This document shows, piece by piece, positions 1 to 64,000 of a stretch of 64,000 nucleotides of DNA. The notes below the pieces were generated by a model. It was not told the DNA's origin and made no database searches. It saw nothing but the letters and a program-made list of their open reading frames with translations. The DNA is taken from the NCBI RefSeq assembly GCF_020463795.1, contig NZ_CP080025.1, positions 2,477,501 to 2,541,500 on the forward strand, read 5' to 3'. The position numbers and the translations under genes are program-made. The stretch's first letter is position 1. Every line of letters begins with the position of its first letter. The stretch comes from Echinicola marina. GTDB lineage: Bacteria; Bacteroidota; Bacteroidia; Cytophagales; Cyclobacteriaceae.

Positions 1-7
1 TTTGAGT

Positions 8-967
8 CTAATTTATACGTACAAGAGTGGCACCATATCCAAATCGGCTCTTTTGGGTATCTTGAAAATACTTAATATTTTCCAATTGGCTGAGGTATTT
101 GTGAATTTCTTTTCGTAGTATTCCATTGCCCAGGCCATGTATAAAGGTGATCTCATCCATCCCAGTGGCAATAGCATAGTTAAGGTTTTTCTCAAAAGTT
201 TCCATTTGTAGCTTGAGCATTTCAGTATTGCTCATGAATTCATGCTCTTTAGTAAGTTTTTCTATATGGAGATCAATCTGTTTTTCAGGGCGTTTGAATT
301 GTTGGCTAACGGGCTCTTCTCCCTTGCCTTCGTTGAGTTCCTGGTTGAGTTTATTGATGTCCAAAGCCCGCGTTTGCTGGTCAATGGCAAATAAATAACC
401 TTTTTTTCCTAACACTGGAGCCATGTGCTGATTTTTGAAAAATGAGGATGCTTTGAATTTAACCTTCTTCTCAAAAGGAGCCATGGTTTTCTCAGCCCGG
501 TGGTTAATAGGGATAAACTGTAAGAAAAGCGGTGGCCAGTTTTCAAACTGAGGGATAGATTTTTCGTCTAGTTTTTTAGCGCTTAAGGCGCTAATGGTTC
601 CAGAAGAAAGGGTTTTGGAATTGTCTCCAAAAATATCCGAAGCCATAAAGACATAATCTTTTTCTGTATTATTGATCAAATGGAGGCTCAATGTTTTGTC
701 GTTGATGGGGACATAGCTTAGGTACAAACCATCTGTTGTCTTGGTGCTTTTTACTTCAGGAAGTGAGCTTTCTTTTTCCTGGACCTTTGAGCTCTTGTTT
801 CCAAAATATTGTTTTTCGGTCTCATGGATGACCACTACCTCGTTTTTCATGGCAGGGATTCTAAAACCGTCCTCAATTTCTATTTCTATTCGTCCTCCGT
901 TTGAAATTTTGGTAATGGTACCTTCCTCATTTCCGTGCAGTAATCGCACCTTATCTCCGATATTCAT
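8..967 (-). CDS. DUF2027 and Smr domain protein
   Basis: A 319-residue protein. The N-terminal ~50 residues (starting MNIGDKVRLL) look like the small beta-rich DUF2027 domain of Bacteroidota. The last ~80 residues carry an Smr (MutS2 C-terminal-like) domain with the signature HGLGNGILRKEI. Smr domains are known as nucleic-acid-binding or nicking modules in DNA or RNA quality control; the exact role of this stand-alone form is not established. There is no signal peptide, so it is probably cytoplasmic. Its ATG overlaps the stop codon of the upstream photolyase gene by 4 bp (ATGA), so translation is probably coupled. It ends 7 bp from the window edge. Confidence 0.85.
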   Translation of the reverse strand: MNIGDKVRLLHGNEEGTITKISNGGRIEIEIEDGFRIPAMKNEVVVIHETEKQYFGNKSSKVQEKESSLPEVKSTKTTDGLYLSYVPINDKTLSLHLINNTEKDYVFMASDIFGDNSKTLSSGTISALSAKKLDEKSIPQFENWPPLFLQFIPINHRAEKTMAPFEKKVKFKASSFFKNQHMAPVLGKKGYLFAIDQQTRALDINKLNQELNEGKGEEPVSQQFKRPEKQIDLHIEKLTKEHEFMSNTEMLKLQMETFEKNLNYAIATGMDEITFIHGLGNGILRKEIHKYLSQLENIKYFQDTQKSRFGYGATLVRIN

Positions 968-2259
968 GATTCTAATGCTGCTTTATAGGTTTTTAGCGCT
1001 CTTTCCCGCGCTTTTTTGTGATCTACTATTGGCTCAGGGTAGCTGTCTGTGCCGAATTCTTTGACCCATTTTTTGATGTATTTATGGTCTTTGTCGAATT
1101 TTTTTATCTGTGAGCTTGGGTTGAAAATCCTGAAATAGGGTTGGGCATCTGTGCCGGTTCCTGCGGCCCACTGCCAATTGCCATTATTGGAGGCTAGCTC
1201 ATAATCCAGTAATTTCTTTGCAAAATACGCTTCTCCCCAACGCCAGTCAATTAAAAGATGCTTTGTGAGAAAACTAGCTACAATCATTCTCACCCTATTG
1301 TGCATATGACCTGTGGCATTTAGCTCGCGCATCCCCGCATCTACGATGGGATAACCTGTTTTTCCTTGACACCATTTTTCGAATTCGTCTTCATTATTTC
1401 GCCATGGAATCCTGTCGTATTGACTTTTGAAGGATTGCTTGACAAGCCGAGGATGATGATAAAGAATCATCATAAAGAATTCCCTCCATATCAATTCACT
1501 AAGAAAAACTTCATTTAACTCAGCCACCTCTAATGCTAAATACCTTATACTTATGGTTCCAAAACGTAAATGGATGCCAAGTTTGGAGGTCTGATCCATG
1601 GCTGGGAAATCCCGGTTTTGATCATAGTCTTTGATCAGTGTTTTATCAAGCTTCTGTGGAGGTAGTTTTATGTCGGTCTCCTCGAAACCAAGATCCGCTA
1701 AAGAGGGCATTTCAAAAGCGGAAGTTTGATAGAGGGATTTATAATTTGTTTTTAAAATTTGAGGTGGATTTGACTTGAATTTTTTGAGCCATGCATTTTT
1801 ATATGGAGTATAAACTTTATAGAAACTGCCACTTTCATTCAAAATTTCATCTTTTTCAAAGATGACCTGATCCTTAAAATCAAAAAAAATGACCTTTTGA
1901 CTTTTTAAAAATCTGGCTACTTCCTGGTCTCTCTCCATTGCATAAGGTTCATAATCCCTGTTGGTATAAACAGATGATATTTTGTAGTCCTTTGATAACT
2001 GTTTGAAAATATCCAGAGGCTTACCCTTTTTAACCATTAATGACGCTCCCCTTTTTTTCAGCTCCTTATGGATTAATCCAAGCTGCTGATATATAAAGGT
2101 CACCCTTGGGTCTTTTCTGTCCTCAAGTTCTTCCAGGATGGTAGTGTCAAAAATAAATAGAGGGAGCACATTTTCTTCATTTTGGCAGGCATAGAACAGT
2201 CCTGTATTGTCCTGTAACCTGAGGTCTCTTCTAAACCAAAAAACGCATATTTTTTCCAT
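964..2259 (-). CDS. phrB: Deoxyribodipyrimidine photolyase / cryptochrome family
   Basis: A 431-residue FAD flavoprotein that repairs UV-induced pyrimidine dimers with light, or a related cryptochrome. The N-terminal DNA_photolyase domain begins CVFWFRRDLRLQDN. The C-terminal FAD-binding domain contains GYPIVDAGMRELNATGHMHN and NNGNWQWAAGTGTDAQPYFR, both hallmarks of class I CPD photolyases, including the Trp-rich electron-transfer and substrate pocket. Length fits the bacterial family (430-480). It sits 32 bp downstream of the TamB gene and overlaps the Smr gene by 4 bp, suggesting one leftward operon. CPD versus (6-4) specificity cannot be settled by eye; CPD is more likely. Confidence 0.93.
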   Translation of the reverse strand: MEKICVFWFRRDLRLQDNTGLFYACQNEENVLPLFIFDTTILEELEDRKDPRVTFIYQQLGLIHKELKKRGASLMVKKGKPLDIFKQLSKDYKISSVYTNRDYEPYAMERDQEVARFLKSQKVIFFDFKDQVIFEKDEILNESGSFYKVYTPYKNAWLKKFKSNPPQILKTNYKSLYQTSAFEMPSLADLGFEETDIKLPPQKLDKTLIKDYDQNRDFPAMDQTSKLGIHLRFGTISIRYLALEVAELNEVFLSELIWREFFMMILYHHPRLVKQSFKSQYDRIPWRNNEDEFEKWCQGKTGYPIVDAGMRELNATGHMHNRVRMIVASFLTKHLLIDWRWGEAYFAKKLLDYELASNNGNWQWAAGTGTDAQPYFRIFNPSSQIKKFDKDHKYIKKWVKEFGTDSYPEPIVDHKKARERALKTYKAALES

Positions 2260-2291
2260 TGTTAGTTTTTTACAGATAGAATAGAAAAATA

Positions 2292-5200
2292 CTACTGATT
2301 GTTTGGTTGATTTTTAAGTTTTTCCTCGGCGGGTCTGGATTCCAGGATATTGATTTGTGGAAAATCGTTGGGGCTTTCAGGAGAAGGAGCGTCTGAACTT
2401 GGCGCACCTTCTTGGTAGTCGTATCTTAGAAAATCATCCGTGTCATTGATCAGTAGCTTCTCTTTTTTCTTTTTACTGATATTTTGGAATAACTCTTTAA
2501 TGGTACTGAATAATAAAGTCTGTGAGACGGATACACCGTAGGTATTTACCCTGTCTATATTCAGAGAGGATAGATTACTGAAATTATTTCTGTTATAAAT
2601 TCTGATTCTGTATCTGCCATCATTGGTGATCAGGTATTCGGCTTGCCAATCTCCTGCAATACTCCCTAAATCTGCATTTCCTTGAGGGTCTGTAAAACTT
2701 CCGTCTCGGGTCACCCTTAGCCGGCCATCCAAAAAGGTGTAGGCCACCCGGAGCTGGAAGGTTTCCAGGGCAGTATTGTCCAGGGAGGCCAAGTCAATGT
2801 TGATCTCCAAGTTCTGGTCTACCTGTGAGATAAGGGCGTTTAATTGGGAAGAAACCAACTGGCTTAGGTTAGAGAAACCGATTCCCGCACTGTTGAATTG
2901 GCCTTCAGGAGAGAATCTTCTCAGCATGATCAGTGAGAAGACCTGACGGTTTTTTTCCTGTTCGTCATTGGCTATTCTGTTTTTAAAAGCTGAGATGGTC
3001 GTTTGGGATTCTCCTTCTGGAAATTCAGAAAAGTCAAAATCAAAATTAATGTCTGGTGAAAGCAGAGGGCCATTAAGGTCCATGATCACCTTCACAGGAT
3101 ATCTTCTGTAAAGCTGGGAGTTTTCAAATTCCGGACTGCTGGTTTGGCTGTTTTGTAAACTGGTAAGGGAAACATTTTCTTCATAGGTCGCTTCTATATC
3201 CATCACCCCTTCATAAGGATCCCCATACCAGGAAATGTGTCCTCCTGGGAGGATTTCAAATTGCCGATTAATGATATTATAAAGGGAAAAATTGTATTTC
3301 GCATCTACTATTTCATAGTCTCCAGTCATGGAAAATTCACCTTGTGTATCAATATTAAGGTTAAGTATGCCTTTGCCTCTACCTTGGATATTCTCGCCTG
3401 TTCTTGGATCTATTTGGATTTCGGTGTAAGCATCAGGAGTGACATCCAATACAAAATTCATCCTTACATTATTGATCGCGAGTTTTTCTATGGTTTCTTC
3501 TATTTTGATTTCACGTGTGGTGTCCCTTACGTTGATGATATTGATAAATTCCTCTTGGGTCTGGCCTTCTGACTCTCCTATTGGGATATAAATTTTGGTA
3601 TTGGGTTGGGTGGTAGCATTAGCCGTAATGTCCAGATTAGAGGCTGCACCAAAGATTTTCAGTGTTCCGCTGGCATATGCTGTGCCATAGAAGAGATCAT
3701 TATCCCTTGCTGATGTGTTGAGCACCTGGAAATTGCTGAGATCGGAAGAAATATCCAATACGAAGTTTTTGAAGCCGTCATGAGCAATTCCCCCACTCAT
3801 CCTTGCCGTGTTTTTCTGGACATCGGTTACGTTCAGGCCTCTAAAACTGATTTCATTTGGCGTGAAATTTATGTTTCCATCGACTGTATAATAGGTGTTG
3901 AGGTAATTTACCCTAACAGCACCGCCGCTGATTTTTCCAATTCCTTCAATATTGGGCTGGTTGAGCGTGCCTGTCATTTTTAGGTCTCCTGAGACAGTTC
4001 CGCCGAATTCAGTTAAATAAGTGGAGAGAAAAGGTTCCAATATGTCCAGGTTGGTGTTCTCTAGCTTTCCGTCCAAGTTAAGCTGGTCATCTGTGGTATC
4101 TATGTACCCTTTTACTTCTATGTTTTTATTATTGCTCCTGTAATTGGCCAGATTCAGGTTCATTTTATCATTTTCAAAATAGGTCGCAGCCTCAATGTTT
4201 CCGATTAGAAATTTATTGATGTATAAACTGTCGATGGTAAGGCTTCCGTAAGTTCCTGTGCGTTCACTAAAATTGTTCAAGGCAAAAATTCCATTGGCCT
4301 TGCCCTTGTACTTCTTATTATCAAATGTGTTCAGGAAATCCATGTTTACCTCATGGACCTCAAAGCCGAGGATCTCATCGGGGTTATCATTAATACGACC
4401 ATTAAAAGCTAAATATTGGTCCTCATGAAAGAGCTTTAAATTGTCAAAATCAATTTGCCCATCAGAAATGGTAATCGAATTATCAGTGGCAAATTCCCAG
4501 TAGTTATCCAGGATTTTGATGTCTGAAGGCGCGAAAATTATATTGGTGTTGGTTTTTGAGAGTTGTATTTCACTTTTGATCTTTGCATAACTTTCCGTTT
4601 TTAGCTGATCAATATTGAGGTTGAAATCTATGGCAGATTCATTCCAGATAGCTTCTAGACTGAGGTAGTTGAAGTTGATGTCGGGAGTGAGCTGTTGTTC
4701 TTTGGAATTAATGTAGCAAGCTGCCAAGACCTCTCTTGAATTCCGAATTTTGGAGGTGTTAAAGTCCAAGTCGTTCTCAAGAAATATTTTGTTGTCGTAT
4801 TGTATGGTGTCTATACCTGAATAAAAATTAAAAATGGTGTTTTCTGCTGTTTGATAAAAGGCTCCTTCCACTAAGGTGTTTTTGGAAATGTATAAGGAAG
4901 GTTCATATAGGTTAATGATGGGGTTGATATCGAATAAGTTCATGTTGATATCAATATTGTATTCCTCAAAATCATTTGTAAGTGCTGCTTCTGTTTGCAT
5001 TTCTGAGTTGGTGAGGATGGCCAGGTAATTATCAAGTAATAGCAGTATGTCACTATAGACTTTTTTAGCTTTGAAATTTCCAGAGATGCTGGCTACCAGT
5101 AGGTCCGAATTAAGGGAGATCATTCTCGAATCTTCCGTGAATACAGATTGGAAAAAGAAATTGTCGATGCCTAAACTTCTACCTTCGTGACTGATCAGCA

Positions 5201-6917
5201 AGTCCCTGAATCTGGCGATGCCTTCTACTTTGTCAACATCGGTTCCTTTTGTATCCAGTTCCACTCCTCCGCTTACAAAAAACTCCTCTTCTGTTAATTT
5301 AATGGCTTTTAAATAGGCAGTATCCAGTCTTGCGGTAAGTCTGGCAGAATCTTTTTGGTCGCGAAGGTCCAGTACACCGTCAATATCCATTTTTAGATTG
5401 GGATCTTTTACTGCTAGTTTTCCTCTAAATAAGTCTTTACCAAAGGTGGCATTGGTTTCAATACCTGAGTAATTATAACCTAAAATCCCAATTTTGCTGA
5501 CTTTGGTGTCAAGCTCAACCAATGCAGTTTCCAGCGTCGTACCAGTTCCTCTCAGGTTTCCCTTAAGGCTGACTTTTTGGAAGGTTTTTGGGTCTTCCAT
5601 TATCTTGCCTAAATTAAAATCCTGTAAGCTAAGTTGTCCATAGTAGCGAGGTTGTCCTTTGTCTATCAGGTAGTTTAGTTTGCCCGTGAAATCTCCAATT
5701 TGGGTTCTGAATTCACCTTGCGTCTGGAAGCGGGTAAGATAGCCTGTGAAATCGGCATCAAAGAAAAAGGTCTTGAATTTATTCATTTCTTTTCTGCCTT
5801 TTTCATCCAAGTAGGGGGCAAGGTCGGTACTATTTACCGTGGAATTGACTAAGGATAGTTGAAAGAAGGTGCTGTCTAATTTGGGGAGGCCATCGATATT
5901 AAACTTTCCGAAAAGGGCACTTCTTTTTCCAAATCGGATCAATAATTCTTCAGAAAATAGATCGCTGACTTTTCCTGTGATCTGACCGCTCAAATAGATT
6001 TTGTCATCAAAGTCGGGAATCTTGCTGGTGAAGTATTTCAAGTCTTTGATATCCAGAACGGATTCATCCAATTGGGCAATAATATTTACCTGGTTATTAA
6101 AGTCACTAAGTGATCTGATGTTCTCGTAACTGAATTTCAAGTAATTTTTTATGATGGTTTCATTGGACTTGAAATATAAGTTTTGGAATTCCATTTCCTG
6201 CGGCGAATAGCTGAACAAAGTCCTCAATTGTTGGAATTCCATTCCTGAAGTGGATTCCAATCCACGCAGGTACATTATATCAAAGTTGAAGTTGCTTCCT
6301 GATGCTACGAAGTTTTGGGCTCCTCCAAATAATTTTCTAAACCTAAGACGTGTGTAATCAAATCCGTTTTCAATTTTGTCTTTTCGAAGGTCAAAAATAT
6401 CAAGAGACGTTCCTTCAAAGAATATATTATCAATAATAAATTCACTGCTCTTTGAATGGTTTTTCTTTTTTCTCTTTCCTAAGAAGCTGTTAATGTTTTG
6501 TATGAAACCGGAAATATTGGGAGCGGAATCACCTGGATGGATGAGGAATTTAAGCTTCCCCCCCTTCAATCTTATTTCATCGAAGCCTGGCCTGTTGGTG
6601 TCTAGCAGTCCCCGAAGGGAAAAATCTATGAAAATTTCATCCAAGTCAGCCATTAGACTATCTTGAGGATCTTTTACAGTAAGGCCTTTTAGACTGATGG
6701 TGTCCCACCAACGGATATTTACTGTCTGAATTTTTGTTTCATAGCCCGTGTTCTTACTGAGCATAGAAGCAAAAAACTGGGTAGCTTCAGTTTGAATTCT
6801 TGGGATTTGCAATGCTCCAGCAACCAAAAGTAAAAGGATCAGCAGAAAAACTGCTACTCGAAGCATTCCCCGCAAAGCTTTCTGCAAAAATTCCGTAACT
6901 TTCGATTTCTTTTCCAA
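2292..6917 (-). CDS. tamB: TamB-like translocation/assembly protein (DUF490)
   Basis: A very long (1,541 aa) AsmA/TamB-family protein. It has one N-terminal membrane anchor (LRVAVFLLILLLLVAGAL, about residues 19-36), a long repetitive beta-rich body, and a C-terminal DUF490 region with the LMLRRFSPEGQFNS segment. Known TamB-like proteins span the periplasm and help outer-membrane protein insertion or lipid transport. The start is TTG at 6917 (MEKKSKV); the next in-frame Met is at 6866, just before the anchor, and an in-frame stop lies upstream, so TTG 6917 is preferred. The start codons of this gene and tsaD are only 6 bp apart and divergent. First gene of a leftward operon with phr and the Smr gene. 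Confidence 0.9.
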   Translation of the reverse strand: MEKKSKVTEFLQKALRGMLRVAVFLLILLLLVAGALQIPRIQTEATQFFASMLSKNTGYETKIQTVNIRWWDTISLKGLTVKDPQDSLMADLDEIFIDFSLRGLLDTNRPGFDEIRLKGGKLKFLIHPGDSAPNISGFIQNINSFLGKRKKKNHSKSSEFIIDNIFFEGTSLDIFDLRKDKIENGFDYTRLRFRKLFGGAQNFVASGSNFNFDIMYLRGLESTSGMEFQQLRTLFSYSPQEMEFQNLYFKSNETIIKNYLKFSYENIRSLSDFNNQVNIIAQLDESVLDIKDLKYFTSKIPDFDDKIYLSGQITGKVSDLFSEELLIRFGKRSALFGKFNIDGLPKLDSTFFQLSLVNSTVNSTDLAPYLDEKGRKEMNKFKTFFFDADFTGYLTRFQTQGEFRTQIGDFTGKLNYLIDKGQPRYYGQLSLQDFNLGKIMEDPKTFQKVSLKGNLRGTGTTLETALVELDTKVSKIGILGYNYSGIETNATFGKDLFRGKLAVKDPNLKMDIDGVLDLRDQKDSARLTARLDTAYLKAIKLTEEEFFVSGGVELDTKGTDVDKVEGIARFRDLLISHEGRSLGIDNFFFQSVFTEDSRMISLNSDLLVASISGNFKAKKVYSDILLLLDNYLAILTNSEMQTEAALTNDFEEYNIDINMNLFDINPIINLYEPSLYISKNTLVEGAFYQTAENTIFNFYSGIDTIQYDNKIFLENDLDFNTSKIRNSREVLAACYINSKEQQLTPDINFNYLSLEAIWNESAIDFNLNIDQLKTESYAKIKSEIQLSKTNTNIIFAPSDIKILDNYWEFATDNSITISDGQIDFDNLKLFHEDQYLAFNGRINDNPDEILGFEVHEVNMDFLNTFDNKKYKGKANGIFALNNFSERTGTYGSLTIDSLYINKFLIGNIEAATYFENDKMNLNLANYRSNNKNIEVKGYIDTTDDQLNLDGKLENTNLDILEPFLSTYLTEFGGTVSGDLKMTGTLNQPNIEGIGKISGGAVRVNYLNTYYTVDGNINFTPNEISFRGLNVTDVQKNTARMSGGIAHDGFKNFVLDISSDLSNFQVLNTSARDNDLFYGTAYASGTLKIFGAASNLDITANATTQPNTKIYIPIGESEGQTQEEFINIINVRDTTREIKIEETIEKLAINNVRMNFVLDVTPDAYTEIQIDPRTGENIQGRGKGILNLNIDTQGEFSMTGDYEIVDAKYNFSLYNIINRQFEILPGGHISWYGDPYEGVMDIEATYEENVSLTSLQNSQTSSPEFENSQLYRRYPVKVIMDLNGPLLSPDINFDFDFSEFPEGESQTTISAFKNRIANDEQEKNRQVFSLIMLRRFSPEGQFNSAGIGFSNLSQLVSSQLNALISQVDQNLEINIDLASLDNTALETFQLRVAYTFLDGRLRVTRDGSFTDPQGNADLGSIAGDWQAEYLITNDGRYRIRIYNRNNFSNLSSLNIDRVNTYGVSVSQTLLFSTIKELFQNISKKKKEKLLINDTDDFLRYDYQEGAPSSDAPSPESPNDFPQINILESRPAEEKLKNQPNNQ

Positions 6918-6923
6918 AGGATT

Positions 6924-7934
6924 ATGAAGAATATTAATATACTCGCTATAGAGTCCTCATGCGACGAGACATCAGCGTCTATTATATCTGACGGCAAAAT
7001 ACTTAATAATATTGTCGCCACGCAATCGGTTCACGAAAAATATGGGGGGGTTGTGCCAGAACTTGCTTCTAGAGCACACCAACAACACCTTATTCCGGTG
7101 ATTCATGAGGCTATTACCACTTCTGGATTGCAAAAGGAAGCGCTTTCAGCGGTTGCTTTTACCAGAGGGCCGGGCTTGATGGGGTCCTTGATGGTCGGTG
7201 TTTCGTTTGCCAAGTCATTTGCCTATTCATTGGGGATACCATTGATCGATGTAAATCATATGCAGGCCCATATTTTGGCACATTTTATTGATGATCCCAA
7301 ACCTCAATTTCCCTTTATCTGTTTGACGGTAAGCGGAGGACATACCCAATTGGTCTTGGTGAAGGATTATTTGGAGATGGAGGTGATCGGTGAAACCTTG
7401 GATGATGCGGTAGGGGAGGCGTTTGACAAAACTGCTAAACTGTTGGGCTTGCCCTATCCGGGAGGGCCCTTGGTAGATAAGTATGCCCAAGAGGGTAATC
7501 CTGAGGCTTATAAATTCCCTGTTTCGGAAATGCCAGGATTGAATTATTCGTTTAGCGGGATTAAGACTGCTGTACTCTATTTTCTGAGGGATAATATCAA
7601 GGAGGAGCCAGACTTTATAGAGAAGAACATGGCAGATATCTGCGCATCTGTTCAATATACTTTGATCAAAATGTTGATGCAAAAAATAAAAAGAGCGGCC
7701 AGGGAGCATAAAGTGAAGGAAATAGCGATTGCAGGAGGGGTGTCGGCCAATTCCGGATTAAGAAAGGAATTGGAAAGATTGGCAGGGGAGTTGAATTGGA
7801 ATATTTATATTCCCAAATTTGAGTATTGTACAGATAATGCAGCTATGATTGCGATGGCGGCACATTATAAATACCTGAAAGGAGAGTTTTGTGATTTGGA
7901 TGTCAGTCCAATGGCGAAAATGAAAATCGGTTAA
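6924..7934 (+). CDS. tsaD: tRNA threonylcarbamoyladenosine transferase TsaD
   Basis: The 336-residue TsaD/Kae1/Gcp protein transfers the threonylcarbamoyl group to A37 of ANN-decoding tRNAs, giving t6A, in a complex with TsaB and TsaE in the cytoplasm. It opens with the ASKHA signature AIESSCDETSASI. The metal-binding histidines are in NHMQAHILAH (H112, H116). Gly-rich nucleotide loops follow (TVSGGHTQL; AGGVSANSGLR). Length is standard. The gene is divergent from tamB and lies 13 bp before smpB, so tsaD, smpB and the following genes probably form one rightward transcript. The ATG at 6924 leaves no room for a separate promoter, which must overlap the start of tamB. Confidence 0.97.
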   Translation: MKNINILAIESSCDETSASIISDGKILNNIVATQSVHEKYGGVVPELASRAHQQHLIPVIHEAITTSGLQKEALSAVAFTRGPGLMGSLMVGVSFAKSFAYSLGIPLIDVNHMQAHILAHFIDDPKPQFPFICLTVSGGHTQLVLVKDYLEMEVIGETLDDAVGEAFDKTAKLLGLPYPGGPLVDKYAQEGNPEAYKFPVSEMPGLNYSFSGIKTAVLYFLRDNIKEEPDFIEKNMADICASVQYTLIKMLMQKIKRAAREHKVKEIAIAGGVSANSGLRKELERLAGELNWNIYIPKFEYCTDNAAMIAMAAHYKYLKGEFCDLDVSPMAKMKIG

Positions 7935-7947
7935 TTAGCGTTTAGAG

Positions 7948-8412
7948 ATGGCGAAAGAAAATAGATTCAGTAAAGTAATCAATATAAAGAACAGGAAGGC
8001 AAGTTTTGAATTTGAGTTTTTGGATACGTATGTGGCAGGATTGTCCTTGATGGGGACAGAGATCAAGTCTATCCGAGAAGGGAAGGTGTCTTTAAAAGAG
8101 GCCTTTTGCTATTTTAGAAGAGGAGAGTTATTTGTTAAGCAAATGCATATTTCTCCATATACCCAAGCTGCACATTTTAACCATGATGCGGTAAGAGAAC
8201 GCAAACTTTTGCTTAATAGAAGAGAGCTTGATAAATTAGAGAGTAAATTAAGCGAGAAAGGACTTTCTATTATTCCTGTTCGTATATTTATCAATAACAA
8301 GGGTTTAGCGAAAATGGAGATAGCCCTGGGTAGAGGTAAAAAACTTCATGACAAACGTCAGGACATTAAGAAAAAGGATGCAAAACGAGAACTTGATAAA
8401 ATGGCCTATTGA
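7948..8412 (+). CDS. smpB: SsrA-binding protein SmpB
   Basis: A 154-residue tmRNA-binding protein required for trans-translation, the rescue of stalled ribosomes. The order of motifs is typical: NRKASFEFEFLDTYVAGL, LMGTEIKSIREGKVSLKEAF, IFINNKGLAKMEIALGRGKKLHDKR, and a basic C-terminal tail that reaches the decoding centre (KKKDAKRELDKMAY). No ssrA/tmRNA gene was recognised in this window. The 3' end overlaps the next ORF by up to 65 bp depending on that gene's start. Confidence 0.97.
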   Translation: MAKENRFSKVINIKNRKASFEFEFLDTYVAGLSLMGTEIKSIREGKVSLKEAFCYFRRGELFVKQMHISPYTQAAHFNHDAVRERKLLLNRRELDKLESKLSEKGLSIIPVRIFINNKGLAKMEIALGRGKKLHDKRQDIKKKDAKRELDKMAY

Positions 8413-9187
8413 ACAAACATACGGTATATGCAGGTTAAGCCTGATAAGTGTATATCAGGAGCCAAGACATGGTTCAGGCCTGCTTACCCAAATACTTTTT
8501 GGAGAGACTTACCAAGTGATGGAAGGTACTCCAGATGAAAAATGGCTTAAAGTGAATGTGGAAGTAGATGGGTCGGTAGGATGGATTCCGGCCATACAAC
8601 ATGAAAGTGTATCCAAAGAAGCATTTGATTTTTATCAAGAAGAGGATTTTCAGGTGGTCACTTCACCGCTTTCCTCATTGAAATTCAGAGGGGAAACCCT
8701 CTATATATTGCCAGGGAGTAATTTGCATATCGGTTCCAGTGAACTTTTTGAGATGGATGGGACGGTTGCTTTCAAAGGAAATTCAAGATGTTTTAAAGAG
8801 AAGGCGAGCAGGGAGGAATTGGTGTCTCTTGCCCGAATATTTGTCAATGTGCCCTTTCTGTCAGGCGGAAGGGGATTTTTTGGGATTGGTTCGGGTAGTT
8901 TTATCCAACTGGTCTATAAAATGGCAGGTTATATGGTGCCGAAGTTTATTTCCCAATTTATTGATGCAGGCAAAGAAGTTTCCTATACTGAGATACAGCT
9001 TGGTGATATCGTCATATTTGGAAATTCGAAAGATATTCCCCATCATGCAGGAATATATGTGGGTGAAAATCAGGTGATTCATGTAAGAGGGAAAGTGAGG
9101 GTGGATGCGGTGAGATTGGATGGGACCAAAATGGCTAAAAACAATTCTCCCTTATATCAGGTTTTGAAAATTAGGCGTTTAATGTAG
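8378..9187 (+). CDS. SH3-NlpC/P60-like protein lacking the catalytic Cys
   Basis: A C40 (NlpC/P60) family architecture with N-terminal SH3b-like domains followed by the papain-like domain. Family members cleave D-Glu-diaminopimelate bonds in peptidoglycan peptides. Here the usual active-site motif (GIDCSGF in relatives I know) reads GIGSGSF, codons around 8885-8905: Cys is replaced by Ser and the preceding Asp by Gly. The WGGR-type lead-in is SGGR. The histidine region (HHAGIYVG) is kept. This suggests a pseudo-hydrolase or altered chemistry. Start is uncertain: ATG 8348, ATG 8378 or TTG 8393 are in frame, all inside smpB; 8378 is used here. No signal peptide is evident. Confidence 0.8.
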   Translation: MQNENLIKWPIEQTYGICRLSLISVYQEPRHGSGLLTQILFGETYQVMEGTPDEKWLKVNVEVDGSVGWIPAIQHESVSKEAFDFYQEEDFQVVTSPLSSLKFRGETLYILPGSNLHIGSSELFEMDGTVAFKGNSRCFKEKASREELVSLARIFVNVPFLSGGRGFFGIGSGSFIQLVYKMAGYMVPKFISQFIDAGKEVSYTEIQLGDIVIFGNSKDIPHHAGIYVGENQVIHVRGKVRVDAVRLDGTKMAKNNSPLYQVLKIRRLM

Positions 9188-9191
9188 AATA

Positions 9192-9707
9192 ATGGAAAAG
9201 AAGGTGCTCGTGCTTAACTTAGATCATACGCCAATAGCCGTGGTGACGGCTCAAAAGGCGATGGTGCTTACTATTTTGGAAAAGGTAAGCGTATTGGCCG
9301 ATTATTCTTTCTTAAGCATCCGAACGATAGACCAGGAATTTAAATATCCGGCCGTGGTAAGGTTAGATGAATACAAAAATGTGCCCTACAGGGGAGTGCT
9401 GCTGAATAGGAGCAATCTGTTCAAAAGAGATAATAACGAATGCCAGTATTGCGGCTCACAAAAACACCTTACTATTGATCATGTTGTGCCACGTTCCAAG
9501 GGAGGCAAGAGCAATTGGACAAATCTAATTACAGCTTGTCATAGATGTAATGTACAGAAGGGGGATAAAAAACCTGAAGAGGTGGGGATGTTATTGAGGA
9601 AAAAGCCATTTAAACCAAACCTTTCTTATTTTTTGGCAGAGTATGCGGAAAAAAATGCAGAGGAATGGGTGCCGTTTTTAGATATGAAGACGGTCCAAAG
9701 TGGCTGA
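9192..9707 (+). CDS. HNH endonuclease family protein
   Basis: A 171-residue protein with a zinc-type HNH domain around residues 85-125: first CxxC pair CQYCGS, then TIDHVVPRSKGG, NWTNLITACHRCNVQKGDK. This stand-alone HNH (HNH_5-like) protein is a common chromosomal gene in Bacteroidota; its substrate is not established. It starts 4 bp after the NlpC/P60-like gene, so it probably belongs to the tsaD-smpB transcript. All expected D, H, N and Cys residues are present, so the nuclease fold is likely intact. Confidence 0.85.
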   Translation: MEKKVLVLNLDHTPIAVVTAQKAMVLTILEKVSVLADYSFLSIRTIDQEFKYPAVVRLDEYKNVPYRGVLLNRSNLFKRDNNECQYCGSQKHLTIDHVVPRSKGGKSNWTNLITACHRCNVQKGDKKPEEVGMLLRKKPFKPNLSYFLAEYAEKNAEEWVPFLDMKTVQSG

Positions 9708-10052
9708 GTTTTTCTGGATTTGCCTATTAATCTGAAAAATGCACGAATGCTAAAGTGAATAATATGATTATCCGTTTTCATACCAGTAACCTTATTTCTC
9801 ACAGATTCCACAGATCTACCTGGCGGAAGACAGGTTTTCACTGATTTAAACCCTCATTTCAGTCAGATCTGCCCCGTTTTTTTAGGGGATGTTTTGAAGG
9901 GTGAACTTTACTGGTGCAATAGCGGATATACATAACGAATATTATGTTTTTCTGGTAATAAAAGGTGTTTTCTGTTTTTCTTTTGGGTGAATGACAAACA
10001 ATTTAATCGATTAATTTTTATATTGGATTTTTAACCAAAATCTAAGTTACCG
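9708..10052. other. Intergenic stretch with degenerate REP-like hairpin
   Basis: No gene seen in 345 bp. It carries an imperfect palindrome at 9818-9835 (ACCTGGC-GGAA-GACAGGT, one mismatch in a 7-bp stem). The palindrome is embedded in a CACAGATT...CACTGATT context resembling the longer repeats at 17,343 and 17,701. No convincing promoter or terminator was recognised. Confidence 0.5.
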
Positions 10053-11369
10053 TTGACTATACTTTATGTCCTGCTGAGCATTTTGCTCTTAGTGTTGCTC
10101 ATTGTCTGGGCAAAAATCAATCCTTTTCTAGCTTTCTTAATCACTTCCATTACTGCTGGTTTTTTACTGGGCATTCCGGTAGATCAGATTGCTGGTTCTG
10201 TCCAAAGTGGGATGGGCAAATTATTGGGTGACTTGATTATCATCATTACCATGGGAGCCATGCTTGGGAAGGTGGTGGCTGAAAGTGGTGCTGCACAGAG
10301 GATTGCAAGCTTTCTGATGAGGATATTCGGGAAGAAATATATTCACTGGGCAATGATGGTGACCGGTTTGGTCGTTGGTATCCCTTTGTTTTATACTGTG
10401 GGTTTTGTTTTATTAGTGCCATTGGTGTTTACCGTAGCTTATCAGTTTAAATTGCCCGCTATTTTTGTGGGGATTCCTTTGTTGGCAGCTTTGTCCGTCA
10501 CGCATGGCTTTTTGCCACCGCATCCTTCACCGGCAGCATTGGTAGCTCAGTTTGATGCCAATATGGGATTGACCCTATTGTACGGGATTATAATTGCCAT
10601 TCCCACTATTTTGGTGGCGGGGCCTTGGTTTGCTCAATTCCTTAAGAAAATACCTTCGCATCCATTAGAAACCTTTCGTGCTAGTCCAAAGCCAGAAGAA
10701 GAGCTTCCTAGCGTATTAAATAGTTTTTTTTCAGCCTTATTGCCGGTTGCCTTATTGATTGGGACGACTATTTTGGCCTTGAAAGTGCCTGAGAATAGCT
10801 TTTGGTATCCATATATAATATTTGTGGCTGATCCTGGAATGGTTATGTTAATTTCACTGATAGTGGCTACATTTACCTTGGGCTTGGGGATGAAGGTGGA
10901 GATGAAGGAATTGATGGAGCAATACGTTCGGGCGGTGAAGGATGTTTCTATGATTATCCTGATTATTGCTGGAGCTGGAGCCTTGAAACAAGTCTTGTTG
11001 GATAGTGGAGTGAGTCAGGTAATCGCAGATTCCTTGGAAACTTGGGATGTACACCCCTTATTGCTGGCTTGGATCATTACAGCAGTAATTAGAGTTTGCG
11101 TGGGTTCGGCAACTGTCGCTGGGCTGACCACGGCAGGTATTATCGCTCCTTTAATCCATGACTCTGGAGTGGACCCAAATTTGGTGGTATTATCAATAGG
11201 GGCCGGTAGTTTGATGTTTTCTCATTTTAATGATGCAGGGTTCTGGATGTACAAGGAGTTTTTTAATGTAAGTATTAAGGATACCATTAAGTCTTGGTCA
11301 TTGATGGAGACCATTGTGGCGGTTGTGGGGTTGATAGGGGTTATGACTTTAGATTGGCTTTTGTTCTAG
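10053..11369 (+). CDS. GntP-family permease
   Basis: A 438-residue polytopic inner-membrane protein with about 12 hydrophobic segments, matching the GntP gluconate:H+ symporter family. Family-typical stretches include TMGAMLGKVVAESGAAQRIA, LSVTHGFLPPHPSPAAL and GSATVAGLTTAGIIAPL. GntP relatives carry gluconate, other sugar acids or D-serine (DsdX). The neighbours here (RidA, D-amino-acid PLP enzyme, dipeptidase) make an amino-acid-like substrate plausible, but this is inference. The start is TTG at 10053; no earlier ATG fits well and the first helix begins immediately. The following gene begins 47 bp downstream. Confidence 0.9.
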   Translation: MTILYVLLSILLLVLLIVWAKINPFLAFLITSITAGFLLGIPVDQIAGSVQSGMGKLLGDLIIIITMGAMLGKVVAESGAAQRIASFLMRIFGKKYIHWAMMVTGLVVGIPLFYTVGFVLLVPLVFTVAYQFKLPAIFVGIPLLAALSVTHGFLPPHPSPAALVAQFDANMGLTLLYGIIIAIPTILVAGPWFAQFLKKIPSHPLETFRASPKPEEELPSVLNSFFSALLPVALLIGTTILALKVPENSFWYPYIIFVADPGMVMLISLIVATFTLGLGMKVEMKELMEQYVRAVKDVSMIILIIAGAGALKQVLLDSGVSQVIADSLETWDVHPLLLAWIITAVIRVCVGSATVAGLTTAGIIAPLIHDSGVDPNLVVLSIGAGSLMFSHFNDAGFWMYKEFFNVSIKDTIKSWSLMETIVAVVGLIGVMTLDWLLF

Positions 11370-11416
11370 AAAAATTTATGTCCCAATAGAGGGATCAACA
11401 ATAAAATATACAATAG

Positions 11417-11878
11417 ATGTCTGCGGAAGAGAATTTTAATAAGCTAGGGCTAAGCTTACCTCCGGCTCCCAAGCCTTTAGGGGTTTATAAGCCATGTTTG
11501 ATCGATGGGAAATACCTATACCTTTCAGGTCATGGGACTGTGCAGGATGACGGAAGTCTTATTATGGGAAGGATAGGTTTGGATTTGGATATGGAAGAGG
11601 GAAAGTTGGCCGCTCGTCAAGTTGGTTTGGCGATGCTTTCTACCATTCGTGAAAATATGGGAAGTCTCAACAAAGTGAAGCGTGTGATTAAGGTGCTGGG
11701 GATGGTAAACTGTGTTTCGGATTTTGAAAGGCACCCTTATGTTATCAATGGGGTAAGTGAACTCTTTGCGGCTGTGTGGGGAGAGGAAAATGGCATAGGT
11801 GTTCGAAGTGCTGTAGGTTTTGGCTCCTTGCCTGATAATATTCCTGTAGAAGTGGAGGCAGTTTTTGAATTACATTAA
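11417..11878 (+). CDS. RidA/YjgF-family protein
   Basis: A 153-residue YjgF/YER057c/UK114-like protein. RidA members hydrolyse reactive enamine/imine intermediates released by PLP enzymes. The conserved C-terminal block reads RSAVGFGSLPDNIPVEVEAV and contains the substrate-carboxylate-binding Arg. This belongs to the longer subgroup (about 150 aa) usually found beside amino-acid catabolic genes. It ends 2 bp before the PLP enzyme gene, so the two are almost certainly co-translated; deaminating imines produced by that enzyme is a sensible role. Confidence 0.9.
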   Translation: MSAEENFNKLGLSLPPAPKPLGVYKPCLIDGKYLYLSGHGTVQDDGSLIMGRIGLDLDMEEGKLAARQVGLAMLSTIRENMGSLNKVKRVIKVLGMVNCVSDFERHPYVINGVSELFAAVWGEENGIGVRSAVGFGSLPDNIPVEVEAVFELH

Positions 11879-11880
11879 AA

Positions 11881-13005
11881 ATGCTTTTAGAAGACTTACA
11901 AAATTGGTATGATGTAAAGGGGATTGAAAAGATAGATTCACCGTCTTTGTTGGTGTATCCCAGAAGGGTAAAACAAAATATTAAAAGGGCTGTTAGTATG
12001 GCTGGAGGACCTGAATTCCTTCAGCCTCACGTCAAAACTTTCAAATGTCAAGAGGTGGTGCATTTGATGATGAATGAAGGTGTTTATAAGTTTAAGTGTT
12101 CTACTATAGCTGAAGCAGAAATGCTGGCCATGTCTGGAGCTAAAGAAGTTCTAATCGCTTACCCGATGGTAGGGCCAAAGGTGGATAGGATGGTCAAGTT
12201 GATTTTGGCTTATCAGGATACCCAGTTTTCTTGTCTGGTGGATTGTCCTGCCCAAGCGAAGCATCTTTCTGATCACACGCATTTGGCCGAGGTATATCTT
12301 CGGGTGTATCTGGACCTAAATGTAGGTACTGATCGTACTGGCATGAAACCAGGCAAAAACGCCGAGGCTCTTTATGACCTCTGTAAGTCAACCAGTCATT
12401 TGATCATAATGGGTTTGCATGTGTATGACGGGCATCTTCGGCAAATTGATATAAAGGAAAGAAGATTGGCGTGTAATGAGGCCTTTGAGCCGGTTCAGAA
12501 ACTGGCTTCTAAAATGGAAAAGAAATATGGAAAGGAAGTTTCCATCATTGCTGGAGGAAGTCCTACGTTTCCTATCCACGCGAAAAGGGAGGGTGTGGTT
12601 TGTAGCCCAGGTACTTTTCCTTATTGGGACAGGGGCTATGCACTGAGCTTACCTGAGCAAAAATTTACCTATGCGGCAGTATTGATATGTCGAGTGATTT
12701 CAAGGCCCGCCAAAGATTTGATTTGTGTCGATCTGGGTTATAAGGCCGTAGCTTCTGAAGGACCGTTGGGGAATAGGGTTTGGTTTTTGGATTATCCAGA
12801 TTTAGAGCCTGTCAGCCATAGCGAGGAGCATATGGTGCTCCGGGTACAAGAGGATATGGATCTGACGGTAGGGAAATTATTGTATGCTATACCTTATCAT
12901 ATTTGTCCCACTGTCGCGATGTATGATAGGGTCTTGTCCATAGAATATGAGAAAGTGTCAGAAAGATGGGTTACCAGTGCTAGACGTAGGAGAATAAATA
13001 TTTGA
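11881..13005 (+). CDS. D-threonine aldolase-like PLP enzyme
   Basis: A 374-residue fold-type III PLP enzyme (alanine racemase N-terminal domain plus a D-Ser dehydratase-like C-terminal metal-binding domain). The PLP-binding lysine is in FLQPHVKTFKCQEV (about residue 46). The C-terminal metal-site region includes YHICPTVAMYDR with its His and Cys. Family members are metal-dependent D-threonine aldolases or D-serine dehydratases (DSD1-like). Its partners (RidA, permease, dipeptidase) support use of D-hydroxy-amino acids. Which of the two reactions it catalyses cannot be read from sequence. Confidence 0.88.
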   Translation: MLLEDLQNWYDVKGIEKIDSPSLLVYPRRVKQNIKRAVSMAGGPEFLQPHVKTFKCQEVVHLMMNEGVYKFKCSTIAEAEMLAMSGAKEVLIAYPMVGPKVDRMVKLILAYQDTQFSCLVDCPAQAKHLSDHTHLAEVYLRVYLDLNVGTDRTGMKPGKNAEALYDLCKSTSHLIIMGLHVYDGHLRQIDIKERRLACNEAFEPVQKLASKMEKKYGKEVSIIAGGSPTFPIHAKREGVVCSPGTFPYWDRGYALSLPEQKFTYAAVLICRVISRPAKDLICVDLGYKAVASEGPLGNRVWFLDYPDLEPVSHSEEHMVLRVQEDMDLTVGKLLYAIPYHICPTVAMYDRVLSIEYEKVSERWVTSARRRRINI

Positions 13006-13141
13006 AAATAATTTTAATAAGTGTCTTTAGACTTAGGATAGCGATTCCAAGGTGTATTGTAAGGTTGGACTTTAAGAGGGTTATTCAAGCTTTTTTAACA
13101 GTTCGATTGCACTCATTGTTGATTTGAAAAAAAATACCAAA

Positions 13142-14215
13142 ATGATGTTTACCATTGATGCCCATTTGGATTTAAGTATGAATGCTTTGGAGTGGAACAG
13201 GGATTTGACCCAAAGTGTGGAAGCAATCAATAGAAGGGAGTGTGGGCTTGATGATAAACCAGACCGAGGAAAAGCCACAGTTTCCCTGCCTGCATTAAGG
13301 GAAGGAAATGTTGGTTTGGTGGTCGCTACGCAAATTGCCAGATATGTGGGGCCAGATAATCCTCTTCCTGGTTGGCATTCACCTACCCAGGCCTGGGCGC
13401 AGACACAAGGTCAGTTAGCTTGGTACAAGGCTATGGAAGATGCTGGGGAGATGGTTCAAGTGAAAGATTTGTCAGGACTGGATTCACATGTTAAATTATG
13501 GTCCAATGATGCTCCAAATGCCAAAAAGCCTGTGGGGTATATTTTGTCTTTGGAAGGAGCGGACTCCATAGTTGATTTGAGTTATTTGGAAAGAGCATAT
13601 GATAATGGGCTCCGAGCGCTTGGTCCGGCCCATTACGGACCGGGTAGATATGCCCAAGGAACAGATGCTAGTGGTTTTATGGGAAAGAAGGGGCAAGCAT
13701 TGTTAAAAGAGATGGGCAGATTGGGGATTATCTTAGATGCTACTCATTTATGTGATGATAGTTTTTGGGAAGCAATGGACCACTATCATGGCCCTGTCTG
13801 GGCAAGTCATAATAATTGCAGGGCATTGGTGGATCATAATCGCCAGTTCAGTGATGATCAGATCAAAGCTTTAATAGAGAGGGGAGCGGTAATTGGCGGC
13901 GCTCTGGATGCCTGGATGATGGTGCCTGGATGGGTGAGGGGTGTATCTACTCCATTAGGCACTGATTGTAATTTATGGAAGATGCTGGATCATCTGGATC
14001 ATATTTGTCAGCTGGCAGGAAATGCGGACCATATTGGTATTGGCACTGATCTCGATGGTGCTTTTGGGAGGGAGCAATGTCCTTATGATTTAGAAACCAT
14101 TGCAGATTTGCAGAAGTTACCTGATATGCTTGCCAAACGAGGTTATACGGCGGTAGATATAGAAAAAGTGATGCATGGTAATTGGCTACGGTTTTTAAGA
14201 AATGCATGGTCATAA
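13142..14215 (+). CDS. M19 membrane-dipeptidase family peptidase
   Basis: A zinc dipeptidase (renal dipeptidase family, amidohydrolase superfamily), 357 residues from ATG 13142. Visible metal ligands: DAHLDLS at the N-terminus (H-x-D), the Glu in LSLEGADSI, His in LDATHLCDD, His in ASHNNCRAL and the Asp in GIGTDLDGAF. Members hydrolyse L,L or L,D dipeptides. There is no signal peptide, so a cytoplasmic role on imported peptides is likely. A TTG at 13124 is in frame, but ATG 13142 places the HxD motif at the usual distance. It lies 136 bp after the PLP enzyme gene and ends the cluster. Confidence 0.92.
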   Translation: MMFTIDAHLDLSMNALEWNRDLTQSVEAINRRECGLDDKPDRGKATVSLPALREGNVGLVVATQIARYVGPDNPLPGWHSPTQAWAQTQGQLAWYKAMEDAGEMVQVKDLSGLDSHVKLWSNDAPNAKKPVGYILSLEGADSIVDLSYLERAYDNGLRALGPAHYGPGRYAQGTDASGFMGKKGQALLKEMGRLGIILDATHLCDDSFWEAMDHYHGPVWASHNNCRALVDHNRQFSDDQIKALIERGAVIGGALDAWMMVPGWVRGVSTPLGTDCNLWKMLDHLDHICQLAGNADHIGIGTDLDGAFGREQCPYDLETIADLQKLPDMLAKRGYTAVDIEKVMHGNWLRFLRNAWS

Positions 14216-14319
14216 TATGCTAAAGGGCTTATGGTTGCTGTAATAATTCGTTAACTTATTGAAATACAGTGTTTATTTCTTCCTGAGATCCCTCTTTTTA
14301 CTGCTAATTTTTTTATGGG

Positions 14320-14354
14320 TTACTGTTTCTAGTTATAAAATTTACGTACCTTTG
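14320..14354 (+). promoter_or_regulatory. Probable rpsA promoter
   Basis: The octamer TACCTTTG at 14347-14354 matches the Bacteroidota -7 element TAnnTTTG. The -33 region lies near 14320-14328 and is only weakly TTTG-like (ACTGTTT). The distance to the rpsA ATG leaves a leader of roughly 110 nt. Confidence 0.55.
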
Positions 14355-14358
14355 CAGT

Positions 14359-14458
14359 CCGTTCGGGTGAACGGTTCCTGATTTTCTTTTTTGGATTTGG
14401 GAATTTTACAACTAAAAACCTCAGCCTGAAGACTCTAGGGCTGTTGAAAATCAGAGTC
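14359..14458 (+). promoter_or_regulatory. Structured rpsA leader
   Basis: Just after the predicted transcription start is a perfect 6-bp hairpin, CCGTTC-GGGT-GAACGG (14359-14374). Nearer the ATG two overlapping pairings are possible: CAGCC (14422-14426) with GGCTG (14439-14443), and GACTCT (14431-14436, in the loop of the former) with AGAGTC (14453-14458), 10 nt before the ATG at 14469. Mutually exclusive stems beside an r-protein start suggest translational autoregulation, as known for S1 in other bacteria; for this leader it is inference. Confidence 0.4.
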
Positions 14459-14468
14459 GTTTACTAAT

Positions 14469-16241
14469 ATGTCTAATAACGAAGATTTTAACTGGGAAAA
14501 GTTCGAAACTAAAGGTTTTGGAGAAGGCTACACTTCTGCTGAGAGAGCGGAAATGGAAAAGCTTTATGACCAAACTTTGACTGAGATCAGTGAGAAGGAA
14601 GTAATCAAAGGTACTGTAGTAGGTATCAATGATAAGGATGTTATCATCAACATCGGTTTCAAATCTGATGGTTTGGTGCCAAGAACTGAATTCCGTGACC
14701 TTCCTGATCTCAAAATCGGTGACGAAGTAGAACTTTTCATTGAAGAGCAAGAAAATGCTTTGGGTCAGTTGGTACTTTCTAGAAAGAAAGCCAAAATGGT
14801 TCGTGCATGGCAAGACATCGAAGATGCGCTTGAGAACGACAATGTGATCGAAGGTCTTGTGAAGAGAAGAACCAAAGGTGGTTTGATCGTAGATATCTAC
14901 GGTGTAGAAGCCTTCTTGCCAGGTTCTCAAATTGATGTGAAGCCTATCAGAGACTTTGATGTTTATGTAGGTAAGAAAATGGAAGTGAAAGTGGTTAAGA
15001 TCAACCACGCTAACGATAACGTAGTTGTTTCTCACAAAGTATTGATCGAAAAAGATCTAGAGAAGCAAAAAGCAGAAATCCTAAACAACCTAGAGAAAGG
15101 TCAGGTATTGGAAGGTGTGATCAAGAACATGACCAACTTCGGTGTATTCATCGACTTGGGTGGTGTGGATGGTCTACTTCACATTACGGATATCTCTTGG
15201 GGAAGAATCAACCATCCAGAAGAAGTACTTAACCTTGATGACAAAGTTCAGATTGTGGTACTTGACTTTGATGATGATAAGAAACGTATCTCTTTGGGTA
15301 TGAAGCAGCTTACTGCTCATCCTTGGGATTCTCTTTCTGCTGAATTGGAAGTTGGTTCTAAAGTAAAAGGTAAGATCGTTAACGTTGCTGACTATGGTGC
15401 ATTCCTTGAGTTGGCTCCAGGCGTTGAAGGTTTGATCCACGTTTCTGAGATGTCTTGGTCTCAGCACTTGAGAAATCCTGCGGACTTTGTTAAGGTAGGA
15501 GACGAAATCGAAGCTGTTGTACTTACTTTGGACAAAGACGATAGAAAAATGTCTCTTGGTATCAAGCAATTGACTGAAGATCCTTGGACTAAGCAAGATA
15601 TGGTGACTAAGTACGCAGTAGGTACTAAGCATAAAGGTGTGGTAAGAAACTTGACTAACTTCGGATTGTTCCTTGAACTTGAAGAAGGTATCGACGGTCT
15701 TGTACACGTTTCTGATCTTTCTTGGACTAAGAAAATCAAACACCCATCTGAATATGTTAAGGTAGGGGATGAATTAGAAGTAATCGTTCTTGAACTTGAT
15801 GTTGACAACAGAAGATTGGCCCTAGGTCATAAGCAATTGGAAGAGAATCCATGGGATACTTTTGAAGGTATCTTCCCAGTAGGTTCTGTTCACAAGTGTA
15901 CTGTTGTTTCTAAAAATGACAAAGGAGCGGTTCTAGAGCTTCCTTACGGATTGGAAGGATTCGCTACTATCAAAAACCTAGAGAAAGAAGATGGTTCTCA
16001 AGTAGAAGTTGGAGAGTCTCTTGACTTCAGAGTAACTGAATTCTCTAAAGATGATAAGCGTATCGTTCTTTCTCATACTGCTACTTTCAAAGAAGAAGCT
16101 ATCCCTGCTGCTAAGCCAGCTAAGAAGGCTGCTCCTAAGAAGAAAGCTGCCGGTACTGAGCCTCAAGAGAAATCTACTCTTGGTGACCTAGACGCTCTTT
16201 CTGCTTTGAAAGAGAAAATGGAAGGTGGAGACAAAAAATAA
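14469..16241 (+). CDS. rpsA: 30S ribosomal protein S1
   Basis: A 590-residue protein with repeated S1 RNA-binding domains. At least five repeats can be seen, with recurring motifs such as GVFIDLGGVDGLLHITDISW, GAFLELAPGVEGLIHVSEMSW and GLFLELEEGIDGLVHVSDLSW. The C-terminus is a Lys/Ala-rich tail (AKPAKKAAPKKKAAG). S1 binds mRNA on the small subunit and promotes initiation, especially where Shine-Dalgarno sequences are weak, as in Bacteroidota. Codon use (GGT, AAG and CTT rich) differs from the neighbours and is that of a highly expressed gene. It is a single-gene unit with its own promoter, leader and terminator. Confidence 0.97.
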   Translation: MSNNEDFNWEKFETKGFGEGYTSAERAEMEKLYDQTLTEISEKEVIKGTVVGINDKDVIINIGFKSDGLVPRTEFRDLPDLKIGDEVELFIEEQENALGQLVLSRKKAKMVRAWQDIEDALENDNVIEGLVKRRTKGGLIVDIYGVEAFLPGSQIDVKPIRDFDVYVGKKMEVKVVKINHANDNVVVSHKVLIEKDLEKQKAEILNNLEKGQVLEGVIKNMTNFGVFIDLGGVDGLLHITDISWGRINHPEEVLNLDDKVQIVVLDFDDDKKRISLGMKQLTAHPWDSLSAELEVGSKVKGKIVNVADYGAFLELAPGVEGLIHVSEMSWSQHLRNPADFVKVGDEIEAVVLTLDKDDRKMSLGIKQLTEDPWTKQDMVTKYAVGTKHKGVVRNLTNFGLFLELEEGIDGLVHVSDLSWTKKIKHPSEYVKVGDELEVIVLELDVDNRRLALGHKQLEENPWDTFEGIFPVGSVHKCTVVSKNDKGAVLELPYGLEGFATIKNLEKEDGSQVEVGESLDFRVTEFSKDDKRIVLSHTATFKEEAIPAAKPAKKAAPKKKAAGTEPQEKSTLGDLDALSALKEKMEGGDKK

Positions 16242-16267
16242 GCATTAGCTTATTCCGCTATAAAAGT

Positions 16268-16302
16268 AAAAGCATCCCGAGAAATCGGGATGCTTTTTTT
16301 GT
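16268..16302 (+). terminator. Intrinsic terminator of rpsA
   Basis: Inverted repeat AAAGCATCCCGA - GAAA - TCGGGATGCTTT followed by a T run: a 12-bp stem with GAAA tetraloop, 26 bp after the rpsA stop codon. Almost the same stem recurs at 17,891 beside tRNA-Cys. Confidence 0.92.
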
Positions 16303-16379
16303 TTTTGGGACTGTTGAGAAAAGTCTTTTGATAATATGGTAATTCATGCTATGACTCAAAGTCATGGCATGAATTACTA

Positions 16380-17249
16380 CTAATCTTCATTTGGGATCTT
16401 TAAATCTAGATTAAATTGCTTGTTCAGTTTTTTGATGAGGTATGCGGAAAGGAGTGGAGATTCCTTTTCAATGTTTTGATGCACAAAAAAGTAGAGCTTT
16501 TGTAATCCCATCTCTCTCCAGCTGATGATTCTTTCCATCCAATCATCCAATCGGCTGTAATCGCTCTCAGCATTGGCTCCTACATAGCGAATAAATGCTG
16601 TGTCGTTGGTCAATCTCATATGGAGCATGTCCCTTCTGCCTGCTGTATCGACAACAATATTCGCCCGATTGTTTTCAACCAATAGATTACAATATTTGTT
16701 CAGGACCTCTTCATTGGCGAACCATTCTGCATTTCTTAACTCCAAGGCCAGTGGGATTTCAGGAGGGAATTCATTAACGAACTTCTCCACCCTGTCAAAA
16801 TCCTTTGGTTTGAAATTGTCATGCATTTGAAGAAAAGCCATGCCCAGCTTGTCTTCAAAATTGGCAATGGCATCCGTGAAAGCCATAACTGGTTCTTGAA
16901 CATTGATCAGTCGTTTGAAATGGCTGACAGAATTAGGGATTTTCGGAAAAAACTTAAAGCCCTCAGGTGTTTTGTCTGCCCATGTCTTTACTTGATCGAT
17001 GCTGGGAGAGCTATAGAAAGTGGCGTTGAGCTCAATGGAATTGAATTGGGTGGAGTAATAGGTCAGCTCGTCCTTGGTGCCTCTTGGGTAGAATCCTTTT
17101 AGGTCAGACCTGTTCCATTTGGCACATCCCACATATACTTCAAAAGGCTCGTCTGATTTGTGTTTATTGAGGATTTTTTTTGTTTCCGGATGGTCTTCCG
17201 GTAAGGTGAAATCTATTGATGATGGATCTTCAACGCTTCCGAATTTCAT
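16380..17249 (-). CDS. DUF72 family protein (YecE-like)
   Basis: A 289-residue TIM-barrel DUF72 protein. Recognisable segments: YVGCAKWNRSDLKGFYP near the start, YSTQFNSIELNATFY, and FKFFPKIPNSVSHFKRL. The C-terminal half has the expected LRNAEWF and a VVDTAGRRDM stretch. The biochemical function of the family is not established; a relation to sugar-phosphate or endonuclease IV-like barrels has been noted only at fold level. It is a single leftward gene, tail-to-tail with rpsA, and its 5' side faces the repeat-rich intergenic region. Confidence 0.88.
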   Translation of the reverse strand: MKFGSVEDPSSIDFTLPEDHPETKKILNKHKSDEPFEVYVGCAKWNRSDLKGFYPRGTKDELTYYSTQFNSIELNATFYSSPSIDQVKTWADKTPEGFKFFPKIPNSVSHFKRLINVQEPVMAFTDAIANFEDKLGMAFLQMHDNFKPKDFDRVEKFVNEFPPEIPLALELRNAEWFANEEVLNKYCNLLVENNRANIVVDTAGRRDMLHMRLTNDTAFIRYVGANAESDYSRLDDWMERIISWREMGLQKLYFFVHQNIEKESPLLSAYLIKKLNKQFNLDLKIPNED

Positions 17250-17342
17250 GTTTTGGTCTTTTAAGTTTTATGGACCTTTTAATTTAAGAAAAATATAGGA
17301 AGAATATACGTCCTGTTTAGCTAAAGGTCTACTTGATCTAAA

Positions 17343-17492
17343 GATGGACGAAGCCGAAAAGCTGGGGGAAGGTCTATTTTAGCTTTGATAGGTGTTATTT
17401 ATTAACCACAGATGGATAAAGATGGACACGGATATTTGTTTATAATACATCCCCAGAAATATTGCTTGATCCCTAACTTTTAGGAATGATCC
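17343..17492. repeat. 150-bp dispersed direct repeat, copy 1
   Basis: An imperfect repeat (roughly 85% by eye) of 17701-17850. Shared landmarks in order: AAGCCGAAAAGC, TTTTAGCTTTGATA, TGTTATTTATTAACCACAGA, TGGATAAAGATG, TCCCCAGAAATATT, TGATCC. The CCACAGATGGATAAAGATGGACACGGAT-like core resembles non-coding repeats I have seen in Bacteroidota intergenic regions. No ORF covers it convincingly. Confidence 0.85.
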
Positions 17493-17530
17493 ATTTTTAA
17501 GGGGAAATTGGTGAATAGTTTGGGGATAAT

Positions 17531-17610
17531 GGCATTGCAAATGCCGTTTATTTATGGATCCAGATTGCAAATCTGGATCAACTTGGAGGTTGCAAATCTG
17601 GACTAAAAAA
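17531..17610. repeat. REP-like TTGCAA palindromes
   Basis: Several units centred on TTGCAA: GGCATT-GCA-AATGCC (17531-17545), a 10-bp-stem hairpin GATCCAGATT-GCA-AATCTGGATC (17557-17579), and a third half-unit GTTGCAAATCTGGACT (17588-17603). The shared stem/loop plan (stem ATT - GCA - AAT) suggests one family of short palindromic repeats. Confidence 0.6.
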
Positions 17611-17700
17611 GGAGTTTATGAACAAAAAAGAGGGCTAAACCCGGCTTTACCCCAGCTTTGATACAGCTTTGCCCCAGCTTTGGTATTACTTTGGGACAAG

Positions 17701-17850
17701 GTTGGACCAAGCCGAAAAGCCGGGGAAAAACAGTCTGTTTTAGCTTTGATATGTGTTATTTATTAACCACAGATGGATAAAGATGAACAGGGATATTTAT
17801 TTATAATGCATCCCCAGAAATATTCCTTCCCCAACTTCTAGGCCTGATCC
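17701..17850. repeat. 150-bp dispersed direct repeat, copy 2
   Basis: Second copy of the repeat at 17343-17492, same orientation, with scattered substitutions and a few 1-2 bp indels. Between the copies (17640-17700) is a short irregular run of CCCAGCTTTG-like units. The rest of the 17250-18367 gap outside these repeats, the tRNA, its terminator and the act promoter shows no gene. Confidence 0.85.
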
Positions 17851-17888
17851 CTAAAGATGAAGAGTGGGTGGGGGATTGGACTAAAAAT

Positions 17889-17919
17889 AAAAAGCATCCC
17901 GAAAAATCGGGATGCTTTT
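17889..17919 (-). terminator. Terminator downstream of tRNA-Cys
   Basis: On the minus strand a stem of AAAGCATCCCGA / TCGGGATGCTTT (17891-17918) follows the tRNA 3' end by 5 nt and is followed by a T-rich run (complement of the A-rich 17883-17891). The stem is nearly identical to the rpsA terminator. Confidence 0.85.
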
Positions 17920-17923
17920 AAGG

Positions 17924-17994
17924 AGGTCGAGAGCGGATTCGAACCGCTGTACAAGGTTTTGCAGACCTCTGCCTAGCCACTCGGCCACTCGACC
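17924..17994 (-). tRNA. tRNA-Cys (GCA)
   Basis: Read on the minus strand from 17994: acceptor GGTCGAG pairs with CTCGACC. The D-arm is GGCCGAGTGGCTAGGC. The anticodon stem AGGT-CTGCAAA-ACCT has anticodon GCA. The T-arm is AGCGGTTCGAATCCGCT. Discriminator is U, as expected for tRNA-Cys. CCA is not encoded (the gene is followed by CCT), so it must be added by CCA transferase. A terminator follows directly. Confidence 0.97.
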
Positions 17995-18287
17995 TTGTCA
18001 GAATTGAGTTGCAAATGTAGGAGATATTTTTACATAAGCAAAATTACGTCACTTAAATTTTAGTGAATTTTCAAGCTTAATGAAAAGGTGTGGGATTTCA
18101 GAATTGAGGTTTTGAGTAAATTAGCCAAGGAAAATGGGGCATATATGAACTATTTACATGAATCGGGTTATTTATAAAAATTCTAAATAACCCGATTATG
18201 GGGTGTGGTTAGGTTAAATAGCTGTTTATCAGGTGGTAAAATGGTTTTTACGGAGATTGATAAAAAAGGTTAGGCTAAGTGTACGGG

Positions 18288-18318
18288 TTTGAAAAATAGA
18301 AGTTGGGTAGTACATTTG
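18288..18318 (+). promoter_or_regulatory. Promoter of the act-cox cluster
   Basis: TTTG (18288-18291), a 19-nt spacer, then TACATTTG (18311-18318): an essentially perfect match to the Bacteroidota TTTG-N19-TAnnTTTG promoter. The actA ATG is about 50 nt downstream. It is the only strong promoter I see before the 15-kb respiratory block. Confidence 0.75.
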
Positions 18319-18367
18319 TGAGGAGTTTTTAAAAACCGTGAAATAAACTGATTAAAGAGTTATAAAT

Positions 18368-19627
18368 ATGTCAATCAAACGCTCATTATTAAGTGTTCCC
18401 TTCAGATTTTGCAACATGGCGTTGATTTTTTTCCTTTTGATAGGAATTAATGCTTTTGCTGCGGATCCTGAAGTTTCTGATAGTGAAGAGGCTGTTAAGG
18501 CCGGAGAGTCACTATTCAATGCCAACTGTAAGACCTGTCACAAACTTGATCAGAAGTTTACTGGCCCAGCTCTGCGTGGGGTGAGTGACCGAAGAGAGAT
18601 TGCGTGGATCCAGGCATTTGTAAAGAACTCACAAAAAGTGATCCAAGAAGGTGACCCTGTTGCCAATGAGCTTTTCGCTGAGTTTAACAACACGGTTATG
18701 CCGGCTCATCCATTCTTAAGTGATGAAGATGTGATGAACTTGCTTTCCTATATTGAATTCGGTGGTAAGGAAGAAGCAGTAGCTCCTGGAGCTGCAGGTG
18801 AAGGTGCTCAGGCTGGCGCTGCTGCGGGCGGTGTCCCAAGTGAGTATCTTACTGTTATTTTAGCGGTTTTGGTTCTTGTGTTGTTGTTGATCCTGATTGT
18901 TTTGGGGTTAATTGTTTCTGTATTGAGCAAATACTTGAACAAGCAGCCATTGGATGATGATGATAAAGAGTTTATCAACCAAAAGACTGATTTCAAAAAA
19001 GTACTAAAGAGTGATGCGTTTGTCATCATCATTACGGCCTTGGTGGTGGCCTTGGTGGCAAAGACTGCTATAGACGGCCTCTTCTCGGTTGGGGTTCAGC
19101 AGGGATATGCGCCGACTCAGCCAATTGCATTTTCTCATGAATTGCATGCTGGTCAAAAGGAAATAGAATGTCAGTATTGCCATACTGGTGTTGAAATCGG
19201 TAGATCGGCCAATATACCTTCTCCAAATATCTGTATGAACTGTCATATGCACATTCAGAATGTGGGTGGAAAGGAGGGAGTTTCTCCAGAGATCCAAAAA
19301 ATATATGATGCGGTAGATAATGATCAACCAATAGAGTGGGTAAGGGTACACAACTTACCTGATTTGGCATACTTTAATCACTCCCAGCACGTGAAGGTTG
19401 GTGAGATTGAATGTCAGACTTGTCATGGTCCTATTGAGGAGATGGAGGTAGTACGCCAGCACAGCGCCCTTACCATGGGTTGGTGTATTGACTGTCACAG
19501 ACAGACAGAAATCAAAACTGCTGGTAATGAGTACTACGATAAGTTGGTACAATTGCATTCAGCATCTAAGGATGCCCTGAAGGTGAAAGACATCGGAGGG
19601 TTGGAATGTGCTAAGTGCCACTATTAA
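18368..19627 (+). CDS. actA: ACIII subunit ActA, hexaheme cytochrome c
   Basis: Multiheme c-type cytochrome of alternative complex III (menaquinol:cytochrome c oxidoreductase). It has 419 residues and an N-terminal signal/anchor. A complete mono-heme class I cytochrome domain comes first (CKTCH at 54-58, distal Met likely M111 in NNTVMPAHP). Two membrane segments follow (about 160-186 and 217-235), then five CxxCH motifs at 268, 289, 349, 373 and 414. The five C-terminal hemes match the pentaheme ActA core; the N-terminal domain is an additional heme. It may hand electrons to the oxidase CuA site (inference). First gene of the operon. Confidence 0.94.
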   Translation: MSIKRSLLSVPFRFCNMALIFFLLIGINAFAADPEVSDSEEAVKAGESLFNANCKTCHKLDQKFTGPALRGVSDRREIAWIQAFVKNSQKVIQEGDPVANELFAEFNNTVMPAHPFLSDEDVMNLLSYIEFGGKEEAVAPGAAGEGAQAGAAAGGVPSEYLTVILAVLVLVLLLILIVLGLIVSVLSKYLNKQPLDDDDKEFINQKTDFKKVLKSDAFVIIITALVVALVAKTAIDGLFSVGVQQGYAPTQPIAFSHELHAGQKEIECQYCHTGVEIGRSANIPSPNICMNCHMHIQNVGGKEGVSPEIQKIYDAVDNDQPIEWVRVHNLPDLAYFNHSQHVKVGEIECQTCHGPIEEMEVVRQHSALTMGWCIDCHRQTEIKTAGNEYYDKLVQLHSASKDALKVKDIGGLECAKCHY

Positions 19628-19667
19628 TTAAAAAATCTTTTAAGAACATTCTTTTCTTTAATATAAA

Positions 19668-22600
19668 ATGAAAGAAAATAAAAAGACATACTGGAAGGGA
19701 TTAGAGCAGCTGACAAACGATCCGGAATTTGTAAAGAATGCAGATCGGGAATTTCCTGAGTACCTTCCAATAAGCGGACAAGAAGAGGGAGGATCATCAA
19801 GAAGGGATTTCCTAAAATTGATGGGATTCAGTATTGCTGCTGCTTCATTGGCAGCATGTGAGGCTCCTGTTAGAAAGGCTATTCCTTATGTGAACAAGCC
19901 AGTAGATGTAAATCCTTCTATTCCTAATTATTACGCTTCAACCTTTGTTTCTGGTGGTGACTATGCTTCTGTAGTAGTTAAGACCAGAGAAGGTAGACCT
20001 ATCAAAATTGACGGTAATAAGCTTTCCCCAATTACTCAAGGTGGTGTAAATGCCATCGTGGAAGCTTCAGTATTGTCATTATACGACAAAGAAAGATTAG
20101 CAGGCCCATATAAAAATGGTGAAAAATCCGATTGGGCTACTATAGATAAAGAGGTTGCTGCTAAGCTTAAGGCTGCCGGCAATGTTAAAATCGTTACCAA
20201 TACCATTTTATCTCCTTCAACAGATAAAGCTATTGCAGCCCTGTCTGAAGTTATAGGAGGCGCAGAAGTGATTACTTATGATGCAGCTTCTACTTATGGT
20301 ATTACGAAGGCCAATGAAACTTATTTTGGTGTAAATGTGCTTCCAAGCTACAGTTTTGATAAGGCTGATGTTATCGTAAGTTTTGGTGCTGATTTCTTGG
20401 GTACTTGGATTTCCCCAATTGAATTTGCTAAGCAATATTCAAAAGGAAGAAAGATTTCTAAGGAAAGCCCTAATATGTCTCGTCATTACCAGTTTGAATC
20501 TAACCTTTCATTAACTGGTGCTAACGCTGACTACAGAACTCCAATCAAAGCTTCTCAAAGTGGATTGGCGGTATTGGCGCTTTATAACCTGATCGCTAAG
20601 AAAGCTGGAGCTGCTACTGTAAAGGGAGCTGCCGTTGAAGTGGCTCATTTGAGCAAAGCTGCCAATGAACTATGGGCCAATAAAGGCAAGTCATTGGTAG
20701 TATCTGGTTCTAATGATCCTAATGTTCAGATCGTGATCAATGCGATCAACGAACTTCTGGGAAATAATAATTCAACTATTGACTATAGCAATACCGCTTC
20801 TTTCAAAAAAGGAAATGATGCTGGAATGGCTAAGTTTGTAGCAGACCTTGCTGCTGGTAGAGTCGATGGGGTATTGTTCTACAACTGTAACCCAGTTTAC
20901 GATTACCCACAAGGTGAAGAGTTAGGAAAGGCAATTGCTAAAGCAAAGGTATCTGTTAGTACCAATGCTACTATGGATGAAACTTCATCTATGGTTCAGT
21001 ACATTGCTCCTGATCACCACTATTTGGAATCTTGGAATGACTTCCAACCAAAAGCCGGTGAATTCAGTTTATCTCAACCTGCTATTTCCCCACTTTTTGA
21101 TACTAGACAAGCGCAAGAGTCTTTCTTGACTTGGGCAGGTGTTACTACTAATTATTACGATTTCCTTCAAGAAAATTGGGCTGCCCTATTTGCTGCTCAA
21201 GGTGAAACGGCTAGCTTCCAAGAGAATTGGGATAGAGCCCTTTATAATGGGGTTTATTCTATTGAAGTTCCGACTTCTGAAGGACCTCTAACAGGGCTTG
21301 GAGACATCAGTGCAGCAGCTGCTGCAATCGGAAAAGCTTATTCAGCTTCTAATTCTGGTGCAGAGCTAGTGGTTTACCAAAAAGTAGGTATCGGTGTAGG
21401 TACATTTGCCAATAACCCTTGGTTGCAAGAAATGTCCGATCCGGTTACTAAAGCTACCTGGGACAACTACTTGACAGTATCTCAGAAATGGGCAAATGAG
21501 CAAGGTTTGAAGATGTTTGAAGGAGCCACCCAAAAAGCTAAAATCACTGTAAACGGGAAGTCTCTTATTGTACCAGTATTGATCCAACCAGGACAGGCTG
21601 AAGGTACTATAGGTTTGGCACTAGGTTACGGTAGAACTAAAGCTGGTAGAGTAGCCAATGGAGTAGGGGTTAACGCTTACCCATTATTGGACAACTCTAA
21701 AGGCTTTGTTAATTATGATATTACTTCTGGAGTAAGTATTGAGCTTACTTCTGATAGTTATAAAATTGCACAAACTCAGACGCACCAAACTTATATGGAT
21801 CGTGGAAACGTGATTCAGGAGTCAGTTTTGTCTGAATACAAAAAAGATCCATCTGCTGGTAGAGTTTCTCCAGAAATCTATAAAGATGGGGAATTTGTAA
21901 AACCATCTAAGGTATCTCTTTGGAGCGGTCACAAATATAGTCAGCACCACTGGGGATTAGCCATTGATATGAACTCTTGTATTGGTTGTGGTGCTTGTAC
22001 CGTAGCTTGTCAAGTAGAGAATAACGTAGCGGTAGTAGGTAAGCAGGAAGTGCTTAACCGTAGAGAAATGGCTTGGATCAGAATTGACCGTTATTACAGC
22101 TCAGACGCTGAAGCGGGAGATTTGGAAGGTTTGGAAAAAGCTTCTGACAATCCAGAGGTAACTTTCCAACCGATGATGTGTCAGCACTGTAACAATGCTC
22201 CATGTGAGACGGTTTGTCCAGTAGCTGCTACCACGCACAGTTCTGAAGGTCTTAACCAAATGACCTATAACAGATGTATCGGTACTCGTTACTGTGCGAA
22301 CAACTGTCCTTATAAAGTAAGAAGATTCAACTGGTTCAAATACCACGATAATAAAGACTTCTCTCAAGTCAATGTCGCTCAAAACGATGATTTGGGTAAA
22401 ATGGTACTTAACCCAGATGTGACCGTAAGGGCTAGAGGGGTTATGGAGAAGTGTAGCTTGTGTGTTCAGCGAATCCAATCCGGTAAATTGGCTGCCAAAC
22501 GTGAGAAGAGGAAGATCAAGGATGGAGAAGTAACTACTGCTTGTGCCGTAGCCTGTCCTACTGACGCCTTGGTATTCGGTGATATGAATGATCCTAACAG

Positions 22601-22757
22601 CCAGGTTTCACAATTGTTGAAGATCAAAGAAAATACTACTTCAGCAGTGAAAGAGGTGAATGAGGAGAGAGCATACCATGTATTAGAGGAAATCAACGTA
22701 AGCCCTAATGTATGGTACTTCACCAAGATTAGAAATAAGGACAAAAAAGAAGCGTAA
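19668..22757 (+). CDS. actB: ACIII subunit ActB, Fe-S / molybdopterin-fold protein
   Basis: A 1,029-residue periplasmic iron-sulfur subunit. A Tat-type signal (SSRRDFLKLMGFS) ends in a lipobox-like SLAAC, so it is probably lipid-anchored. The large middle part has the molybdopterin-oxidoreductase fold; known ActB proteins carry no molybdenum cofactor. The C-terminal ~290 residues resemble four-cluster ferredoxin subunits: CIGCGACTVACQ, CQHCNNAPCETVCP, CIGTRYCANNCPYK, and CSLC with CAVACPTDAL. It relays electrons from quinol to the ActA/ActE hemes. The high-expression codon pattern is similar to rpsA. Confidence 0.95.
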   Translation: MKENKKTYWKGLEQLTNDPEFVKNADREFPEYLPISGQEEGGSSRRDFLKLMGFSIAAASLAACEAPVRKAIPYVNKPVDVNPSIPNYYASTFVSGGDYASVVVKTREGRPIKIDGNKLSPITQGGVNAIVEASVLSLYDKERLAGPYKNGEKSDWATIDKEVAAKLKAAGNVKIVTNTILSPSTDKAIAALSEVIGGAEVITYDAASTYGITKANETYFGVNVLPSYSFDKADVIVSFGADFLGTWISPIEFAKQYSKGRKISKESPNMSRHYQFESNLSLTGANADYRTPIKASQSGLAVLALYNLIAKKAGAATVKGAAVEVAHLSKAANELWANKGKSLVVSGSNDPNVQIVINAINELLGNNNSTIDYSNTASFKKGNDAGMAKFVADLAAGRVDGVLFYNCNPVYDYPQGEELGKAIAKAKVSVSTNATMDETSSMVQYIAPDHHYLESWNDFQPKAGEFSLSQPAISPLFDTRQAQESFLTWAGVTTNYYDFLQENWAALFAAQGETASFQENWDRALYNGVYSIEVPTSEGPLTGLGDISAAAAAIGKAYSASNSGAELVVYQKVGIGVGTFANNPWLQEMSDPVTKATWDNYLTVSQKWANEQGLKMFEGATQKAKITVNGKSLIVPVLIQPGQAEGTIGLALGYGRTKAGRVANGVGVNAYPLLDNSKGFVNYDITSGVSIELTSDSYKIAQTQTHQTYMDRGNVIQESVLSEYKKDPSAGRVSPEIYKDGEFVKPSKVSLWSGHKYSQHHWGLAIDMNSCIGCGACTVACQVENNVAVVGKQEVLNRREMAWIRIDRYYSSDAEAGDLEGLEKASDNPEVTFQPMMCQHCNNAPCETVCPVAATTHSSEGLNQMTYNRCIGTRYCANNCPYKVRRFNWFKYHDNKDFSQVNVAQNDDLGKMVLNPDVTVRARGVMEKCSLCVQRIQSGKLAAKREKRKIKDGEVTTACAVACPTDALVFGDMNDPNSQVSQLLKIKENTTSAVKEVNEERAYHVLEEINVSPNVWYFTKIRNKDKKEA

Positions 22758-22775
22758 ATAATAATTTTATAAGAT

Positions 22776-24140
22776 ATGCAGGTTACTTCATCCGTACGCG
22801 AGCCGTTAGTTACGGGCGGTAAAACATACAAAGACGTTACCCATGACGTTGCCAGACAGGTGGAAGGCAAGCCAACCGTGGGTTGGATGCTTGGTTTGGC
22901 TGTGGCTATAGGCACCTTATTATTGGGTAGTATAGCTGTGGGAGCTACTGTTTGGGAAGGTATTGGTATGTGGGGATTGAACAAGACAGTAGGTTGGGCA
23001 TGGGATATCACCAACTTCGTTTGGTGGGTAGGTATCGGTCACGCCGGTACTTTGATTTCAGCAGTACTCCTTCTTTTCAGACAAAAGTGGAGAACTTCTA
23101 TTAACAGAGCAGCTGAGGCGATGACGATTTTTGCCGTTATCTGTGCGGCGATGTTTCCGGTACTTCACATGGGGAGACCATGGTTAGGAGCTTATTGGGC
23201 ATTGCCTCTTCCAAACGTTTTCGGATCTCTTTGGGTTAACTTTAACTCACCATTGCTTTGGGACGTGTTTGCGATCTCTACTTATTTCTCTGTGTCATTG
23301 GTGTTCTGGTATATCGGTTTGATCCCAGATTTTGCCACCATCAGAGATAGAGCAACGGGCTTAAGAAAAACTATTTATGGTGCGCTTAGTTTCGGTTGGA
23401 CTGGAGCTGCTAAGACTTGGATGCACTATGAAGCAGTCTCCTTGATTCTTGCAGGTTTGGCCACGCCACTTGTACTTTCTGTACACACCATCGTATCCTT
23501 TGACTTTGCAACTTCCGTAATACCAGGATGGCACACCACGATCTTCCCTCCATACTTTGTGGCGGGAGCGATCTTCTCTGGTTTTGCCATGGTATTGACC
23601 TTGATGATCATCACTAGGAAATTATTTAAGCTGGAGGATTATATTACTATGGTTCATATCGAATTGATGAACATTGTAATTATCATCACTGGTTCAATAG
23701 TAGGTATAGCTTATATTACTGAGTTCTTTATCGCGTGGTACTCTGGTGTAGAAGCTGAACAATATGCCTTTATCAACAGGGCTTTTGGACCATACTGGTG
23801 GGCATACTGGTCAATGATGACTTGTAATGTGATTTCTCCGCAGCTTTTCTGGTTCAAGAAAATCAGAACTTCAATCGTCTTTACTTTCCTACTTTCTTTG
23901 GTAGTAAATATCGGGATGTGGTTCGAACGTTTCGTAATTATAGTAACCTCACTTCATAGGGACTTTTTGCCATCTTCTTGGGCAATGTTCTACCCAACTT
24001 GGGCAGATGTTGGAGTTTACCTATTCACCTTTGGTTTGTTCTTTACCTTATTCTTATTGTTTGCTAAATTCTTCCCAGTAATCAACATGGCTGAGGTGAA
24101 ATCAGTATTAAAGTCTTCATCTGAAAAAGTAAATAAATAA
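22776..24140 (+). CDS. actC: ACIII subunit ActC, NrfD/PsrC-type quinol site
   Basis: A 454-residue integral membrane protein with about ten hydrophobic helices, of the NrfD/PsrC family. Together with ActF it makes the ACIII membrane core; ActC-type subunits bind the quinol. Typical stretches include [18 protein letters not shown], the polar [10 protein letters not shown] that follows, and HEAVSL-like [18 protein letters not shown]. Its stop codon overlaps the actD start by 1 bp, so translation is coupled. Confidence 0.95.
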
Positions 24141-24670
24141 TGGAAAGAGATACGAATTTTATCCTCGGTATTTATGAAGATGAGGATGTTTTGAAAGATG
24201 CGGTAACCAAGGTACGTGAGAGTGGTGTAAAGATCCATGAGGTATTTACTCCATATCCAGTGCACGGTCTTGAGGATGTATTAGGATATAATAGAAGTAA
24301 GTTGCCAATTGCGGCCTTTTTATTCGGATTGTTAGGGACTTGTTTGGCCTTGACCATGCAGTTGCTAATGATGTCAGTAGACTGGCCTATGATCATTGGT
24401 GGTAAGGATTTCGCTCCGCTTCCTGATTTCATTCCGGTAACCTTCGAACTTACTGTATTATTAGCTTCTTTCGGTATGGTAGGAGTATTTATGATAAGCA
24501 GTGATCTGAAGCCTTGGGCTCAACCTCGAATTTTTGATTTGAGAAGTACTGATGACAAGCATGTAATGGCGATTGATATTGCCAACAATGCTAATATTGA
24601 AGAAGCGAAGATCAAAGAATTGCTTCAATCTTCAGGAGCTTCAGAGGTGAATAATAAAAGTTTTGAATAG
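24140..24670 (+). CDS. actD: ACIII subunit ActD (DUF3341)
   Basis: A 176-residue DUF3341 protein. An N-terminal soluble domain (ILGIYEDEDVLKDAVTKVRE) is followed by two membrane helices (about residues 56-80 and 97-120) and a short C-terminal tail. ActD is a structural membrane subunit of alternative complex III. Position between actC and actE is the usual operon order. Confidence 0.95.
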   Translation: MERDTNFILGIYEDEDVLKDAVTKVRESGVKIHEVFTPYPVHGLEDVLGYNRSKLPIAAFLFGLLGTCLALTMQLLMMSVDWPMIIGGKDFAPLPDFIPVTFELTVLLASFGMVGVFMISSDLKPWAQPRIFDLRSTDDKHVMAIDIANNANIEEAKIKELLQSSGASEVNNKSFE

Positions 24671-24684
24671 GTAACATTGAAGAT

Positions 24685-25311
24685 ATGAAAATTATTAAGT
24701 CCATATATTTAGTTGCGCTTTCTGCTGCTTCTTTGGGAGTAGTATCTTGCGGGGCTTCAGGCGATGATCAGGGGCTGGAATATGCTCCTCAAATGTACCA
24801 CTCTGTAGCTTATGAGCCACTTACCCAAATTCAAAATGAAGAAGCTGGTAGTTGGTTGTCAAACAGAGAAGATGGAAAAGGTGAATTTTTCAATAGTAAT
24901 GTTCACAATCCACACAATATGAATATGAGAGAGCCTGTGGCTAACACAGTAGCTCGTAATCAATATGATATGCTTCCTTACAGATTAAAAGTAGCTGATC
25001 TGGAAGGAGCTGATGCAGTAGAAAATCCAATTGAACTGACTGATCAGGTTTTGGCGGACGGTAAGCGTTTGTTTACACAATACTGCTCTCCATGTCATGG
25101 AGCCAGTGGTCAAGGAGATGGTAAAGTAGGTGAAGTAATCGGTGGTGTGGCTAACTTGACCGGTGGTGCTTATATCAACCTTACAGAAGGACACATTTTC
25201 CATGTGATTACGCACGGAAAAGGTAGAATGGGAGCCCATGGTTCTCAGATTACTCCTGAGAGAAGATGGAAGATTGTTCACTATGTTAAACAAGAAATTC
25301 AGAAACAATAA
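24685..25311 (+). CDS. actE: ACIII subunit ActE, mono-heme cytochrome c lipoprotein
   Basis: A 208-residue protein with a lipoprotein signal peptide (lipobox LGVVSC near residue 22) and a single heme motif CSPCHG at about 134-138 in a class I cytochrome fold. In ACIII ActE is a terminal electron carrier facing the periplasm, passing electrons to a soluble cytochrome or straight to the oxidase. It ends 2 bp before actF. Confidence 0.94.
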   Translation: MKIIKSIYLVALSAASLGVVSCGASGDDQGLEYAPQMYHSVAYEPLTQIQNEEAGSWLSNREDGKGEFFNSNVHNPHNMNMREPVANTVARNQYDMLPYRLKVADLEGADAVENPIELTDQVLADGKRLFTQYCSPCHGASGQGDGKVGEVIGGVANLTGGAYINLTEGHIFHVITHGKGRMGAHGSQITPERRWKIVHYVKQEIQKQ

Positions 25312-25313
25312 TA

Positions 25314-26681
25314 ATGGCGCACGTTACAAATTTTAACCTGGATCAAAAATTTGACTTCACGGCTGCCCTGAAGAAAACCATCATGATGGTTGGAGGTATT
25401 GGGGCGATCTTGTTGGTCATTGGTATCTTCACTTCTATGGGAGGTGATTCACATGGAGGACATGAAGCTGCAGGTCATCAGACCGAACATGTAGCTGCAG
25501 CAGATAGTCATGGTGATGCACACGCTGCTGAAGCAGGACATGAGGCTGGTGGACATGATGAATTCCATTGGTCTAAGCGTTTTTTCGCTAACCTATGGAT
25601 CAATAATGTATACTTTGCTGGTATTGCTATTATAGGTGTTTTCTTCTTTGCAATACAATATGCTGCGCAGGCCGGATGGGCTACAGCGATCTTAAGGGTA
25701 ATGATCTCTTTTGGTAACTGGCTCCCGTTTGCAGCTATTTTGATGATCGTTACTTATTTCGTTGCTGGTCATGACTTGTTCCACTGGACTCACCATGATC
25801 TTTTTGTTAAAGATAGCGGGCATTACGATGCTATTATAGATGGAAAAGGCGGATTCTTCTATTGGCCATTGGCCAAAGGTAGTTTCCCTATTTTCTGGGT
25901 AGCTAGATTGGTCATTTTCTTCGGACTTTGGATCTTCTTCTTCAATAAATTGAAAAATCTTTCTTTACAGGAAGATATCAATGGGGGGGATAGTTATTGG
26001 TACAATATCAGAAAGTGGTCTGCTATTTTCTTGGTTACTTTTGCTGTATCGTCTTCTATTAGTGCTTGGGACTGGGTGATGTCAATTGATACACACTGGT
26101 TCTCTACCTTATTTGGATGGTATGTGTTTGCATCTTGGTTTGTAGCTGGTCTTTCTTCTATTTGTTTGGTAACCATCATGTTGAAAGAAAGAGGATACTT
26201 GGAGATGTTCAATGAAAACCACTTGCACGATTTAGGTAAATTCATTTTTGGATTCTCCATTTTCTGGACTTACCTATGGTTCTCTCAGTTCTTGTTGATC
26301 TATTATGCCAATATTCCTGAAGAATCCGTTTACTTCTTAGAAAGATTGAATAGTGATAAGTATGGATCATTCATGTTTGTGAATATTATCCTAAACTTTG
26401 TATTGCCATTCTTGGTTTTGATGACCAGAGATGCTAAAAGACATACTATCTTCTTGAAAGTAGTTTGTACTTTGATTATCGTAGGTCACTGGGTTGATTT
26501 CTTCTTGATGGTTCAGCCAGGTACATTGGGTCACAATGGTGGACTAGGATTTATGGAAGTTGGTATGTTCTTATTATATGGTTCAGTAGTGATTACTGTA
26601 GTGTTGACAGGTCTTGCTAAGAAAAACCTTATCGCTAAGAATCATCCAATGTTGGAGGAAACTTATCATCATCACATTTAA
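25314..26681 (+). CDS. actF: ACIII subunit ActF, NrfD-like membrane protein
   Basis: A 455-residue, roughly ten-helix protein, second NrfD-like subunit of ACIII. The first helix (about 20-40) is followed by a strikingly His-rich segment of about 45 residues (for example GGDSHGGHEAAGH and GHEAGGHDEFHW) before the second helix. The His-rich loop is not needed for the fold and may bind metal (inference). Helices later on include DLFHWTHHDLF and SAWDWVMSIDTHWFSTLFGW, typical of the family. Confidence 0.94.
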   Translation: MAHVTNFNLDQKFDFTAALKKTIMMVGGIGAILLVIGIFTSMGGDSHGGHEAAGHQTEHVAAADSHGDAHAAEAGHEAGGHDEFHWSKRFFANLWINNVYFAGIAIIGVFFFAIQYAAQAGWATAILRVMISFGNWLPFAAILMIVTYFVAGHDLFHWTHHDLFVKDSGHYDAIIDGKGGFFYWPLAKGSFPIFWVARLVIFFGLWIFFFNKLKNLSLQEDINGGDSYWYNIRKWSAIFLVTFAVSSSISAWDWVMSIDTHWFSTLFGWYVFASWFVAGLSSICLVTIMLKERGYLEMFNENHLHDLGKFIFGFSIFWTYLWFSQFLLIYYANIPEESVYFLERLNSDKYGSFMFVNIILNFVLPFLVLMTRDAKRHTIFLKVVCTLIIVGHWVDFFLMVQPGTLGHNGGLGFMEVGMFLLYGSVVITVVLTGLAKKNLIAKNHPMLEETYHHHI

Positions 26682-26705
26682 TACGTATCCGAAAAAGATA
26701 AAATT

Positions 26706-27734
26706 ATGTACGGATTTCTTATTGCACTAGGTGTTTTATTGTTGGTATCCATCATTTGGATGGTATACAGGATACAAACTTTGGTTTCTGTAGTAAAGGG
26801 TTCTGAAAAGAAAGTTGCTACTGGAAGTAACAAAGTTAATGCTGCGCTCTTCATCGTTTTCCTTTTAGCAGCTGGAGCATTGATGTTCTGGTATTCTATC
26901 AAGGAATTCGATAATTATAACCTACCTATTGCTTCTGAGCATGGTGTGGTAACTGATCAATTGTTCTGGGTGACTATGGCTATTACGGGAGTGGTTTTCA
27001 TTATTACCCATATACTTTTGTTTTGGTTTAGTTATAGATACCAATACAAGGAAGATAGTAGAGCTACATTCTTCCCTGATAACAATAAATTGGAAGTAAT
27101 CTGGACTGCAGTTCCGGCTCTTGTATTGACAGTATTGATTGTTTACGGTTGGAAGTCTTGGACTGATATTACTGCTCCAGCCCCTGAAAATGCTCATGTT
27201 GTAGAGGTAATGGGATATCAGTTTGCTTGGGAATTTAGATATCCAGGTAAGGACAATCAATTAGGCAATTATGATTATAGGTTGATCAATCCATCTAACT
27301 CTAGAGGTATTGACTTTACTGATAAAAATGCCTTGGATGATTTTCCAGCTCAAACGGTAGTGATTCCAAAAGGAGAGCCAGTCTTATTTAAGATTCGTTC
27401 TAGAGATGTACTTCACTCAGTTTTTGCCCCTCATATGAGATTGAAAATGGACGCAGTACCAGGCATGCCTACTAGATTCTGGTTTGTACCTACCAAGACA
27501 ACTGCTGAAATGAGAGCTGAATTGGGGGACGATGAATTTGTGTACGAAATTGCTTGTACAGAGGTTTGTGGTGGCGGTCACTTCTCCATGAGAAGAGAAA
27601 TTGAAGTAGTAGAGCCAGCAGAATACCAAAAGTGGATGGCCGAGCAAAAGACCTTTATTGAGATGGATCCTACTTTGATCGCTGATGCTCCAGCTGAGAT
27701 CAAAGAATTGGCTCAGATTCAAAGCGCTGAATAA
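26706..27734 (+). CDS. coxB: Cytochrome c oxidase subunit II
   Basis: A 342-residue subunit II with hydrophobic N-terminal helices and a cupredoxin domain binding CuA. The CuA ligands are visible: the VLHSVFAPHMRLKMD region (His) and CTEVCGGGHFSM (Cys 283 and 287 approximately, His, Met). No cytochrome c domain is fused at the C-terminus, so this is not a caa3-type subunit II; electrons must come from ActA/ActE or a soluble cytochrome. An additional N-terminal helix precedes the usual two, as often in Bacteroidota. Confidence 0.95.
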   Translation: MYGFLIALGVLLLVSIIWMVYRIQTLVSVVKGSEKKVATGSNKVNAALFIVFLLAAGALMFWYSIKEFDNYNLPIASEHGVVTDQLFWVTMAITGVVFIITHILLFWFSYRYQYKEDSRATFFPDNNKLEVIWTAVPALVLTVLIVYGWKSWTDITAPAPENAHVVEVMGYQFAWEFRYPGKDNQLGNYDYRLINPSNSRGIDFTDKNALDDFPAQTVVIPKGEPVLFKIRSRDVLHSVFAPHMRLKMDAVPGMPTRFWFVPTKTTAEMRAELGDDEFVYEIACTEVCGGGHFSMRREIEVVEPAEYQKWMAEQKTFIEMDPTLIADAPAEIKELAQIQSAE

Positions 27735-27761
27735 GATATAACTTGATATAATAAAATAATT

Positions 27762-29657
27762 ATGGCAGTAGCTAACATATCAACGCATGGTACTACGGAG
27801 CATGATCATCACGATGATCATGCACATAGTGATAATTTTATCACTAAGTATATCTTTAGTACCGACCATAAAATGATCGGTAAACAATTTTTGGTTACCG
27901 GTATTGTATGGGCATTAATTGGTGGTTTCCTTTCTATCCTTTTTAGGTTACAGTTAGGTTTCCCTGACATGGACATGACTTTCTTGAAGCCTATCCTAGG
28001 TGGATGGATTGATGAGTCTGGGGCTTTAGATACCAATTTTTACTTGGCTTTGGTGACAATGCATGGTACCATTATGGTGTTCTTTGTATTGACAGCAGGT
28101 TTGAGTGGTACTTTCTCGAACTATTTGATCCCATTGCAGATTGGTGCAAGGGATATGGCCTCAGGCTTTATGAATATGCTTTCTTACTGGTTCTTCTTTG
28201 TAGCTGGTGTGATCATGTTTATCTCCTTGTTCATCTCTACTGGTCCTGCTGGTGGTGGTTGGGTTATCTATCCTCCATTGTCCGCCTTGGAGCAAGCCAT
28301 TCCAGGTTCTGGATTGGGTATGACACTTTGGTTGATATCTATGGTGTTTTTTATCGCTTCTCAGTTGTTGGGCGGTATTAACTATATCACTACTGTAATA
28401 AACCTAAGAACTAAAGGGATGTCTTTCTCAAGACTTCCATTGACCATCTGGTCATTCTTCTTGACTGCCGTAATTGGTTTGTTGTCATTCCCTGTACTTT
28501 TCTCAGCAGCCTTATTATTAGTTTTCGATAGAAGTTTCGGTACATCTTTCTATCTGTCCGATATCTATATTGGTGGTGAGGCTCTTCCAAATACCGGAGG
28601 TAGCGCAGTATTGTTCCAGCACCTGTTTTGGTTCTTGGGACACCCTGAAGTATATATTGTGATCATGCCGGCATTTGGTATTACTTCTGAAGTGATCGCC
28701 ACCAACTCCAGAAAGCCGATCTTTGGATACAAGGCCATGATTCTGTCTTTGTTGGGTATTACTGTATTATCCTTTGTGGTGTGGGCGCACCATATGTTTG
28801 TGTCAGGTATGAATCCGTTTTTGGGCTCAATCTTTATGTTCTTGACTTTGATCATTGCGGTTCCATCAGCTGTAAAAGTATTTAACTACCTGACCACACT
28901 TTGGAGAGGAAATATTATTTTCACGCCTGCGATGTTGTTTGCCATCGGTATGGTGTCTTTCTTTATCTCAGGTGGTATTACAGGGATTTTCTTAGGTAAC
29001 TCAGCCATTGATATTCAATTGCATGATACCTACTTCGTGGTGGCCCATTTCCACTTGGTAATGGGGTCTGCGGCATTCTTTGGGATGATGGCCGGTATTT
29101 ATCACTGGTTCCCTAAAATGTTCGGTAAAGTGATCGATGAGAAGTTGGGGTATATCCACTTCTGGTTGACTTTCGTAGGGGTTTATATGGTGTTCTTCCC
29201 AATGCACTACATCGGTATTGCAGGATTCCCAAGAAGATATTACAGCTGGACCAACTTCAACTTTGCAGATATGTACACTGATCTTAACATGTTCGTGTCG
29301 GCCGCTGCTATCGTTACCTTTGGTTCTCAATTTATTTTCTTGTTCAACTTCTTTTATAGCATGTACAAAGGAAGAAGAGCTCCTCAGAACCCTTGGAGAT
29401 CCAATACATTGGAATGGACTACACCAGTAGAACCTGGTCATGGTAACTGGCCTGGAGAAATTCCTACAGTTTACAGGTGGCCTTATGATTACTCTAAGCC
29501 TGGTGCAAAGGATGATTTCATCCCTCAAACTGTACCATTGTCCTCTACTCCAGAATCTAATCTTCCTCACGAAGCTGAGCAGGTTAAATTGGAAAGAGAA
29601 ATTATGGCTGAAGAGGGTGCTGATGTCCTTGTAGCTAATGAATCAAAAGAATCTTAA
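27762..29657 (+). CDS. coxA: Cytochrome c oxidase subunit I (A1 type)
   Basis: The 631-residue catalytic subunit: about 12 helices binding heme a, heme a3 and CuB, reducing O2 and pumping protons. The K/D-channel and active-site signature GHPEVYI (about residue 293) has the Glu and cross-linked His-Tyr of A1-type oxidases. Further ligands are in WAHHMFVSGM and HDTYFVVAHFHLVMG. The N-terminal 30 residues are His/Asp-rich (EHDHHDDHAHSD), unusual for the family. The 3' end overlaps the heme A synthase gene by 20 bp. Confidence 0.97.
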   Translation: MAVANISTHGTTEHDHHDDHAHSDNFITKYIFSTDHKMIGKQFLVTGIVWALIGGFLSILFRLQLGFPDMDMTFLKPILGGWIDESGALDTNFYLALVTMHGTIMVFFVLTAGLSGTFSNYLIPLQIGARDMASGFMNMLSYWFFFVAGVIMFISLFISTGPAGGGWVIYPPLSALEQAIPGSGLGMTLWLISMVFFIASQLLGGINYITTVINLRTKGMSFSRLPLTIWSFFLTAVIGLLSFPVLFSAALLLVFDRSFGTSFYLSDIYIGGEALPNTGGSAVLFQHLFWFLGHPEVYIVIMPAFGITSEVIATNSRKPIFGYKAMILSLLGITVLSFVVWAHHMFVSGMNPFLGSIFMFLTLIIAVPSAVKVFNYLTTLWRGNIIFTPAMLFAIGMVSFFISGGITGIFLGNSAIDIQLHDTYFVVAHFHLVMGSAAFFGMMAGIYHWFPKMFGKVIDEKLGYIHFWLTFVGVYMVFFPMHYIGIAGFPRRYYSWTNFNFADMYTDLNMFVSAAAIVTFGSQFIFLFNFFYSMYKGRRAPQNPWRSNTLEWTTPVEPGHGNWPGEIPTVYRWPYDYSKPGAKDDFIPQTVPLSSTPESNLPHEAEQVKLEREIMAEEGADVLVANESKES

Positions 29658-30720
29658 AAATATTAACAGCTTTCGCAGGGTCAGTTTGATCACTGTGATA
29701 GCTGTTTATTTCTTGATTTTGGTAGGAGGGATAGTGAGAAGTTCCGGTTCCGGAATGGGCTGTCCTGATTGGCCAAAATGTTTTGGAAGCTGGGTGCCTC
29801 CAACGGATGTAAGCCAGCTTCCGGACAATTATCAAGATATCTATCTCAACAAAAGGTTAGAGAAGAACGAAAGGTTTGTCAAAATGCTGCATGGTTTTGG
29901 TTTTCATAAAAAGGCCGAAGAAATAAAGCATGATAAGGCAATACTTATAGAAGGTGAATTTAATGCCACTAAAACTTGGATTGAATACCTGAACCGGCTG
30001 ACAGGAGCAATCATTGGACTCTTGGTTGTAGCTACCTTTATCTATTCTTGGAGACTTAGAAAAGAGGACAAAACCCTTGCTGTGCTCTCCTTTTTGAATT
30101 TGGTATTGGTTATCTTTCAAGGTTGGATTGGTTCCATAGTTGTATCTACCAATCTTTTGCATTGGATGATAACGGTTCATATGTTGTTGGCGCTGTTGAT
30201 TGTTTGTTTGTTACTTTATATTCATTTTAGAGCGAATAAAATTAATCATACTGTGAGGCAGCAACTGGATAAACCAGGAAACTTATTTGGGCTTTTATTA
30301 GTCGCATTTATTTTAATGGTTGTTCAAGTAATTTGGGGTACGCAAGTTAGAGAGCAAGTGGATATGATCGCGGCCAGATTAGGAGATCTTTTCCGTGGTA
30401 ATTGGATCGGACTTCTTGGTATCGATTTTATTATACATAGGTCTTTCTCTCTGATTTTATTGGGAATACACCTTTTGTTTATTTACAAGGTGTATAAAGT
30501 CTCCTTTAGGAGATCAAATATATTTAAGTGGTCGCAAATCTTAGTGATATTGATCTTATTTGAGATTGTCACTGGTGTGGGGATGGCCTATTTTGGTATT
30601 CCTGCATTCCTTCAGCCGATTCATCTTTTGGTTGGATCGATGATTATTGGAGTGCAATTTGTGATCCTATTACAGTTAAGTGATCAGAAAAGAATAGTGT
30701 TAAATACAACCAATTCATGA
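29638..30720 (+). CDS. ctaA: Heme A synthase (COX15/CtaA)
   Basis: A 360-residue, eight-helix membrane protein that oxidises heme O to heme A for the neighbouring oxidase. N-terminal signature ILVGGIVRSSGSGMGCPDWPKCFG includes the conserved Cys pair region and GSGMGCPDWP. Heme-ligand histidines are in MLHGFGF, WMITVHMLLAL and the C-terminal HRSFSLILLGIH and QPIHLLVGS. The start overlaps coxA by 20 bp and the stop overlaps cyoE by 4 bp (ATGA). Confidence 0.95.
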   Translation: MNQKNLKNINSFRRVSLITVIAVYFLILVGGIVRSSGSGMGCPDWPKCFGSWVPPTDVSQLPDNYQDIYLNKRLEKNERFVKMLHGFGFHKKAEEIKHDKAILIEGEFNATKTWIEYLNRLTGAIIGLLVVATFIYSWRLRKEDKTLAVLSFLNLVLVIFQGWIGSIVVSTNLLHWMITVHMLLALLIVCLLLYIHFRANKINHTVRQQLDKPGNLFGLLLVAFILMVVQVIWGTQVREQVDMIAARLGDLFRGNWIGLLGIDFIIHRSFSLILLGIHLLFIYKVYKVSFRRSNIFKWSQILVILILFEIVTGVGMAYFGIPAFLQPIHLLVGSMIIGVQFVILLQLSDQKRIVLNTTNS

Positions 30721-31622
30721 GGACAGTTAATTTATCAGAAGCGTCCTTAATTGACAGCATATTAATCCGTTCGAAAGCATATTACGAATTGATTAAATTC
30801 AGGCTTTCAGCATTAGTTACTTTCTCTGCTGTTTTCGGGTTTATTTTAGGAGACAGTGGGGTGATGTTTTCTTGGGGCAAGTTCTTTGCGCTAATGGTCG
30901 GAGGATTTCTGATCAGTGGTGCTTCTGGAGCTGCGAACGAGATATTGGAAAGAGATTATGATAAGTTGATGAAGAGGACGCAAAATCGTCCTCTACCGTT
31001 AAATATTATCTCTTTAAATGAAGCGTATTGGTTTACGGTAATAGTGGCTTTGATTGGGATAAGTATCTTATGGTTCTTTACTAATCCTATCACTACTGGT
31101 TTGGGTATATTGAGCATGATTCTTTATGTTTTCGTGTACACACCCTTAAAAAGAGTAGGACCTATTGCTGTGTTTGTTGGAGCTATTCCAGGAGCTATGC
31201 CGCCATTATTGGGTTGGACTGCTGCAACAGGGGCCATTACTTATGAGGCATTGATTATATTTGGAATTCAATTTATTTGGCAATTTCCCCATTTTTGGGC
31301 CATTGCTTGGGTAAGTGATGAAGATTATAAGAAAGCTGGTTTTAAATTACTTCCTTCAGGCGGAAGGAAAGATTTGAATACAGCGATACAAATTATGATT
31401 TATACGCTGTTCTTATTGCCTCTAGGATTATTGCCAAGCTACTTTGGCTTGACAGGGTTGAATTCAGGAATTGTAGCCACTATTTGTGGGGTGTTATTTT
31501 TGGCGCAGACATTCTCATTAATGAGAGACTGTTCAAGGAAATCAGCCCTGAAGATCATGTTTGGTTCGTTCCTATATTTACCTATAGTGCAGATAGCTTA
31601 TTTATTAGATAAAATACCATAA
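30717..31622 (+). CDS. cyoE: Protoheme IX farnesyltransferase (heme O synthase)
   Basis: A 301-residue UbiA-family prenyltransferase that adds the farnesyl tail to heme B. The Asp-rich motif is NEILERDYDKLMKRTQNRPLP, with the second conserved region YTPLKRVGPIAVFVGAIPGAMPPLLGW. About nine helices. Product feeds CtaA encoded just upstream. Its stop overlaps the start of the first subunit III gene by 1 bp. Confidence 0.95.
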   Translation: MRTVNLSEASLIDSILIRSKAYYELIKFRLSALVTFSAVFGFILGDSGVMFSWGKFFALMVGGFLISGASGAANEILERDYDKLMKRTQNRPLPLNIISLNEAYWFTVIVALIGISILWFFTNPITTGLGILSMILYVFVYTPLKRVGPIAVFVGAIPGAMPPLLGWTAATGAITYEALIIFGIQFIWQFPHFWAIAWVSDEDYKKAGFKLLPSGGRKDLNTAIQIMIYTLFLLPLGLLPSYFGLTGLNSGIVATICGVLFLAQTFSLMRDCSRKSALKIMFGSFLYLPIVQIAYLLDKIP

Positions 31623-32203
31623 TGGAAGAGAAATTAGCATATACTGAAGGGGCAGAGCAACCCATTGCTATGCATCCAAAGAAGTTTGCCCTGTGGTTAT
31701 TTATCGTTAGTGTAGTGATGATATTTGCTGCTTTGACTAGCGCATTTATTGTAAGACAGGGAGAGGGGAATTGGTTGGATTATAGTCTACCTGAGGTATT
31801 GTGGTTTACATCTGCAGTGATTTTACTTAGTAGTGGTAGTATGCATTGGGCATATGTTTCTGCTAAGAATGATCAGATGGGGAATTTAAAAATAGCTTTG
31901 ACGATTACTGCCATACTGGGTTTGACATTTTTGGTTGGACAATGGTTTAGTTGGGAAGCATTGGTAGAAAGGGATGTTTATTTTGTGGGTAATCCGGCAG
32001 GTTCATTTATGTATGTGTTGACAGGATTGCACGCTGCCCACTTGATTAGTGGTGTGATATTTCTAATTATTGTATTAATTTCGTCCTATAGATATAAAAT
32101 ACATTCTCAGAGGATGAATACCATGGAAATGTGCGCCACTTATTGGCACTTTCTTGGAGGTCTCTGGATTTATTTGTTTGTCTTTTTATTATTGAATCAT
32201 TGA
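31622..32203 (+). CDS. Heme-copper oxidase subunit III, short form
   Basis: A 193-residue five-helix subunit III relative. Family marks: AALTSAFIVRQGEGNW near the start, TGLHAAHLISGVIFL, and CATYWHFLGGLWIYLF at the end. Subunit III stabilises subunit I and helps proton delivery. It is one of two consecutive, quite different subunit III genes; paired subunit III genes are common in Bacteroidota cox clusters. Confidence 0.92.
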   Translation: MEEKLAYTEGAEQPIAMHPKKFALWLFIVSVVMIFAALTSAFIVRQGEGNWLDYSLPEVLWFTSAVILLSSGSMHWAYVSAKNDQMGNLKIALTITAILGLTFLVGQWFSWEALVERDVYFVGNPAGSFMYVLTGLHAAHLISGVIFLIIVLISSYRYKIHSQRMNTMEMCATYWHFLGGLWIYLFVFLLLNH

Positions 32204-32228
32204 AATATAAAGTTAAAATTTAGAATAT

Positions 32229-32999
32229 ATGTCATCGACTGCAATTGAAATCAACTCCAAGAGAGGAACATGGGGTGGTGGAAATGAGCCTTTGAAGGCC
32301 AGCTATGGAAAGCTTATGATGTGGTTTTTCCTACTTTCCGACATCTTTACTTTTGCCGCTTTTCTGATTACCTATGGTGCTATTAGGGTAAGTTATCCGG
32401 CGTTTTCTGGTCATGTAAACGAATTCACCAGTTCCAATGAGTACTGGCCTATTCCTGAAATGATTTTTGATGCTGTGCCTTTTGTCCATGGTATTCATGC
32501 TCCATTGGTTTTCGTAGGCATAATGACTTTTATTCTGATCATGTCTTCAGTAACTATGGTATTGGCAGTAGAAGCTGGTCATAGAAATGATAAAGACGAT
32601 GTTGTTAAATGGTTGCTATGGACTATCGTAGGTGGAGCTACTTTCTTGAGCTGTCAGGCTTGGGAATGGAGTCACTTCATCCACGGTACTGATGTAGGTA
32701 CTTTGATGACTTATGTGAACTCATTTGGTCAAACGGTAACCGAAACAGTGTTCGGTGCAAATCTTCATGTGAATGAATACGGACCGGCTCCGTTTGCACA
32801 ACTTTTCTTCTTTATCACTGGGTTCCACGGATTCCACGTTACTATAGGTGTAGTATTGCTTTTCTTGGCATTCTACCAAGCTGCAGTGGGGGTATACGAA
32901 AGAAGAGGTCATTATGAAATGGTCGAAAAAATAGGCCTTTACTGGCACTTTGTAGATTTAGTTTGGGTATTTGTATTTACCTTCTACTACCTTGTCTAA
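32229..32999 (+). CDS. Heme-copper oxidase subunit III, long form
   Basis: A 256-residue subunit III with marks FLLSDIFTFAAFLITYGAIR, SCQAWEWSHFIH, FFITGFHGFHVTIGVVLLF and the closing IGLYWHFVDLVWVFVFTFYYLV. It is more like classical CoxC than its upstream neighbour. The C-terminal WHFVD motif is typical. Confidence 0.93.
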   Translation: MSSTAIEINSKRGTWGGGNEPLKASYGKLMMWFFLLSDIFTFAAFLITYGAIRVSYPAFSGHVNEFTSSNEYWPIPEMIFDAVPFVHGIHAPLVFVGIMTFILIMSSVTMVLAVEAGHRNDKDDVVKWLLWTIVGGATFLSCQAWEWSHFIHGTDVGTLMTYVNSFGQTVTETVFGANLHVNEYGPAPFAQLFFFITGFHGFHVTIGVVLLFLAFYQAAVGVYERRGHYEMVEKIGLYWHFVDLVWVFVFTFYYLV

Positions 33000-33020
33000 C
33001 CTCTAAAATATTTATTAGTT

Positions 33021-33350
33021 ATGTCATCACTTGAAAATAAAACAACCTTAGAGGTTCTTCCTCGAAATAAGGAAAAGATTAGAAAGATTTGGAAGACAGC
33101 ATTGATCTTATTGGTTATTACGGCTGTTGAATTTCTTTTGGCCTTTACTATGGAAAGAGGAATGTTGTTATTCGCAATATTCGTAGGGCTGACCATCGTA
33201 AAAGCTTCATATATCATGATGGAATTTATGCACTTAAAAGATGAATCAAAAGTTTTGTTTTGGTCCATCATGCTTCCATTGATCTTCTTGGTGTGGTTGC
33301 TCATAGCACTTTCCAAGGAAGGAGCAGAAATCTTTTTGATGAGATGGTAA
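33021..33350 (+). CDS. Cytochrome c oxidase subunit IV-like protein
   Basis: A 109-residue, three-helix protein of the prokaryotic COX4 family (CyoD/CtaF-like). Typical motif: YIMMEFMHLKDESKVLFWSI, in which the MHL is well conserved. Last gene before the strong terminator at 33368-33409, so it closes the main act-cox transcript. Confidence 0.9.
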   Translation: MSSLENKTTLEVLPRNKEKIRKIWKTALILLVITAVEFLLAFTMERGMLLFAIFVGLTIVKASYIMMEFMHLKDESKVLFWSIMLPLIFLVWLLIALSKEGAEIFLMRW

Positions 33351-33367
33351 TCCAAAAATAATTTGAT

Positions 33368-33409
33368 AAAAAAAGTAGGTTGGAGGGAATGCTTCCAACC
33401 TACTTTTTT
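33368..33409 (+). terminator. Terminator of the act-cox operon
   Basis: A-run, then GTAGGTTGGA (33375-33384), 9-nt loop, TCCAACCTAC (33394-33403) and six Ts: a perfect 10-bp stem extended by A-T pairs. It lies 18 bp after subunit IV. It covers the TTG at 33380 that could otherwise start the SCO gene, which argues for the later ATG there. Confidence 0.93.
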
Positions 33410-33424
33410 GTTTGTAGTGGAGAT

Positions 33425-34093
33425 ATGAAAGTTGTTAGATTATTGCAAGGAATGGTGCTTGTCTGTATTTTGATGGTACCTGTTCTGATTATACTGTTTC
33501 TCCGTAATTTCGGTGAAAATGAATATGAGATCCCCATACTGTATGAAAATGGCATTCAGGACCCATTTGGGGACTGTCAGCTGGACACAGTTGGGCAGCA
33601 TTATATTCCTGAGTTTGAATTTGTAGACCAAGATTCCAGTAGGATAGGAAAGTCCCAAATGATGGGAAAAGTGACCATCGTTGATTTTTTCTTTACCAGC
33701 TGTCCTAGTATTTGTCCTGTGATGTCCCTTGAAATGGAAAGGGTTCAGGATGCCTTTAGGGATGAGGAACAAGTACAGCTTTATTCCATTAGCATAGACC
33801 CAAGCTATGATACTCCCGAAGTCCTTAAAAAATACAGTGAACTACATGGTGCCAAGAAAGGAAAATGGTTCTTTTTGAATGGACCAAAAGATGAAGTTTA
33901 TGATTTGGCAAGGTGCGGTTTTGTATTGCCTACCATAGATGGGCAAGGCGTCCCTGAGAATTTCACCCATAGTGACAAACTGGCCTTGATAGATGGCGAA
34001 GGAAGAATAAGAGGTTACTATAGCGGTACGAATAGAGAGGATGTGGATTTATTGATTTTAGAGACAAAAATATTATTACATGGAAAGCAGTAA
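33425..34093 (+). CDS. SCO1/SenC-type copper chaperone
   Basis: 222 residues from ATG 33425 (an in-frame TTG at 33380 lies inside the terminator hairpin and is rejected). An N-terminal membrane anchor (about 6-25) is followed by a thioredoxin-like domain with the copper-binding FFTSCPSICPVM (Cys about 94 and 98) and the distal His in ENFTHSDKLALID. SCO proteins deliver or reduce copper for the CuA site of subunit II. Overlaps the DUF420 gene by 14 bp. Confidence 0.93.
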   Translation: MKVVRLLQGMVLVCILMVPVLIILFLRNFGENEYEIPILYENGIQDPFGDCQLDTVGQHYIPEFEFVDQDSSRIGKSQMMGKVTIVDFFFTSCPSICPVMSLEMERVQDAFRDEEQVQLYSISIDPSYDTPEVLKKYSELHGAKKGKWFFLNGPKDEVYDLARCGFVLPTIDGQGVPENFTHSDKLALIDGEGRIRGYYSGTNREDVDLLILETKILLHGKQ

Positions 34094-34631
34094 TATGGCA
34101 AATCCTGCAGAAAAAGGAATGTTTAAATTGATTACCATTGTTTCGGTTTTGATTCCGGTAGTCGTGGCTATCTTATTGTTTATGCCGGCCAAGCTTGATC
34201 TGGCCAGTGAATGGGTGTATTTTCTTCCTCATCTCAATGCTGTAATCAATTTCTCAGCCAGTTTGGCATTGATAGCTGGTTTGATTTTCATTAAAAACAA
34301 AATGATTCCATATCATAGAGCAAGTATGAGCATTGCTTTTGGTCTTGGGGCGATCTTTTTGGTGTCCTATGTGATTTATCATGCTTCTGCCGAAAGTACT
34401 AGCTTTGGAGGGGAAGGGATTATTAAAACTGTATATTTTATTGTATTGATAAGTCATATTATCTTGGCAGCAGTGGCGCTTTTTCCGATTCTTTTGGCTT
34501 ATTATTATGGTACCAAGGGGATGGTAGAGAAGCACAAAAAGATCGTAAGGTATGCTTACCCAATTTGGCTTTATGTAACGATTAGTGGTGTGCTGGTGTA
34601 TTGGATGATCAGTCCTTATTACACCCATTAA
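34080..34631 (+). CDS. DUF420 membrane protein (CtaM/YozB-like)
   Basis: A 183-residue protein with about five membrane helices, of the DUF420 family. Conserved histidines sit at helix ends (FLPHLNAVINF; MIPYHRASMS; YVIYHASAE; VLISHIILAA). The DUF420 relative CtaM of Firmicutes is needed for aa3 oxidase maturation, consistent with the position after SCO. The start overlaps the SCO gene by 14 bp; ATG 34095 is an alternative. Confidence 0.9.
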   Translation: MESSNMANPAEKGMFKLITIVSVLIPVVVAILLFMPAKLDLASEWVYFLPHLNAVINFSASLALIAGLIFIKNKMIPYHRASMSIAFGLGAIFLVSYVIYHASAESTSFGGEGIIKTVYFIVLISHIILAAVALFPILLAYYYGTKGMVEKHKKIVRYAYPIWLYVTISGVLVYWMISPYYTH

Positions 34632-34662
34632 ACTAATAGCTGAGATTAGACGTTTGAATATT

Positions 34663-34911
34663 ATGTTGCGCTTACTAAAAAGAGTATATTTTAGTTTTCT
34701 TTTGGTGATTTTACCTCAAGTTTATGGTTTGGCACAATGTGCCATGTGTAGGGCCTCTGTAGAAAATAATGTGTCCAATGGAGATACCACAGTGGGGGCG
34801 AGTTTGAATATGGGAATTCTTTATTTGTTTGTGGCCCCTTATTTGCTAGCAGGGATTATTGGGTTTTTATGGTATAGGAATTCCAGAAAACGGAGAAAAC
34901 AAGCTGTATAA
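34663..34911 (+). CDS. Small secreted/membrane protein with CAMC motif
   Basis: An 82-residue protein from ATG 34663. It has a signal-peptide-like N-terminus (VYFSFLLVILPQVYGLA), then QCAMCRASVEN (a CxxC just after the cleavage region), one membrane helix (ILYLFVAPYLLAGIIGFLW) and a basic tail (RNSRKRRKQAV). No family name comes to mind. A periplasmic CxxC next to SCO and DUF420 suggests a role in oxidase or copper assembly; that is inference from context. A terminator follows 22 bp later. Confidence 0.75.
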   Translation: MLRLLKRVYFSFLLVILPQVYGLAQCAMCRASVENNVSNGDTTVGASLNMGILYLFVAPYLLAGIIGFLWYRNSRKRRKQAV

Positions 34912-34932
34912 GGAAATTTGAAGTACATAAAT

Positions 34933-34968
34933 AAAAAAGCAAAGTTTGAAAATCAACTTTGCTTTTTT
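34933..34968 (+). terminator. Terminator after the SCO-DUF420 unit
   Basis: A-run, GCAAAGTT (34939-34946), 8-nt loop, AACTTTGC (34955-34962), six Ts. It separates the respiratory block from the histidine kinase gene. Confidence 0.9.
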
Positions 34969-34994
34969 ATTTTTAGTCTATTGTGAAATAAATT

Positions 34995-37900
34995 ATGCTA
35001 AAGAAAAGAAGGCTTATATTAATTTTTGCGATCATTTCAATGGCGATTGTCTTGGCCATTAATTTTTTTTCAAGCCCTTTACATCCAGAAGAAAAGGCCA
35101 TCCAAAAAATTGAGGACAAAATTCAAATCATTGCTCAGCAGTTTGATGATGATTTTATTCAGCTTTTGATGAACAATAGGCCTGAAAAGCAGATTTCTTT
35201 TAGCTCACTTAATTTTCCCTCCCAACATCCATTTTATATGTACAGTGAGGATGGGAAGCTCTTGTACTGGTCCAGTATTACCATGATACCTGATTTTGAG
35301 CTTTTCAAGACCGGGGCAAACTACAGGCCTTATCAGTTGATAGATAATCAAAAGGGAACCTATTTCAGTAGGGTGAGGCGTGTGATCAGGAATAATAAGG
35401 TTTACTGGATGGCCCAAGTCTATTCCCTAAATGATAAGGTCGAGATAGATAATGAGTATTTGCGTTCTGGTTTTAATCAAGAAATTTTCGGGAATGATAG
35501 ATTTATCTTGGCCTCCGAGCCCATGTCTGGATATGAAAATATTAAAGCTGAAGATGGTACTTTTTATTTCTCCATTTCTTTAAGAAGTGGTTATAAGGCT
35601 GTTGGGAGTAAATCCAATACCACTTTGATCCTCTTTTTCTTTTCATTAACAGGCTTGGTATTTATTCTTGGTGGAGATTTTGTGATGAGACTCTGGAGGA
35701 GAGGTAATAAAAAGGTGGCGCTTTTTTACACCATTTCCATCTTGGGAAGTGTAAGGGCAATTATGCTGGTGTTTAATTTTCCGCAAGATTATTTTGATCT
35801 GGCCCTTTTTGATCCCTATTATTATGCCTCTTCTTCCTTAAATCCAAGTTTGGGGGATTTGTTATTGAATGTGATCGCTGTAATTATTGTATTGGCTATG
35901 CTGATAAGTCTATTGGGAAGAAGACAGGTGATCCTGGGCTTTGCCAAAGTACGACAAAAGAAGGCACCTTGGGTCTATTATCTGCTCGCATACCTGCTCT
36001 CTACAGTATTCCTGGTTCTATTCTTTTTACTTTTTACCAATATTTCGAATAATTCACAGTGGAATTTGAGTATTCTTGATATTCCCACATTTGACTATTT
36101 GAAGGGGATAAGCATTCTTATTCTGTTTTTTGGTGGGGCGGCCTATTTACTATTTACTTTAATGTCCATTCATTTGGTGTTTTATAAAAGTAGGTGGCAA
36201 AAAGCTTATGCGCTTAGGATACTTTTGTTTTTTTCTATTCCCTTTTTGATCCTAGCAGGTTATTTTGATTTTATTTATCTGGTCGTTTATATCGCTCACT
36301 TAATTCTTCTGATCGCTATTATCACATTCGAATTATATGATAATGTATTCAAACTACAACTAAATACTTTTTTGACATTTTTCTTTGGCTGCTTGATGGG
36401 GGCAGTGATCACCGGTGCCGCTTCGTATCAGGATTTTAGAAAGCGCGAGATCTCTTCAAAAATTAAATTGGCTAATCAGGTTTTGTTGAAGAATGATGTG
36501 ATGGCGGAATTCCTGCTAAGTGATGTCATAGAAAGGATAGAAGAAGACCTTTTTATCAAGAACAAAATGATGGATCCTCTTGGCTCTAAGTCCCCCATAG
36601 TTCAAAAGATTGAAAAGATTTATTTGCCGAATTATTTTGATCAGTATAATCTCAATGTGATGATTTTTAATCCTAAGGGAGAGGATATACTGAACCGTGG
36701 TAATGAAAAGAAATTGGACGATTATCGCTATCAGTTTATGAATAGCGATTTTGCAACAGGTGTCAGGGAATTATTTTTTGTGAAGGGAAATGAAGGTATT
36801 GAAGGAAATCGCTTTTATGCCTTCATGGGGATGTATAAAGATGATTTGTTTTTGGGGACTATAGTAATGGAGCTTGTTCAGGAAAGGGTACAGTCTACCA
36901 GCGTATTCCCCAAGTTGCTATTGGATAAGAAGTACGCGGAAGATATTTATGATCGAAATTTTGACTATGCTGTATTCTCTGACGAAATCCTACAGTACAG
37001 TGTAGGTGTTTTCAATTTTAGGGATCCAGAGGTAGCTGGCTTACTGGAAAACGAAAACCTCTATACCACCGGGGTATTTAAAAACCAATACCATCACTAT
37101 GCTGTAAAGATACAGTCTAGGACCATCCTGATTTCAAGTCCTATCTATCCCTATAATTATGTGCTGGCGGATGTGTCATTTTTCTTTGTGGGTTATATAG
37201 GGCTTACCCTCTTTTTTATAGCCTTATATGTGCTGATTTCCGGTTTGGGAAGAATGCAGTTTAACTATGCTACTAAGATCCAGTTTTACCTCAATTTTGC
37301 CTTTTTTGTGCCCATGTTGATTATTAGTGGGGTTTCAATTGGTTTGCTGAGCGACTCTTATATGGAGGATCTTCATAGGCAGTATTTTGATAAGGCCGGG
37401 ATTATCAGAGATTATCTGGCTAAATATTTGGAGCAGGAGGTTCAGGGCACTATGGATAGGGATGATTTTCTTACAGAAGTACATAATTTATCCAGTACTA
37501 CTGCATCTGATATCAATATTTACTTGCCAAATGGAAAGTTAATGGTGACCAGCCAGCCAAATATTTTCGAGAAAAAGGTGCTAACAGAATACCTTAATCC
37601 AATAGCTTATGCAGAGGTGATTGAGGCGCAGAATAATCGCGTGATTTTAGATGAAAAGGTGGGAGGTCTGGATTATAAAACTGTTTATTTGGCCTTAAGG
37701 GATATTAAGCGTCAAGAAGTTCTTGGCATCATTTCGATTCCATTTTTTGAGTCAGAAGATGATCTGAATGTGCTGATTGTGGATGTGTTCAGTACCATTA
37801 TCAATATTTTTGTCGTCATCTTTATTATCTTTTTGGTCGTTTCCTTCTTTGCTTCCAAAAAGTTGACAGATCCCTTTAAGCTACTTACCCAGAAGCTTAA

Positions 37901-38714
37901 AACCACCAATTTGGAAGATAATGAGCCTATGTACTGGCCGATAAAAGATGAAATCGGTCTTTTGGTGAATGAATATAATAATATGCTCTTTAAGCTCGAG
38001 GCCAGTAAAAAGGTGTTGGCATCCAATGAAAAAGAATCTGCATGGAGAGAAATGGCCAAGCAGGTTGCACATGAGATCAAGAACCCTTTGACCCCGATGA
38101 AGTTGACATTGCAGCATCTGCTGAGGTTGCAGGCAGAGGGTAGGATAGATGATCCCCAGAAGCTTCGTAAGCCAGTGAATAACCTGATCAATCAAGTAGA
38201 TACTTTAAGTGATATCGCCTCTTCTTTTTCTACTTTTGCCAAGATGCCATTGCCAAAAAATGAAAGGATGGATTTCCAATTGGTGGTATTCAATGCGGTG
38301 GAACTTTTTAAAAATCATGAAAAAGCCAAGGTGGTTCTGAGAAACAAGGCCAAAAGGAAACTTCCGATAATGGGAGATGATAAGCTTTTTGGAAGGGTGA
38401 TTTCTAATTTGATCATTAATGGTATTCAGTCGGTTAGTGAAAATGAACTGGCTTATATTGAGGTGATTCTGTCTGTAAATGAGCGTTGGGTCAATTTGGA
38501 GGTAAAGGATAATGGCCGCGGAATCCCAGAAGATTTAACGGATAAAATATTTATTCCTAACTTCAGTACGAAAAGCGAAGGCTCAGGATTGGGCTTGGCC
38601 ATCGCCAAAAGGGGGGTAGAAACAGCAGGAGGTAAAATCTGGTTTGAATCCGAATTAGGGAAGGGAACCTCTTTCTACTTAACTTTTCCAATGGTGGATG
38701 GTCCCAAAAACTGA
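34995..38714 (+). CDS. Large membrane sensor histidine kinase (NtrY-like)
   Basis: A 1,239-residue sensor kinase. It has an N-terminal anchor (LILIFAIISMAIVLAI), an extracytoplasmic domain to about residue 205, a group of about seven helices (205-490), a second extracytoplasmic region, further helices near 720-790 and 935-960, a HAMP-like linker, HisKA (H in MAKQVAHEIKNPLTPMKL, about residue 1025) and HATPase_c (N box INGIQS, DNGRGIP, GSGLGLAIAKRG). This two-sensor, many-helix layout is seen in Bacteroidota NtrY-like kinases. No response regulator lies beside it, so the partner is elsewhere. It is followed within 22 bp by the outer-membrane protein gene. Confidence 0.9.
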   Translation: MLKKRRLILIFAIISMAIVLAINFFSSPLHPEEKAIQKIEDKIQIIAQQFDDDFIQLLMNNRPEKQISFSSLNFPSQHPFYMYSEDGKLLYWSSITMIPDFELFKTGANYRPYQLIDNQKGTYFSRVRRVIRNNKVYWMAQVYSLNDKVEIDNEYLRSGFNQEIFGNDRFILASEPMSGYENIKAEDGTFYFSISLRSGYKAVGSKSNTTLILFFFSLTGLVFILGGDFVMRLWRRGNKKVALFYTISILGSVRAIMLVFNFPQDYFDLALFDPYYYASSSLNPSLGDLLLNVIAVIIVLAMLISLLGRRQVILGFAKVRQKKAPWVYYLLAYLLSTVFLVLFFLLFTNISNNSQWNLSILDIPTFDYLKGISILILFFGGAAYLLFTLMSIHLVFYKSRWQKAYALRILLFFSIPFLILAGYFDFIYLVVYIAHLILLIAIITFELYDNVFKLQLNTFLTFFFGCLMGAVITGAASYQDFRKREISSKIKLANQVLLKNDVMAEFLLSDVIERIEEDLFIKNKMMDPLGSKSPIVQKIEKIYLPNYFDQYNLNVMIFNPKGEDILNRGNEKKLDDYRYQFMNSDFATGVRELFFVKGNEGIEGNRFYAFMGMYKDDLFLGTIVMELVQERVQSTSVFPKLLLDKKYAEDIYDRNFDYAVFSDEILQYSVGVFNFRDPEVAGLLENENLYTTGVFKNQYHHYAVKIQSRTILISSPIYPYNYVLADVSFFFVGYIGLTLFFIALYVLISGLGRMQFNYATKIQFYLNFAFFVPMLIISGVSIGLLSDSYMEDLHRQYFDKAGIIRDYLAKYLEQEVQGTMDRDDFLTEVHNLSSTTASDINIYLPNGKLMVTSQPNIFEKKVLTEYLNPIAYAEVIEAQNNRVILDEKVGGLDYKTVYLALRDIKRQEVLGIISIPFFESEDDLNVLIVDVFSTIINIFVVIFIIFLVVSFFASKKLTDPFKLLTQKLKTTNLEDNEPMYWPIKDEIGLLVNEYNNMLFKLEASKKVLASNEKESAWREMAKQVAHEIKNPLTPMKLTLQHLLRLQAEGRIDDPQKLRKPVNNLINQVDTLSDIASSFSTFAKMPLPKNERMDFQLVVFNAVELFKNHEKAKVVLRNKAKRKLPIMGDDKLFGRVISNLIINGIQSVSENELAYIEVILSVNERWVNLEVKDNGRGIPEDLTDKIFIPNFSTKSEGSGLGLAIAKRGVETAGGKIWFESELGKGTSFYLTFPMVDGPKN

Positions 38715-38735
38715 TGCTTCAGGATTATTTAAGGA

Positions 38736-41700
38736 ATGAAATATTGTGCGGAAAATATGTACATGGTTGGCAAGCTATGCGGCATGTGGATGATACTTTT
38801 TGGTCTCAGTCGGCCGGCTTTTGCACAAGAAAGAAATTGCAGGTGGCAAGCTGTGGAGAATGGTCTGGACAGCCTTTATTTTCAATTGGATTCCCTATCG
38901 GTCCTGGACAGTAGCATTGAAGTCTTGGATAGCAAAGGGAAGGCGTTTCCGTTTGCTTATGATATCAATTCGGGATTTATACTCATTGAACCGGTTGAGC
39001 AAAATTTCCCGGATTCCCTAAAGCTTTGTTATCAGACCTTTCCGGTCAGCTTTCATCATCAATATGCCCACAGGACTTTAGAAGCAGATTATGATTCTAT
39101 GGCTTATTTTAAATCGAAGGAGAAAGAAATCATAGAGTCCTTCGATTTTCGGGAAGAGATCTTTTCATCCAATAAACTCAATAAATCAGGAAATCTCACC
39201 AGAGGAATATCTTTTGGGAATGCTCAAAATGTATTTGTTAATTCATCGCTCAATCTCCAAATGGACGGAGAGCTTACGGAGGATCTATTTATAAGGGCAA
39301 GTATTACCGATCAGAATGTCCCTTTTCAACCTCAAGGAAATACCCAACAAATCCAGGATTTCGATAATGTATTGGTGGAGCTGTATAATGACAAAATGAG
39401 CATAAAAGCAGGGGATGTTGTTTTTCAGCAGCGTCAATCCTCCTTTTTGAGGTATTATAAAAATGTACAGGGCTTACAGTTTACCTCTGATTATAATATC
39501 AATGAAAAATGGAGGGCATCCACTCAACTGGGGGCATCCATAGCTAAAGGAAAGTTTTCCTCGGTGATCATGGAGGTGCAGGAAGGAACCTTGGGGCCAT
39601 ATAGGGTTCCGGGACCAGAAAATGAACGTTATGTGATTATAATGGCCAATTCAGAAAAGGTTTTTCTGGATGGGAAACTGTTGAAGCGGGGCTTTAATCA
39701 AGACTATATCATAGATTATAATCAAGGTCAGCTTACTTTTACCACCAATGTGTTGATTACTCAATATTCTAGGGTAAGGATAGATTATGAATATGCAGAA
39801 AGGAACTTTAGTAGGTCTATTCTCACAGCCAATCATATACAGGAGAATGACAAAGCCAGTTTCTATGTGAATTATTATAAAGAGCAAGATAATAGGAACC
39901 GCCCATTATTTAATGAGCTGAGTGAGACTGATAAGCGGCTGATGGCTTCAGTCGGAGATGAACTGGATGCTGCGGTGGTTCCGAGGGTAGATAGTGTGGC
40001 TTATGATCCCAATAGGATATTGTACCGAAGAGTGAATAGTTCTGATCTTCAAGGCCGTTTGATGGTATATTACGAATATTCCAATGATAAGGAGGAAGCC
40101 CATTATAATGTCACATTTACTGAAGTAGGAGAGGGGAATGGCAATTACCGCAGAAAGGAACAATTGGCCAATGGCTTTGTGTATGAATATATAGCCCCAA
40201 TTAATGGTGTAAAACAAGGGAATTATACATTGTATTCTCAACTTCCTGCCCCAAATAAAAAACAAATGCTAACGACTGGAGGTGAGATGAAGTTAGGCCT
40301 TTATGAGAAAGTGTACGGAGAAGCAGCCTTGTCCAGCCAAGATCAAAACCTATTTTCAGAGTTGGATATGGAGGATAATAATGGATATGCATTGAAAACG
40401 GGATTGTTTTCTGAAGGCCGGGAAGTGGGGTGGCTTGAAGGTTATCAGTTTAAGGCAGGAACGGAATTGGAGTATAATTCTTTGGATTTTAAGTTTATTG
40501 ACCGCTTGAGATATGTTGAGTTTGACAGGGATTGGGGACTGGTCAACCAGGATTTGGAAAGTCCCGCAAGTGAAAAATTGATTATGGCGACAGCTGGCTT
40601 GGTAAAGGATGCAGCAAATGAGTTGACTTATCAGGTCAACTATAGAAAACGAGGGGGGCAATTGGAAGGTACTCAGCAAAGGGCTAAATATTACCAGCAA
40701 TTAGGGAAACGATTTTTTACCGCACAAAACTTATTTCTCTTGGATAGTAAAATGCCGAACACAGCATCAACCTGGCACAGGTACGATGCGGAAATTTTTT
40801 ACCGTTCCAAAGTATTGGTTCCGGGATATCAATTCAAAGTGGACAGGAATAAGGTATTGGATACCGAAAAGGATTCGGTTATCAGTACAGCCATGAACTT
40901 TCTCTCTCACCAATTTTATATTAAGTCAAATGACACCTTGAATTATAGTTTTTTTGCCGATGTAAATTGGCGTGAAGATAGGTTTCCGGTGAATGGCTTG
41001 ATTCTGCCAAATACCAAGGCTTTTACCACCAACTATGGACTTAAAAGAACATTTGGGCAGCATGATATCAAAGGTACTTTCACCTATAGAAAACTAAAGC
41101 ATTTGAGGGAGCAAATGCTCGAAGAAAGTACTGTGATGGGCAGGCTGGATTATTACAGTGCTTTATTTGATAATAATCTTAGAAATGAATTGAGCTATAC
41201 CATAGGAAATGGGAGAGAGTTGAAAAGGGAATTTGTGTATTTACCTGTTCCCACGGGGGAGGGAACCCACACTTGGCGTGATGATAATGAAGATGGAATT
41301 CAGCAGCTCAATGAATTTTATTTGGCCATTAATCCTGAAGAAAAGAATTATATCAAGGTCTTCACTCCGACCGATGAGTATATTCAAGCTTATACCACTT
41401 TATTTAATTATAGACTCAACGCCCGTTTTCCTGATCAATGGAGGAAGGAGCAAGGATTAAAACAGCTTTTGTTTAAATTCTCCAATACGACAAGTTGGAA
41501 TGTGGAAAAGAAAATTACTGCAGGGGAGTTTTGGAAAAGGATAAGTCCATTTATTTCAGGAATTCCCGATGAGGATTTGGTGTCCTTAAGACAGGTTTTT
41601 AGGTCGACCTTGTTTTTTAATCGTAGTTCATCCGTTTTTGGTTTTGATCTTGGTACCATAAAGAGCCAGCATAAACAATTGCTGACAGGTGGTTTTGAGG

Positions 41701-42239
41701 AAACTGAGCAGTTGGATTGGAGGATGAATACAAGAGTAAATTTCAAGAAGGATTTGAACCTAAGATTGGTTTTTAATGAAGGACAAAGAAATGCGGCATC
41801 TGATTACCTTGATAATAGAAATTATCAGGTTGACCAATTTGCCTTTGGCCCTGAGTTGACCTGGCAGCCTTCCACCATATTTCGGACCTCTCTGAATTAT
41901 CGTTATACGGACAAACGTAATGAGCAGAATGATGAATTTGATGAGAGGGCAGCCTTACATGAACTGGCGGCTAAAGTTAGGTATGCCAAGGCCATCAAGA
42001 CTACAATCAATGCATTGGTGAAATATACTCAAATTGACTATAATGGTGTTGCCAATTCACCAGTAGGTTATGAAATGTTGGAGGCATTGACAGTGGGCAG
42101 CAATGTCAGCTGGAGCATTAATTGGATCCAAAAGATTGGAGAAGGTCTTCAGTTAAACATGAGTTATGAAGGAAGGGATTCTGAAGGTTTAAACAGGTTG
42201 GTGCATACGGGAAGAATGCAGATTTCTGCCTTGTTTTAA
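38736..42239 (+). CDS. Large predicted outer-membrane protein
   Basis: A 1,167-residue protein with a signal peptide (best start may be ATG 38757; hydrophobic stretch LCGMWMILFGLSRPAFA, then cleavage). The body is rich in alternating hydrophobic and aromatic beta-strand patterns. An early segment KSGNLTRGISFGNAQNVFVNSSLNLQMDG is reminiscent of beta-barrel entry strands. A calcium-like DDNEDGIQQLNEF loop lies near residue 850, and the C-terminus (MQISALF) ends in an aromatic residue as barrels do. I do not recognise a named family; conserved hypothetical surface protein of Bacteroidota is the safest call. Probably co-transcribed with the upstream kinase. Confidence 0.75.
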   Translation: MKYCAENMYMVGKLCGMWMILFGLSRPAFAQERNCRWQAVENGLDSLYFQLDSLSVLDSSIEVLDSKGKAFPFAYDINSGFILIEPVEQNFPDSLKLCYQTFPVSFHHQYAHRTLEADYDSMAYFKSKEKEIIESFDFREEIFSSNKLNKSGNLTRGISFGNAQNVFVNSSLNLQMDGELTEDLFIRASITDQNVPFQPQGNTQQIQDFDNVLVELYNDKMSIKAGDVVFQQRQSSFLRYYKNVQGLQFTSDYNINEKWRASTQLGASIAKGKFSSVIMEVQEGTLGPYRVPGPENERYVIIMANSEKVFLDGKLLKRGFNQDYIIDYNQGQLTFTTNVLITQYSRVRIDYEYAERNFSRSILTANHIQENDKASFYVNYYKEQDNRNRPLFNELSETDKRLMASVGDELDAAVVPRVDSVAYDPNRILYRRVNSSDLQGRLMVYYEYSNDKEEAHYNVTFTEVGEGNGNYRRKEQLANGFVYEYIAPINGVKQGNYTLYSQLPAPNKKQMLTTGGEMKLGLYEKVYGEAALSSQDQNLFSELDMEDNNGYALKTGLFSEGREVGWLEGYQFKAGTELEYNSLDFKFIDRLRYVEFDRDWGLVNQDLESPASEKLIMATAGLVKDAANELTYQVNYRKRGGQLEGTQQRAKYYQQLGKRFFTAQNLFLLDSKMPNTASTWHRYDAEIFYRSKVLVPGYQFKVDRNKVLDTEKDSVISTAMNFLSHQFYIKSNDTLNYSFFADVNWREDRFPVNGLILPNTKAFTTNYGLKRTFGQHDIKGTFTYRKLKHLREQMLEESTVMGRLDYYSALFDNNLRNELSYTIGNGRELKREFVYLPVPTGEGTHTWRDDNEDGIQQLNEFYLAINPEEKNYIKVFTPTDEYIQAYTTLFNYRLNARFPDQWRKEQGLKQLLFKFSNTTSWNVEKKITAGEFWKRISPFISGIPDEDLVSLRQVFRSTLFFNRSSSVFGFDLGTIKSQHKQLLTGGFEETEQLDWRMNTRVNFKKDLNLRLVFNEGQRNAASDYLDNRNYQVDQFAFGPELTWQPSTIFRTSLNYRYTDKRNEQNDEFDERAALHELAAKVRYAKAIKTTINALVKYTQIDYNGVANSPVGYEMLEALTVGSNVSWSINWIQKIGEGLQLNMSYEGRDSEGLNRLVHTGRMQISALF

Positions 42240-42252
42240 CTCTTTCAAATGG

Positions 42253-42840
42253 CTATTCTTCTATTATCTTAAAGGATAAGATTTCGACTTTTTCTACCAG
42301 CATCTGATCGTTATCCGCTAGCTGTTGGATTTTTCTCACTACTTTCATTCCGTTTATTACTTTGCCAAAGGCAGCAAAGCCTTGGCCATCAGGATTCCTT
42401 TTTCCGCCGAAATCCAATGCTGGCTGGCTCCCAATACATATAAAAAACTCAGAACTGGCCGTTCCCGGTTCTGCCCTTGCCATGGATAATGTGCCGTTTT
42501 TATGTAATAAGCCTGTTTCTTTAGTAGTCTCATGGGCAATAGGCTTATAGGGAGATTGGTCTGCTTCTAGCCCTAAACCACCTTGGATTACCTCAATTTT
42601 CACTTTGCTGTTAGCTTGGTTGTCCATACGCACGGTTCTATAAAAACTGGCTCCCTCAAACTTGTCGTTTTTGATGTATTTCAGAAAGTTAGCACAGGAG
42701 ATTGGGGCCTTTTCAGGATATAATTCAAAAGTGATATTCCCTTTGGTTGTTTTTAGCTCAACTATTGGGGTTTGGGCAAATGCAAGGGGAAAACGTAATA
42801 CACAAAATAAAATGCTTAAAATATAGCTTGCCTTAATCAT
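42253..42840 (-). CDS. Secreted cyclophilin-type peptidyl-prolyl isomerase
   Basis: 195 residues from ATG 42840 (a longer reading to 42873 is possible, but 42840 puts a normal signal peptide, KASYILSILFCVLRFPLAFA, at the start). The cyclophilin domain contains TTKGNITFELYPEKAP, GTLSMARAEPGTASSEFFICIG (catalytic Gln region replaced by SEFFI, common in bacterial forms) and FAAFGKVINGMKVV. It accelerates prolyl isomerisation in the periplasm. Tail-to-tail with the outer-membrane protein gene, 13 bp apart. Confidence 0.92.
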   Translation of the reverse strand: MIKASYILSILFCVLRFPLAFAQTPIVELKTTKGNITFELYPEKAPISCANFLKYIKNDKFEGASFYRTVRMDNQANSKVKIEVIQGGLGLEADQSPYKPIAHETTKETGLLHKNGTLSMARAEPGTASSEFFICIGSQPALDFGGKRNPDGQGFAAFGKVINGMKVVRKIQQLADNDQMLVEKVEILSFKIIEE

Positions 42841-42943
42841 ATGGAGTGTTGAAACAAAATTAGCCAAAGTCAAAGTAAGTTTTTATTACCTATGTAGGAT
42901 ATTATTGGTCATGAAAACCTCATTTTTCTGATTTTTAAAGTGG

Positions 42944-43441
42944 TTAAAGCGTTACAGTTTGTTCGTGTTTTTTGAGAGGTTGTTTCTTCTGTATATTGGG
43001 TATGGACAATGGGAGTCTAGTCCATTTTTCGGAGGTCCAAGTTTTATTGTCTAGACTCCATTTAATAATGAGATTGTTCTCATCAATCAATTCGTAGCGA
43101 ATATGACTCTCTGAATCGTTCATTTTAGGGTTAACAGTATGCTCAATGATATGCTCTATCAAAGTACTGTCTGAAGTGATATTATAATTACCATATTGCC
43201 CAATAGTAGTCTCTTGTGTAATACTTTGTTTCCCCCAAATGATAAAAGTGTAATAGGTCCTGTCCGAATTGAAAACTTTATAATTTCCGGATTTTACATC
43301 TATCATTTTGCCAGTAAAATTATTCATAATAGCTGTTTGCCTCCAGATTCCAACAATTGATTCCGATGCAGGTACATGAGTTTGTGCAGCAAGAGGAAGT
43401 GTAGCAATAAATGCGATAAGTAGAATGATGATGCTTTTCAT
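42944..43441 (-). CDS. Small secreted lipocalin-like protein (DUF4488-like?)
   Basis: A 165-residue protein with a clear signal peptide (MKSIIILLIAFIATLPLAAQ). The mature part begins GIWRQTAIMNN and has alternating beta patterns (YKVFNSDRTYYTFII; IRYELIDENNLIIKW) like the small lipocalin-like proteins grouped as DUF4488 and related families. Function unknown. It is the last core-like gene before the first insertion sequence. Confidence 0.7.
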   Translation of the reverse strand: MKSIIILLIAFIATLPLAAQTHVPASESIVGIWRQTAIMNNFTGKMIDVKSGNYKVFNSDRTYYTFIIWGKQSITQETTIGQYGNYNITSDSTLIEHIIEHTVNPKMNDSESHIRYELIDENNLIIKWSLDNKTWTSEKWTRLPLSIPNIQKKQPLKKHEQTVTL

Positions 43442-43747
43442 AGTTATTTAGGCTTTTAACATTGTTTTATTAAAGAGTGTTAATAAGATGGTATTAGATC
43501 AAAAATCCTAAGCACATAAAAGTGAGTCGAAAGAAATAAATATAACTAAATATAGCGTGAATGTTAATTTAATACAACTTTCAAAGATTGAAAAAGAGAA
43601 AAAACAGGTGTTCAGAGGGAGACAGAGTCGAGGGGCGTGTTTTTGTAAGTTCAAGTTTAATTGTTGTGCCTATAGAATAGGGTGGATTATAATCGTTTGT
43701 GAAAAAAATATATAAAGATGGTTATTGATGATGGAATATTTTAATTA
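43442..43747. other. AT-rich intergenic stretch before IS copy 1
   Basis: No gene, RNA or terminator recognised in 306 bp. It is AT-rich and ends at the left end of IS copy 1 with TTTAATTA, which is not repeated at the right end of that element. Confidence 0.6.
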
Positions 43748-44782
43748 TATGTGTATCCGTAAGAGTGCACGTAATAAAATATGACAATACGTGTCATTAA
43801 ATTTCAAGGTATCAGGATAGTTGTTTTCTTGCATAAAAACAAGAAAAGCTATGAACCTTATAGAATTTACGGGCCATTTCCCAGATGAGGAAAGTTGTGA
43901 ACAATACATCAAGAAATACCGTGAGAAAAGCGGTATACGGTGCAAAAACTGTGAGAAGATAACCCGACACTATTGGTTTGCCAACGGCAGGTTTTTCGAA
44001 TGCAGCAGTTGTCGGAGACGTTCTTCTCTTAAATCAGGGACGGTAATGGAAAACAGCAAGCTTCCGCTCCGTATCTGGCTATTGGCCATGCTGTTTATGT
44101 CGGCGACCAAGAAAGGGTTTTCCTGCCTTGAGCTCCAGCGGCAACTGGGGCTTAGCCGATATGAGACCACTTTCCGTCTGATGCACAGGATACGGTCAGC
44201 CATGGGACAACGAGATGAGCTTTATATCCTCAGTGACATGATTGAATATGACGAGTGTTATATGGAAACCGTACAGGAGAACCAGATCTTGGGTCAGCTT
44301 AAACGTGGAAAAGGCAGCCAGAAACAGACCGCAGTAGCGGTGGCGGCCGAATCGGTACCCTTGGAAGACCTGGATTCCGGGCAGAAAACAAAGCGCTGTG
44401 GCTATTTCAAAATGAGGGTCATGGACAAAGTGGACTGCGAGAGTGTCAATGCCTTTATCCGGGCCAATACCGTAGGGGATGTGGTACTGTTTACAGACAA
44501 GAACACGGCCTACTCGAAAATAGAGGAAGTGGTGGCCACCCATTTGGCCGTTCCATCGGGAAAGGGGTCCGTAAACGACACCTTAAAATGGGTACACAAA
44601 GCAATCAGTAATCTTAAAAGAACCCTGTTGGGGGTATATCACATGATAACTTATAAATATTTACAGAACTATTTAAATGAGTTTGTTTACAGATTGAACC
44701 GAAGATATTTTGGCAAAGGACTCTTTGAAAGGCTCGTTATTGCGGGCACTTACCCATACGTGCAGTAAAACGGATACACATA
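43748..44782 (+). mobile_element. IS1595-family insertion sequence, copy 1
   Basis: 1,035 bp. Terminal inverted repeats: TATGTGTATCCGT, five mismatched bases, TGCACGTA at the left, and the same two blocks reversed at the right end (22 of 26 match). One transposase gene. Left flank TTTAATTA and right flank TTTTTTTA differ at two of eight positions, so no clean 8-bp target duplication is present, unlike copy 3. The right end cuts into a lipoprotein gene. Confidence 0.93.
43851..44768 (+). CDS. IS1595-family transposase (copy 1)
   Basis: 305 residues from ATG 43851 (TTG 43821 is in frame but unlikely). N-terminal zinc ribbon CKNC (31-34) with CSSC (51-54), a helix-turn-helix-like LELQRQLGLSRYETTFRLMHRIR, then the DDE-type catalytic domain, starting with YDECYME and with FTDKNTAYSKIEE in the middle. 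Differs from copies 2 and 3 by GKGSV instead of GKESV in the C-terminal third. Probably active or recently active. Confidence 0.93.
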   Translation: MNLIEFTGHFPDEESCEQYIKKYREKSGIRCKNCEKITRHYWFANGRFFECSSCRRRSSLKSGTVMENSKLPLRIWLLAMLFMSATKKGFSCLELQRQLGLSRYETTFRLMHRIRSAMGQRDELYILSDMIEYDECYMETVQENQILGQLKRGKGSQKQTAVAVAAESVPLEDLDSGQKTKRCGYFKMRVMDKVDCESVNAFIRANTVGDVVLFTDKNTAYSKIEEVVATHLAVPSGKGSVNDTLKWVHKAISNLKRTLLGVYHMITYKYLQNYLNEFVYRLNRRYFGKGLFERLVIAGTYPYVQ

Positions 44783-45264
44783 TTTTTTTATTAGCTTGTT
44801 CTAATAGAAATGGAAACAGTCAATTAAATTCCCCTTTGACATCGGTTCCTGATGATAGTATTCTTTTTTACTATTCCTGGGCTATTAAGGACTATCTTAA
44901 TGGTCATCAGATAGTTTCCCCTGGCAGGGAAACTGTTTTTTTAATTATTTCTCAGGACATGTGCTCAAGTTGTATTGAAGAAAATATTGGTTATTTAATT
45001 GAAAATGAGATTACAAGTAAATATAACAAAGCTATTTTAATTAATGGATTAAGCAAAGATTTTGTTAGAGACCAGTTTTCAGTTCCGAAAGGAATTTCAA
45101 TTCATAACATTAAATCTAAAAAATTAGAAGATTTTCTGGTGAATCCATATTGGGGCGTGACGGATTCCTCTGGATATATTGAAAATATTTATCTTTCAGG
45201 TAAGAATAATAGCAATCTTAATAAAGCATGGTGGGAATACATTCAACAAAAACAAGATTTATAA
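44783..45264 (+). pseudogene. 5'-truncated lipoprotein gene at IS copy 1
   Basis: The reading frame runs straight out of the IS end into IFLLACSNRNGNSQL, which is the end of a lipoprotein signal peptide with lipobox LLAC. The start codon and the first ~10-15 signal residues are missing, and the sequence left of the IS does not supply them (TAA in frame). The remaining ~160 residues contain FLIISQDMCSSCIEENIGYL, a thioredoxin-like CxxC context as in secreted redoxin-like proteins of Bacteroidota. It overlaps the next gene by 37 bp. Without a start in the right place it is probably not exported. Confidence 0.75.
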
Positions 45265-46379
45265 TTTTTTTAAACCTTGTAATTATTTCAATTTATCTAT
45301 TCGGATGTAATAAGGCAGGACGAAGGGATTTGGGGGAGAAAATTAATTTATCCAGATCTGAAACAATTAAATTAAATTTTTTAGAACTGAAAAAGGACAT
45401 TGAATTTATCACATTGTCTATTCCTGATTCGGTTTATTTGGGAAGTATTAGGTCGATTAATAGTTCAAATGATTACCTCCTTTTACATGACCCTGAAATT
45501 GCAAATAAAATCTATCTTTTTGATAAAATGGGAAATTACATATCTCAATCAAAAAAAACTGGGGAAGGACCTAAAGAATACTTGTCTTTATATGCATATG
45601 CTACCGTAATGAATAGTATTTTTATTTATGACAGGGAGCTGAGAAGGATAAATAAATATAAACTACCACATTTTAATTTTGAGTATTCAATACCTTGTGA
45701 CAATTACATTCAAAATCTTATTCAAGTACCAAATTCTAAAAATATTATTGGAGTAAGTGATGACTTCGTCAACGAAGAAATGTATAATGGAATAGTATAT
45801 TTCAATCAGAAAATGGAGGAAATAGAAGTGGAAAGCAAATTCCCAGGAATTATAGAAACAACACAATTCAATAATTTTTCGACAATCGATGATTCTTTAT
45901 ATTATGCAGAACCATTAACTGAAACAGTTTATGTCTATCGAAACAAAAAATTTATCCCCAAATATCATACGGATTTCGGTGCGATGAGCATCCCCTTTGA
46001 GAGTGTATATACCTCCGAAGCTGAGAATTTTTACGAAATAATTGCTGGAGGTGATTATTATTATGCGATCCATAATTTCAACATTTCCAATGATCTGGTA
46101 AGTTTGAATTTTTTTAAGAAAACAATTGACGAACAGCTTCTTGGGCTTTATCACCTTAAAGACAAAAAAGGTGTTTTAATTGATCTAAATGAAGAGGTTA
46201 GAGATTATGTTCTTAATCCCATGAATGTTTCTGATGGTTACAATTATATCCTACTGTTCCCGGATGAATATTCATTGGCTACCTTAAAGAATTTGGGAAT
46301 GCCAGACCAAAGATTAAACGAAATAGATTTAAAAAATACGATTGTAGTAAAATTCCGTTACTTAGATATACCAATTTAA
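45228..46379 (+). CDS. 6-bladed beta-propeller lipoprotein
   Basis: A 383-residue lipoprotein (signal with lipobox YLFGC at about residue 27) with the arrangement of Bacteroidota 6-bladed beta-propeller proteins: ...ELKKDIEFITLSIPDSVYLGSIRSI..., LLLHDPEIANKIYLFDKMGNYISQ, TGEGPKEYLSL, then repeated blade strands. The role of these proteins is not known; they are surface or periplasmic and often sit with redoxin-like and carboxypeptidase-regulatory-like proteins, as here. Overlap with the truncated upstream gene (37 bp) indicates an original operon. Confidence 0.82.
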   Translation: MVGIHSTKTRFIIFLNLVIISIYLFGCNKAGRRDLGEKINLSRSETIKLNFLELKKDIEFITLSIPDSVYLGSIRSINSSNDYLLLHDPEIANKIYLFDKMGNYISQSKKTGEGPKEYLSLYAYATVMNSIFIYDRELRRINKYKLPHFNFEYSIPCDNYIQNLIQVPNSKNIIGVSDDFVNEEMYNGIVYFNQKMEEIEVESKFPGIIETTQFNNFSTIDDSLYYAEPLTETVYVYRNKKFIPKYHTDFGAMSIPFESVYTSEAENFYEIIAGGDYYYAIHNFNISNDLVSLNFFKKTIDEQLLGLYHLKDKKGVLIDLNEEVRDYVLNPMNVSDGYNYILLFPDEYSLATLKNLGMPDQRLNEIDLKNTIVVKFRYLDIPI

Positions 46380-46380
46380 A

Positions 46381-47277
46381 ATGAAAGATAAATTAATATT
46401 AACATCACTTTTTCTGTTGGTTTTATATTTATTACCGCAGACTAATGTGTATGCACAACAGATATTATTAAAATCGGCGAAAGATTCTTCAAATATTCCT
46501 TTTGCAGTTTTTGCTATACCAGAAATGGAGATATGGAGAACTACAAATGAAAGAGGAGCAATTAACCTAGATATTAATACACTTAATAATAAAGAATATA
46601 TATATATATCGGCACTGGGTTATCAAGATTCAACTATTTCGGTTTCGGAATTTAACGGTGATAAAAACACCATATTCCTCCATGAAAAAATGGTTAACAT
46701 GCCTTCTGTAACCATAGAGTCTGAGAAACTTGTAAGCAATACGATTGGAGATGAACACCTACCCATTGCAACTTCAGGTGCTAACACTACTACTGCAGAA
46801 GGCGCGAACCCATATAGATACGCAAGTTATGTTCAATTTAGGAAAAGAAATACTAAGCTTCTCTCCACCCTTTGGGTCTATTTATCCAAAAATGGTGACA
46901 GGAATATCTCTATCACCTTACGAGTTTTGGTCTCCGACAAAGTGAATAATCCAAAGGAAGGGCTATTGTATGATGTAAGTGATTTCTACGATATAATTTA
47001 TAAAAATGCATACCCCATTAAATTAACCAACTATGGATGGAACAAAATTGATTTAGAAAAATTCAATATTCGTATTCCTGCAAATTACAAAGGAGTATTT
47101 TTGATTTTTGATGTTGTCAATTTAGACAAGGATAAAAGAAATAATTTAATAATTCCATTTCAAGATAAATCTAAGGAAAGCCTTTCTGCTGCCATTTATT
47201 GGACTAAAACTGGAAAAATAGGAGTTTTAGATAAAAGAAGAGATCATTTTGCTGTTAAACTAGAATATCTCTATTAA
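46381..47277 (+). CDS. Secreted protein with carboxypeptidase-regulatory-like domain
   Basis: A 298-residue protein with a signal peptide (LTSLFLLVLYLLPQTNVYAQ). The N-terminal ~80 residues follow the CarboxypepD_reg-like plan (SSNIPFAVFAIPEMEIWRTT, NERGAINLDI, YIYISALGYQDSTI). The C-terminal ~180 residues are beta-rich and unrecognised (RNISITLRVLVSDKV; GVFLIFDVVNLD). Starts 1 bp after the beta-propeller gene's stop, so the three genes were one operon. The following 47278-47524 holds no gene. Confidence 0.75.
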   Translation: MKDKLILTSLFLLVLYLLPQTNVYAQQILLKSAKDSSNIPFAVFAIPEMEIWRTTNERGAINLDINTLNNKEYIYISALGYQDSTISVSEFNGDKNTIFLHEKMVNMPSVTIESEKLVSNTIGDEHLPIATSGANTTTAEGANPYRYASYVQFRKRNTKLLSTLWVYLSKNGDRNISITLRVLVSDKVNNPKEGLLYDVSDFYDIIYKNAYPIKLTNYGWNKIDLEKFNIRIPANYKGVFLIFDVVNLDKDKRNNLIIPFQDKSKESLSAAIYWTKTGKIGVLDKRRDHFAVKLEYLY

Positions 47278-47524
47278 AAGTATATAATCATTCGAAAGGT
47301 AAATTCTAACAGATTTATCTTGGTTTAAACAGTGACCAATAGCTTATTAGGGAACAACCTCGGCACAACAGCACGAGGTATTCATCGGAATAAAGTTAAA
47401 TAATTTTGGAACAAGTCTCTGGGATTAAATTAAAAACTTATTCAAATTCCACCATATGCTTCTTTTAAGTCAATTAATAAAAAAATTGTTTGATATATCA
47501 AGCATGAAAATCGCAATAATTTTA

Positions 47525-48559
47525 TATGTGTATCCGTAAGAGTGCACGTAATAAAATATGACAATACGTGTCATTAAATTTCAAGGTATCAGGATAGTTG
47601 TTTTCTTGCATAAAAACAAGAAAAGCTATGAACCTTATAGAATTTACGGGCCATTTCCCAGATGAGGAAAGTTGTGAACAATACATCAAGAAATACCGTG
47701 AGAAAAGCGGTATACGGTGCAAAAACAGTGAGAAGATAACCCGACACTATTGGTTTGCCAACGGCAGGTTTTTCGAATGCAGCAGTTGTCGGAGACGTTC
47801 TTCTCTTAAATCAGGGACGGTAATGGAAAACAGCAAGCTTCCGCTCCGTATCTGGCTATTGGCCATGCTGTTTATGTCGGCGACCAAGAAAGGGTTTTCC
47901 TGCCTTGAGCTCCAGCGGCAACTGGGGCTTAGCCGATATGAGACCACTTTCCGTCTGATGCACAGGATACGGTCAGCCATGGGACAACGAGATGAGCTTT
48001 ATATCCTCAGTGACATGATTGAATATGACGAGTGTTATATGGAAACCGTACAGGAGAACCAGATCTTGGGTCAGCTTAAACGTGGAAAAGGCAGCCAGAA
48101 ACAGACCGCAGTAGCGGTGGCGGCCGAATCGGTACCCTTGGAAGACCTGGATTCCGGGCAGAAAACAAAGCGCTGTGGCTATTTCAAAATGAGGGTCATG
48201 GACAAAGTGGACTGCGAGAGTGTCAATGCCTTTATCCGGGCCAATACCGTAGGGGATGTGGTACTGTTTACAGACAAGAACACGGCCTACTCGAAAATAG
48301 AGGAAGTGGTGGCCACCCATTTGGCCGTTCCATCGGGAAAGGAGTCCGTAAACGACACCTTAAAATGGGTACACAAAGCAATCAGTAATCTTAAAAGAAC
48401 CCTGTTGGGGGTATATCACATGATAACTTATAAATATTTACAGAACTATTTAAATGAGTTTGTTTACAGATTGAACCGAAGATATTTTGGCAAAGGACTC
48501 TTTGAAAGGCTCGTTATTGCGGGCACTTACCCATACGTGCAGTAAAACGGATACATATA
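47525..48559 (+). mobile_element. IS1595-family insertion sequence, copy 2
   Basis: 1,035 bp, same orientation as copy 1. The right terminal sequence is CGGATACATATA instead of CGGATACACATA (one substitution). TAATTTTA stands immediately left (47517-47524) and again at 48562-48569, 2 bp beyond the right end, so the duplication is shifted or the right boundary altered. Its transposase carries a zinc-ribbon Cys-to-Ser change, suggesting a decaying copy. Confidence 0.92.
47628..48545 (+). CDS. IS1595-family transposase (copy 2, C34S)
   Basis: 305 residues, identical to the copy 3 protein as far as I can see except that the zinc-ribbon CKNC reads CKNS: codon 34 is AGT at 47727-47729 instead of TGT. 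Loss of one of four zinc ligands probably weakens or abolishes DNA binding. The catalytic region is unchanged (YDECYME; FTDKNTAY). Confidence 0.92.
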   Translation: MNLIEFTGHFPDEESCEQYIKKYREKSGIRCKNSEKITRHYWFANGRFFECSSCRRRSSLKSGTVMENSKLPLRIWLLAMLFMSATKKGFSCLELQRQLGLSRYETTFRLMHRIRSAMGQRDELYILSDMIEYDECYMETVQENQILGQLKRGKGSQKQTAVAVAAESVPLEDLDSGQKTKRCGYFKMRVMDKVDCESVNAFIRANTVGDVVLFTDKNTAYSKIEEVVATHLAVPSGKESVNDTLKWVHKAISNLKRTLLGVYHMITYKYLQNYLNEFVYRLNRRYFGKGLFERLVIAGTYPYVQ

Positions 48560-48651
48560 TTTAATTTTATATAATACTTCACCTGCAAGGATGTGACTCG
48601 AAAAATGATAATCTTATTTAGTCTATAAAACCCTATATCTAATTAGAACCT

Positions 48652-49791
48652 ATGAAAAAGTTATTACTGTTATTTGTCGCACTTAGCTTAGGATTTGCCT
48701 GCTCCAGTCCTAAGGAAAAAAGTGAGCGTCAGGAGACTGCTGTTGAACCGGCCAAAATCCCTGTTCATGCTTGGTTGGGAGGTTATAATGATAAGCCAGA
48801 AGAAGAAATCAAAGCTGAATTTGCTGAATTTAAGGAGCATGGAATAGATGCTTTGATGTATAACGGTGGTCACGATCCTGCTAGTTATGAAAAAGTAGGG
48901 AAGATTGCGAAGGAAGTAGGTCTGGGCTTTCATGCTTGGATCCCAACCATGGTGCAGCATAAAACAGATAAGATTGATGCAGATTGGTATGCGGTAAATG
49001 GATTGGGTGAATCAGCCCTTGAAAAGCCAGCTTATGTGCCACACTATACATTCTTGTGTCCAAGCAAGGAAGGGACGTATAATTTCTTGGAAAACATGTA
49101 CAGCAAAGTGGCCCAAGTAAAAGAGGTGGATGCCATCCATTTGGATTATATCCGTTTTCCAGATGTGATCCTCGCACGTGGACTTTGGGATAAATATGGT
49201 TTGACCATGGATAGGGAATATCCTCAGTTTGACTATTGCTATTGTGATGAGTGTACTGGTGACTTTAAAGAAAAAACGGGTATTGATATCAAAGCTGCCG
49301 AAGATCCTTCCCAAGTGGAAGAGTGGAAGCAGTTTAGATATGATTTGATTACCAGTATTGTTAATAGATTGTCGGATATGGTACATGGGTATGGCAAGGA
49401 AATTAATGCGGCAGTATTCCCAGGGCCTTCCAATGCCATGAAAATGGTTCGTCAGGAGTGGAATACATGGAATTTGGATGCTGTATTCCCTATGAATTAT
49501 AATGATTTTTACCTAGAAGGAACTGATTGGATAGGAAGCATCACTAAAGAAGAAGTAGAGGCTGTTAATGGTAAGTTTCCAGTTTATAGCGGATTATTTA
49601 TCTGTCCTAATCCTGAAAAGAAAGCGGAGATTGAAGATCCGGAAGGTCACGGCCTAATTCCAAGTGAAATGGGAGCTGCCATTCGAAACTCTATCGCGAG
49701 TGGGGCAAAGGGTGTTTGTTTGTTTACTCCAGGTCGAATGACTGATGAGCATTGGGTGGAGTTTGAAAAAGCAATCAATCTCAAAAAATAA
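48652..49791 (+). CDS. TIM-barrel lipoprotein, putative glycosyl hydrolase (GHL10-like)
   Basis: A 379-residue lipoprotein (signal KKLLLLFVALSLGFAC, Cys 17 as lipid anchor). The domain resembles the hypothetical glycosidases of the GHL10/DUF4015 type: GIDALMYNGGHD, GLGFHAWIPTM, VDAIHLDYIRFPD (strand 4 with likely acidic residues), NAAVFPGPSNAM and AVFPMNYNDFY. Substrate unknown, probably glycan-related at the cell surface. It lies between IS copies 2 and 3, has its own terminator, and its codon use looks like core genes, so it is probably original chromosome. Confidence 0.78.
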   Translation: MKKLLLLFVALSLGFACSSPKEKSERQETAVEPAKIPVHAWLGGYNDKPEEEIKAEFAEFKEHGIDALMYNGGHDPASYEKVGKIAKEVGLGFHAWIPTMVQHKTDKIDADWYAVNGLGESALEKPAYVPHYTFLCPSKEGTYNFLENMYSKVAQVKEVDAIHLDYIRFPDVILARGLWDKYGLTMDREYPQFDYCYCDECTGDFKEKTGIDIKAAEDPSQVEEWKQFRYDLITSIVNRLSDMVHGYGKEINAAVFPGPSNAMKMVRQEWNTWNLDAVFPMNYNDFYLEGTDWIGSITKEEVEAVNGKFPVYSGLFICPNPEKKAEIEDPEGHGLIPSEMGAAIRNSIASGAKGVCLFTPGRMTDEHWVEFEKAINLKK

Positions 49792-49820
49792 TGAATAATA
49801 AAACTTTCTTCATTTTAAGA

Positions 49821-49853
49821 AAAGGCTGTCTTGTTTTGGGACAGCCTTTTTTT
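49821..49853 (+). terminator. Terminator after the GHL10-like gene
   Basis: AAAGGCTGTC (49821-49830), 9-nt loop, GACAGCCTTT (49840-49849) and a T run: a perfect 10-bp stem between the convergent hydrolase and cupin genes. Confidence 0.92.
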
Positions 49854-49871
49854 GTCCTTTCAGGTAGATGA

Positions 49872-50171
49872 TTAATCCCCTTGTGTGAGCAGACATAAAC
49901 TGTCCTCTATGGCTTCTACCTCGTGGATGATTTCCACTGGGATATCTGTTTCTTCATATTGCCGAAGGGAAACTGTTTTATTGTTTTCTGTATAATTGAC
50001 GGCTCCTTCCAAGACGAATAATTTGGAAGGCTTATGGGCCTTATGGGCTTTTAGCACCATGCCTTTTTTAAAGGCAATGGCCAATACCCTGAAGGAAGTG
50101 TTTTGGTGAAGCGCCTGTGCTATGGGGTGGCTGCTAGTTTCTAGTTTCGATTTGATGGATGGGATGATCAT
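49872..50171 (-). CDS. Small cupin-fold protein
   Basis: A 99-residue single-domain cupin. The barrel is visible from FRVLAIAFKKGMVLKAHKAHKPSKLFVLEGAVNYTENNKTVSL to IPVEIIHEVEAIEDSLCLLTQ; the typical metal-binding His pair is only partly present (AHKAHK), so metal binding is unsure. Such proteins occur widely in Bacteroidota without a known function. Leftward, convergent with the hydrolase gene. Confidence 0.8.
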   Translation of the reverse strand: MIIPSIKSKLETSSHPIAQALHQNTSFRVLAIAFKKGMVLKAHKAHKPSKLFVLEGAVNYTENNKTVSLRQYEETDIPVEIIHEVEAIEDSLCLLTQGD

Positions 50172-50363
50172 AGTTTTGGTTTAAAATGTCGCTTGTATAA
50201 TTTACAAAAATTAGGGCAGAAAAATGAATTGTAACGCTAGGAATTGACATTCATTTATAAGGTCATTATTCTTTAATGAAGGATGCGCATTAAAGAGGGT
50301 AGCGCAGTAAAAGACAAAATGAGTAGAACTTCCTTGGTTTAGTTCTATAGATGTGTTTAGAAT

Positions 50364-50430
50364 AAACCCTTCTAAAACACCATGCGATTCTTTTAAAAAA
50401 ATGTAACTTTGTGAACAGTAAATAGTTGTT
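50364..50430. repeat. 67-bp direct repeat, left copy
   Basis: Bases 50364-50430 are identical to 55364-55430, a spacing of exactly 5,000 bp. The repeat contains TAACTTTG (50404-50411), a match to the TAnnTTTG promoter element. The sequences diverge on both sides. The rest of 50172-50474, between the cupin gene and IS copy 3, shows no gene. Confidence 0.95.
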
Positions 50431-50474
50431 GTACAACCTTTTTTAATGATATAAATAGATGAAAATAAGTATTT

Positions 50475-51509
50475 TATGTGTATCCGTAAGAGTGCACGTA
50501 ATAAAATATGACAATACGTGTCATTAAATTTCAAGGTATCAGGATAGTTGTTTTCTTGCATAAAAACAAGAAAAGCTATGAACCTTATAGAATTTACGGG
50601 CCATTTCCCAGATGAGGAAAGTTGTGAACAATACATCAAGAAATACCGTGAGAAAAGCGGTATACGGTGCAAAAACTGTGAGAAGATAACCCGACACTAT
50701 TGGTTTGCCAACGGCAGGTTTTTCGAATGCAGCAGTTGTCGGAGACGTTCTTCTCTTAAATCAGGGACGGTAATGGAAAACAGCAAGCTTCCGCTCCGTA
50801 TCTGGCTATTGGCCATGCTGTTTATGTCGGCGACCAAGAAAGGGTTTTCCTGCCTTGAGCTCCAGCGGCAACTGGGGCTTAGCCGATATGAGACCACTTT
50901 CCGTCTGATGCACAGGATACGGTCAGCCATGGGACAACGAGATGAGCTTTATATCCTCAGTGACATGATTGAATATGACGAGTGTTATATGGAAACCGTA
51001 CAGGAGAACCAGATCTTGGGTCAGCTTAAACGTGGAAAAGGCAGCCAGAAACAGACCGCAGTAGCGGTGGCGGCCGAATCGGTACCCTTGGAAGACCTGG
51101 ATTCCGGGCAGAAAACAAAGCGCTGTGGCTATTTCAAAATGAGGGTCATGGACAAAGTGGACTGCGAGAGTGTCAATGCCTTTATCCGGGCCAATACCGT
51201 AGGGGATGTGGTACTGTTTACAGACAAGAACACGGCCTACTCGAAAATAGAGGAAGTGGTGGCCACCCATTTGGCCGTTCCATCGGGAAAGGAGTCCGTA
51301 AACGACACCTTAAAATGGGTACACAAAGCAATCAGTAATCTTAAAAGAACCCTGTTGGGGGTATATCACATGATAACTTATAAATATTTACAGAACTATT
51401 TAAATGAGTTTGTTTACAGATTGAACCGAAGATATTTTGGCAAAGGACTCTTTGAAAGGCTCGTTATTGCGGGCACTTACCCATACGTGCAGTAAAACGG
51501 ATACACATA
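50475..51509 (+). mobile_element. IS1595-family insertion sequence, copy 3
   Basis: 1,035 bp with intact ends (TATGTGTATCCG ... CGGATACACATA) and a perfect 8-bp target duplication AAGTATTT at 50467-50474 and 51510-51517. This fixes the true IS boundaries and shows a simple, probably recent insertion into the left end of the 5-kb island. Same orientation as copies 1 and 2. Confidence 0.95.
50578..51495 (+). CDS. IS1595-family transposase (copy 3, intact)
   Basis: 305 residues with complete zinc ribbon (CKNC, CSSC), the HTH-like LELQRQLGLSRYETTF and the DDE-type domain. It has GKESV as in copy 2, so it looks like the ancestral form among the three. Together with the perfect target duplication it is the best candidate for a functional copy. 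Confidence 0.94.
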   Translation: MNLIEFTGHFPDEESCEQYIKKYREKSGIRCKNCEKITRHYWFANGRFFECSSCRRRSSLKSGTVMENSKLPLRIWLLAMLFMSATKKGFSCLELQRQLGLSRYETTFRLMHRIRSAMGQRDELYILSDMIEYDECYMETVQENQILGQLKRGKGSQKQTAVAVAAESVPLEDLDSGQKTKRCGYFKMRVMDKVDCESVNAFIRANTVGDVVLFTDKNTAYSKIEEVVATHLAVPSGKESVNDTLKWVHKAISNLKRTLLGVYHMITYKYLQNYLNEFVYRLNRRYFGKGLFERLVIAGTYPYVQ

Positions 51510-51609
51510 AAGTATTTTATAGTATTTGGTATTTCAAAAAATATATCAAAAATATTTTTTTAATTAACGTATTTACTTGGTGTATCATCCCTAATGAAGT
51601 GTATCAATT

Positions 51610-51638
51610 TGAAATTAGTATATTAAGCTAACTTTGAT
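51610..51638 (+). promoter_or_regulatory. Promoter of the 368-aa island gene
   Basis: TTTG (51610-51613), 17-nt spacer, TAACTTTG (51631-51638), 21 bp before the ATG at 51659. Good match to the Bacteroidota promoter; the short leader is normal for this group. Confidence 0.65.
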
Positions 51639-51658
51639 GTACATTAAAAAAACATGTT

Positions 51659-52765
51659 ATGTTAACTTTTGTTATTGTCTTTTCAGTGGTGCTAGTCATT
51701 CTTTATTTCATTGTTTCCAATAATTCTAATCAAGCGGTATCAAAAAAGAAAGTGCCAGTAATTAAGGCTGATGAAAATAATAGAAATAGTGAAGAATTGT
51801 ATGATATTAAAGTAGAAGAAAATACTGGGAACAGCTACAAAGTATCTGTGAATTTAAATGAAGAGGAATTTATTAGAAGGGCTGAAAAAGGTACTTTATC
51901 ATTTGATATCAAAAAGACTGATGATATATATGATATTTCTGGTTTTTTTGGTTCTGAAAAATCCTCACCTAATGGTGTTTATCAGATTTGCTTTTCTGAG
52001 GGTTATTTAGAAGATGGAAAAAGAAAGCGGGGGAAATTGGCATTAATAAAAAATAACAAGCTTGTTTATAAGAAAAGTGTCAGTAGACCTAATGATTGTT
52101 TAGTTAGTAATGATGGTATTGTAATTTGCTGTGATTGGATAAATTACGATGGTGATCCATCTGGTAGGTTTATAATTTTTGATTCTGAAGGAAATCAGAT
52201 TTTTACACTTAAGACAAGAGCAAATTTAGGTTTGTGTGCAATTAGTGAGGATTCTCAATATGCTGTTTTTGAGACTCATAATATGGATAATATTCATGGT
52301 GATAAATTGTTTATTATTGATGTCCCTAAAGCTGACGTGATAAAAAAATTAGTACGTCCATGTGGAATTAAAGAGTTAGATATATATTCCGTTTCCAAAG
52401 AAATTTCCATTCTGAACAGTGATGATTATGAAGTGATAATAGATTTTGAAGGTCGCCAGACTAACATTGAGGATTATGAGAATCAAGTGAGAAAAAAGGG
52501 GAATATTAGAGATGTACTATCTTTATACAACGGAATACCACAAAACAAAAAGTTTTCAGACCCTAGATATATTGAACTAATAAACAAAGCTGTAGATAGT
52601 GAAGATAAGATTTATGGATTAGATCAAATTTTTCGAAATCTAGGGGAATTCTATGAGGAAAAAGGTGATATAAAAAAGACCGTTGAAAATTGGGAAATAG
52701 CTATAAAAATCAATCCAAAAGTTGGCGTAAAAAGAAGGTTAACATCATATAAGAAGGGGCATTAA
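51659..52765 (+). CDS. Unrecognised membrane-anchored protein, propeller-like plus TPR-like end
   Basis: 368 residues, not recognised. One N-terminal membrane helix (LTFVIVFSVVLVILYFIV, residues 2-19) points the rest out of or into the cytoplasm. Residues about 90-270 show WD-like beta patterns (GVYQICFSEGY, KLALIKNNKLVYKK, GRFIIFDSEGNQIFTLKT, SQYAVFETHNM). The last ~45 residues read as one TPR-like helix pair (GLDQIFRNLGEFYEEKGDIKKTVENWEIAIKINPK). AT-rich, Lys/Asn/Ile-rich codon use unlike the core genes; own promoter. Accessory gene of unknown role. Confidence 0.7.
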   Translation: MLTFVIVFSVVLVILYFIVSNNSNQAVSKKKVPVIKADENNRNSEELYDIKVEENTGNSYKVSVNLNEEEFIRRAEKGTLSFDIKKTDDIYDISGFFGSEKSSPNGVYQICFSEGYLEDGKRKRGKLALIKNNKLVYKKSVSRPNDCLVSNDGIVICCDWINYDGDPSGRFIIFDSEGNQIFTLKTRANLGLCAISEDSQYAVFETHNMDNIHGDKLFIIDVPKADVIKKLVRPCGIKELDIYSVSKEISILNSDDYEVIIDFEGRQTNIEDYENQVRKKGNIRDVLSLYNGIPQNKKFSDPRYIELINKAVDSEDKIYGLDQIFRNLGEFYEEKGDIKKTVENWEIAIKINPKVGVKRRLTSYKKGH

Positions 52766-52921
52766 TTAGCCTTTTTTTTGTTTAAACAAAACGTTCGTTA
52801 ATTACTGAATTAGGTATTTTTTATTTTTCAAAAAATTGAAAATGCAAAATATATTTTTGTTTGACAGTTGTAGGGTTAGATTTTTTGATATATCTTCAAG
52901 CTATAACTATAAAGATAAATT

Positions 52922-53443
52922 ATGATTTTATTAACCAAAAATGAAAACTGTAGTACGAACAACCATTTCAAATCTATTGTATTTAGTTTAAAGGATGATA
53001 ATGGTTGTTCATATTTCTCAATGCTTTCTTATGTTAGAACTTATAGGGTTGAAGTGACTGAATTTCATGATGAATTGGATGAGAAATTATTAGATTTTAT
53101 CATTTCAATGTTTGGAAATGGGAAAAGAGGATATGGGATTAGTTTGTATTTTAATGAAGTAAATAAAAATCTTTCCAATTTACTTAAAGGACAAAAAAAG
53201 AAGGTGAAATTTAAGTTTTATGAAAGAATTCCCTACGAGGTATTTGATAGTAATAAGTGGGAGGGAAAAATTAATTCTGTTGATGTAAGTTTGGTTTTCT
53301 CAATAAGGTCAAATAAGGATTTAACAAAGTTTTTGATGGATGAATATCTTATTGAGTTAAATGAAAAGGAATGGGATTTATTGAAATTCAATTCTCCTAC
53401 AGTGAATCAATATGAAACTTTGGAATTTGCTGGGGCTAATTAA
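52922..53443 (+). CDS. Unrecognised island protein, 173 aa
   Basis: A 173-residue protein with no signal peptide or membrane helix. It is a mixed alpha/beta protein rich in charged residues (DELDEKLLDFIISMFGNGKRGYGISLYF; KGQKKKVKFKFYERIPYEVF). I recognise no family or catalytic motif. AT-rich codon use like its neighbours. Its stop codon lies in the loop of a terminator hairpin (53432-53455), so it is transcribed separately from the next gene. A 156-bp gap upstream has no clear promoter. Confidence 0.65.
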   Translation: MILLTKNENCSTNNHFKSIVFSLKDDNGCSYFSMLSYVRTYRVEVTEFHDELDEKLLDFIISMFGNGKRGYGISLYFNEVNKNLSNLLKGQKKKVKFKFYERIPYEVFDSNKWEGKINSVDVSLVFSIRSNKDLTKFLMDEYLIELNEKEWDLLKFNSPTVNQYETLEFAGAN

Positions 53444-53455
53444 AGCCCCTTTTTT
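53432..53455 (+). terminator. Terminator overlapping the end of the 173-aa gene
   Basis: GGGGCT (53432-53437), loop AATTAA containing the stop codon, AGCCCC (53444-53449), then TTTTTT. A compact, strong intrinsic terminator built into the 3' end of the gene. Confidence 0.88.
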
Positions 53456-53477
53456 AGTTTAATAATCTTGAAATAGT

Positions 53478-54170
53478 ATGAAGAACCAAAAGCAATTTTT
53501 TATAAAATACTGGTACTTAATTTTAATCGTTTGCGTTGGCTTTGGTGTTTTTATTTGGCTTAACCAACCTTTCAGCCCAGATATTTGGGGTACTGTGTCA
53601 GATTGGGCAATGGTGGTAGTGACAAGCCTAACTGCTATATTTTTGATTTTGACATTTAGGGAGCAGCAGAGAATTACAAGTATTGAGAATTATAAGCATG
53701 TACAAAATATTAAACCTTACTTTGAACTTAAACCTAAGTTGTTAGGTATTAAACAAGAAGGTGAAAATGGAGAATTTAGTGCCGTTGTTACATTTGATTA
53801 TTATGTTAGAAATAGTGATGCTTACGATGTTGAATTTAATATGTCAAGAAAACTTTATCCTAAAGATGTAGGGATAGAATGGCCTACTTACAGTAATAGT
53901 ATATTGCACAAAGACAAAAACGCTACTTTCCCCTTTATGCATTTGTTTTCGGTTGGGGAGAGTAAAATATTTGATATTAAGAATAATACTTTAAAAACTA
54001 AGCATGATTATACTTTGACAGCTGATATTTCATTTTCAGATATTGAAGGTAATAGGTACGGTCAACATATTTCGTATGTCTTGTTAAAGGATGGAAAAGA
54101 AACTATTATTTCAACAGCAACAATTGATAGGGATAAATTACCAAAGGTTAAATTAAAGGAATCTAAGTAA
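53478..54170 (+). CDS. Unrecognised protein with two N-terminal membrane helices
   Basis: A 230-residue protein with helices at about 10-28 (YWYLILIVCVGFGVFIWL) and 41-60 (DWAMVVVTSLTAIFLILTF), then a basic linker and a cytoplasmic or periplasmic beta-rich domain of ~160 residues (YFELKPKLLGIKQEGENGEFSAVVTFDYYVRNSDAYDVEF). This architecture recurs in accessory genes of many bacteria, but I know no function. The 3' end overlaps the opposing HNH remnant by 18 bp. Confidence 0.68.
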   Translation: MKNQKQFFIKYWYLILIVCVGFGVFIWLNQPFSPDIWGTVSDWAMVVVTSLTAIFLILTFREQQRITSIENYKHVQNIKPYFELKPKLLGIKQEGENGEFSAVVTFDYYVRNSDAYDVEFNMSRKLYPKDVGIEWPTYSNSILHKDKNATFPFMHLFSVGESKIFDIKNNTLKTKHDYTLTADISFSDIEGNRYGQHISYVLLKDGKETIISTATIDRDKLPKVKLKESK

Positions 54171-54404
54171 CTCCAACCTCTTAGCACCTTCACAAATAAA
54201 CTTTAACCTACCATCAACAAATTCCCTTAACCACTCATCTTTATCATCAATCCTCGCTTCTAAAGCCATTTTTTGGCTATGGCATTTGCTACATAAATGC
54301 TGATAGTTTACTTCTTCATATTCAAGATTTTCAAACAGTCTTCTTGGGGCAATGTGATCAAGGAAAGCCCCAACGATTGTGATGCCACCACTTTGATATG
54401 CCAT
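54153..54404 (-). pseudogene. N-terminally truncated HNH nuclease remnant
   Basis: 83 residues from ATG 54404 (TTG 54407 also possible). It keeps LDHIAPRRLFEN, YQHLCSKCHSQKM (the D-H, N-equivalent and second CxxC of phage-type HNH nucleases), but the usual N-terminal ~30-40 residues with the first CxxC are missing, and an in-frame stop is found at 54429-54431 upstream. Probably a fragment of an HNH gene as found beside phage terminases, so non-functional. Tail-to-tail overlap with the two-helix protein gene. Confidence 0.65.
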
Positions 54405-54480
54405 CAAATTGAAGAAATAGAAAATGGCTTAAAAGGCCAGCGTTATAAAAGTGAAGGGTTCTTTTTTCTTTGATATTTCA

Positions 54481-54507
54481 TTTGTACGGAAAAAATACGT
54501 ACATTTG
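54481..54507 (+). promoter_or_regulatory. Promoter and operator of the toxin-antitoxin pair
   Basis: TTTG (54481-54484) and TACATTTG (54500-54507) form a promoter with a short 15-nt spacer. A perfect 6-bp inverted repeat TGTACG - 9 nt - CGTACA (54483-54503) lies across both elements. A dimeric ribbon-helix-helix antitoxin bound there would block RNA polymerase, the usual autoregulation of such pairs. Confidence 0.65.
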
Positions 54508-54524
54508 TATAAGCGAAATGAGAA

Positions 54525-54806
54525 ATGAAAGTTATGGAAATTGTAAAAAAATCTCGTTTTGAAATGAGAATTTCAGACGATGATAAATCGTTAATTGAAA
54601 GAGCTAGTAAAATAAAAGGATATTCTTCTTTGGCTGGTTTTGTTTCTGAAGCAGCAAAAAAGGAAGCTAGTCTAATTATTGAAGAGCATGATAGAATATT
54701 GGCATCAGAGTTAGATAAAAAAACTTTCTTTAATGCAATATTGTCAGATTTGGAACCTAATTCTAGATTGAAGGAAGCTATAAAAAGGTATAAAGAAAAA
54801 CAATAA
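54525..54806 (+). CDS. DUF1778 (TacA-like) antitoxin
   Basis: A 93-residue ribbon-helix-helix protein of the DUF1778/TacA family: basic strand SRFEMRISDDDKSLIERASKIKGYSSLAGFVSEAAKKEA, then a C-terminal toxin-binding helix region (EEHDRILASELDKKTFFNAIL), typical of TacA. Known TacA proteins neutralise TacT acetyltransferases and repress their own operon. ATG 54525 is followed by a second ATG at 54534; either fits. The gene ends 3 bp before the toxin gene. Confidence 0.9.
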   Translation: MKVMEIVKKSRFEMRISDDDKSLIERASKIKGYSSLAGFVSEAAKKEASLIIEEHDRILASELDKKTFFNAILSDLEPNSRLKEAIKRYKEKQ

Positions 54807-54809
54807 TTA

Positions 54810-55316
54810 ATGGAAAATTCGGAAGTTGTTCTGTTAGAAAAAAAGCATAAGAGAGCAGAATTTGAATGTGGTAAAGATTTATTAGATAATTATATTAGAA
54901 AGCAAGTAAACCAAGATTTTAAAAGGGGGCTTGCCGTTTGCTTTGTTATTGTTGATGAGGGAAATGTTGTAAAAGGTTATTATACATTATCAAGTTATAG
55001 TATTTTACAAGCGGATATCCCCGAAGAATTTTCTAAAAGACTTCCGAATTCATATACTAACATCCCTGTTACTTTATTGGGCCGACTTGCAGTCGACAAG
55101 AGTCACATAGGTAAAGGTCATGGAGAATTTTTGCTTATTGATGCGTTAAATAGAGCATTAAGTATTTCAAAATCATCCGTGGCATCAATGGCAGTTGTTG
55201 TTGATCCTATAGATGAAGAAGCCGTAAAGTTTTATGAAAAATATGGATTCATTTTTCTTCCTGATTCTGGCAAAATGTTTTTACCTATGTCAACCATTGA
55301 AAAGGCCTTTGTTTGA
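54810..55316 (+). CDS. GNAT (TacT-like) toxin
   Basis: A 168-residue GNAT acetyltransferase. The acetyl-CoA loop is LGRLAVDKSHIGKGHGEFLL (RxxGxG/A-type), and the catalytic Tyr is in AVKFYEKYGFIFLPD. TacT-type toxins acetylate the amino group of aminoacyl-tRNAs and halt translation; paired with the antitoxin directly upstream. The pair is intact by sequence and is the probable maintenance module of the island. Confidence 0.9.
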   Translation: MENSEVVLLEKKHKRAEFECGKDLLDNYIRKQVNQDFKRGLAVCFVIVDEGNVVKGYYTLSSYSILQADIPEEFSKRLPNSYTNIPVTLLGRLAVDKSHIGKGHGEFLLIDALNRALSISKSSVASMAVVVDPIDEEAVKFYEKYGFIFLPDSGKMFLPMSTIEKAFV

Positions 55317-55363
55317 TTTTTTTAAGATAGTTCTGGGTCTGGAAAGAAAGTTTTAAGAATAAG

Positions 55364-55430
55364 AAACCCTTCTAAAACACCATGCGATTCTTTTAAAAAA
55401 ATGTAACTTTGTGAACAGTAAATAGTTGTT
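55364..55430. repeat. 67-bp direct repeat, right copy (SDR promoter region)
   Basis: Identical to 50364-50430. It contains TAACTTTG at 55404-55411, 63 bp before the SDR start, so it probably provides the SDR promoter; the -33 element is weak. Deleting one repeat plus the intervening DNA would join the cupin gene directly to the SDR gene, which is the likely ancestral arrangement. Confidence 0.95.
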
Positions 55431-55474
55431 ATACTAACTATTGAAAAAGCAATCAATTAAAATAAAGTACGAAT

Positions 55475-56179
55475 ATGCCCCAAAGCATTTTAGTGACAGG
55501 AGGAACCAAAGGGATTGGAAGAGAGTTGATTAAGCGGTTTGCCCGAGAAGGATTTGATGTTTTTACCTGTTCAAGACATCAAAATGATCTTGATCAGCTT
55601 CGAGAGGAAATAAAAAATGAATTCCCAAATATTAGTCTGTATACCAAGCAAGCAGATCTTTCCATCAAAGAGGAGGTCTTGTCATTGGCTACAGCGGTAA
55701 GGGAAAAGTTCATTCCGGATGTTCTTATTAATAATACTGGAGTGTTTTTACCTGGGGCCATTCATGATGAACCTGATGGTAATTTTGAATTGATGATGCA
55801 GACCAATTTGTATAGCGCCTATTATCTGGTCAGGGAATTCACTGGAGCTATGATAAAGAGAAAATCAGGGCATATTTTTTCTATGGGGTCTATAGCGGGA
55901 TTGACTGCCTATGCCAATGGCGGAAGTTATGCCATATCTAAATGGGCCATGCTTGGGATGACCAAGTGCCTGCGACAGGAATTACTTCCCCACGGTATTA
56001 AAGTGACCTCTATAATGCCGGGGGCTACACTTACTGCCAGTTGGGAGGGAGTGGATATTCCTGAAGAGAGATTTATGAGAGCCAGTGATGTGGCAGAATC
56101 AGTTTGGTCGGCGTATAACCTTTCGCCCCAATCTGTTGTTGAAGAGATAGTGATCAGGCCTCAACTCGGGGATCTGTAA
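55475..56179 (+). CDS. Short-chain dehydrogenase/reductase
   Basis: A 234-residue classical SDR. NAD(P)-binding TGGTKGIGRELI, conserved INNTGVF (NNAG-like), active-site Ser in FSMGSIAG and YxxxK in SYAISKW. Typical length, cytoplasmic oxidoreductase; substrate unknown. Lies 9 bp before ispG, so the two are probably co-transcribed from the promoter in the 67-bp repeat, making this junction important for ispG expression. Confidence 0.92.
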   Translation: MPQSILVTGGTKGIGRELIKRFAREGFDVFTCSRHQNDLDQLREEIKNEFPNISLYTKQADLSIKEEVLSLATAVREKFIPDVLINNTGVFLPGAIHDEPDGNFELMMQTNLYSAYYLVREFTGAMIKRKSGHIFSMGSIAGLTAYANGGSYAISKWAMLGMTKCLRQELLPHGIKVTSIMPGATLTASWEGVDIPEERFMRASDVAESVWSAYNLSPQSVVEEIVIRPQLGDL

Positions 56180-56188
56180 ATATAGGAA

Positions 56189-58177
56189 ATGATGGAAGTC
56201 AAAGAAACCTTAGCAAATATCAATTATTGTGACAGCCTAACCCAGTATTCTAGAAGGAAGACCATTCCGGTTAAAATCGGTGATGTATGGGTAGGAGGTG
56301 ATAATCCAATTGTGGTGCAGTCCATGACCACCAAAGATACGATGGATACAGAAGGCTCTATAGAGGAGTGTATCCGGATGATAAAAAGTGGCTGTGAGCT
56401 GATTCGTATTACCGCACCAAGCATTAAGGAAGCTGAGAATCTTAAAAATATCAAAGAAGGCTTGGCTAGGCGAGGTTATTATGTACCGTTGGTTGCTGAT
56501 ATTCATTTTACTCCTAATGCCGCGGAGGTAGCCGCAAGGATAGTAGAAAAAGTTCGGATCAATCCAGGTAACTATGCCGACAAAAAGAAATTTGAGGTAA
56601 TTGAGTATACAGATGAGAGTTATCAAGAGGAACTTGACCGTATTCGTGAGCGGTTTTTGCCATTAGTAAGGATTTGTAAGGAGCACGGTACGGCGATGCG
56701 GATAGGTACAAACCATGGGTCACTTTCTGATCGAATCATGAGTAGATATGGGGACACTCCGTTGGGGATGGTAGAATCGGCTTTGGAATTCCTCAGGATT
56801 TGTGAAGAGGAAAAATTCTTTGATATTGTGATTTCCATGAAGTCTTCCAATACGCAGGTAATGGTTCAGGCTTATCGCTTATTGGTTCAGAAGCTTGATG
56901 AAGGAGGTTTTAAACCTTATCCACTTCATTTAGGTGTCACGGAGGCTGGAGATGGAGAAGATGGTAGGGTTAAATCCGCTGTTGGGATTGGGACTCTATT
57001 GGAAGATGGTTTAGGAGATACTGTGAGGGTTTCCTTGACTGAAGATCCCGAATTCGAAGCACCAGTAGCCAGGGCATTGATAGATAGATATGCCAAACGA
57101 ACAGGGCATGGAGCTATAAGGGACATCGATAAATACCCGATCGATCCATTTGAATACAAAAAGAGAAACAGTTTTGAGGTGTATAATTTTGGAGGTCAGA
57201 ATGTACCAAGGGTGATTACGGATATTTCCAAGGTGGATGGTATCACCCAAAAGGAAATGAAAAAACTGGGGCATTTTTATTTGCCTGAATTGGACAAATG
57301 GAAGATGAATGACCTTGGATGCGACTTTGTGTATTCTGGTAAGCAGCCGATTTCATTTATGTTGCCCAATGGGCTAAAAGAAATTGTAGATTGGTCTGTT
57401 TGGAAAGAACTTGGTGATCATGAAAATAAGTTTCCTGCTTTTTCTATTGCCGAATTTATTGAAGCTTCAGCCTACCATCAGGAGCTGAATTTCCTGAGGT
57501 TAAAAGATATTGAAGTAGAGAAAGCCATTATAGCCTTGGCAGGAAGAAAGGATGTAGTGGTCATCCTCCATAGTGACAATAAGCACAATATGCCGGCGCT
57601 AAGAAGGGCTTATATTGCCCTGATCAATGCTGGAGTGGCTCTGCCAGTGGTGACTGAGGTGGACTATAAAGAACAGGATGCTGACCAAACCATGCTTTAC
57701 GCAGCCACTGACGTTGGCGGTTTGCTAATAGATGGATTAGGAGATGGAGTGATGCTTGGATTGGGAGAGAAGAAATTGGAAGATCGTAAAGATTTGTTGG
57801 ATACAATCAAGCTTCATAATTCAGTTAGTTTCGGCGTCCTCCAAGCAGCTAGGACCAGGATGTCCAAGACAGAATATATTTCCTGTCCTTCCTGTGGTAG
57901 GACCCTTTTTGATCTACAGGAAACCACAGCCATGATCAGAAAACGTACAGATCATCTAAAAGGAGTTAAAATAGGTATTATGGGCTGTATTGTAAATGGT
58001 CCTGGGGAGATGGCAGATGCAGATTACGGTTATGTGGGGTCAGGAAAAGGTAAAATAACCCTTTATAAGGGCAAGGAAGTGGTGAAGCGTTCTGTTCCAT
58101 CAGAAAATGCTGTTGATGAATTGATCAATATAATTAGAGAAGATGGCCAATGGATAGAACCGGAAGCTGTAGATTGA
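56189..58177 (+). CDS. ispG: 4-hydroxy-3-methylbut-2-enyl diphosphate synthase, long form
   Basis: A 662-residue GcpE/IspG, the reductive [4Fe-4S] enzyme that turns MEcPP into HMBPP in the MEP isoprenoid pathway. The N-terminal TIM barrel begins RKTIPVKIGDVWVGGDNPIVVQSMTT. The insert of ~250 residues between barrel and cluster domain marks the long form of Bacteroidota, Chlamydiae and plants. The C-terminal cluster ligands are in SCPSCGRTLFDLQ (Cys about 567 and 570) and GIMGCIVNGPGEMADADYG. The standard bacterial form is about 370 residues, so the length is class-typical, not a fusion. Confidence 0.96.
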   Translation: MMEVKETLANINYCDSLTQYSRRKTIPVKIGDVWVGGDNPIVVQSMTTKDTMDTEGSIEECIRMIKSGCELIRITAPSIKEAENLKNIKEGLARRGYYVPLVADIHFTPNAAEVAARIVEKVRINPGNYADKKKFEVIEYTDESYQEELDRIRERFLPLVRICKEHGTAMRIGTNHGSLSDRIMSRYGDTPLGMVESALEFLRICEEEKFFDIVISMKSSNTQVMVQAYRLLVQKLDEGGFKPYPLHLGVTEAGDGEDGRVKSAVGIGTLLEDGLGDTVRVSLTEDPEFEAPVARALIDRYAKRTGHGAIRDIDKYPIDPFEYKKRNSFEVYNFGGQNVPRVITDISKVDGITQKEMKKLGHFYLPELDKWKMNDLGCDFVYSGKQPISFMLPNGLKEIVDWSVWKELGDHENKFPAFSIAEFIEASAYHQELNFLRLKDIEVEKAIIALAGRKDVVVILHSDNKHNMPALRRAYIALINAGVALPVVTEVDYKEQDADQTMLYAATDVGGLLIDGLGDGVMLGLGEKKLEDRKDLLDTIKLHNSVSFGVLQAARTRMSKTEYISCPSCGRTLFDLQETTAMIRKRTDHLKGVKIGIMGCIVNGPGEMADADYGYVGSGKGKITLYKGKEVVKRSVPSENAVDELINIIREDGQWIEPEAVD

Positions 58178-58224
58178 TTGTTGTGAAAGAGGAATGAATA
58201 CACAGAAAATAAGATTTGGGAAAT

Positions 58225-58416
58225 ATGGCCGATAATAAGTTAAAAGCGTTTTTTCAATTAGGAGAGGTTGGAAATTACTTTATCAGGGTTTTTAAGAAGA
58301 CTGATCCCAGTCAAAAGAGTAATTTAAACCTGCGCATGATGCATGGAATTAACAGAATTTCCATACTGATATTTTTGGCAGCATTGATCTTCTGGATTGT
58401 CAAAAGGTTTATGTAA
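58225..58416 (+). CDS. Small single-helix protein (DUF6728-like)
   Basis: 63 residues from ATG 58225 (TTG 58216 is a weaker alternative). An amphipathic N-terminus (KLKAFFQLGEVGNYFIRVFKK) and a single C-terminal membrane helix (ISILIFLAALIFWIVKRFM). It resembles small conserved Bacteroidota proteins grouped as DUF6728; function unknown. Between ispG and the YjbR gene. Confidence 0.65.
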   Translation: MADNKLKAFFQLGEVGNYFIRVFKKTDPSQKSNLNLRMMHGINRISILIFLAALIFWIVKRFM

Positions 58417-58434
58417 GTTCCTTTTCTGCTGCTT

Positions 58435-58785
58435 ATGGACATAGTTTTTTTTAGAGATTATTGCTTGGCAAAACCAGGAGTAACAGAAGATACTCCTTTT
58501 GGCCCAGATGCACTTTGTTTTAAAGTGGGAGGGAAGATTTTTGCCATTACAGATATATCACTTTTTGAAAGTGTAAACCTAAAATGTGATCCAGAGAGGG
58601 CAGTGGAGTTGCGAGAGCAGTACTATGGGATTATTCCTGGTTTTCATATGAATAAGAAACATTGGAATACCGTGTCTAGTAAGGGGGATGTGCCAGATTC
58701 TTTGATTTTAGAATTGGTTGACCATTCGTATAATTTGATATTTAAGGGGCTTCCTAAAAAGCTCCAAAACGAAATTTCCTCATGA
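58435..58785 (+). CDS. MmcQ/YjbR family protein
   Basis: A 116-residue CyaY-like-fold protein of the MmcQ/YjbR family: FRDYCLAKPGVTEDTPFGPDALCFKVGGKIFAI near the start, CDPERAVELREQY, PGFHMNKKHWNTV, and LELVDHSYNLIFKGLPKK at the end. DNA-binding has been proposed for family members. Start at ATG 58435. Overlaps the ABC ATPase gene by 4 bp. Confidence 0.92.
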   Translation: MDIVFFRDYCLAKPGVTEDTPFGPDALCFKVGGKIFAITDISLFESVNLKCDPERAVELREQYYGIIPGFHMNKKHWNTVSSKGDVPDSLILELVDHSYNLIFKGLPKKLQNEISS

Positions 58786-59744
58786 GTTTTCTTAAGGTCA
58801 GTCAAATTAGCAAACATTATGATGAGGAGAATATTGCTCTTCAAGAGTTTAGTTTGCAAGTTCATAAAGGCGGGGTTGTTTCTATGGTTGGTGAAAGTGG
58901 CTCCGGGAAAAGCTCTTTATTGAGGATTATTGCTGGTTTGGAAGTTCAAAATTCCGGAGTGGTTCATTTGGGTGGCCAGAAGATATTGAATCCCAAAGAA
59001 AAGTTGGTCCCCGGTTATGATGAGATTCAGTTGATTCATCAGGAGTATAAATTGTATCCAAATTCCTCTGTGGAGGAGAATATAGCGAGGCCTTTATTAT
59101 TATACAATAAGGACTATCAAAGGGAAAGGGTGGAGCAATTACTTGATTTACTTTCCCTGCAAGCGCATAGGGACAAGAAGCCAAGGCAGCTTTCAGGTGG
59201 GCAGCAGCAAAAAGTAGCGATCGGTAGGGCGCTTAGTATTGAACCGGAAGTACTTCTTTTGGATGAGCCATTCAGTAGCCTTGATGCTATTCAGAAGCGT
59301 GAACTGATAGAAGAGTTGAAGCTGATTTTTGAAGAGTTAGATGTGACGGTCATCTTTGTGACCCATGATGTGGATGATGCTTTACTGATGAGCGAGGAGT
59401 TGATGATTATTCAGAAGGGAAAGCTCAGCCAGCAGGGGAATGTTAGGGATATTTTTAGAAAACCTGTGAATGAGTACGTGGCCAAGCTTTTTGGTAACCT
59501 TAATGAAATTCCAGGAGAGGAAAAAACTTATATACGCCCATCAGATTTAATTGTTAATGATAAGAATGGTGTGAAGGCAAAAGTGGAAAAGCAGCAATAC
59601 CTGATTCATTATAATTTGTTGACAGTGGGGCTAAAAGAAGGAAATCTGAAATGGAAAGTGGAGGATACTGCGAGGAAATTCCAAGTAGGAGATGAGATCC
59701 AATTAGACTATGATCCATTGAAGCTGATCCGCTTTGATAAATGA
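58782..59744 (+). CDS. ABC transporter ATP-binding protein, no adjacent permease
   Basis: A 320-residue ABC ATPase of the CysA/PotA-like importer type. Walker A GESGSGKSS, Q-loop IHQEYKLYP, signature QLSGGQQQK, Walker B VLLLDEPFS, H-loop FVTHDVDD. The C-terminal ~95 residues resemble a TOBE-like regulatory domain (ETYIRPSDLIVNDKNGVKAKV). No permease or binding protein gene lies beside it, so its transport partner is elsewhere or the protein works in another way. Confidence 0.9.
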   Translation: MSFLKVSQISKHYDEENIALQEFSLQVHKGGVVSMVGESGSGKSSLLRIIAGLEVQNSGVVHLGGQKILNPKEKLVPGYDEIQLIHQEYKLYPNSSVEENIARPLLLYNKDYQRERVEQLLDLLSLQAHRDKKPRQLSGGQQQKVAIGRALSIEPEVLLLDEPFSSLDAIQKRELIEELKLIFEELDVTVIFVTHDVDDALLMSEELMIIQKGKLSQQGNVRDIFRKPVNEYVAKLFGNLNEIPGEEKTYIRPSDLIVNDKNGVKAKVEKQQYLIHYNLLTVGLKEGNLKWKVEDTARKFQVGDEIQLDYDPLKLIRFDK

Positions 59745-59751
59745 TGAGTGC

Positions 59752-59795
59752 AAAAAAAAAGCTGGTCAAGATTTTTATCTTGACCAGCTTTTTTT
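59752..59795. terminator. Bidirectional terminator between ABC and slyD genes
   Basis: A-run, GCTGGTCAAGAT (59761-59772), loop of four Ts, ATCTTGACCAGC (59777-59788), T-run: a perfect 12-bp stem with A/T runs on both sides, so it can serve both convergent genes. Confidence 0.93.
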
Positions 59796-59819
59796 CTGTC
59801 GTCTGATATAAAGTCTAAT

Positions 59820-60338
59820 TCAATGTTGGTGACCGTGTTCTCCATGTACATGTCCATGTGCCAGTTCTTCAGGAGAAGCATCTCTTACTTCCAATACTTC
59901 GCCATCAAAATGTAGTTTGAAGTCCACTAATGGATGGTTAAAATCCAATAATAAATCCTCTCCAAGGTCTTTAAGTACCTTTGCCTGCATAGGATAGCCT
60001 TCTTCATCTACAAGTGGCAGAAAGTTGCCTTCTTGGAGCATTTCCGGCTTAAAGCCTCTTTCTTCTGTTAATTGGGCTTTGGCAATATCAACGATTAATT
60101 CGTCATCAGCTTCACCATAAGCTTCATTTACTTCAAGAACAAAATTAAAGTGATCCCCCTCATTTTTGTCTACAAGGTATGATTCAAATTTTTCCGGTAA
60201 ACCACTATTTCCAAATATGAAATAGAAAGGGTCTTCTTGGTCCCTCACCTCTACGCTGAAAGGAGCTGACTCCTCATCTGCTTTGCTTACTTTTAATTCG
60301 TACGTTAGCCCTACTACTTTATTGTTGGATATTTCCAT
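59820..60338 (-). CDS. slyD: FKBP-type peptidyl-prolyl isomerase, SlyD-like
   Basis: A 172-residue SlyD-type protein: FKBP half-domains (VVGLTYELKVSKADEESAPF; ...VDFKLHFDGEVLEVRDASPEELAHG) with an IF insert domain between them. The C-terminal His-rich tail (HGHVHGEHGHQH) matches the metal-binding tail of SlyD, which chaperones proteins and handles nickel. Cytoplasmic. Single leftward gene. Confidence 0.92.
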   Translation of the reverse strand: MEISNNKVVGLTYELKVSKADEESAPFSVEVRDQEDPFYFIFGNSGLPEKFESYLVDKNEGDHFNFVLEVNEAYGEADDELIVDIAKAQLTEERGFKPEMLQEGNFLPLVDEEGYPMQAKVLKDLGEDLLLDFNHPLVDFKLHFDGEVLEVRDASPEELAHGHVHGEHGHQH

Positions 60339-60538
60339 GTGTTATGTTTTGCTTTTAAAACAAAGATATAAATTTGGGCGATTCTTCCTCATAAAAAGCA
60401 AAATATGTGGTTTTTTGTTGTTTTTGAAGGGTATAAACGTCTCTTTAGCAGTGGCTTGTTGTTGGCGCCGAGGAGTGAAAAAAATAAAGGTCAGCCTTCA
60501 AAAGAAGAGTGACCTTTATTGTATGATTATTAATGTAC

Positions 60539-63313
60539 TTAGACCACGATATTGACGATTTTTCCAGGTACCACGATGACTTTTTTCGGTGTTTTTCCGT
60601 CTAGCCATTTAGTAACATTAGTATCCGATAGTGCCGCTTTTTCAATTTCTTCTTTGCTTAAGCTCAAGGAAAGAGGAAGCTTTGCTCTCATCTTACCGTT
60701 GATAGAAACCGGGTACTCATGGGCATTTTCAGTCAAATACTCTTCATTGTATTTAGGGAAGCTGGCTTCCACAACTGAGGTTTCATGACCTAAGAGTGAC
60801 CATAATTCTTCAGCAATATGAGGGGCAAAGGGTGAAAGGATTACCGCCAATGGCTCCAGTATTTCACGCTTATTGCATTTCATTGCACTAAGCTCGTTCA
60901 CACAGATCATAAAACCTGATACAGAAGTGTTGAAGGAATAATTGTTCATATCCTCTTCTACCTTCTTGATGGTTTTGTGAAGGGCTTTCAGTTCATCCTT
61001 TTTCGGAGCGGCATCAGAAACAGCGAAATTACCATTCTTATCATGGAATAGTCTCCATACCTTTTTTAAGAACTTGGATACGCCATCGATACCATTGGTG
61101 TTCCAAGGCTTAAATTGCTCTAATGGCCCCAAGAACATTTCATATAGTCGCAAAGTATCCGCGCCATAGCGCTCTATGATATCATCTGGATTGACCACAT
61201 TGTACTTGGACTTGGACATTTTTTCCACTTCAGCACCGCAAACATATTTGCCATCTTCAAGGATGAACTCAGCATCGGCAAGATCTGGTCTCCAAGCCTT
61301 AAATTTATCAAGGTCCAAATGGTCGTTGTACACAATGTTTACATCCACGTGCATGGCAGCAGTATCATAGTCTTTTCTCAGTCCATGACTGACAAATTTA
61401 TTGGTGCCTTTTACCCTGTAGACAAAATTCGAGCGACCTTGGATCATGCCTTGGTTGATCATCTTTTTGAAAGGCTCCACTATATTGATCAATCCTCGGT
61501 CATAAAGGAACTTGGTCCAGAAACGACTATAAAGCAAATGTCCTGTTGCATGTTCAGCACCACCGATGTATAGGTCAACAGCTTCCCAGTAGTTTTGGGC
61601 GTCTTTGCTTACAAATTCATCATTGTTTTTGGAATCCATATACCTAAGGAAATACCAGGATGAACCTGCCCAGCCAGGCATGGTGCTTAATTCAAGCGGA
61701 TATTCTCCATCTTTGGTTTTATAGGTCCAATCTTTTGCTCTGCCAAGTGGAGGGGCCCCATCCTCAGTAGGTAGGTATTTGTCTACTTCAGGAAGTACAA
61801 TTGGGAGGTCTTTTTCCTCTACCAAATAAGGAATATCATCTTTGAAGTAAACAGGAAGTGGCTCTCCCCAGTAACGCTGCCTGGTGAAGATGGCATCCCG
61901 CATACGGTATTGGATTTTGCCTTTACCGATTTTTTTCTCTTCAAGGAATTCAATGGCTTTGTCCATGGCTTCCCTCATCGGTAATCCATTGATGATATCA
62001 GAGTTCATCGCCGTAGCACCCCATCCATCATAAGGAATTTCTTCAGCACTACCTTCCAGTACCTGGCGAATCTCCATTCCAAAGTGCTTTGCAAATCTGT
62101 AATCTCTGTCGTCATGGGCAGGAACGGCCATCACAGCCCCAGTTCCATATCCGGCCAAAACATAATCTGCTACCCAAACAGGGATCTCTTCACCATTGAA
62201 AGGATTAATGGCATAACTGCCCGTGAAAGCACCAGAGATGGTTTTGACATCACTCATTCGGTCTCTTTCAGAACGGTTTTTGGCTACTTCAATATATGCT
62301 TCTGCTTCCGCTCTTTGGTCTTCAGTGATCAGTTCAGCTGCCAATTCACTTTCAGGAGCCAAAGCAAGGTAAGTTACACCGTAAATGGTGTCTATTCTTG
62401 TGGTAAACACCTTGATTTTTTTGTCGGAGTCCTTAACTTGGAAAACCATTTCAGCGCCAGTGGAGCGTCCTATCCAGTTACGTTGCATTTCCTTGATAGG
62501 CTCGTGCCAATCTACTTTTTCAAGGTCATTAAGAAGACGCTCGGCATAGGCTGTTATACGCATACTCCATTGCATCATCTTCTTTCTTTCCACAGGGTGT
62601 CCTCCTCTTTCAGAGAAGCCATCTTTCACTTCATCATTTGAAAGTACGGTTCCCAAGGCTGCACACCAGTTTACAGTGGTTTCAGCCAAGTAGGTTAATC
62701 TATATTGTAATAATATTTCCTGCTGTTGCTTTTCTGAATAACTGTTCCAGTCCTCAGCAGTAAAGATTTCGGTATCCTCATCACTCACCACATTGATCTT
62801 GGCATTTCCTTCTGCTTCAAAAGTTTTGATCAGCTCAGCGATGTCCTTGGCCTTGTCAGCATCTTTATCATAATAACTGTTGAACAGTTGCATGAAAATC
62901 CACTGTGTCCATTTATAGTAATTAGGGTCTGAAGTTCTGACTTCTTTGTCCCAGTCAAAAGCAAAACCGATGTTTTTAAGCTGCTCGGTGTATCTTTTTA
63001 TATTCTCCTCTGTGGTAATGGCTGGGTGTTGACCAGTTTGGATGGCATATTGCTCAGCAGGCAATCCAAAGGAATCATAGCCCATTGGGTGTAGAACATT
63101 ATAACCTTGTAGTCTTTTGAACCTGGTGACGATATCTGAGGCGATATAGCCCAGTGGGTGTCCTACATGCAATCCTGCTCCAGAAGGGTAAGGAAACATG
63201 TCCAAACTGTAAAATTTAGGTTTTTGAGGGTCAACTTTGGCATTGAAGATTTGGGAAGCTTCCCATTTGTCCTGCCACTTTTTTTCTATTTCTTGAAAAT
63301 TATATTCAGCCAT
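60539..63313 (-). CDS. leuS: Leucyl-tRNA synthetase
   Basis: 924 residues from ATG 63313 (an in-frame TTG at 63322 is less likely). Class I synthetase with HIGH-type motif HVGHPLGY (residues 49-56), the CP1 editing domain with [21 protein letters not shown] and [16 protein letters not shown], and KMSKSKYN near residue 700. The anticodon-binding and C-terminal domains are complete. Attaches leucine to tRNA-Leu. The 200 bp between slyD and leuS hold nothing I recognise. Confidence 0.97.
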
Positions 63314-63483
63314 TTTTAGCAAAATTGTTACTTAGAATAGGATTGCTTGCAAAATTAAAAAAAATAAATGGGATATGCCTTTGTATTTGTCCAGTAAGTC
63401 AGGTTAAGTTCCAAGTTTGAGGTGTGAAATACGAAGCGTGCGAAGAAGAAATGAGAAGGGAGTTTCAAGTCTCATTCTAACTG

Positions 63484-64000
63484 CTACCAGAATCTCCAGC
63501 CACGATGTCTGGTCCGCCCTCTTCTAAGCCAGTTTTCCCAGATGTCTCGTGAGAAATAGATTTCTACTCCAATATTGAGGGTAAAATACCCGTCATAGCG
63601 GTGGGTAAGACCACTGCCTCTCCTGATACGGTGCTGGAAATTCCCGTATTTATCAACGTATGTTCCATTCCTTATCTTTTCTACATCGGGCATGCCATTA
63701 TCATCCAACCAGTCAGGGTTTCTTACAGCCAATCTTAATCTTTCCGGCATAGGTCCCTCACCAAAGTCACCATAGCTTTCCAGTAGATCCAAATAAAAGT
63801 CCTTGATATTAAAAGCACTTATGTCATCCATATAGTCCGTTAAGGTAAAGCGATAGTTGCCTTCCAAAAAAAGGTCGGTATAGACATTGAGTTTGTATTT
63901 CATTCCCAATCCCATGGGGAAAACCATCACTACTCCAGGGTATTCCTTGCCTTCTAGGGCCAAAGGTCGCAAACTGACCCATTCGCCATCCAGTTGAGCT
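63484..64000 (-). CDS. DUF6089-like outer-membrane beta-barrel protein, 3' part
   Basis: The reading frame stays open to the window edge, so the 5' end is missing; about 172 residues are visible. The pattern of a small Bacteroidota barrel is clear: VVMVFPMGLGMKYKLNVYTDLFLEGNYRFTLTDYMDDIS, and the last strand YFTLNIGVEIYF followed by a basic tail (WLRRGRTRHRGWRFW). It resembles the C-terminal half of DUF6089 proteins (PorG relatives), often coded near NAD kinase and BamA. The assignment is by memory of pattern, so moderate. Confidence 0.65.
   Translation of the reverse strand, partial: AQLDGEWVSLRPLALEGKEYPGVVMVFPMGLGMKYKLNVYTDLFLEGNYRFTLTDYMDDISAFNIKDFYLDLLESYGDFGEGPMPERLRLAVRNPDWLDDNGMPDVEKIRNGTYVDKYGNFQHRIRRGSGLTHRYDGYFTLNIGVEIYFSRDIWENWLRRGRTRHRGWRFW

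Follow-up and report, generated by a model that had tools for sequence, protein, structure and literature searches.

Promoter copies bracket a probable phage-type remnant upstream of ispG in Echinicola marina

Between a cupin gene and the SDR-ispG operon of Echinicola marina lies an AT-rich island, bracketed on both sides by the same 67-bp direct repeat (R67). The first-pass annotation had proposed an inserted island at this cupin-SDR junction, and the genomes of relatives bear it out: the duplication, an empty site in one relative and partly different cargo in another are established. As to its origin, we somewhat favour the reading that one end of an integrative element of temperate-phage type has survived here in decayed form, situated at the SDR-ispG promoter and with R67 as its attL/attR pair. 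The locus is of interest as a variable one in Echinicola, where accessory genes of putative phage origin turn over beside ispG, which we take to act in the MEP pathway, and the operon promoter remains intact. Of three related genomes, one has the site cleanly empty, one has it filled and one shows traces of several insertions there, and promoter-targeted island exchange is therefore directly testable; the conserved palindrome at the promoter offers a handle for tracking down the responsible recombinase. Throughout, the window denotes the whole analysed stretch of 64,000 nucleotides (contig NZ_CP080025.1, positions 2,477,501 to 2,541,500).

Table 1 Features of the island and its neighbours (positions in the window)
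Feature	Position	Strand	Basis
Cupin gene, left neighbour	49872..50171	-	Pfam MannoseP_isomer / Cupin_7, both under cut-off
Left R67 copy (attL-like), SDR-type promoter TAACTTTG facing the island	50364..50430	+	67/67 against right copy
Left leader of the element, conserved, split by the IS	50431..51587	+	Comparison with E. shivajiensis element
IS1595-family IS, later insertion	50475..51509	+	DDE_Tnp_IS1595; ends read off the sequence
orfA, 368 aa, with an N-terminal helix, a middle rich in strands and a helical C-terminus	51659..52765	+	TPR_1 below cut-off
orfB, 173 aa	52922..53443	+	0 families in Pfam, PADLOC, PHROGs, NCBIfam
orfC, 230 aa	53478..54170	+	N-terminal part in common with E. shivajiensis island and G098 prophage protein
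HNH endonuclease gene, phage-type, 5'-truncated, convergent with orfC	54156..54407	-	PF01844 and PHROG HNH families
TacA-like antitoxin	54525..54806	+	PF08681, E 2.5e-18
TacT-like GNAT toxin	54810..55316	+	Acetyltransf_7, E 6.2e-8
Right R67 copy (attR-like), SDR-ispG promoter	55364..55430	+	Sequence comparison
Imperfect palindrome AATAGTTGTTATACTAACTATT	55421..55442	+	Sequence comparison
SDR gene, native locus	55475..56179	+	PF00106, E 1.6e-44
ispG, native locus	56189..58177	+	Comes after SDR gene in relatives compared

The duplicated promoter

The repeat is perfect, as first described, and in the 5.69-Mb genome a search at E<=1e-4 returned these two copies only; relaxing it to E<=10 added nothing beyond weak partial matches, and six 20-mers of R67 had no occurrence in the window besides the two copies. 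Chance is excluded as the origin of the two copies. A dispersed repeat is ruled out as well by there being only two copies in the genome, and relatives carry R67 at the SDR-ispG promoter, in line with the expectation that it should not be scattered over unrelated loci. The flanks had been described as diverging on both sides, and they do differ; the homology, however, tapers and does not stop abruptly. On the left side, similarity extends a further ~15 bp, a 3-base indel included; on the right, four bases (GTAC in one copy, ATAC in the other) still correspond before true divergence sets in.

Positions 1-20 of R67 are common to relative G001 and the right copy of Echinicola shivajiensis, only positions ~21-67 to the single native promoter of G008, and the native SDR-ispG promoter makes up the 3' part. 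The insertion preserved this promoter and left a second copy pointing into the island, as had been suggested. The gene behind the SDR gene is presumably ispG, a name taken over from the first-pass annotation. The island junction falls within the palindrome, and the 18 genomes examined here have variants of it upstream of the SDR gene. As a marker of the left end, the TTGTTGTAC form of the left R67 was rejected, since four genomes (G004, G350, G136 and G133) have TTGTTGTAC in an ordinary single SDR promoter; the short motif RWTAATAGYGATTYY alone was uninformative, with 0 to 2 matches per genus genome versus 0 to 3 for a reversed control.

Content of the island

The cargo is as listed earlier, comprising an IS1595-family transposase, three open reading frames without an above-cut-off family, an HNH remnant and a TacA/GNAT pair, and the claimed AT-richness holds, with 29.9% GC (IS removed) compared to 39.1% in the window. 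The island was also rightly said to be devoid of an integrase; the genome has 15 Phage_integrase-family matches, all elsewhere. A TacA-type antitoxin gene adjoins a GNAT toxin gene, both with full-length reading frames, making them a putative TacAT pair, and three relatives of TacT at 35% are present in IMG/VR. For orfA a weak PHROG membrane-protein match (E 0.002) was obtained; it is present in one of 341 genomes searched, that of E. marina itself, and its single-sequence structure model is of low confidence (pLDDT 54). PADLOC, applied to 10 proteins, gave no convincing defence match, only weak PtuB/HNH, PDC and HTH ones.

The IS is flanked by its own 8-bp duplication (AAGTATTT, at 50467-50474 and 51510-51517), and the terminal inverted repeats detected are those of this inner IS, not of the island. 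Removal of the IS and one 8-bp duplication leaves 3,957 bp, a length given before and agreeing with the IS ends. The exact 5,000-bp spacing of the R67 copies looks like a coincidence; the IS and its duplication alone contribute 1,043 bp.

The site in related genomes

A search of 390 family genomes with an R67 motif gave hits in 86, one each in 84 and two only in E. marina (G000, the genome of the window) and E. shivajiensis (G009); it had no hit in 304 genomes, 3 of the 11 genus members included, and diverged copies would escape it. A check of relatives for empty sites and other cargo had been suggested, and both were found: G001, which clusters with E. marina in the locus tree, has an unfilled site with one R67 copy, and E. 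shivajiensis holds partly different genes between its two copies. In both, the cupin gene also lies left of the site. Direct repeats at both ends and a single copy in the empty site are the arrangement of an att-flanked element.

The leader is 85% identical to the E. shivajiensis element over 50398-50477, a piece which takes in part of R67, and 87% identical over 51510-51587; in E. shivajiensis it is not interrupted by the IS. Searched in 59 genomes, the leader piece had one strong non-self match, again E. shivajiensis, besides weak AT-rich matches in others. The two species further agree in the start of orfC (86%), in the inner boundary of the left copy and in the truncated HNH gene (77% DNA identity), which is cut at about the same point in both; the first cargo genes differ. 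An integrase is absent from the E. shivajiensis island, too.

The upstream context of the left E. shivajiensis copy is of the kind found in G003, G004 and G006. Its right copy has an upstream context of the E. marina/G001 type, and such a difference is expected if incoming DNA carries its own upstream arm. E. shivajiensis probably retains a third promoter context, which would make repeated use of the site in this species probable. The context in G010 did not match this third remnant beyond shuffled sequences (2 of 2000 as good).

Phage kinship and proposed origin

The island HNH lacks the N-terminal part seen in five full-length relatives (L051-L054, L056). Family search found phage genes beside three of them, namely an integrase and a virion protein at L051, a tail protein at L052 and an integrase at L053; for L054 and L056 the phage setting was judged from gene neighbourhood only. 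At L051 (genome G098 of another genus, contig C14), the order is a 3' end resembling tmRNA (a label we assume), an integrase, two genes, an orfC homologue, a convergent HNH, two genes and further genes including a virion protein. The E. marina island resembles this end of a temperate phage in its convergent orfC and HNH with accessory genes alongside, a gene order of a recognisable prophage. The G098 prophage differs in having kept its integrase and virion-protein gene and in occupying the tmRNA-like site; the Echinicola island consists of the accessory end only and sits at the SDR promoter. Among 148 genomes besides E. shivajiensis, G098 is the one case of an orfC-HNH convergent pair with integrase and virion-protein genes in its vicinity. 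As predicted proteins, HNH and orfC are demonstrably akin to those of phages. No phage structural or packaging genes occur in the island and its sole phage-type gene is the truncated HNH; the element is therefore called a remnant and not a prophage.

According to the proposed origin, the attachment site would be the promoter and 5'-leader of the SDR-ispG operon, where integration would have left one attachment copy per side, the copy of the element becoming the new operon promoter. Integrase and phage body would later have been lost, with the leader, accessory genes, orfC and the truncated HNH remaining, and the TacAT pair and the IS would have joined the island. We infer that the original duplication was the work of an integrase and that strains would now exchange the island by homologous recombination across R67; the element may by now have been spread in this way.

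Known islands provide a precedent. According to one report (PMC4482086), dusA-specific islands and prophages integrate next to a conserved gene, on its 5' side, with island sequence substituting the old 5' sequence, putative promoters before and after and imperfect direct repeats at the flanks. The Echinicola island likewise targets the 5' side of a gene and provides a new promoter, and by analogy it may be placed with the known islands whose insertion substitutes the 5' end of a gene. The dusA islands as described there, however, come with an integrase family dedicated to them and with semiconserved sites of 21 bp within dusA, whereas here the repeat lies wholly in the SDR promoter/leader and neither a dusA-family nor any other integrase is found in the island. 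With this precedent, and with contents and order fitting a temperate-phage end made up of integrase, accessory genes and HNH, the earlier wording of an "unusual element" is not supported. A toxin-antitoxin pair in a composite island also has a counterpart, in an island stabilised by HipAB (PMC8978831); the toxin-antitoxin family and the integration site are different, and stabilisation is what is claimed there.

Alternative origins

Running counter to a phage remnant are the lack of an integrase in both islands, the failure of the left junction and of R67 with the leader to match the phage collections searched, the duplicated site being seen in only two of the 390 genomes, the different location of the G098 prophage, a homology of 67-82 bp that exceeds the need of an integrase, and cargo directly adjoining the leader, a place where one might look for an integrase.

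A possible, if less probable, account dispenses with any site-specific step: foreign DNA linked to the SDR promoter of a relative would have entered by homologous recombination (as a circle or in linear form from another strain), with the 67-bp promoter as the homology; the repeats would then be incidental to Campbell-type integration or allelic exchange. The long R67 identity, tapering with an indel and without a core end, speaks for it, as do the upstream arm of the right E. shivajiensis copy and the agreement of the copies within each genome (CAG/CAG in E. marina, CGG/CGG in E. shivajiensis) alongside their difference between species. It leaves unexplained, however, how foreign DNA was first joined to the promoter, and both the phage-end gene order and the left copy, which has the same inner limit in the two species, argue against it. 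Rather doubtful to us is the wider proposal of the SDR-ispG promoter and its palindrome as a recurrent docking point, at which integrase-less cassettes would be swapped between Echinicola species by promoter recombination, each swap bringing a fresh promoter arm for the (presumably essential) operon and a second copy for the cargo.

That the island is a still-mobile, integrase-less cassette, with a host tyrosine recombinase acting in trans on R67 and TacAT stabilising it, seems unlikely. The Phage_integrase-family matches elsewhere in the genome and the intact TacA and TacT frames would suit it, and the 67/67 identity suggests recent insertion or exchange; against this, no recombinase linked to the site was found, and R67 and the leader have no strong second match elsewhere in the E. 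marina genome. Very improbable is a structure made by an IS or transposon, for which the IS1595-family IS within the island might be taken: its separate 8-bp duplication inside the leader and its absence from the leader of E. shivajiensis contradict an IS-made repeat, and in place of the short target duplication around the whole and the inverted-repeat ends of a composite transposon there is a 67-bp repeat. An assembly artefact, which the exact spacing might suggest, is hardly credible given the differing flanks on both sides and the two copies with related content in the separate genome of E. shivajiensis.

Phage and plasmid collections

The left-end junction (18-base exact) had 0 matches in IMG/VR, where 0 of 11 stretches were confirmed for orfC; neither R67 with the leader nor HNH and orfC matched phages in the collections searched. 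Among plasmids, R67 with the leader gave one weak match (79% over 48 bp, E 0.08), and the whole island matched 8 records, all within the IS only. In the genome contig collection, a 31-base left-junction pattern matched only E. shivajiensis. A XerCD/dif terminus was looked at by GC skew alone, a weak test: in 4-kb bins of the window the skew stays positive from 1 to 60 kb (15 bins) and is negative only at 60-64 kb.

Occupied and empty sites in the genus

Empty and filled sites among related genomes show clean gain or loss of such units at the SDR promoter. In one Echinicola genome (G001), the order is GHL (a gene with a weak GHL10 match only), cupin, a single copy of the 67-bp repeat (R67), SDR and ispG, with no insert. 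In Echinicola shivajiensis AK12 (G009), by contrast with this empty site, the cupin gene is followed by a TacT remnant, a 136-aa gene, a SatD-family gene, a partial R67 and a leader, and then by a gene of unknown function (306 aa counted from TTG, 294 aa from ATG), an orfC homologue, an HNH remnant, R67 and SDR. A tree of GHL, SDR and ispG, covering 10 of the 11 genus members (G004 left out; G002 and G006 without GHL), groups G001 with E. marina (G000) and places G009 outside both. Between the G009 and E. marina islands, the DNA identity is 85% and 87% for left junction and leader, 86% over 174 bp for the start of orfC and 77% over 239 bp for the HNH fragment; the first cargo genes are different. 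Host genes of the two species share 81.5 to 87% identity, and on these values alone old vertical descent and later exchange are inseparable.

A duplicated native promoter

The R67 copies of E. marina are identical over 67 bp and are the sole matches in its genome at E<=1e-4; weak homology goes on for about 15 bp to the left, with a 3-base indel, and to the right homology runs on to GTAC/ATAC. The SDR-side copy was inspected in 18 genomes (G000 with its 10 genus mates; G011, G030, G031, G036; G133, G136, G350), and in all 18 the SDR gene is preceded by TAACTTTG and ATAGTTGTYATACTAACTATT, or by a near variant of these. When 390 family genomes were scanned with a pattern for this pair, 86 gave matches: 84 had one each, G000 and G009 two each (SDR adjacency checked for 15 of the 86). 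The reversed control of the pattern gave 8 matches in 7 genomes, as counted from the table. The pattern is not fully sensitive, since among the 304 genomes missed are G002, G003 and G007, in which the promoter is present. One R67-type copy is found in 9 of the 11 genus members. Because the pair precedes SDR in the inspected genomes, and on these pattern counts, R67 is a duplicated native promoter and no dispersed repeat. The first-pass annotation had proposed integration at a promoter-carrying duplication, and neither of the two findings that would have refuted it was obtained: R67 does not recur at many unrelated loci, and in a relative, G001, the site is empty and has one copy.

R67 of E. 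marina differs from that of G001 at about 7 aligned positions (89.7% of 68) and from the right copy of G009 at about 5 (92.5% of 67). Its own two copies show 0 differences. For a duplication dating back to these species splits, the chance of this would be about exp(-5) to exp(-7); therefore, we infer that the copies are younger than these splits or have been homogenised.

An imperfect palindrome (ATAGTTGTYATACTAACTATT and variants) lies 3' of the promoter, before SDR-ispG, in the 18 inspected genomes from several genera; it could act as an operator or form a hairpin in the 5' leader.

Probable phage parentage of the island

Without its IS, the enclosed DNA has a GC content of 29.9% versus 39.1% for the window. 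Its contents are an IS1595-family element, flanked by an 8-bp duplication of its own, together with orfA, orfB, orfC, the HNH fragment and the TacA/GNAT pair. No integrase lies inside; the 15 Phage_integrase-family matches of the genome are all outside the island. Two near-identical IS1595-family copies, about 3 kb (2,950 bp) apart, flank the GHL-cupin segment. Within the final 4 kb of the window (60001-64000), the sign of the GC skew switches.

The HNH fragment matches PHROG HNH families and has matches in 8 of 148 family genomes. Six regions were fetched (the weak G069 match was left out), five of which contain a full-length HNH ORF of 108-132 aa, whose N-terminal part is absent from the island fragment. 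Family searches identified an integrase and a virion protein beside HNH in L051, a tail protein in L052 and an integrase in L053; for L054 and L056 the phage setting was judged from neighbourhood alone. In the sixth region (G009:C9), an integrase, another gene and the HNH match stand in a row; the match falls within a 117-aa open frame, and ORF calling gave no ATG-initiated frame of 60 aa at that place. In L052, a gene-transfer-agent TIM-barrel domain (PF13547, E 4.5e-120) is part of the prophage tail protein.

Relatives of orfC occur in 3 of 148 genomes (itself, G009 and G098). In G098, the orfC homologue faces a full-length HNH gene in convergent orientation; a tyrosine integrase lies on one side of this pair, together with what we take to be a tmRNA-like 3' end, and a virion-protein gene further on, on the other side. 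Among 341 order genomes, orfA was found only in itself. For the G009 cargo gene, relatives occur in 3 genomes out of 341, among which G009 is not listed. PADLOC recognised no system convincingly in the cargo.

Probable repeated use of the site

Upstream of the shared core, several context types exist within the genus. Some 40-50 bp upstream of ACTTTG, the left G009 copy resembles G003, G004 and G006 (scores 51-61, where 40 shuffles reached at most 27-28); the right copy has the context of the G000/G001 type. In the left copy, TGACTTTG replaces TAACTTTG, as though maintenance had lapsed. A third G009 stretch, adjoining the TacT remnant, scores 47 with the G007 and 43 with the G008 context (0 of 2000 shuffles as good), counts which flatter it because the stretch was picked after a 13-base match in it had been noticed; the G010 context matched it no better than chance would allow (2 of 2000 shuffles scored equally well), and the short motif, taken by itself, is not less frequent than its control. 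This stretch is probably a truncated SDR-promoter context, and its position suggests that insertion took place there several times. In the remaining genus members that were examined, including G004, the GHL-SDR interval is of variable length, and the genes in it, as read by eye, differ.

In G009, G010 and G003, the region 5' of the SDR promoter repeatedly holds a SatD-family HTH gene (the family tested in G009 only) and a small membrane-protein-like gene, apparently broken in G003.

Location of features in the window and in fetched loci
Feature	Location	Strand	Remark
Promoter + imperfect palindrome	window 55403-55442; SDR loci in L013-L025, L058-L061		
Third, truncated SDR-promoter context (probable)	L013 about 10110-10160	-	directly beside TacT remnant, G009
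SatD-family HTH gene + small membrane-protein-like gene	L013 9030-10053; segments of L018, L020		
IS1595-family copies	window 47522-48545; 50475-51509		
Prophage tail protein	L052 10032-14060	-	

Mechanism and classification

Tests for an integrase and for structural genes, the prophage criteria, found neither in the island, which is therefore classed as a remnant functioning in the manner of an att-flanked island. In the simplest account, a phage-type element would have taken the SDR promoter core as attachment site, carrying its own upstream arm so that the operon kept a promoter, and would then have decayed until only its accessory end was left. The length of R67 is sufficient for strains to recombine by homology, and the mosaic seen in G009 agrees with both routes, recombinase or homologous recombination. 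In the published account, dusA islands likewise replace the 5' end of a gene and retain a promoter; unlike the R67 island, they have a defining integrase and a different site (PMC4482086).
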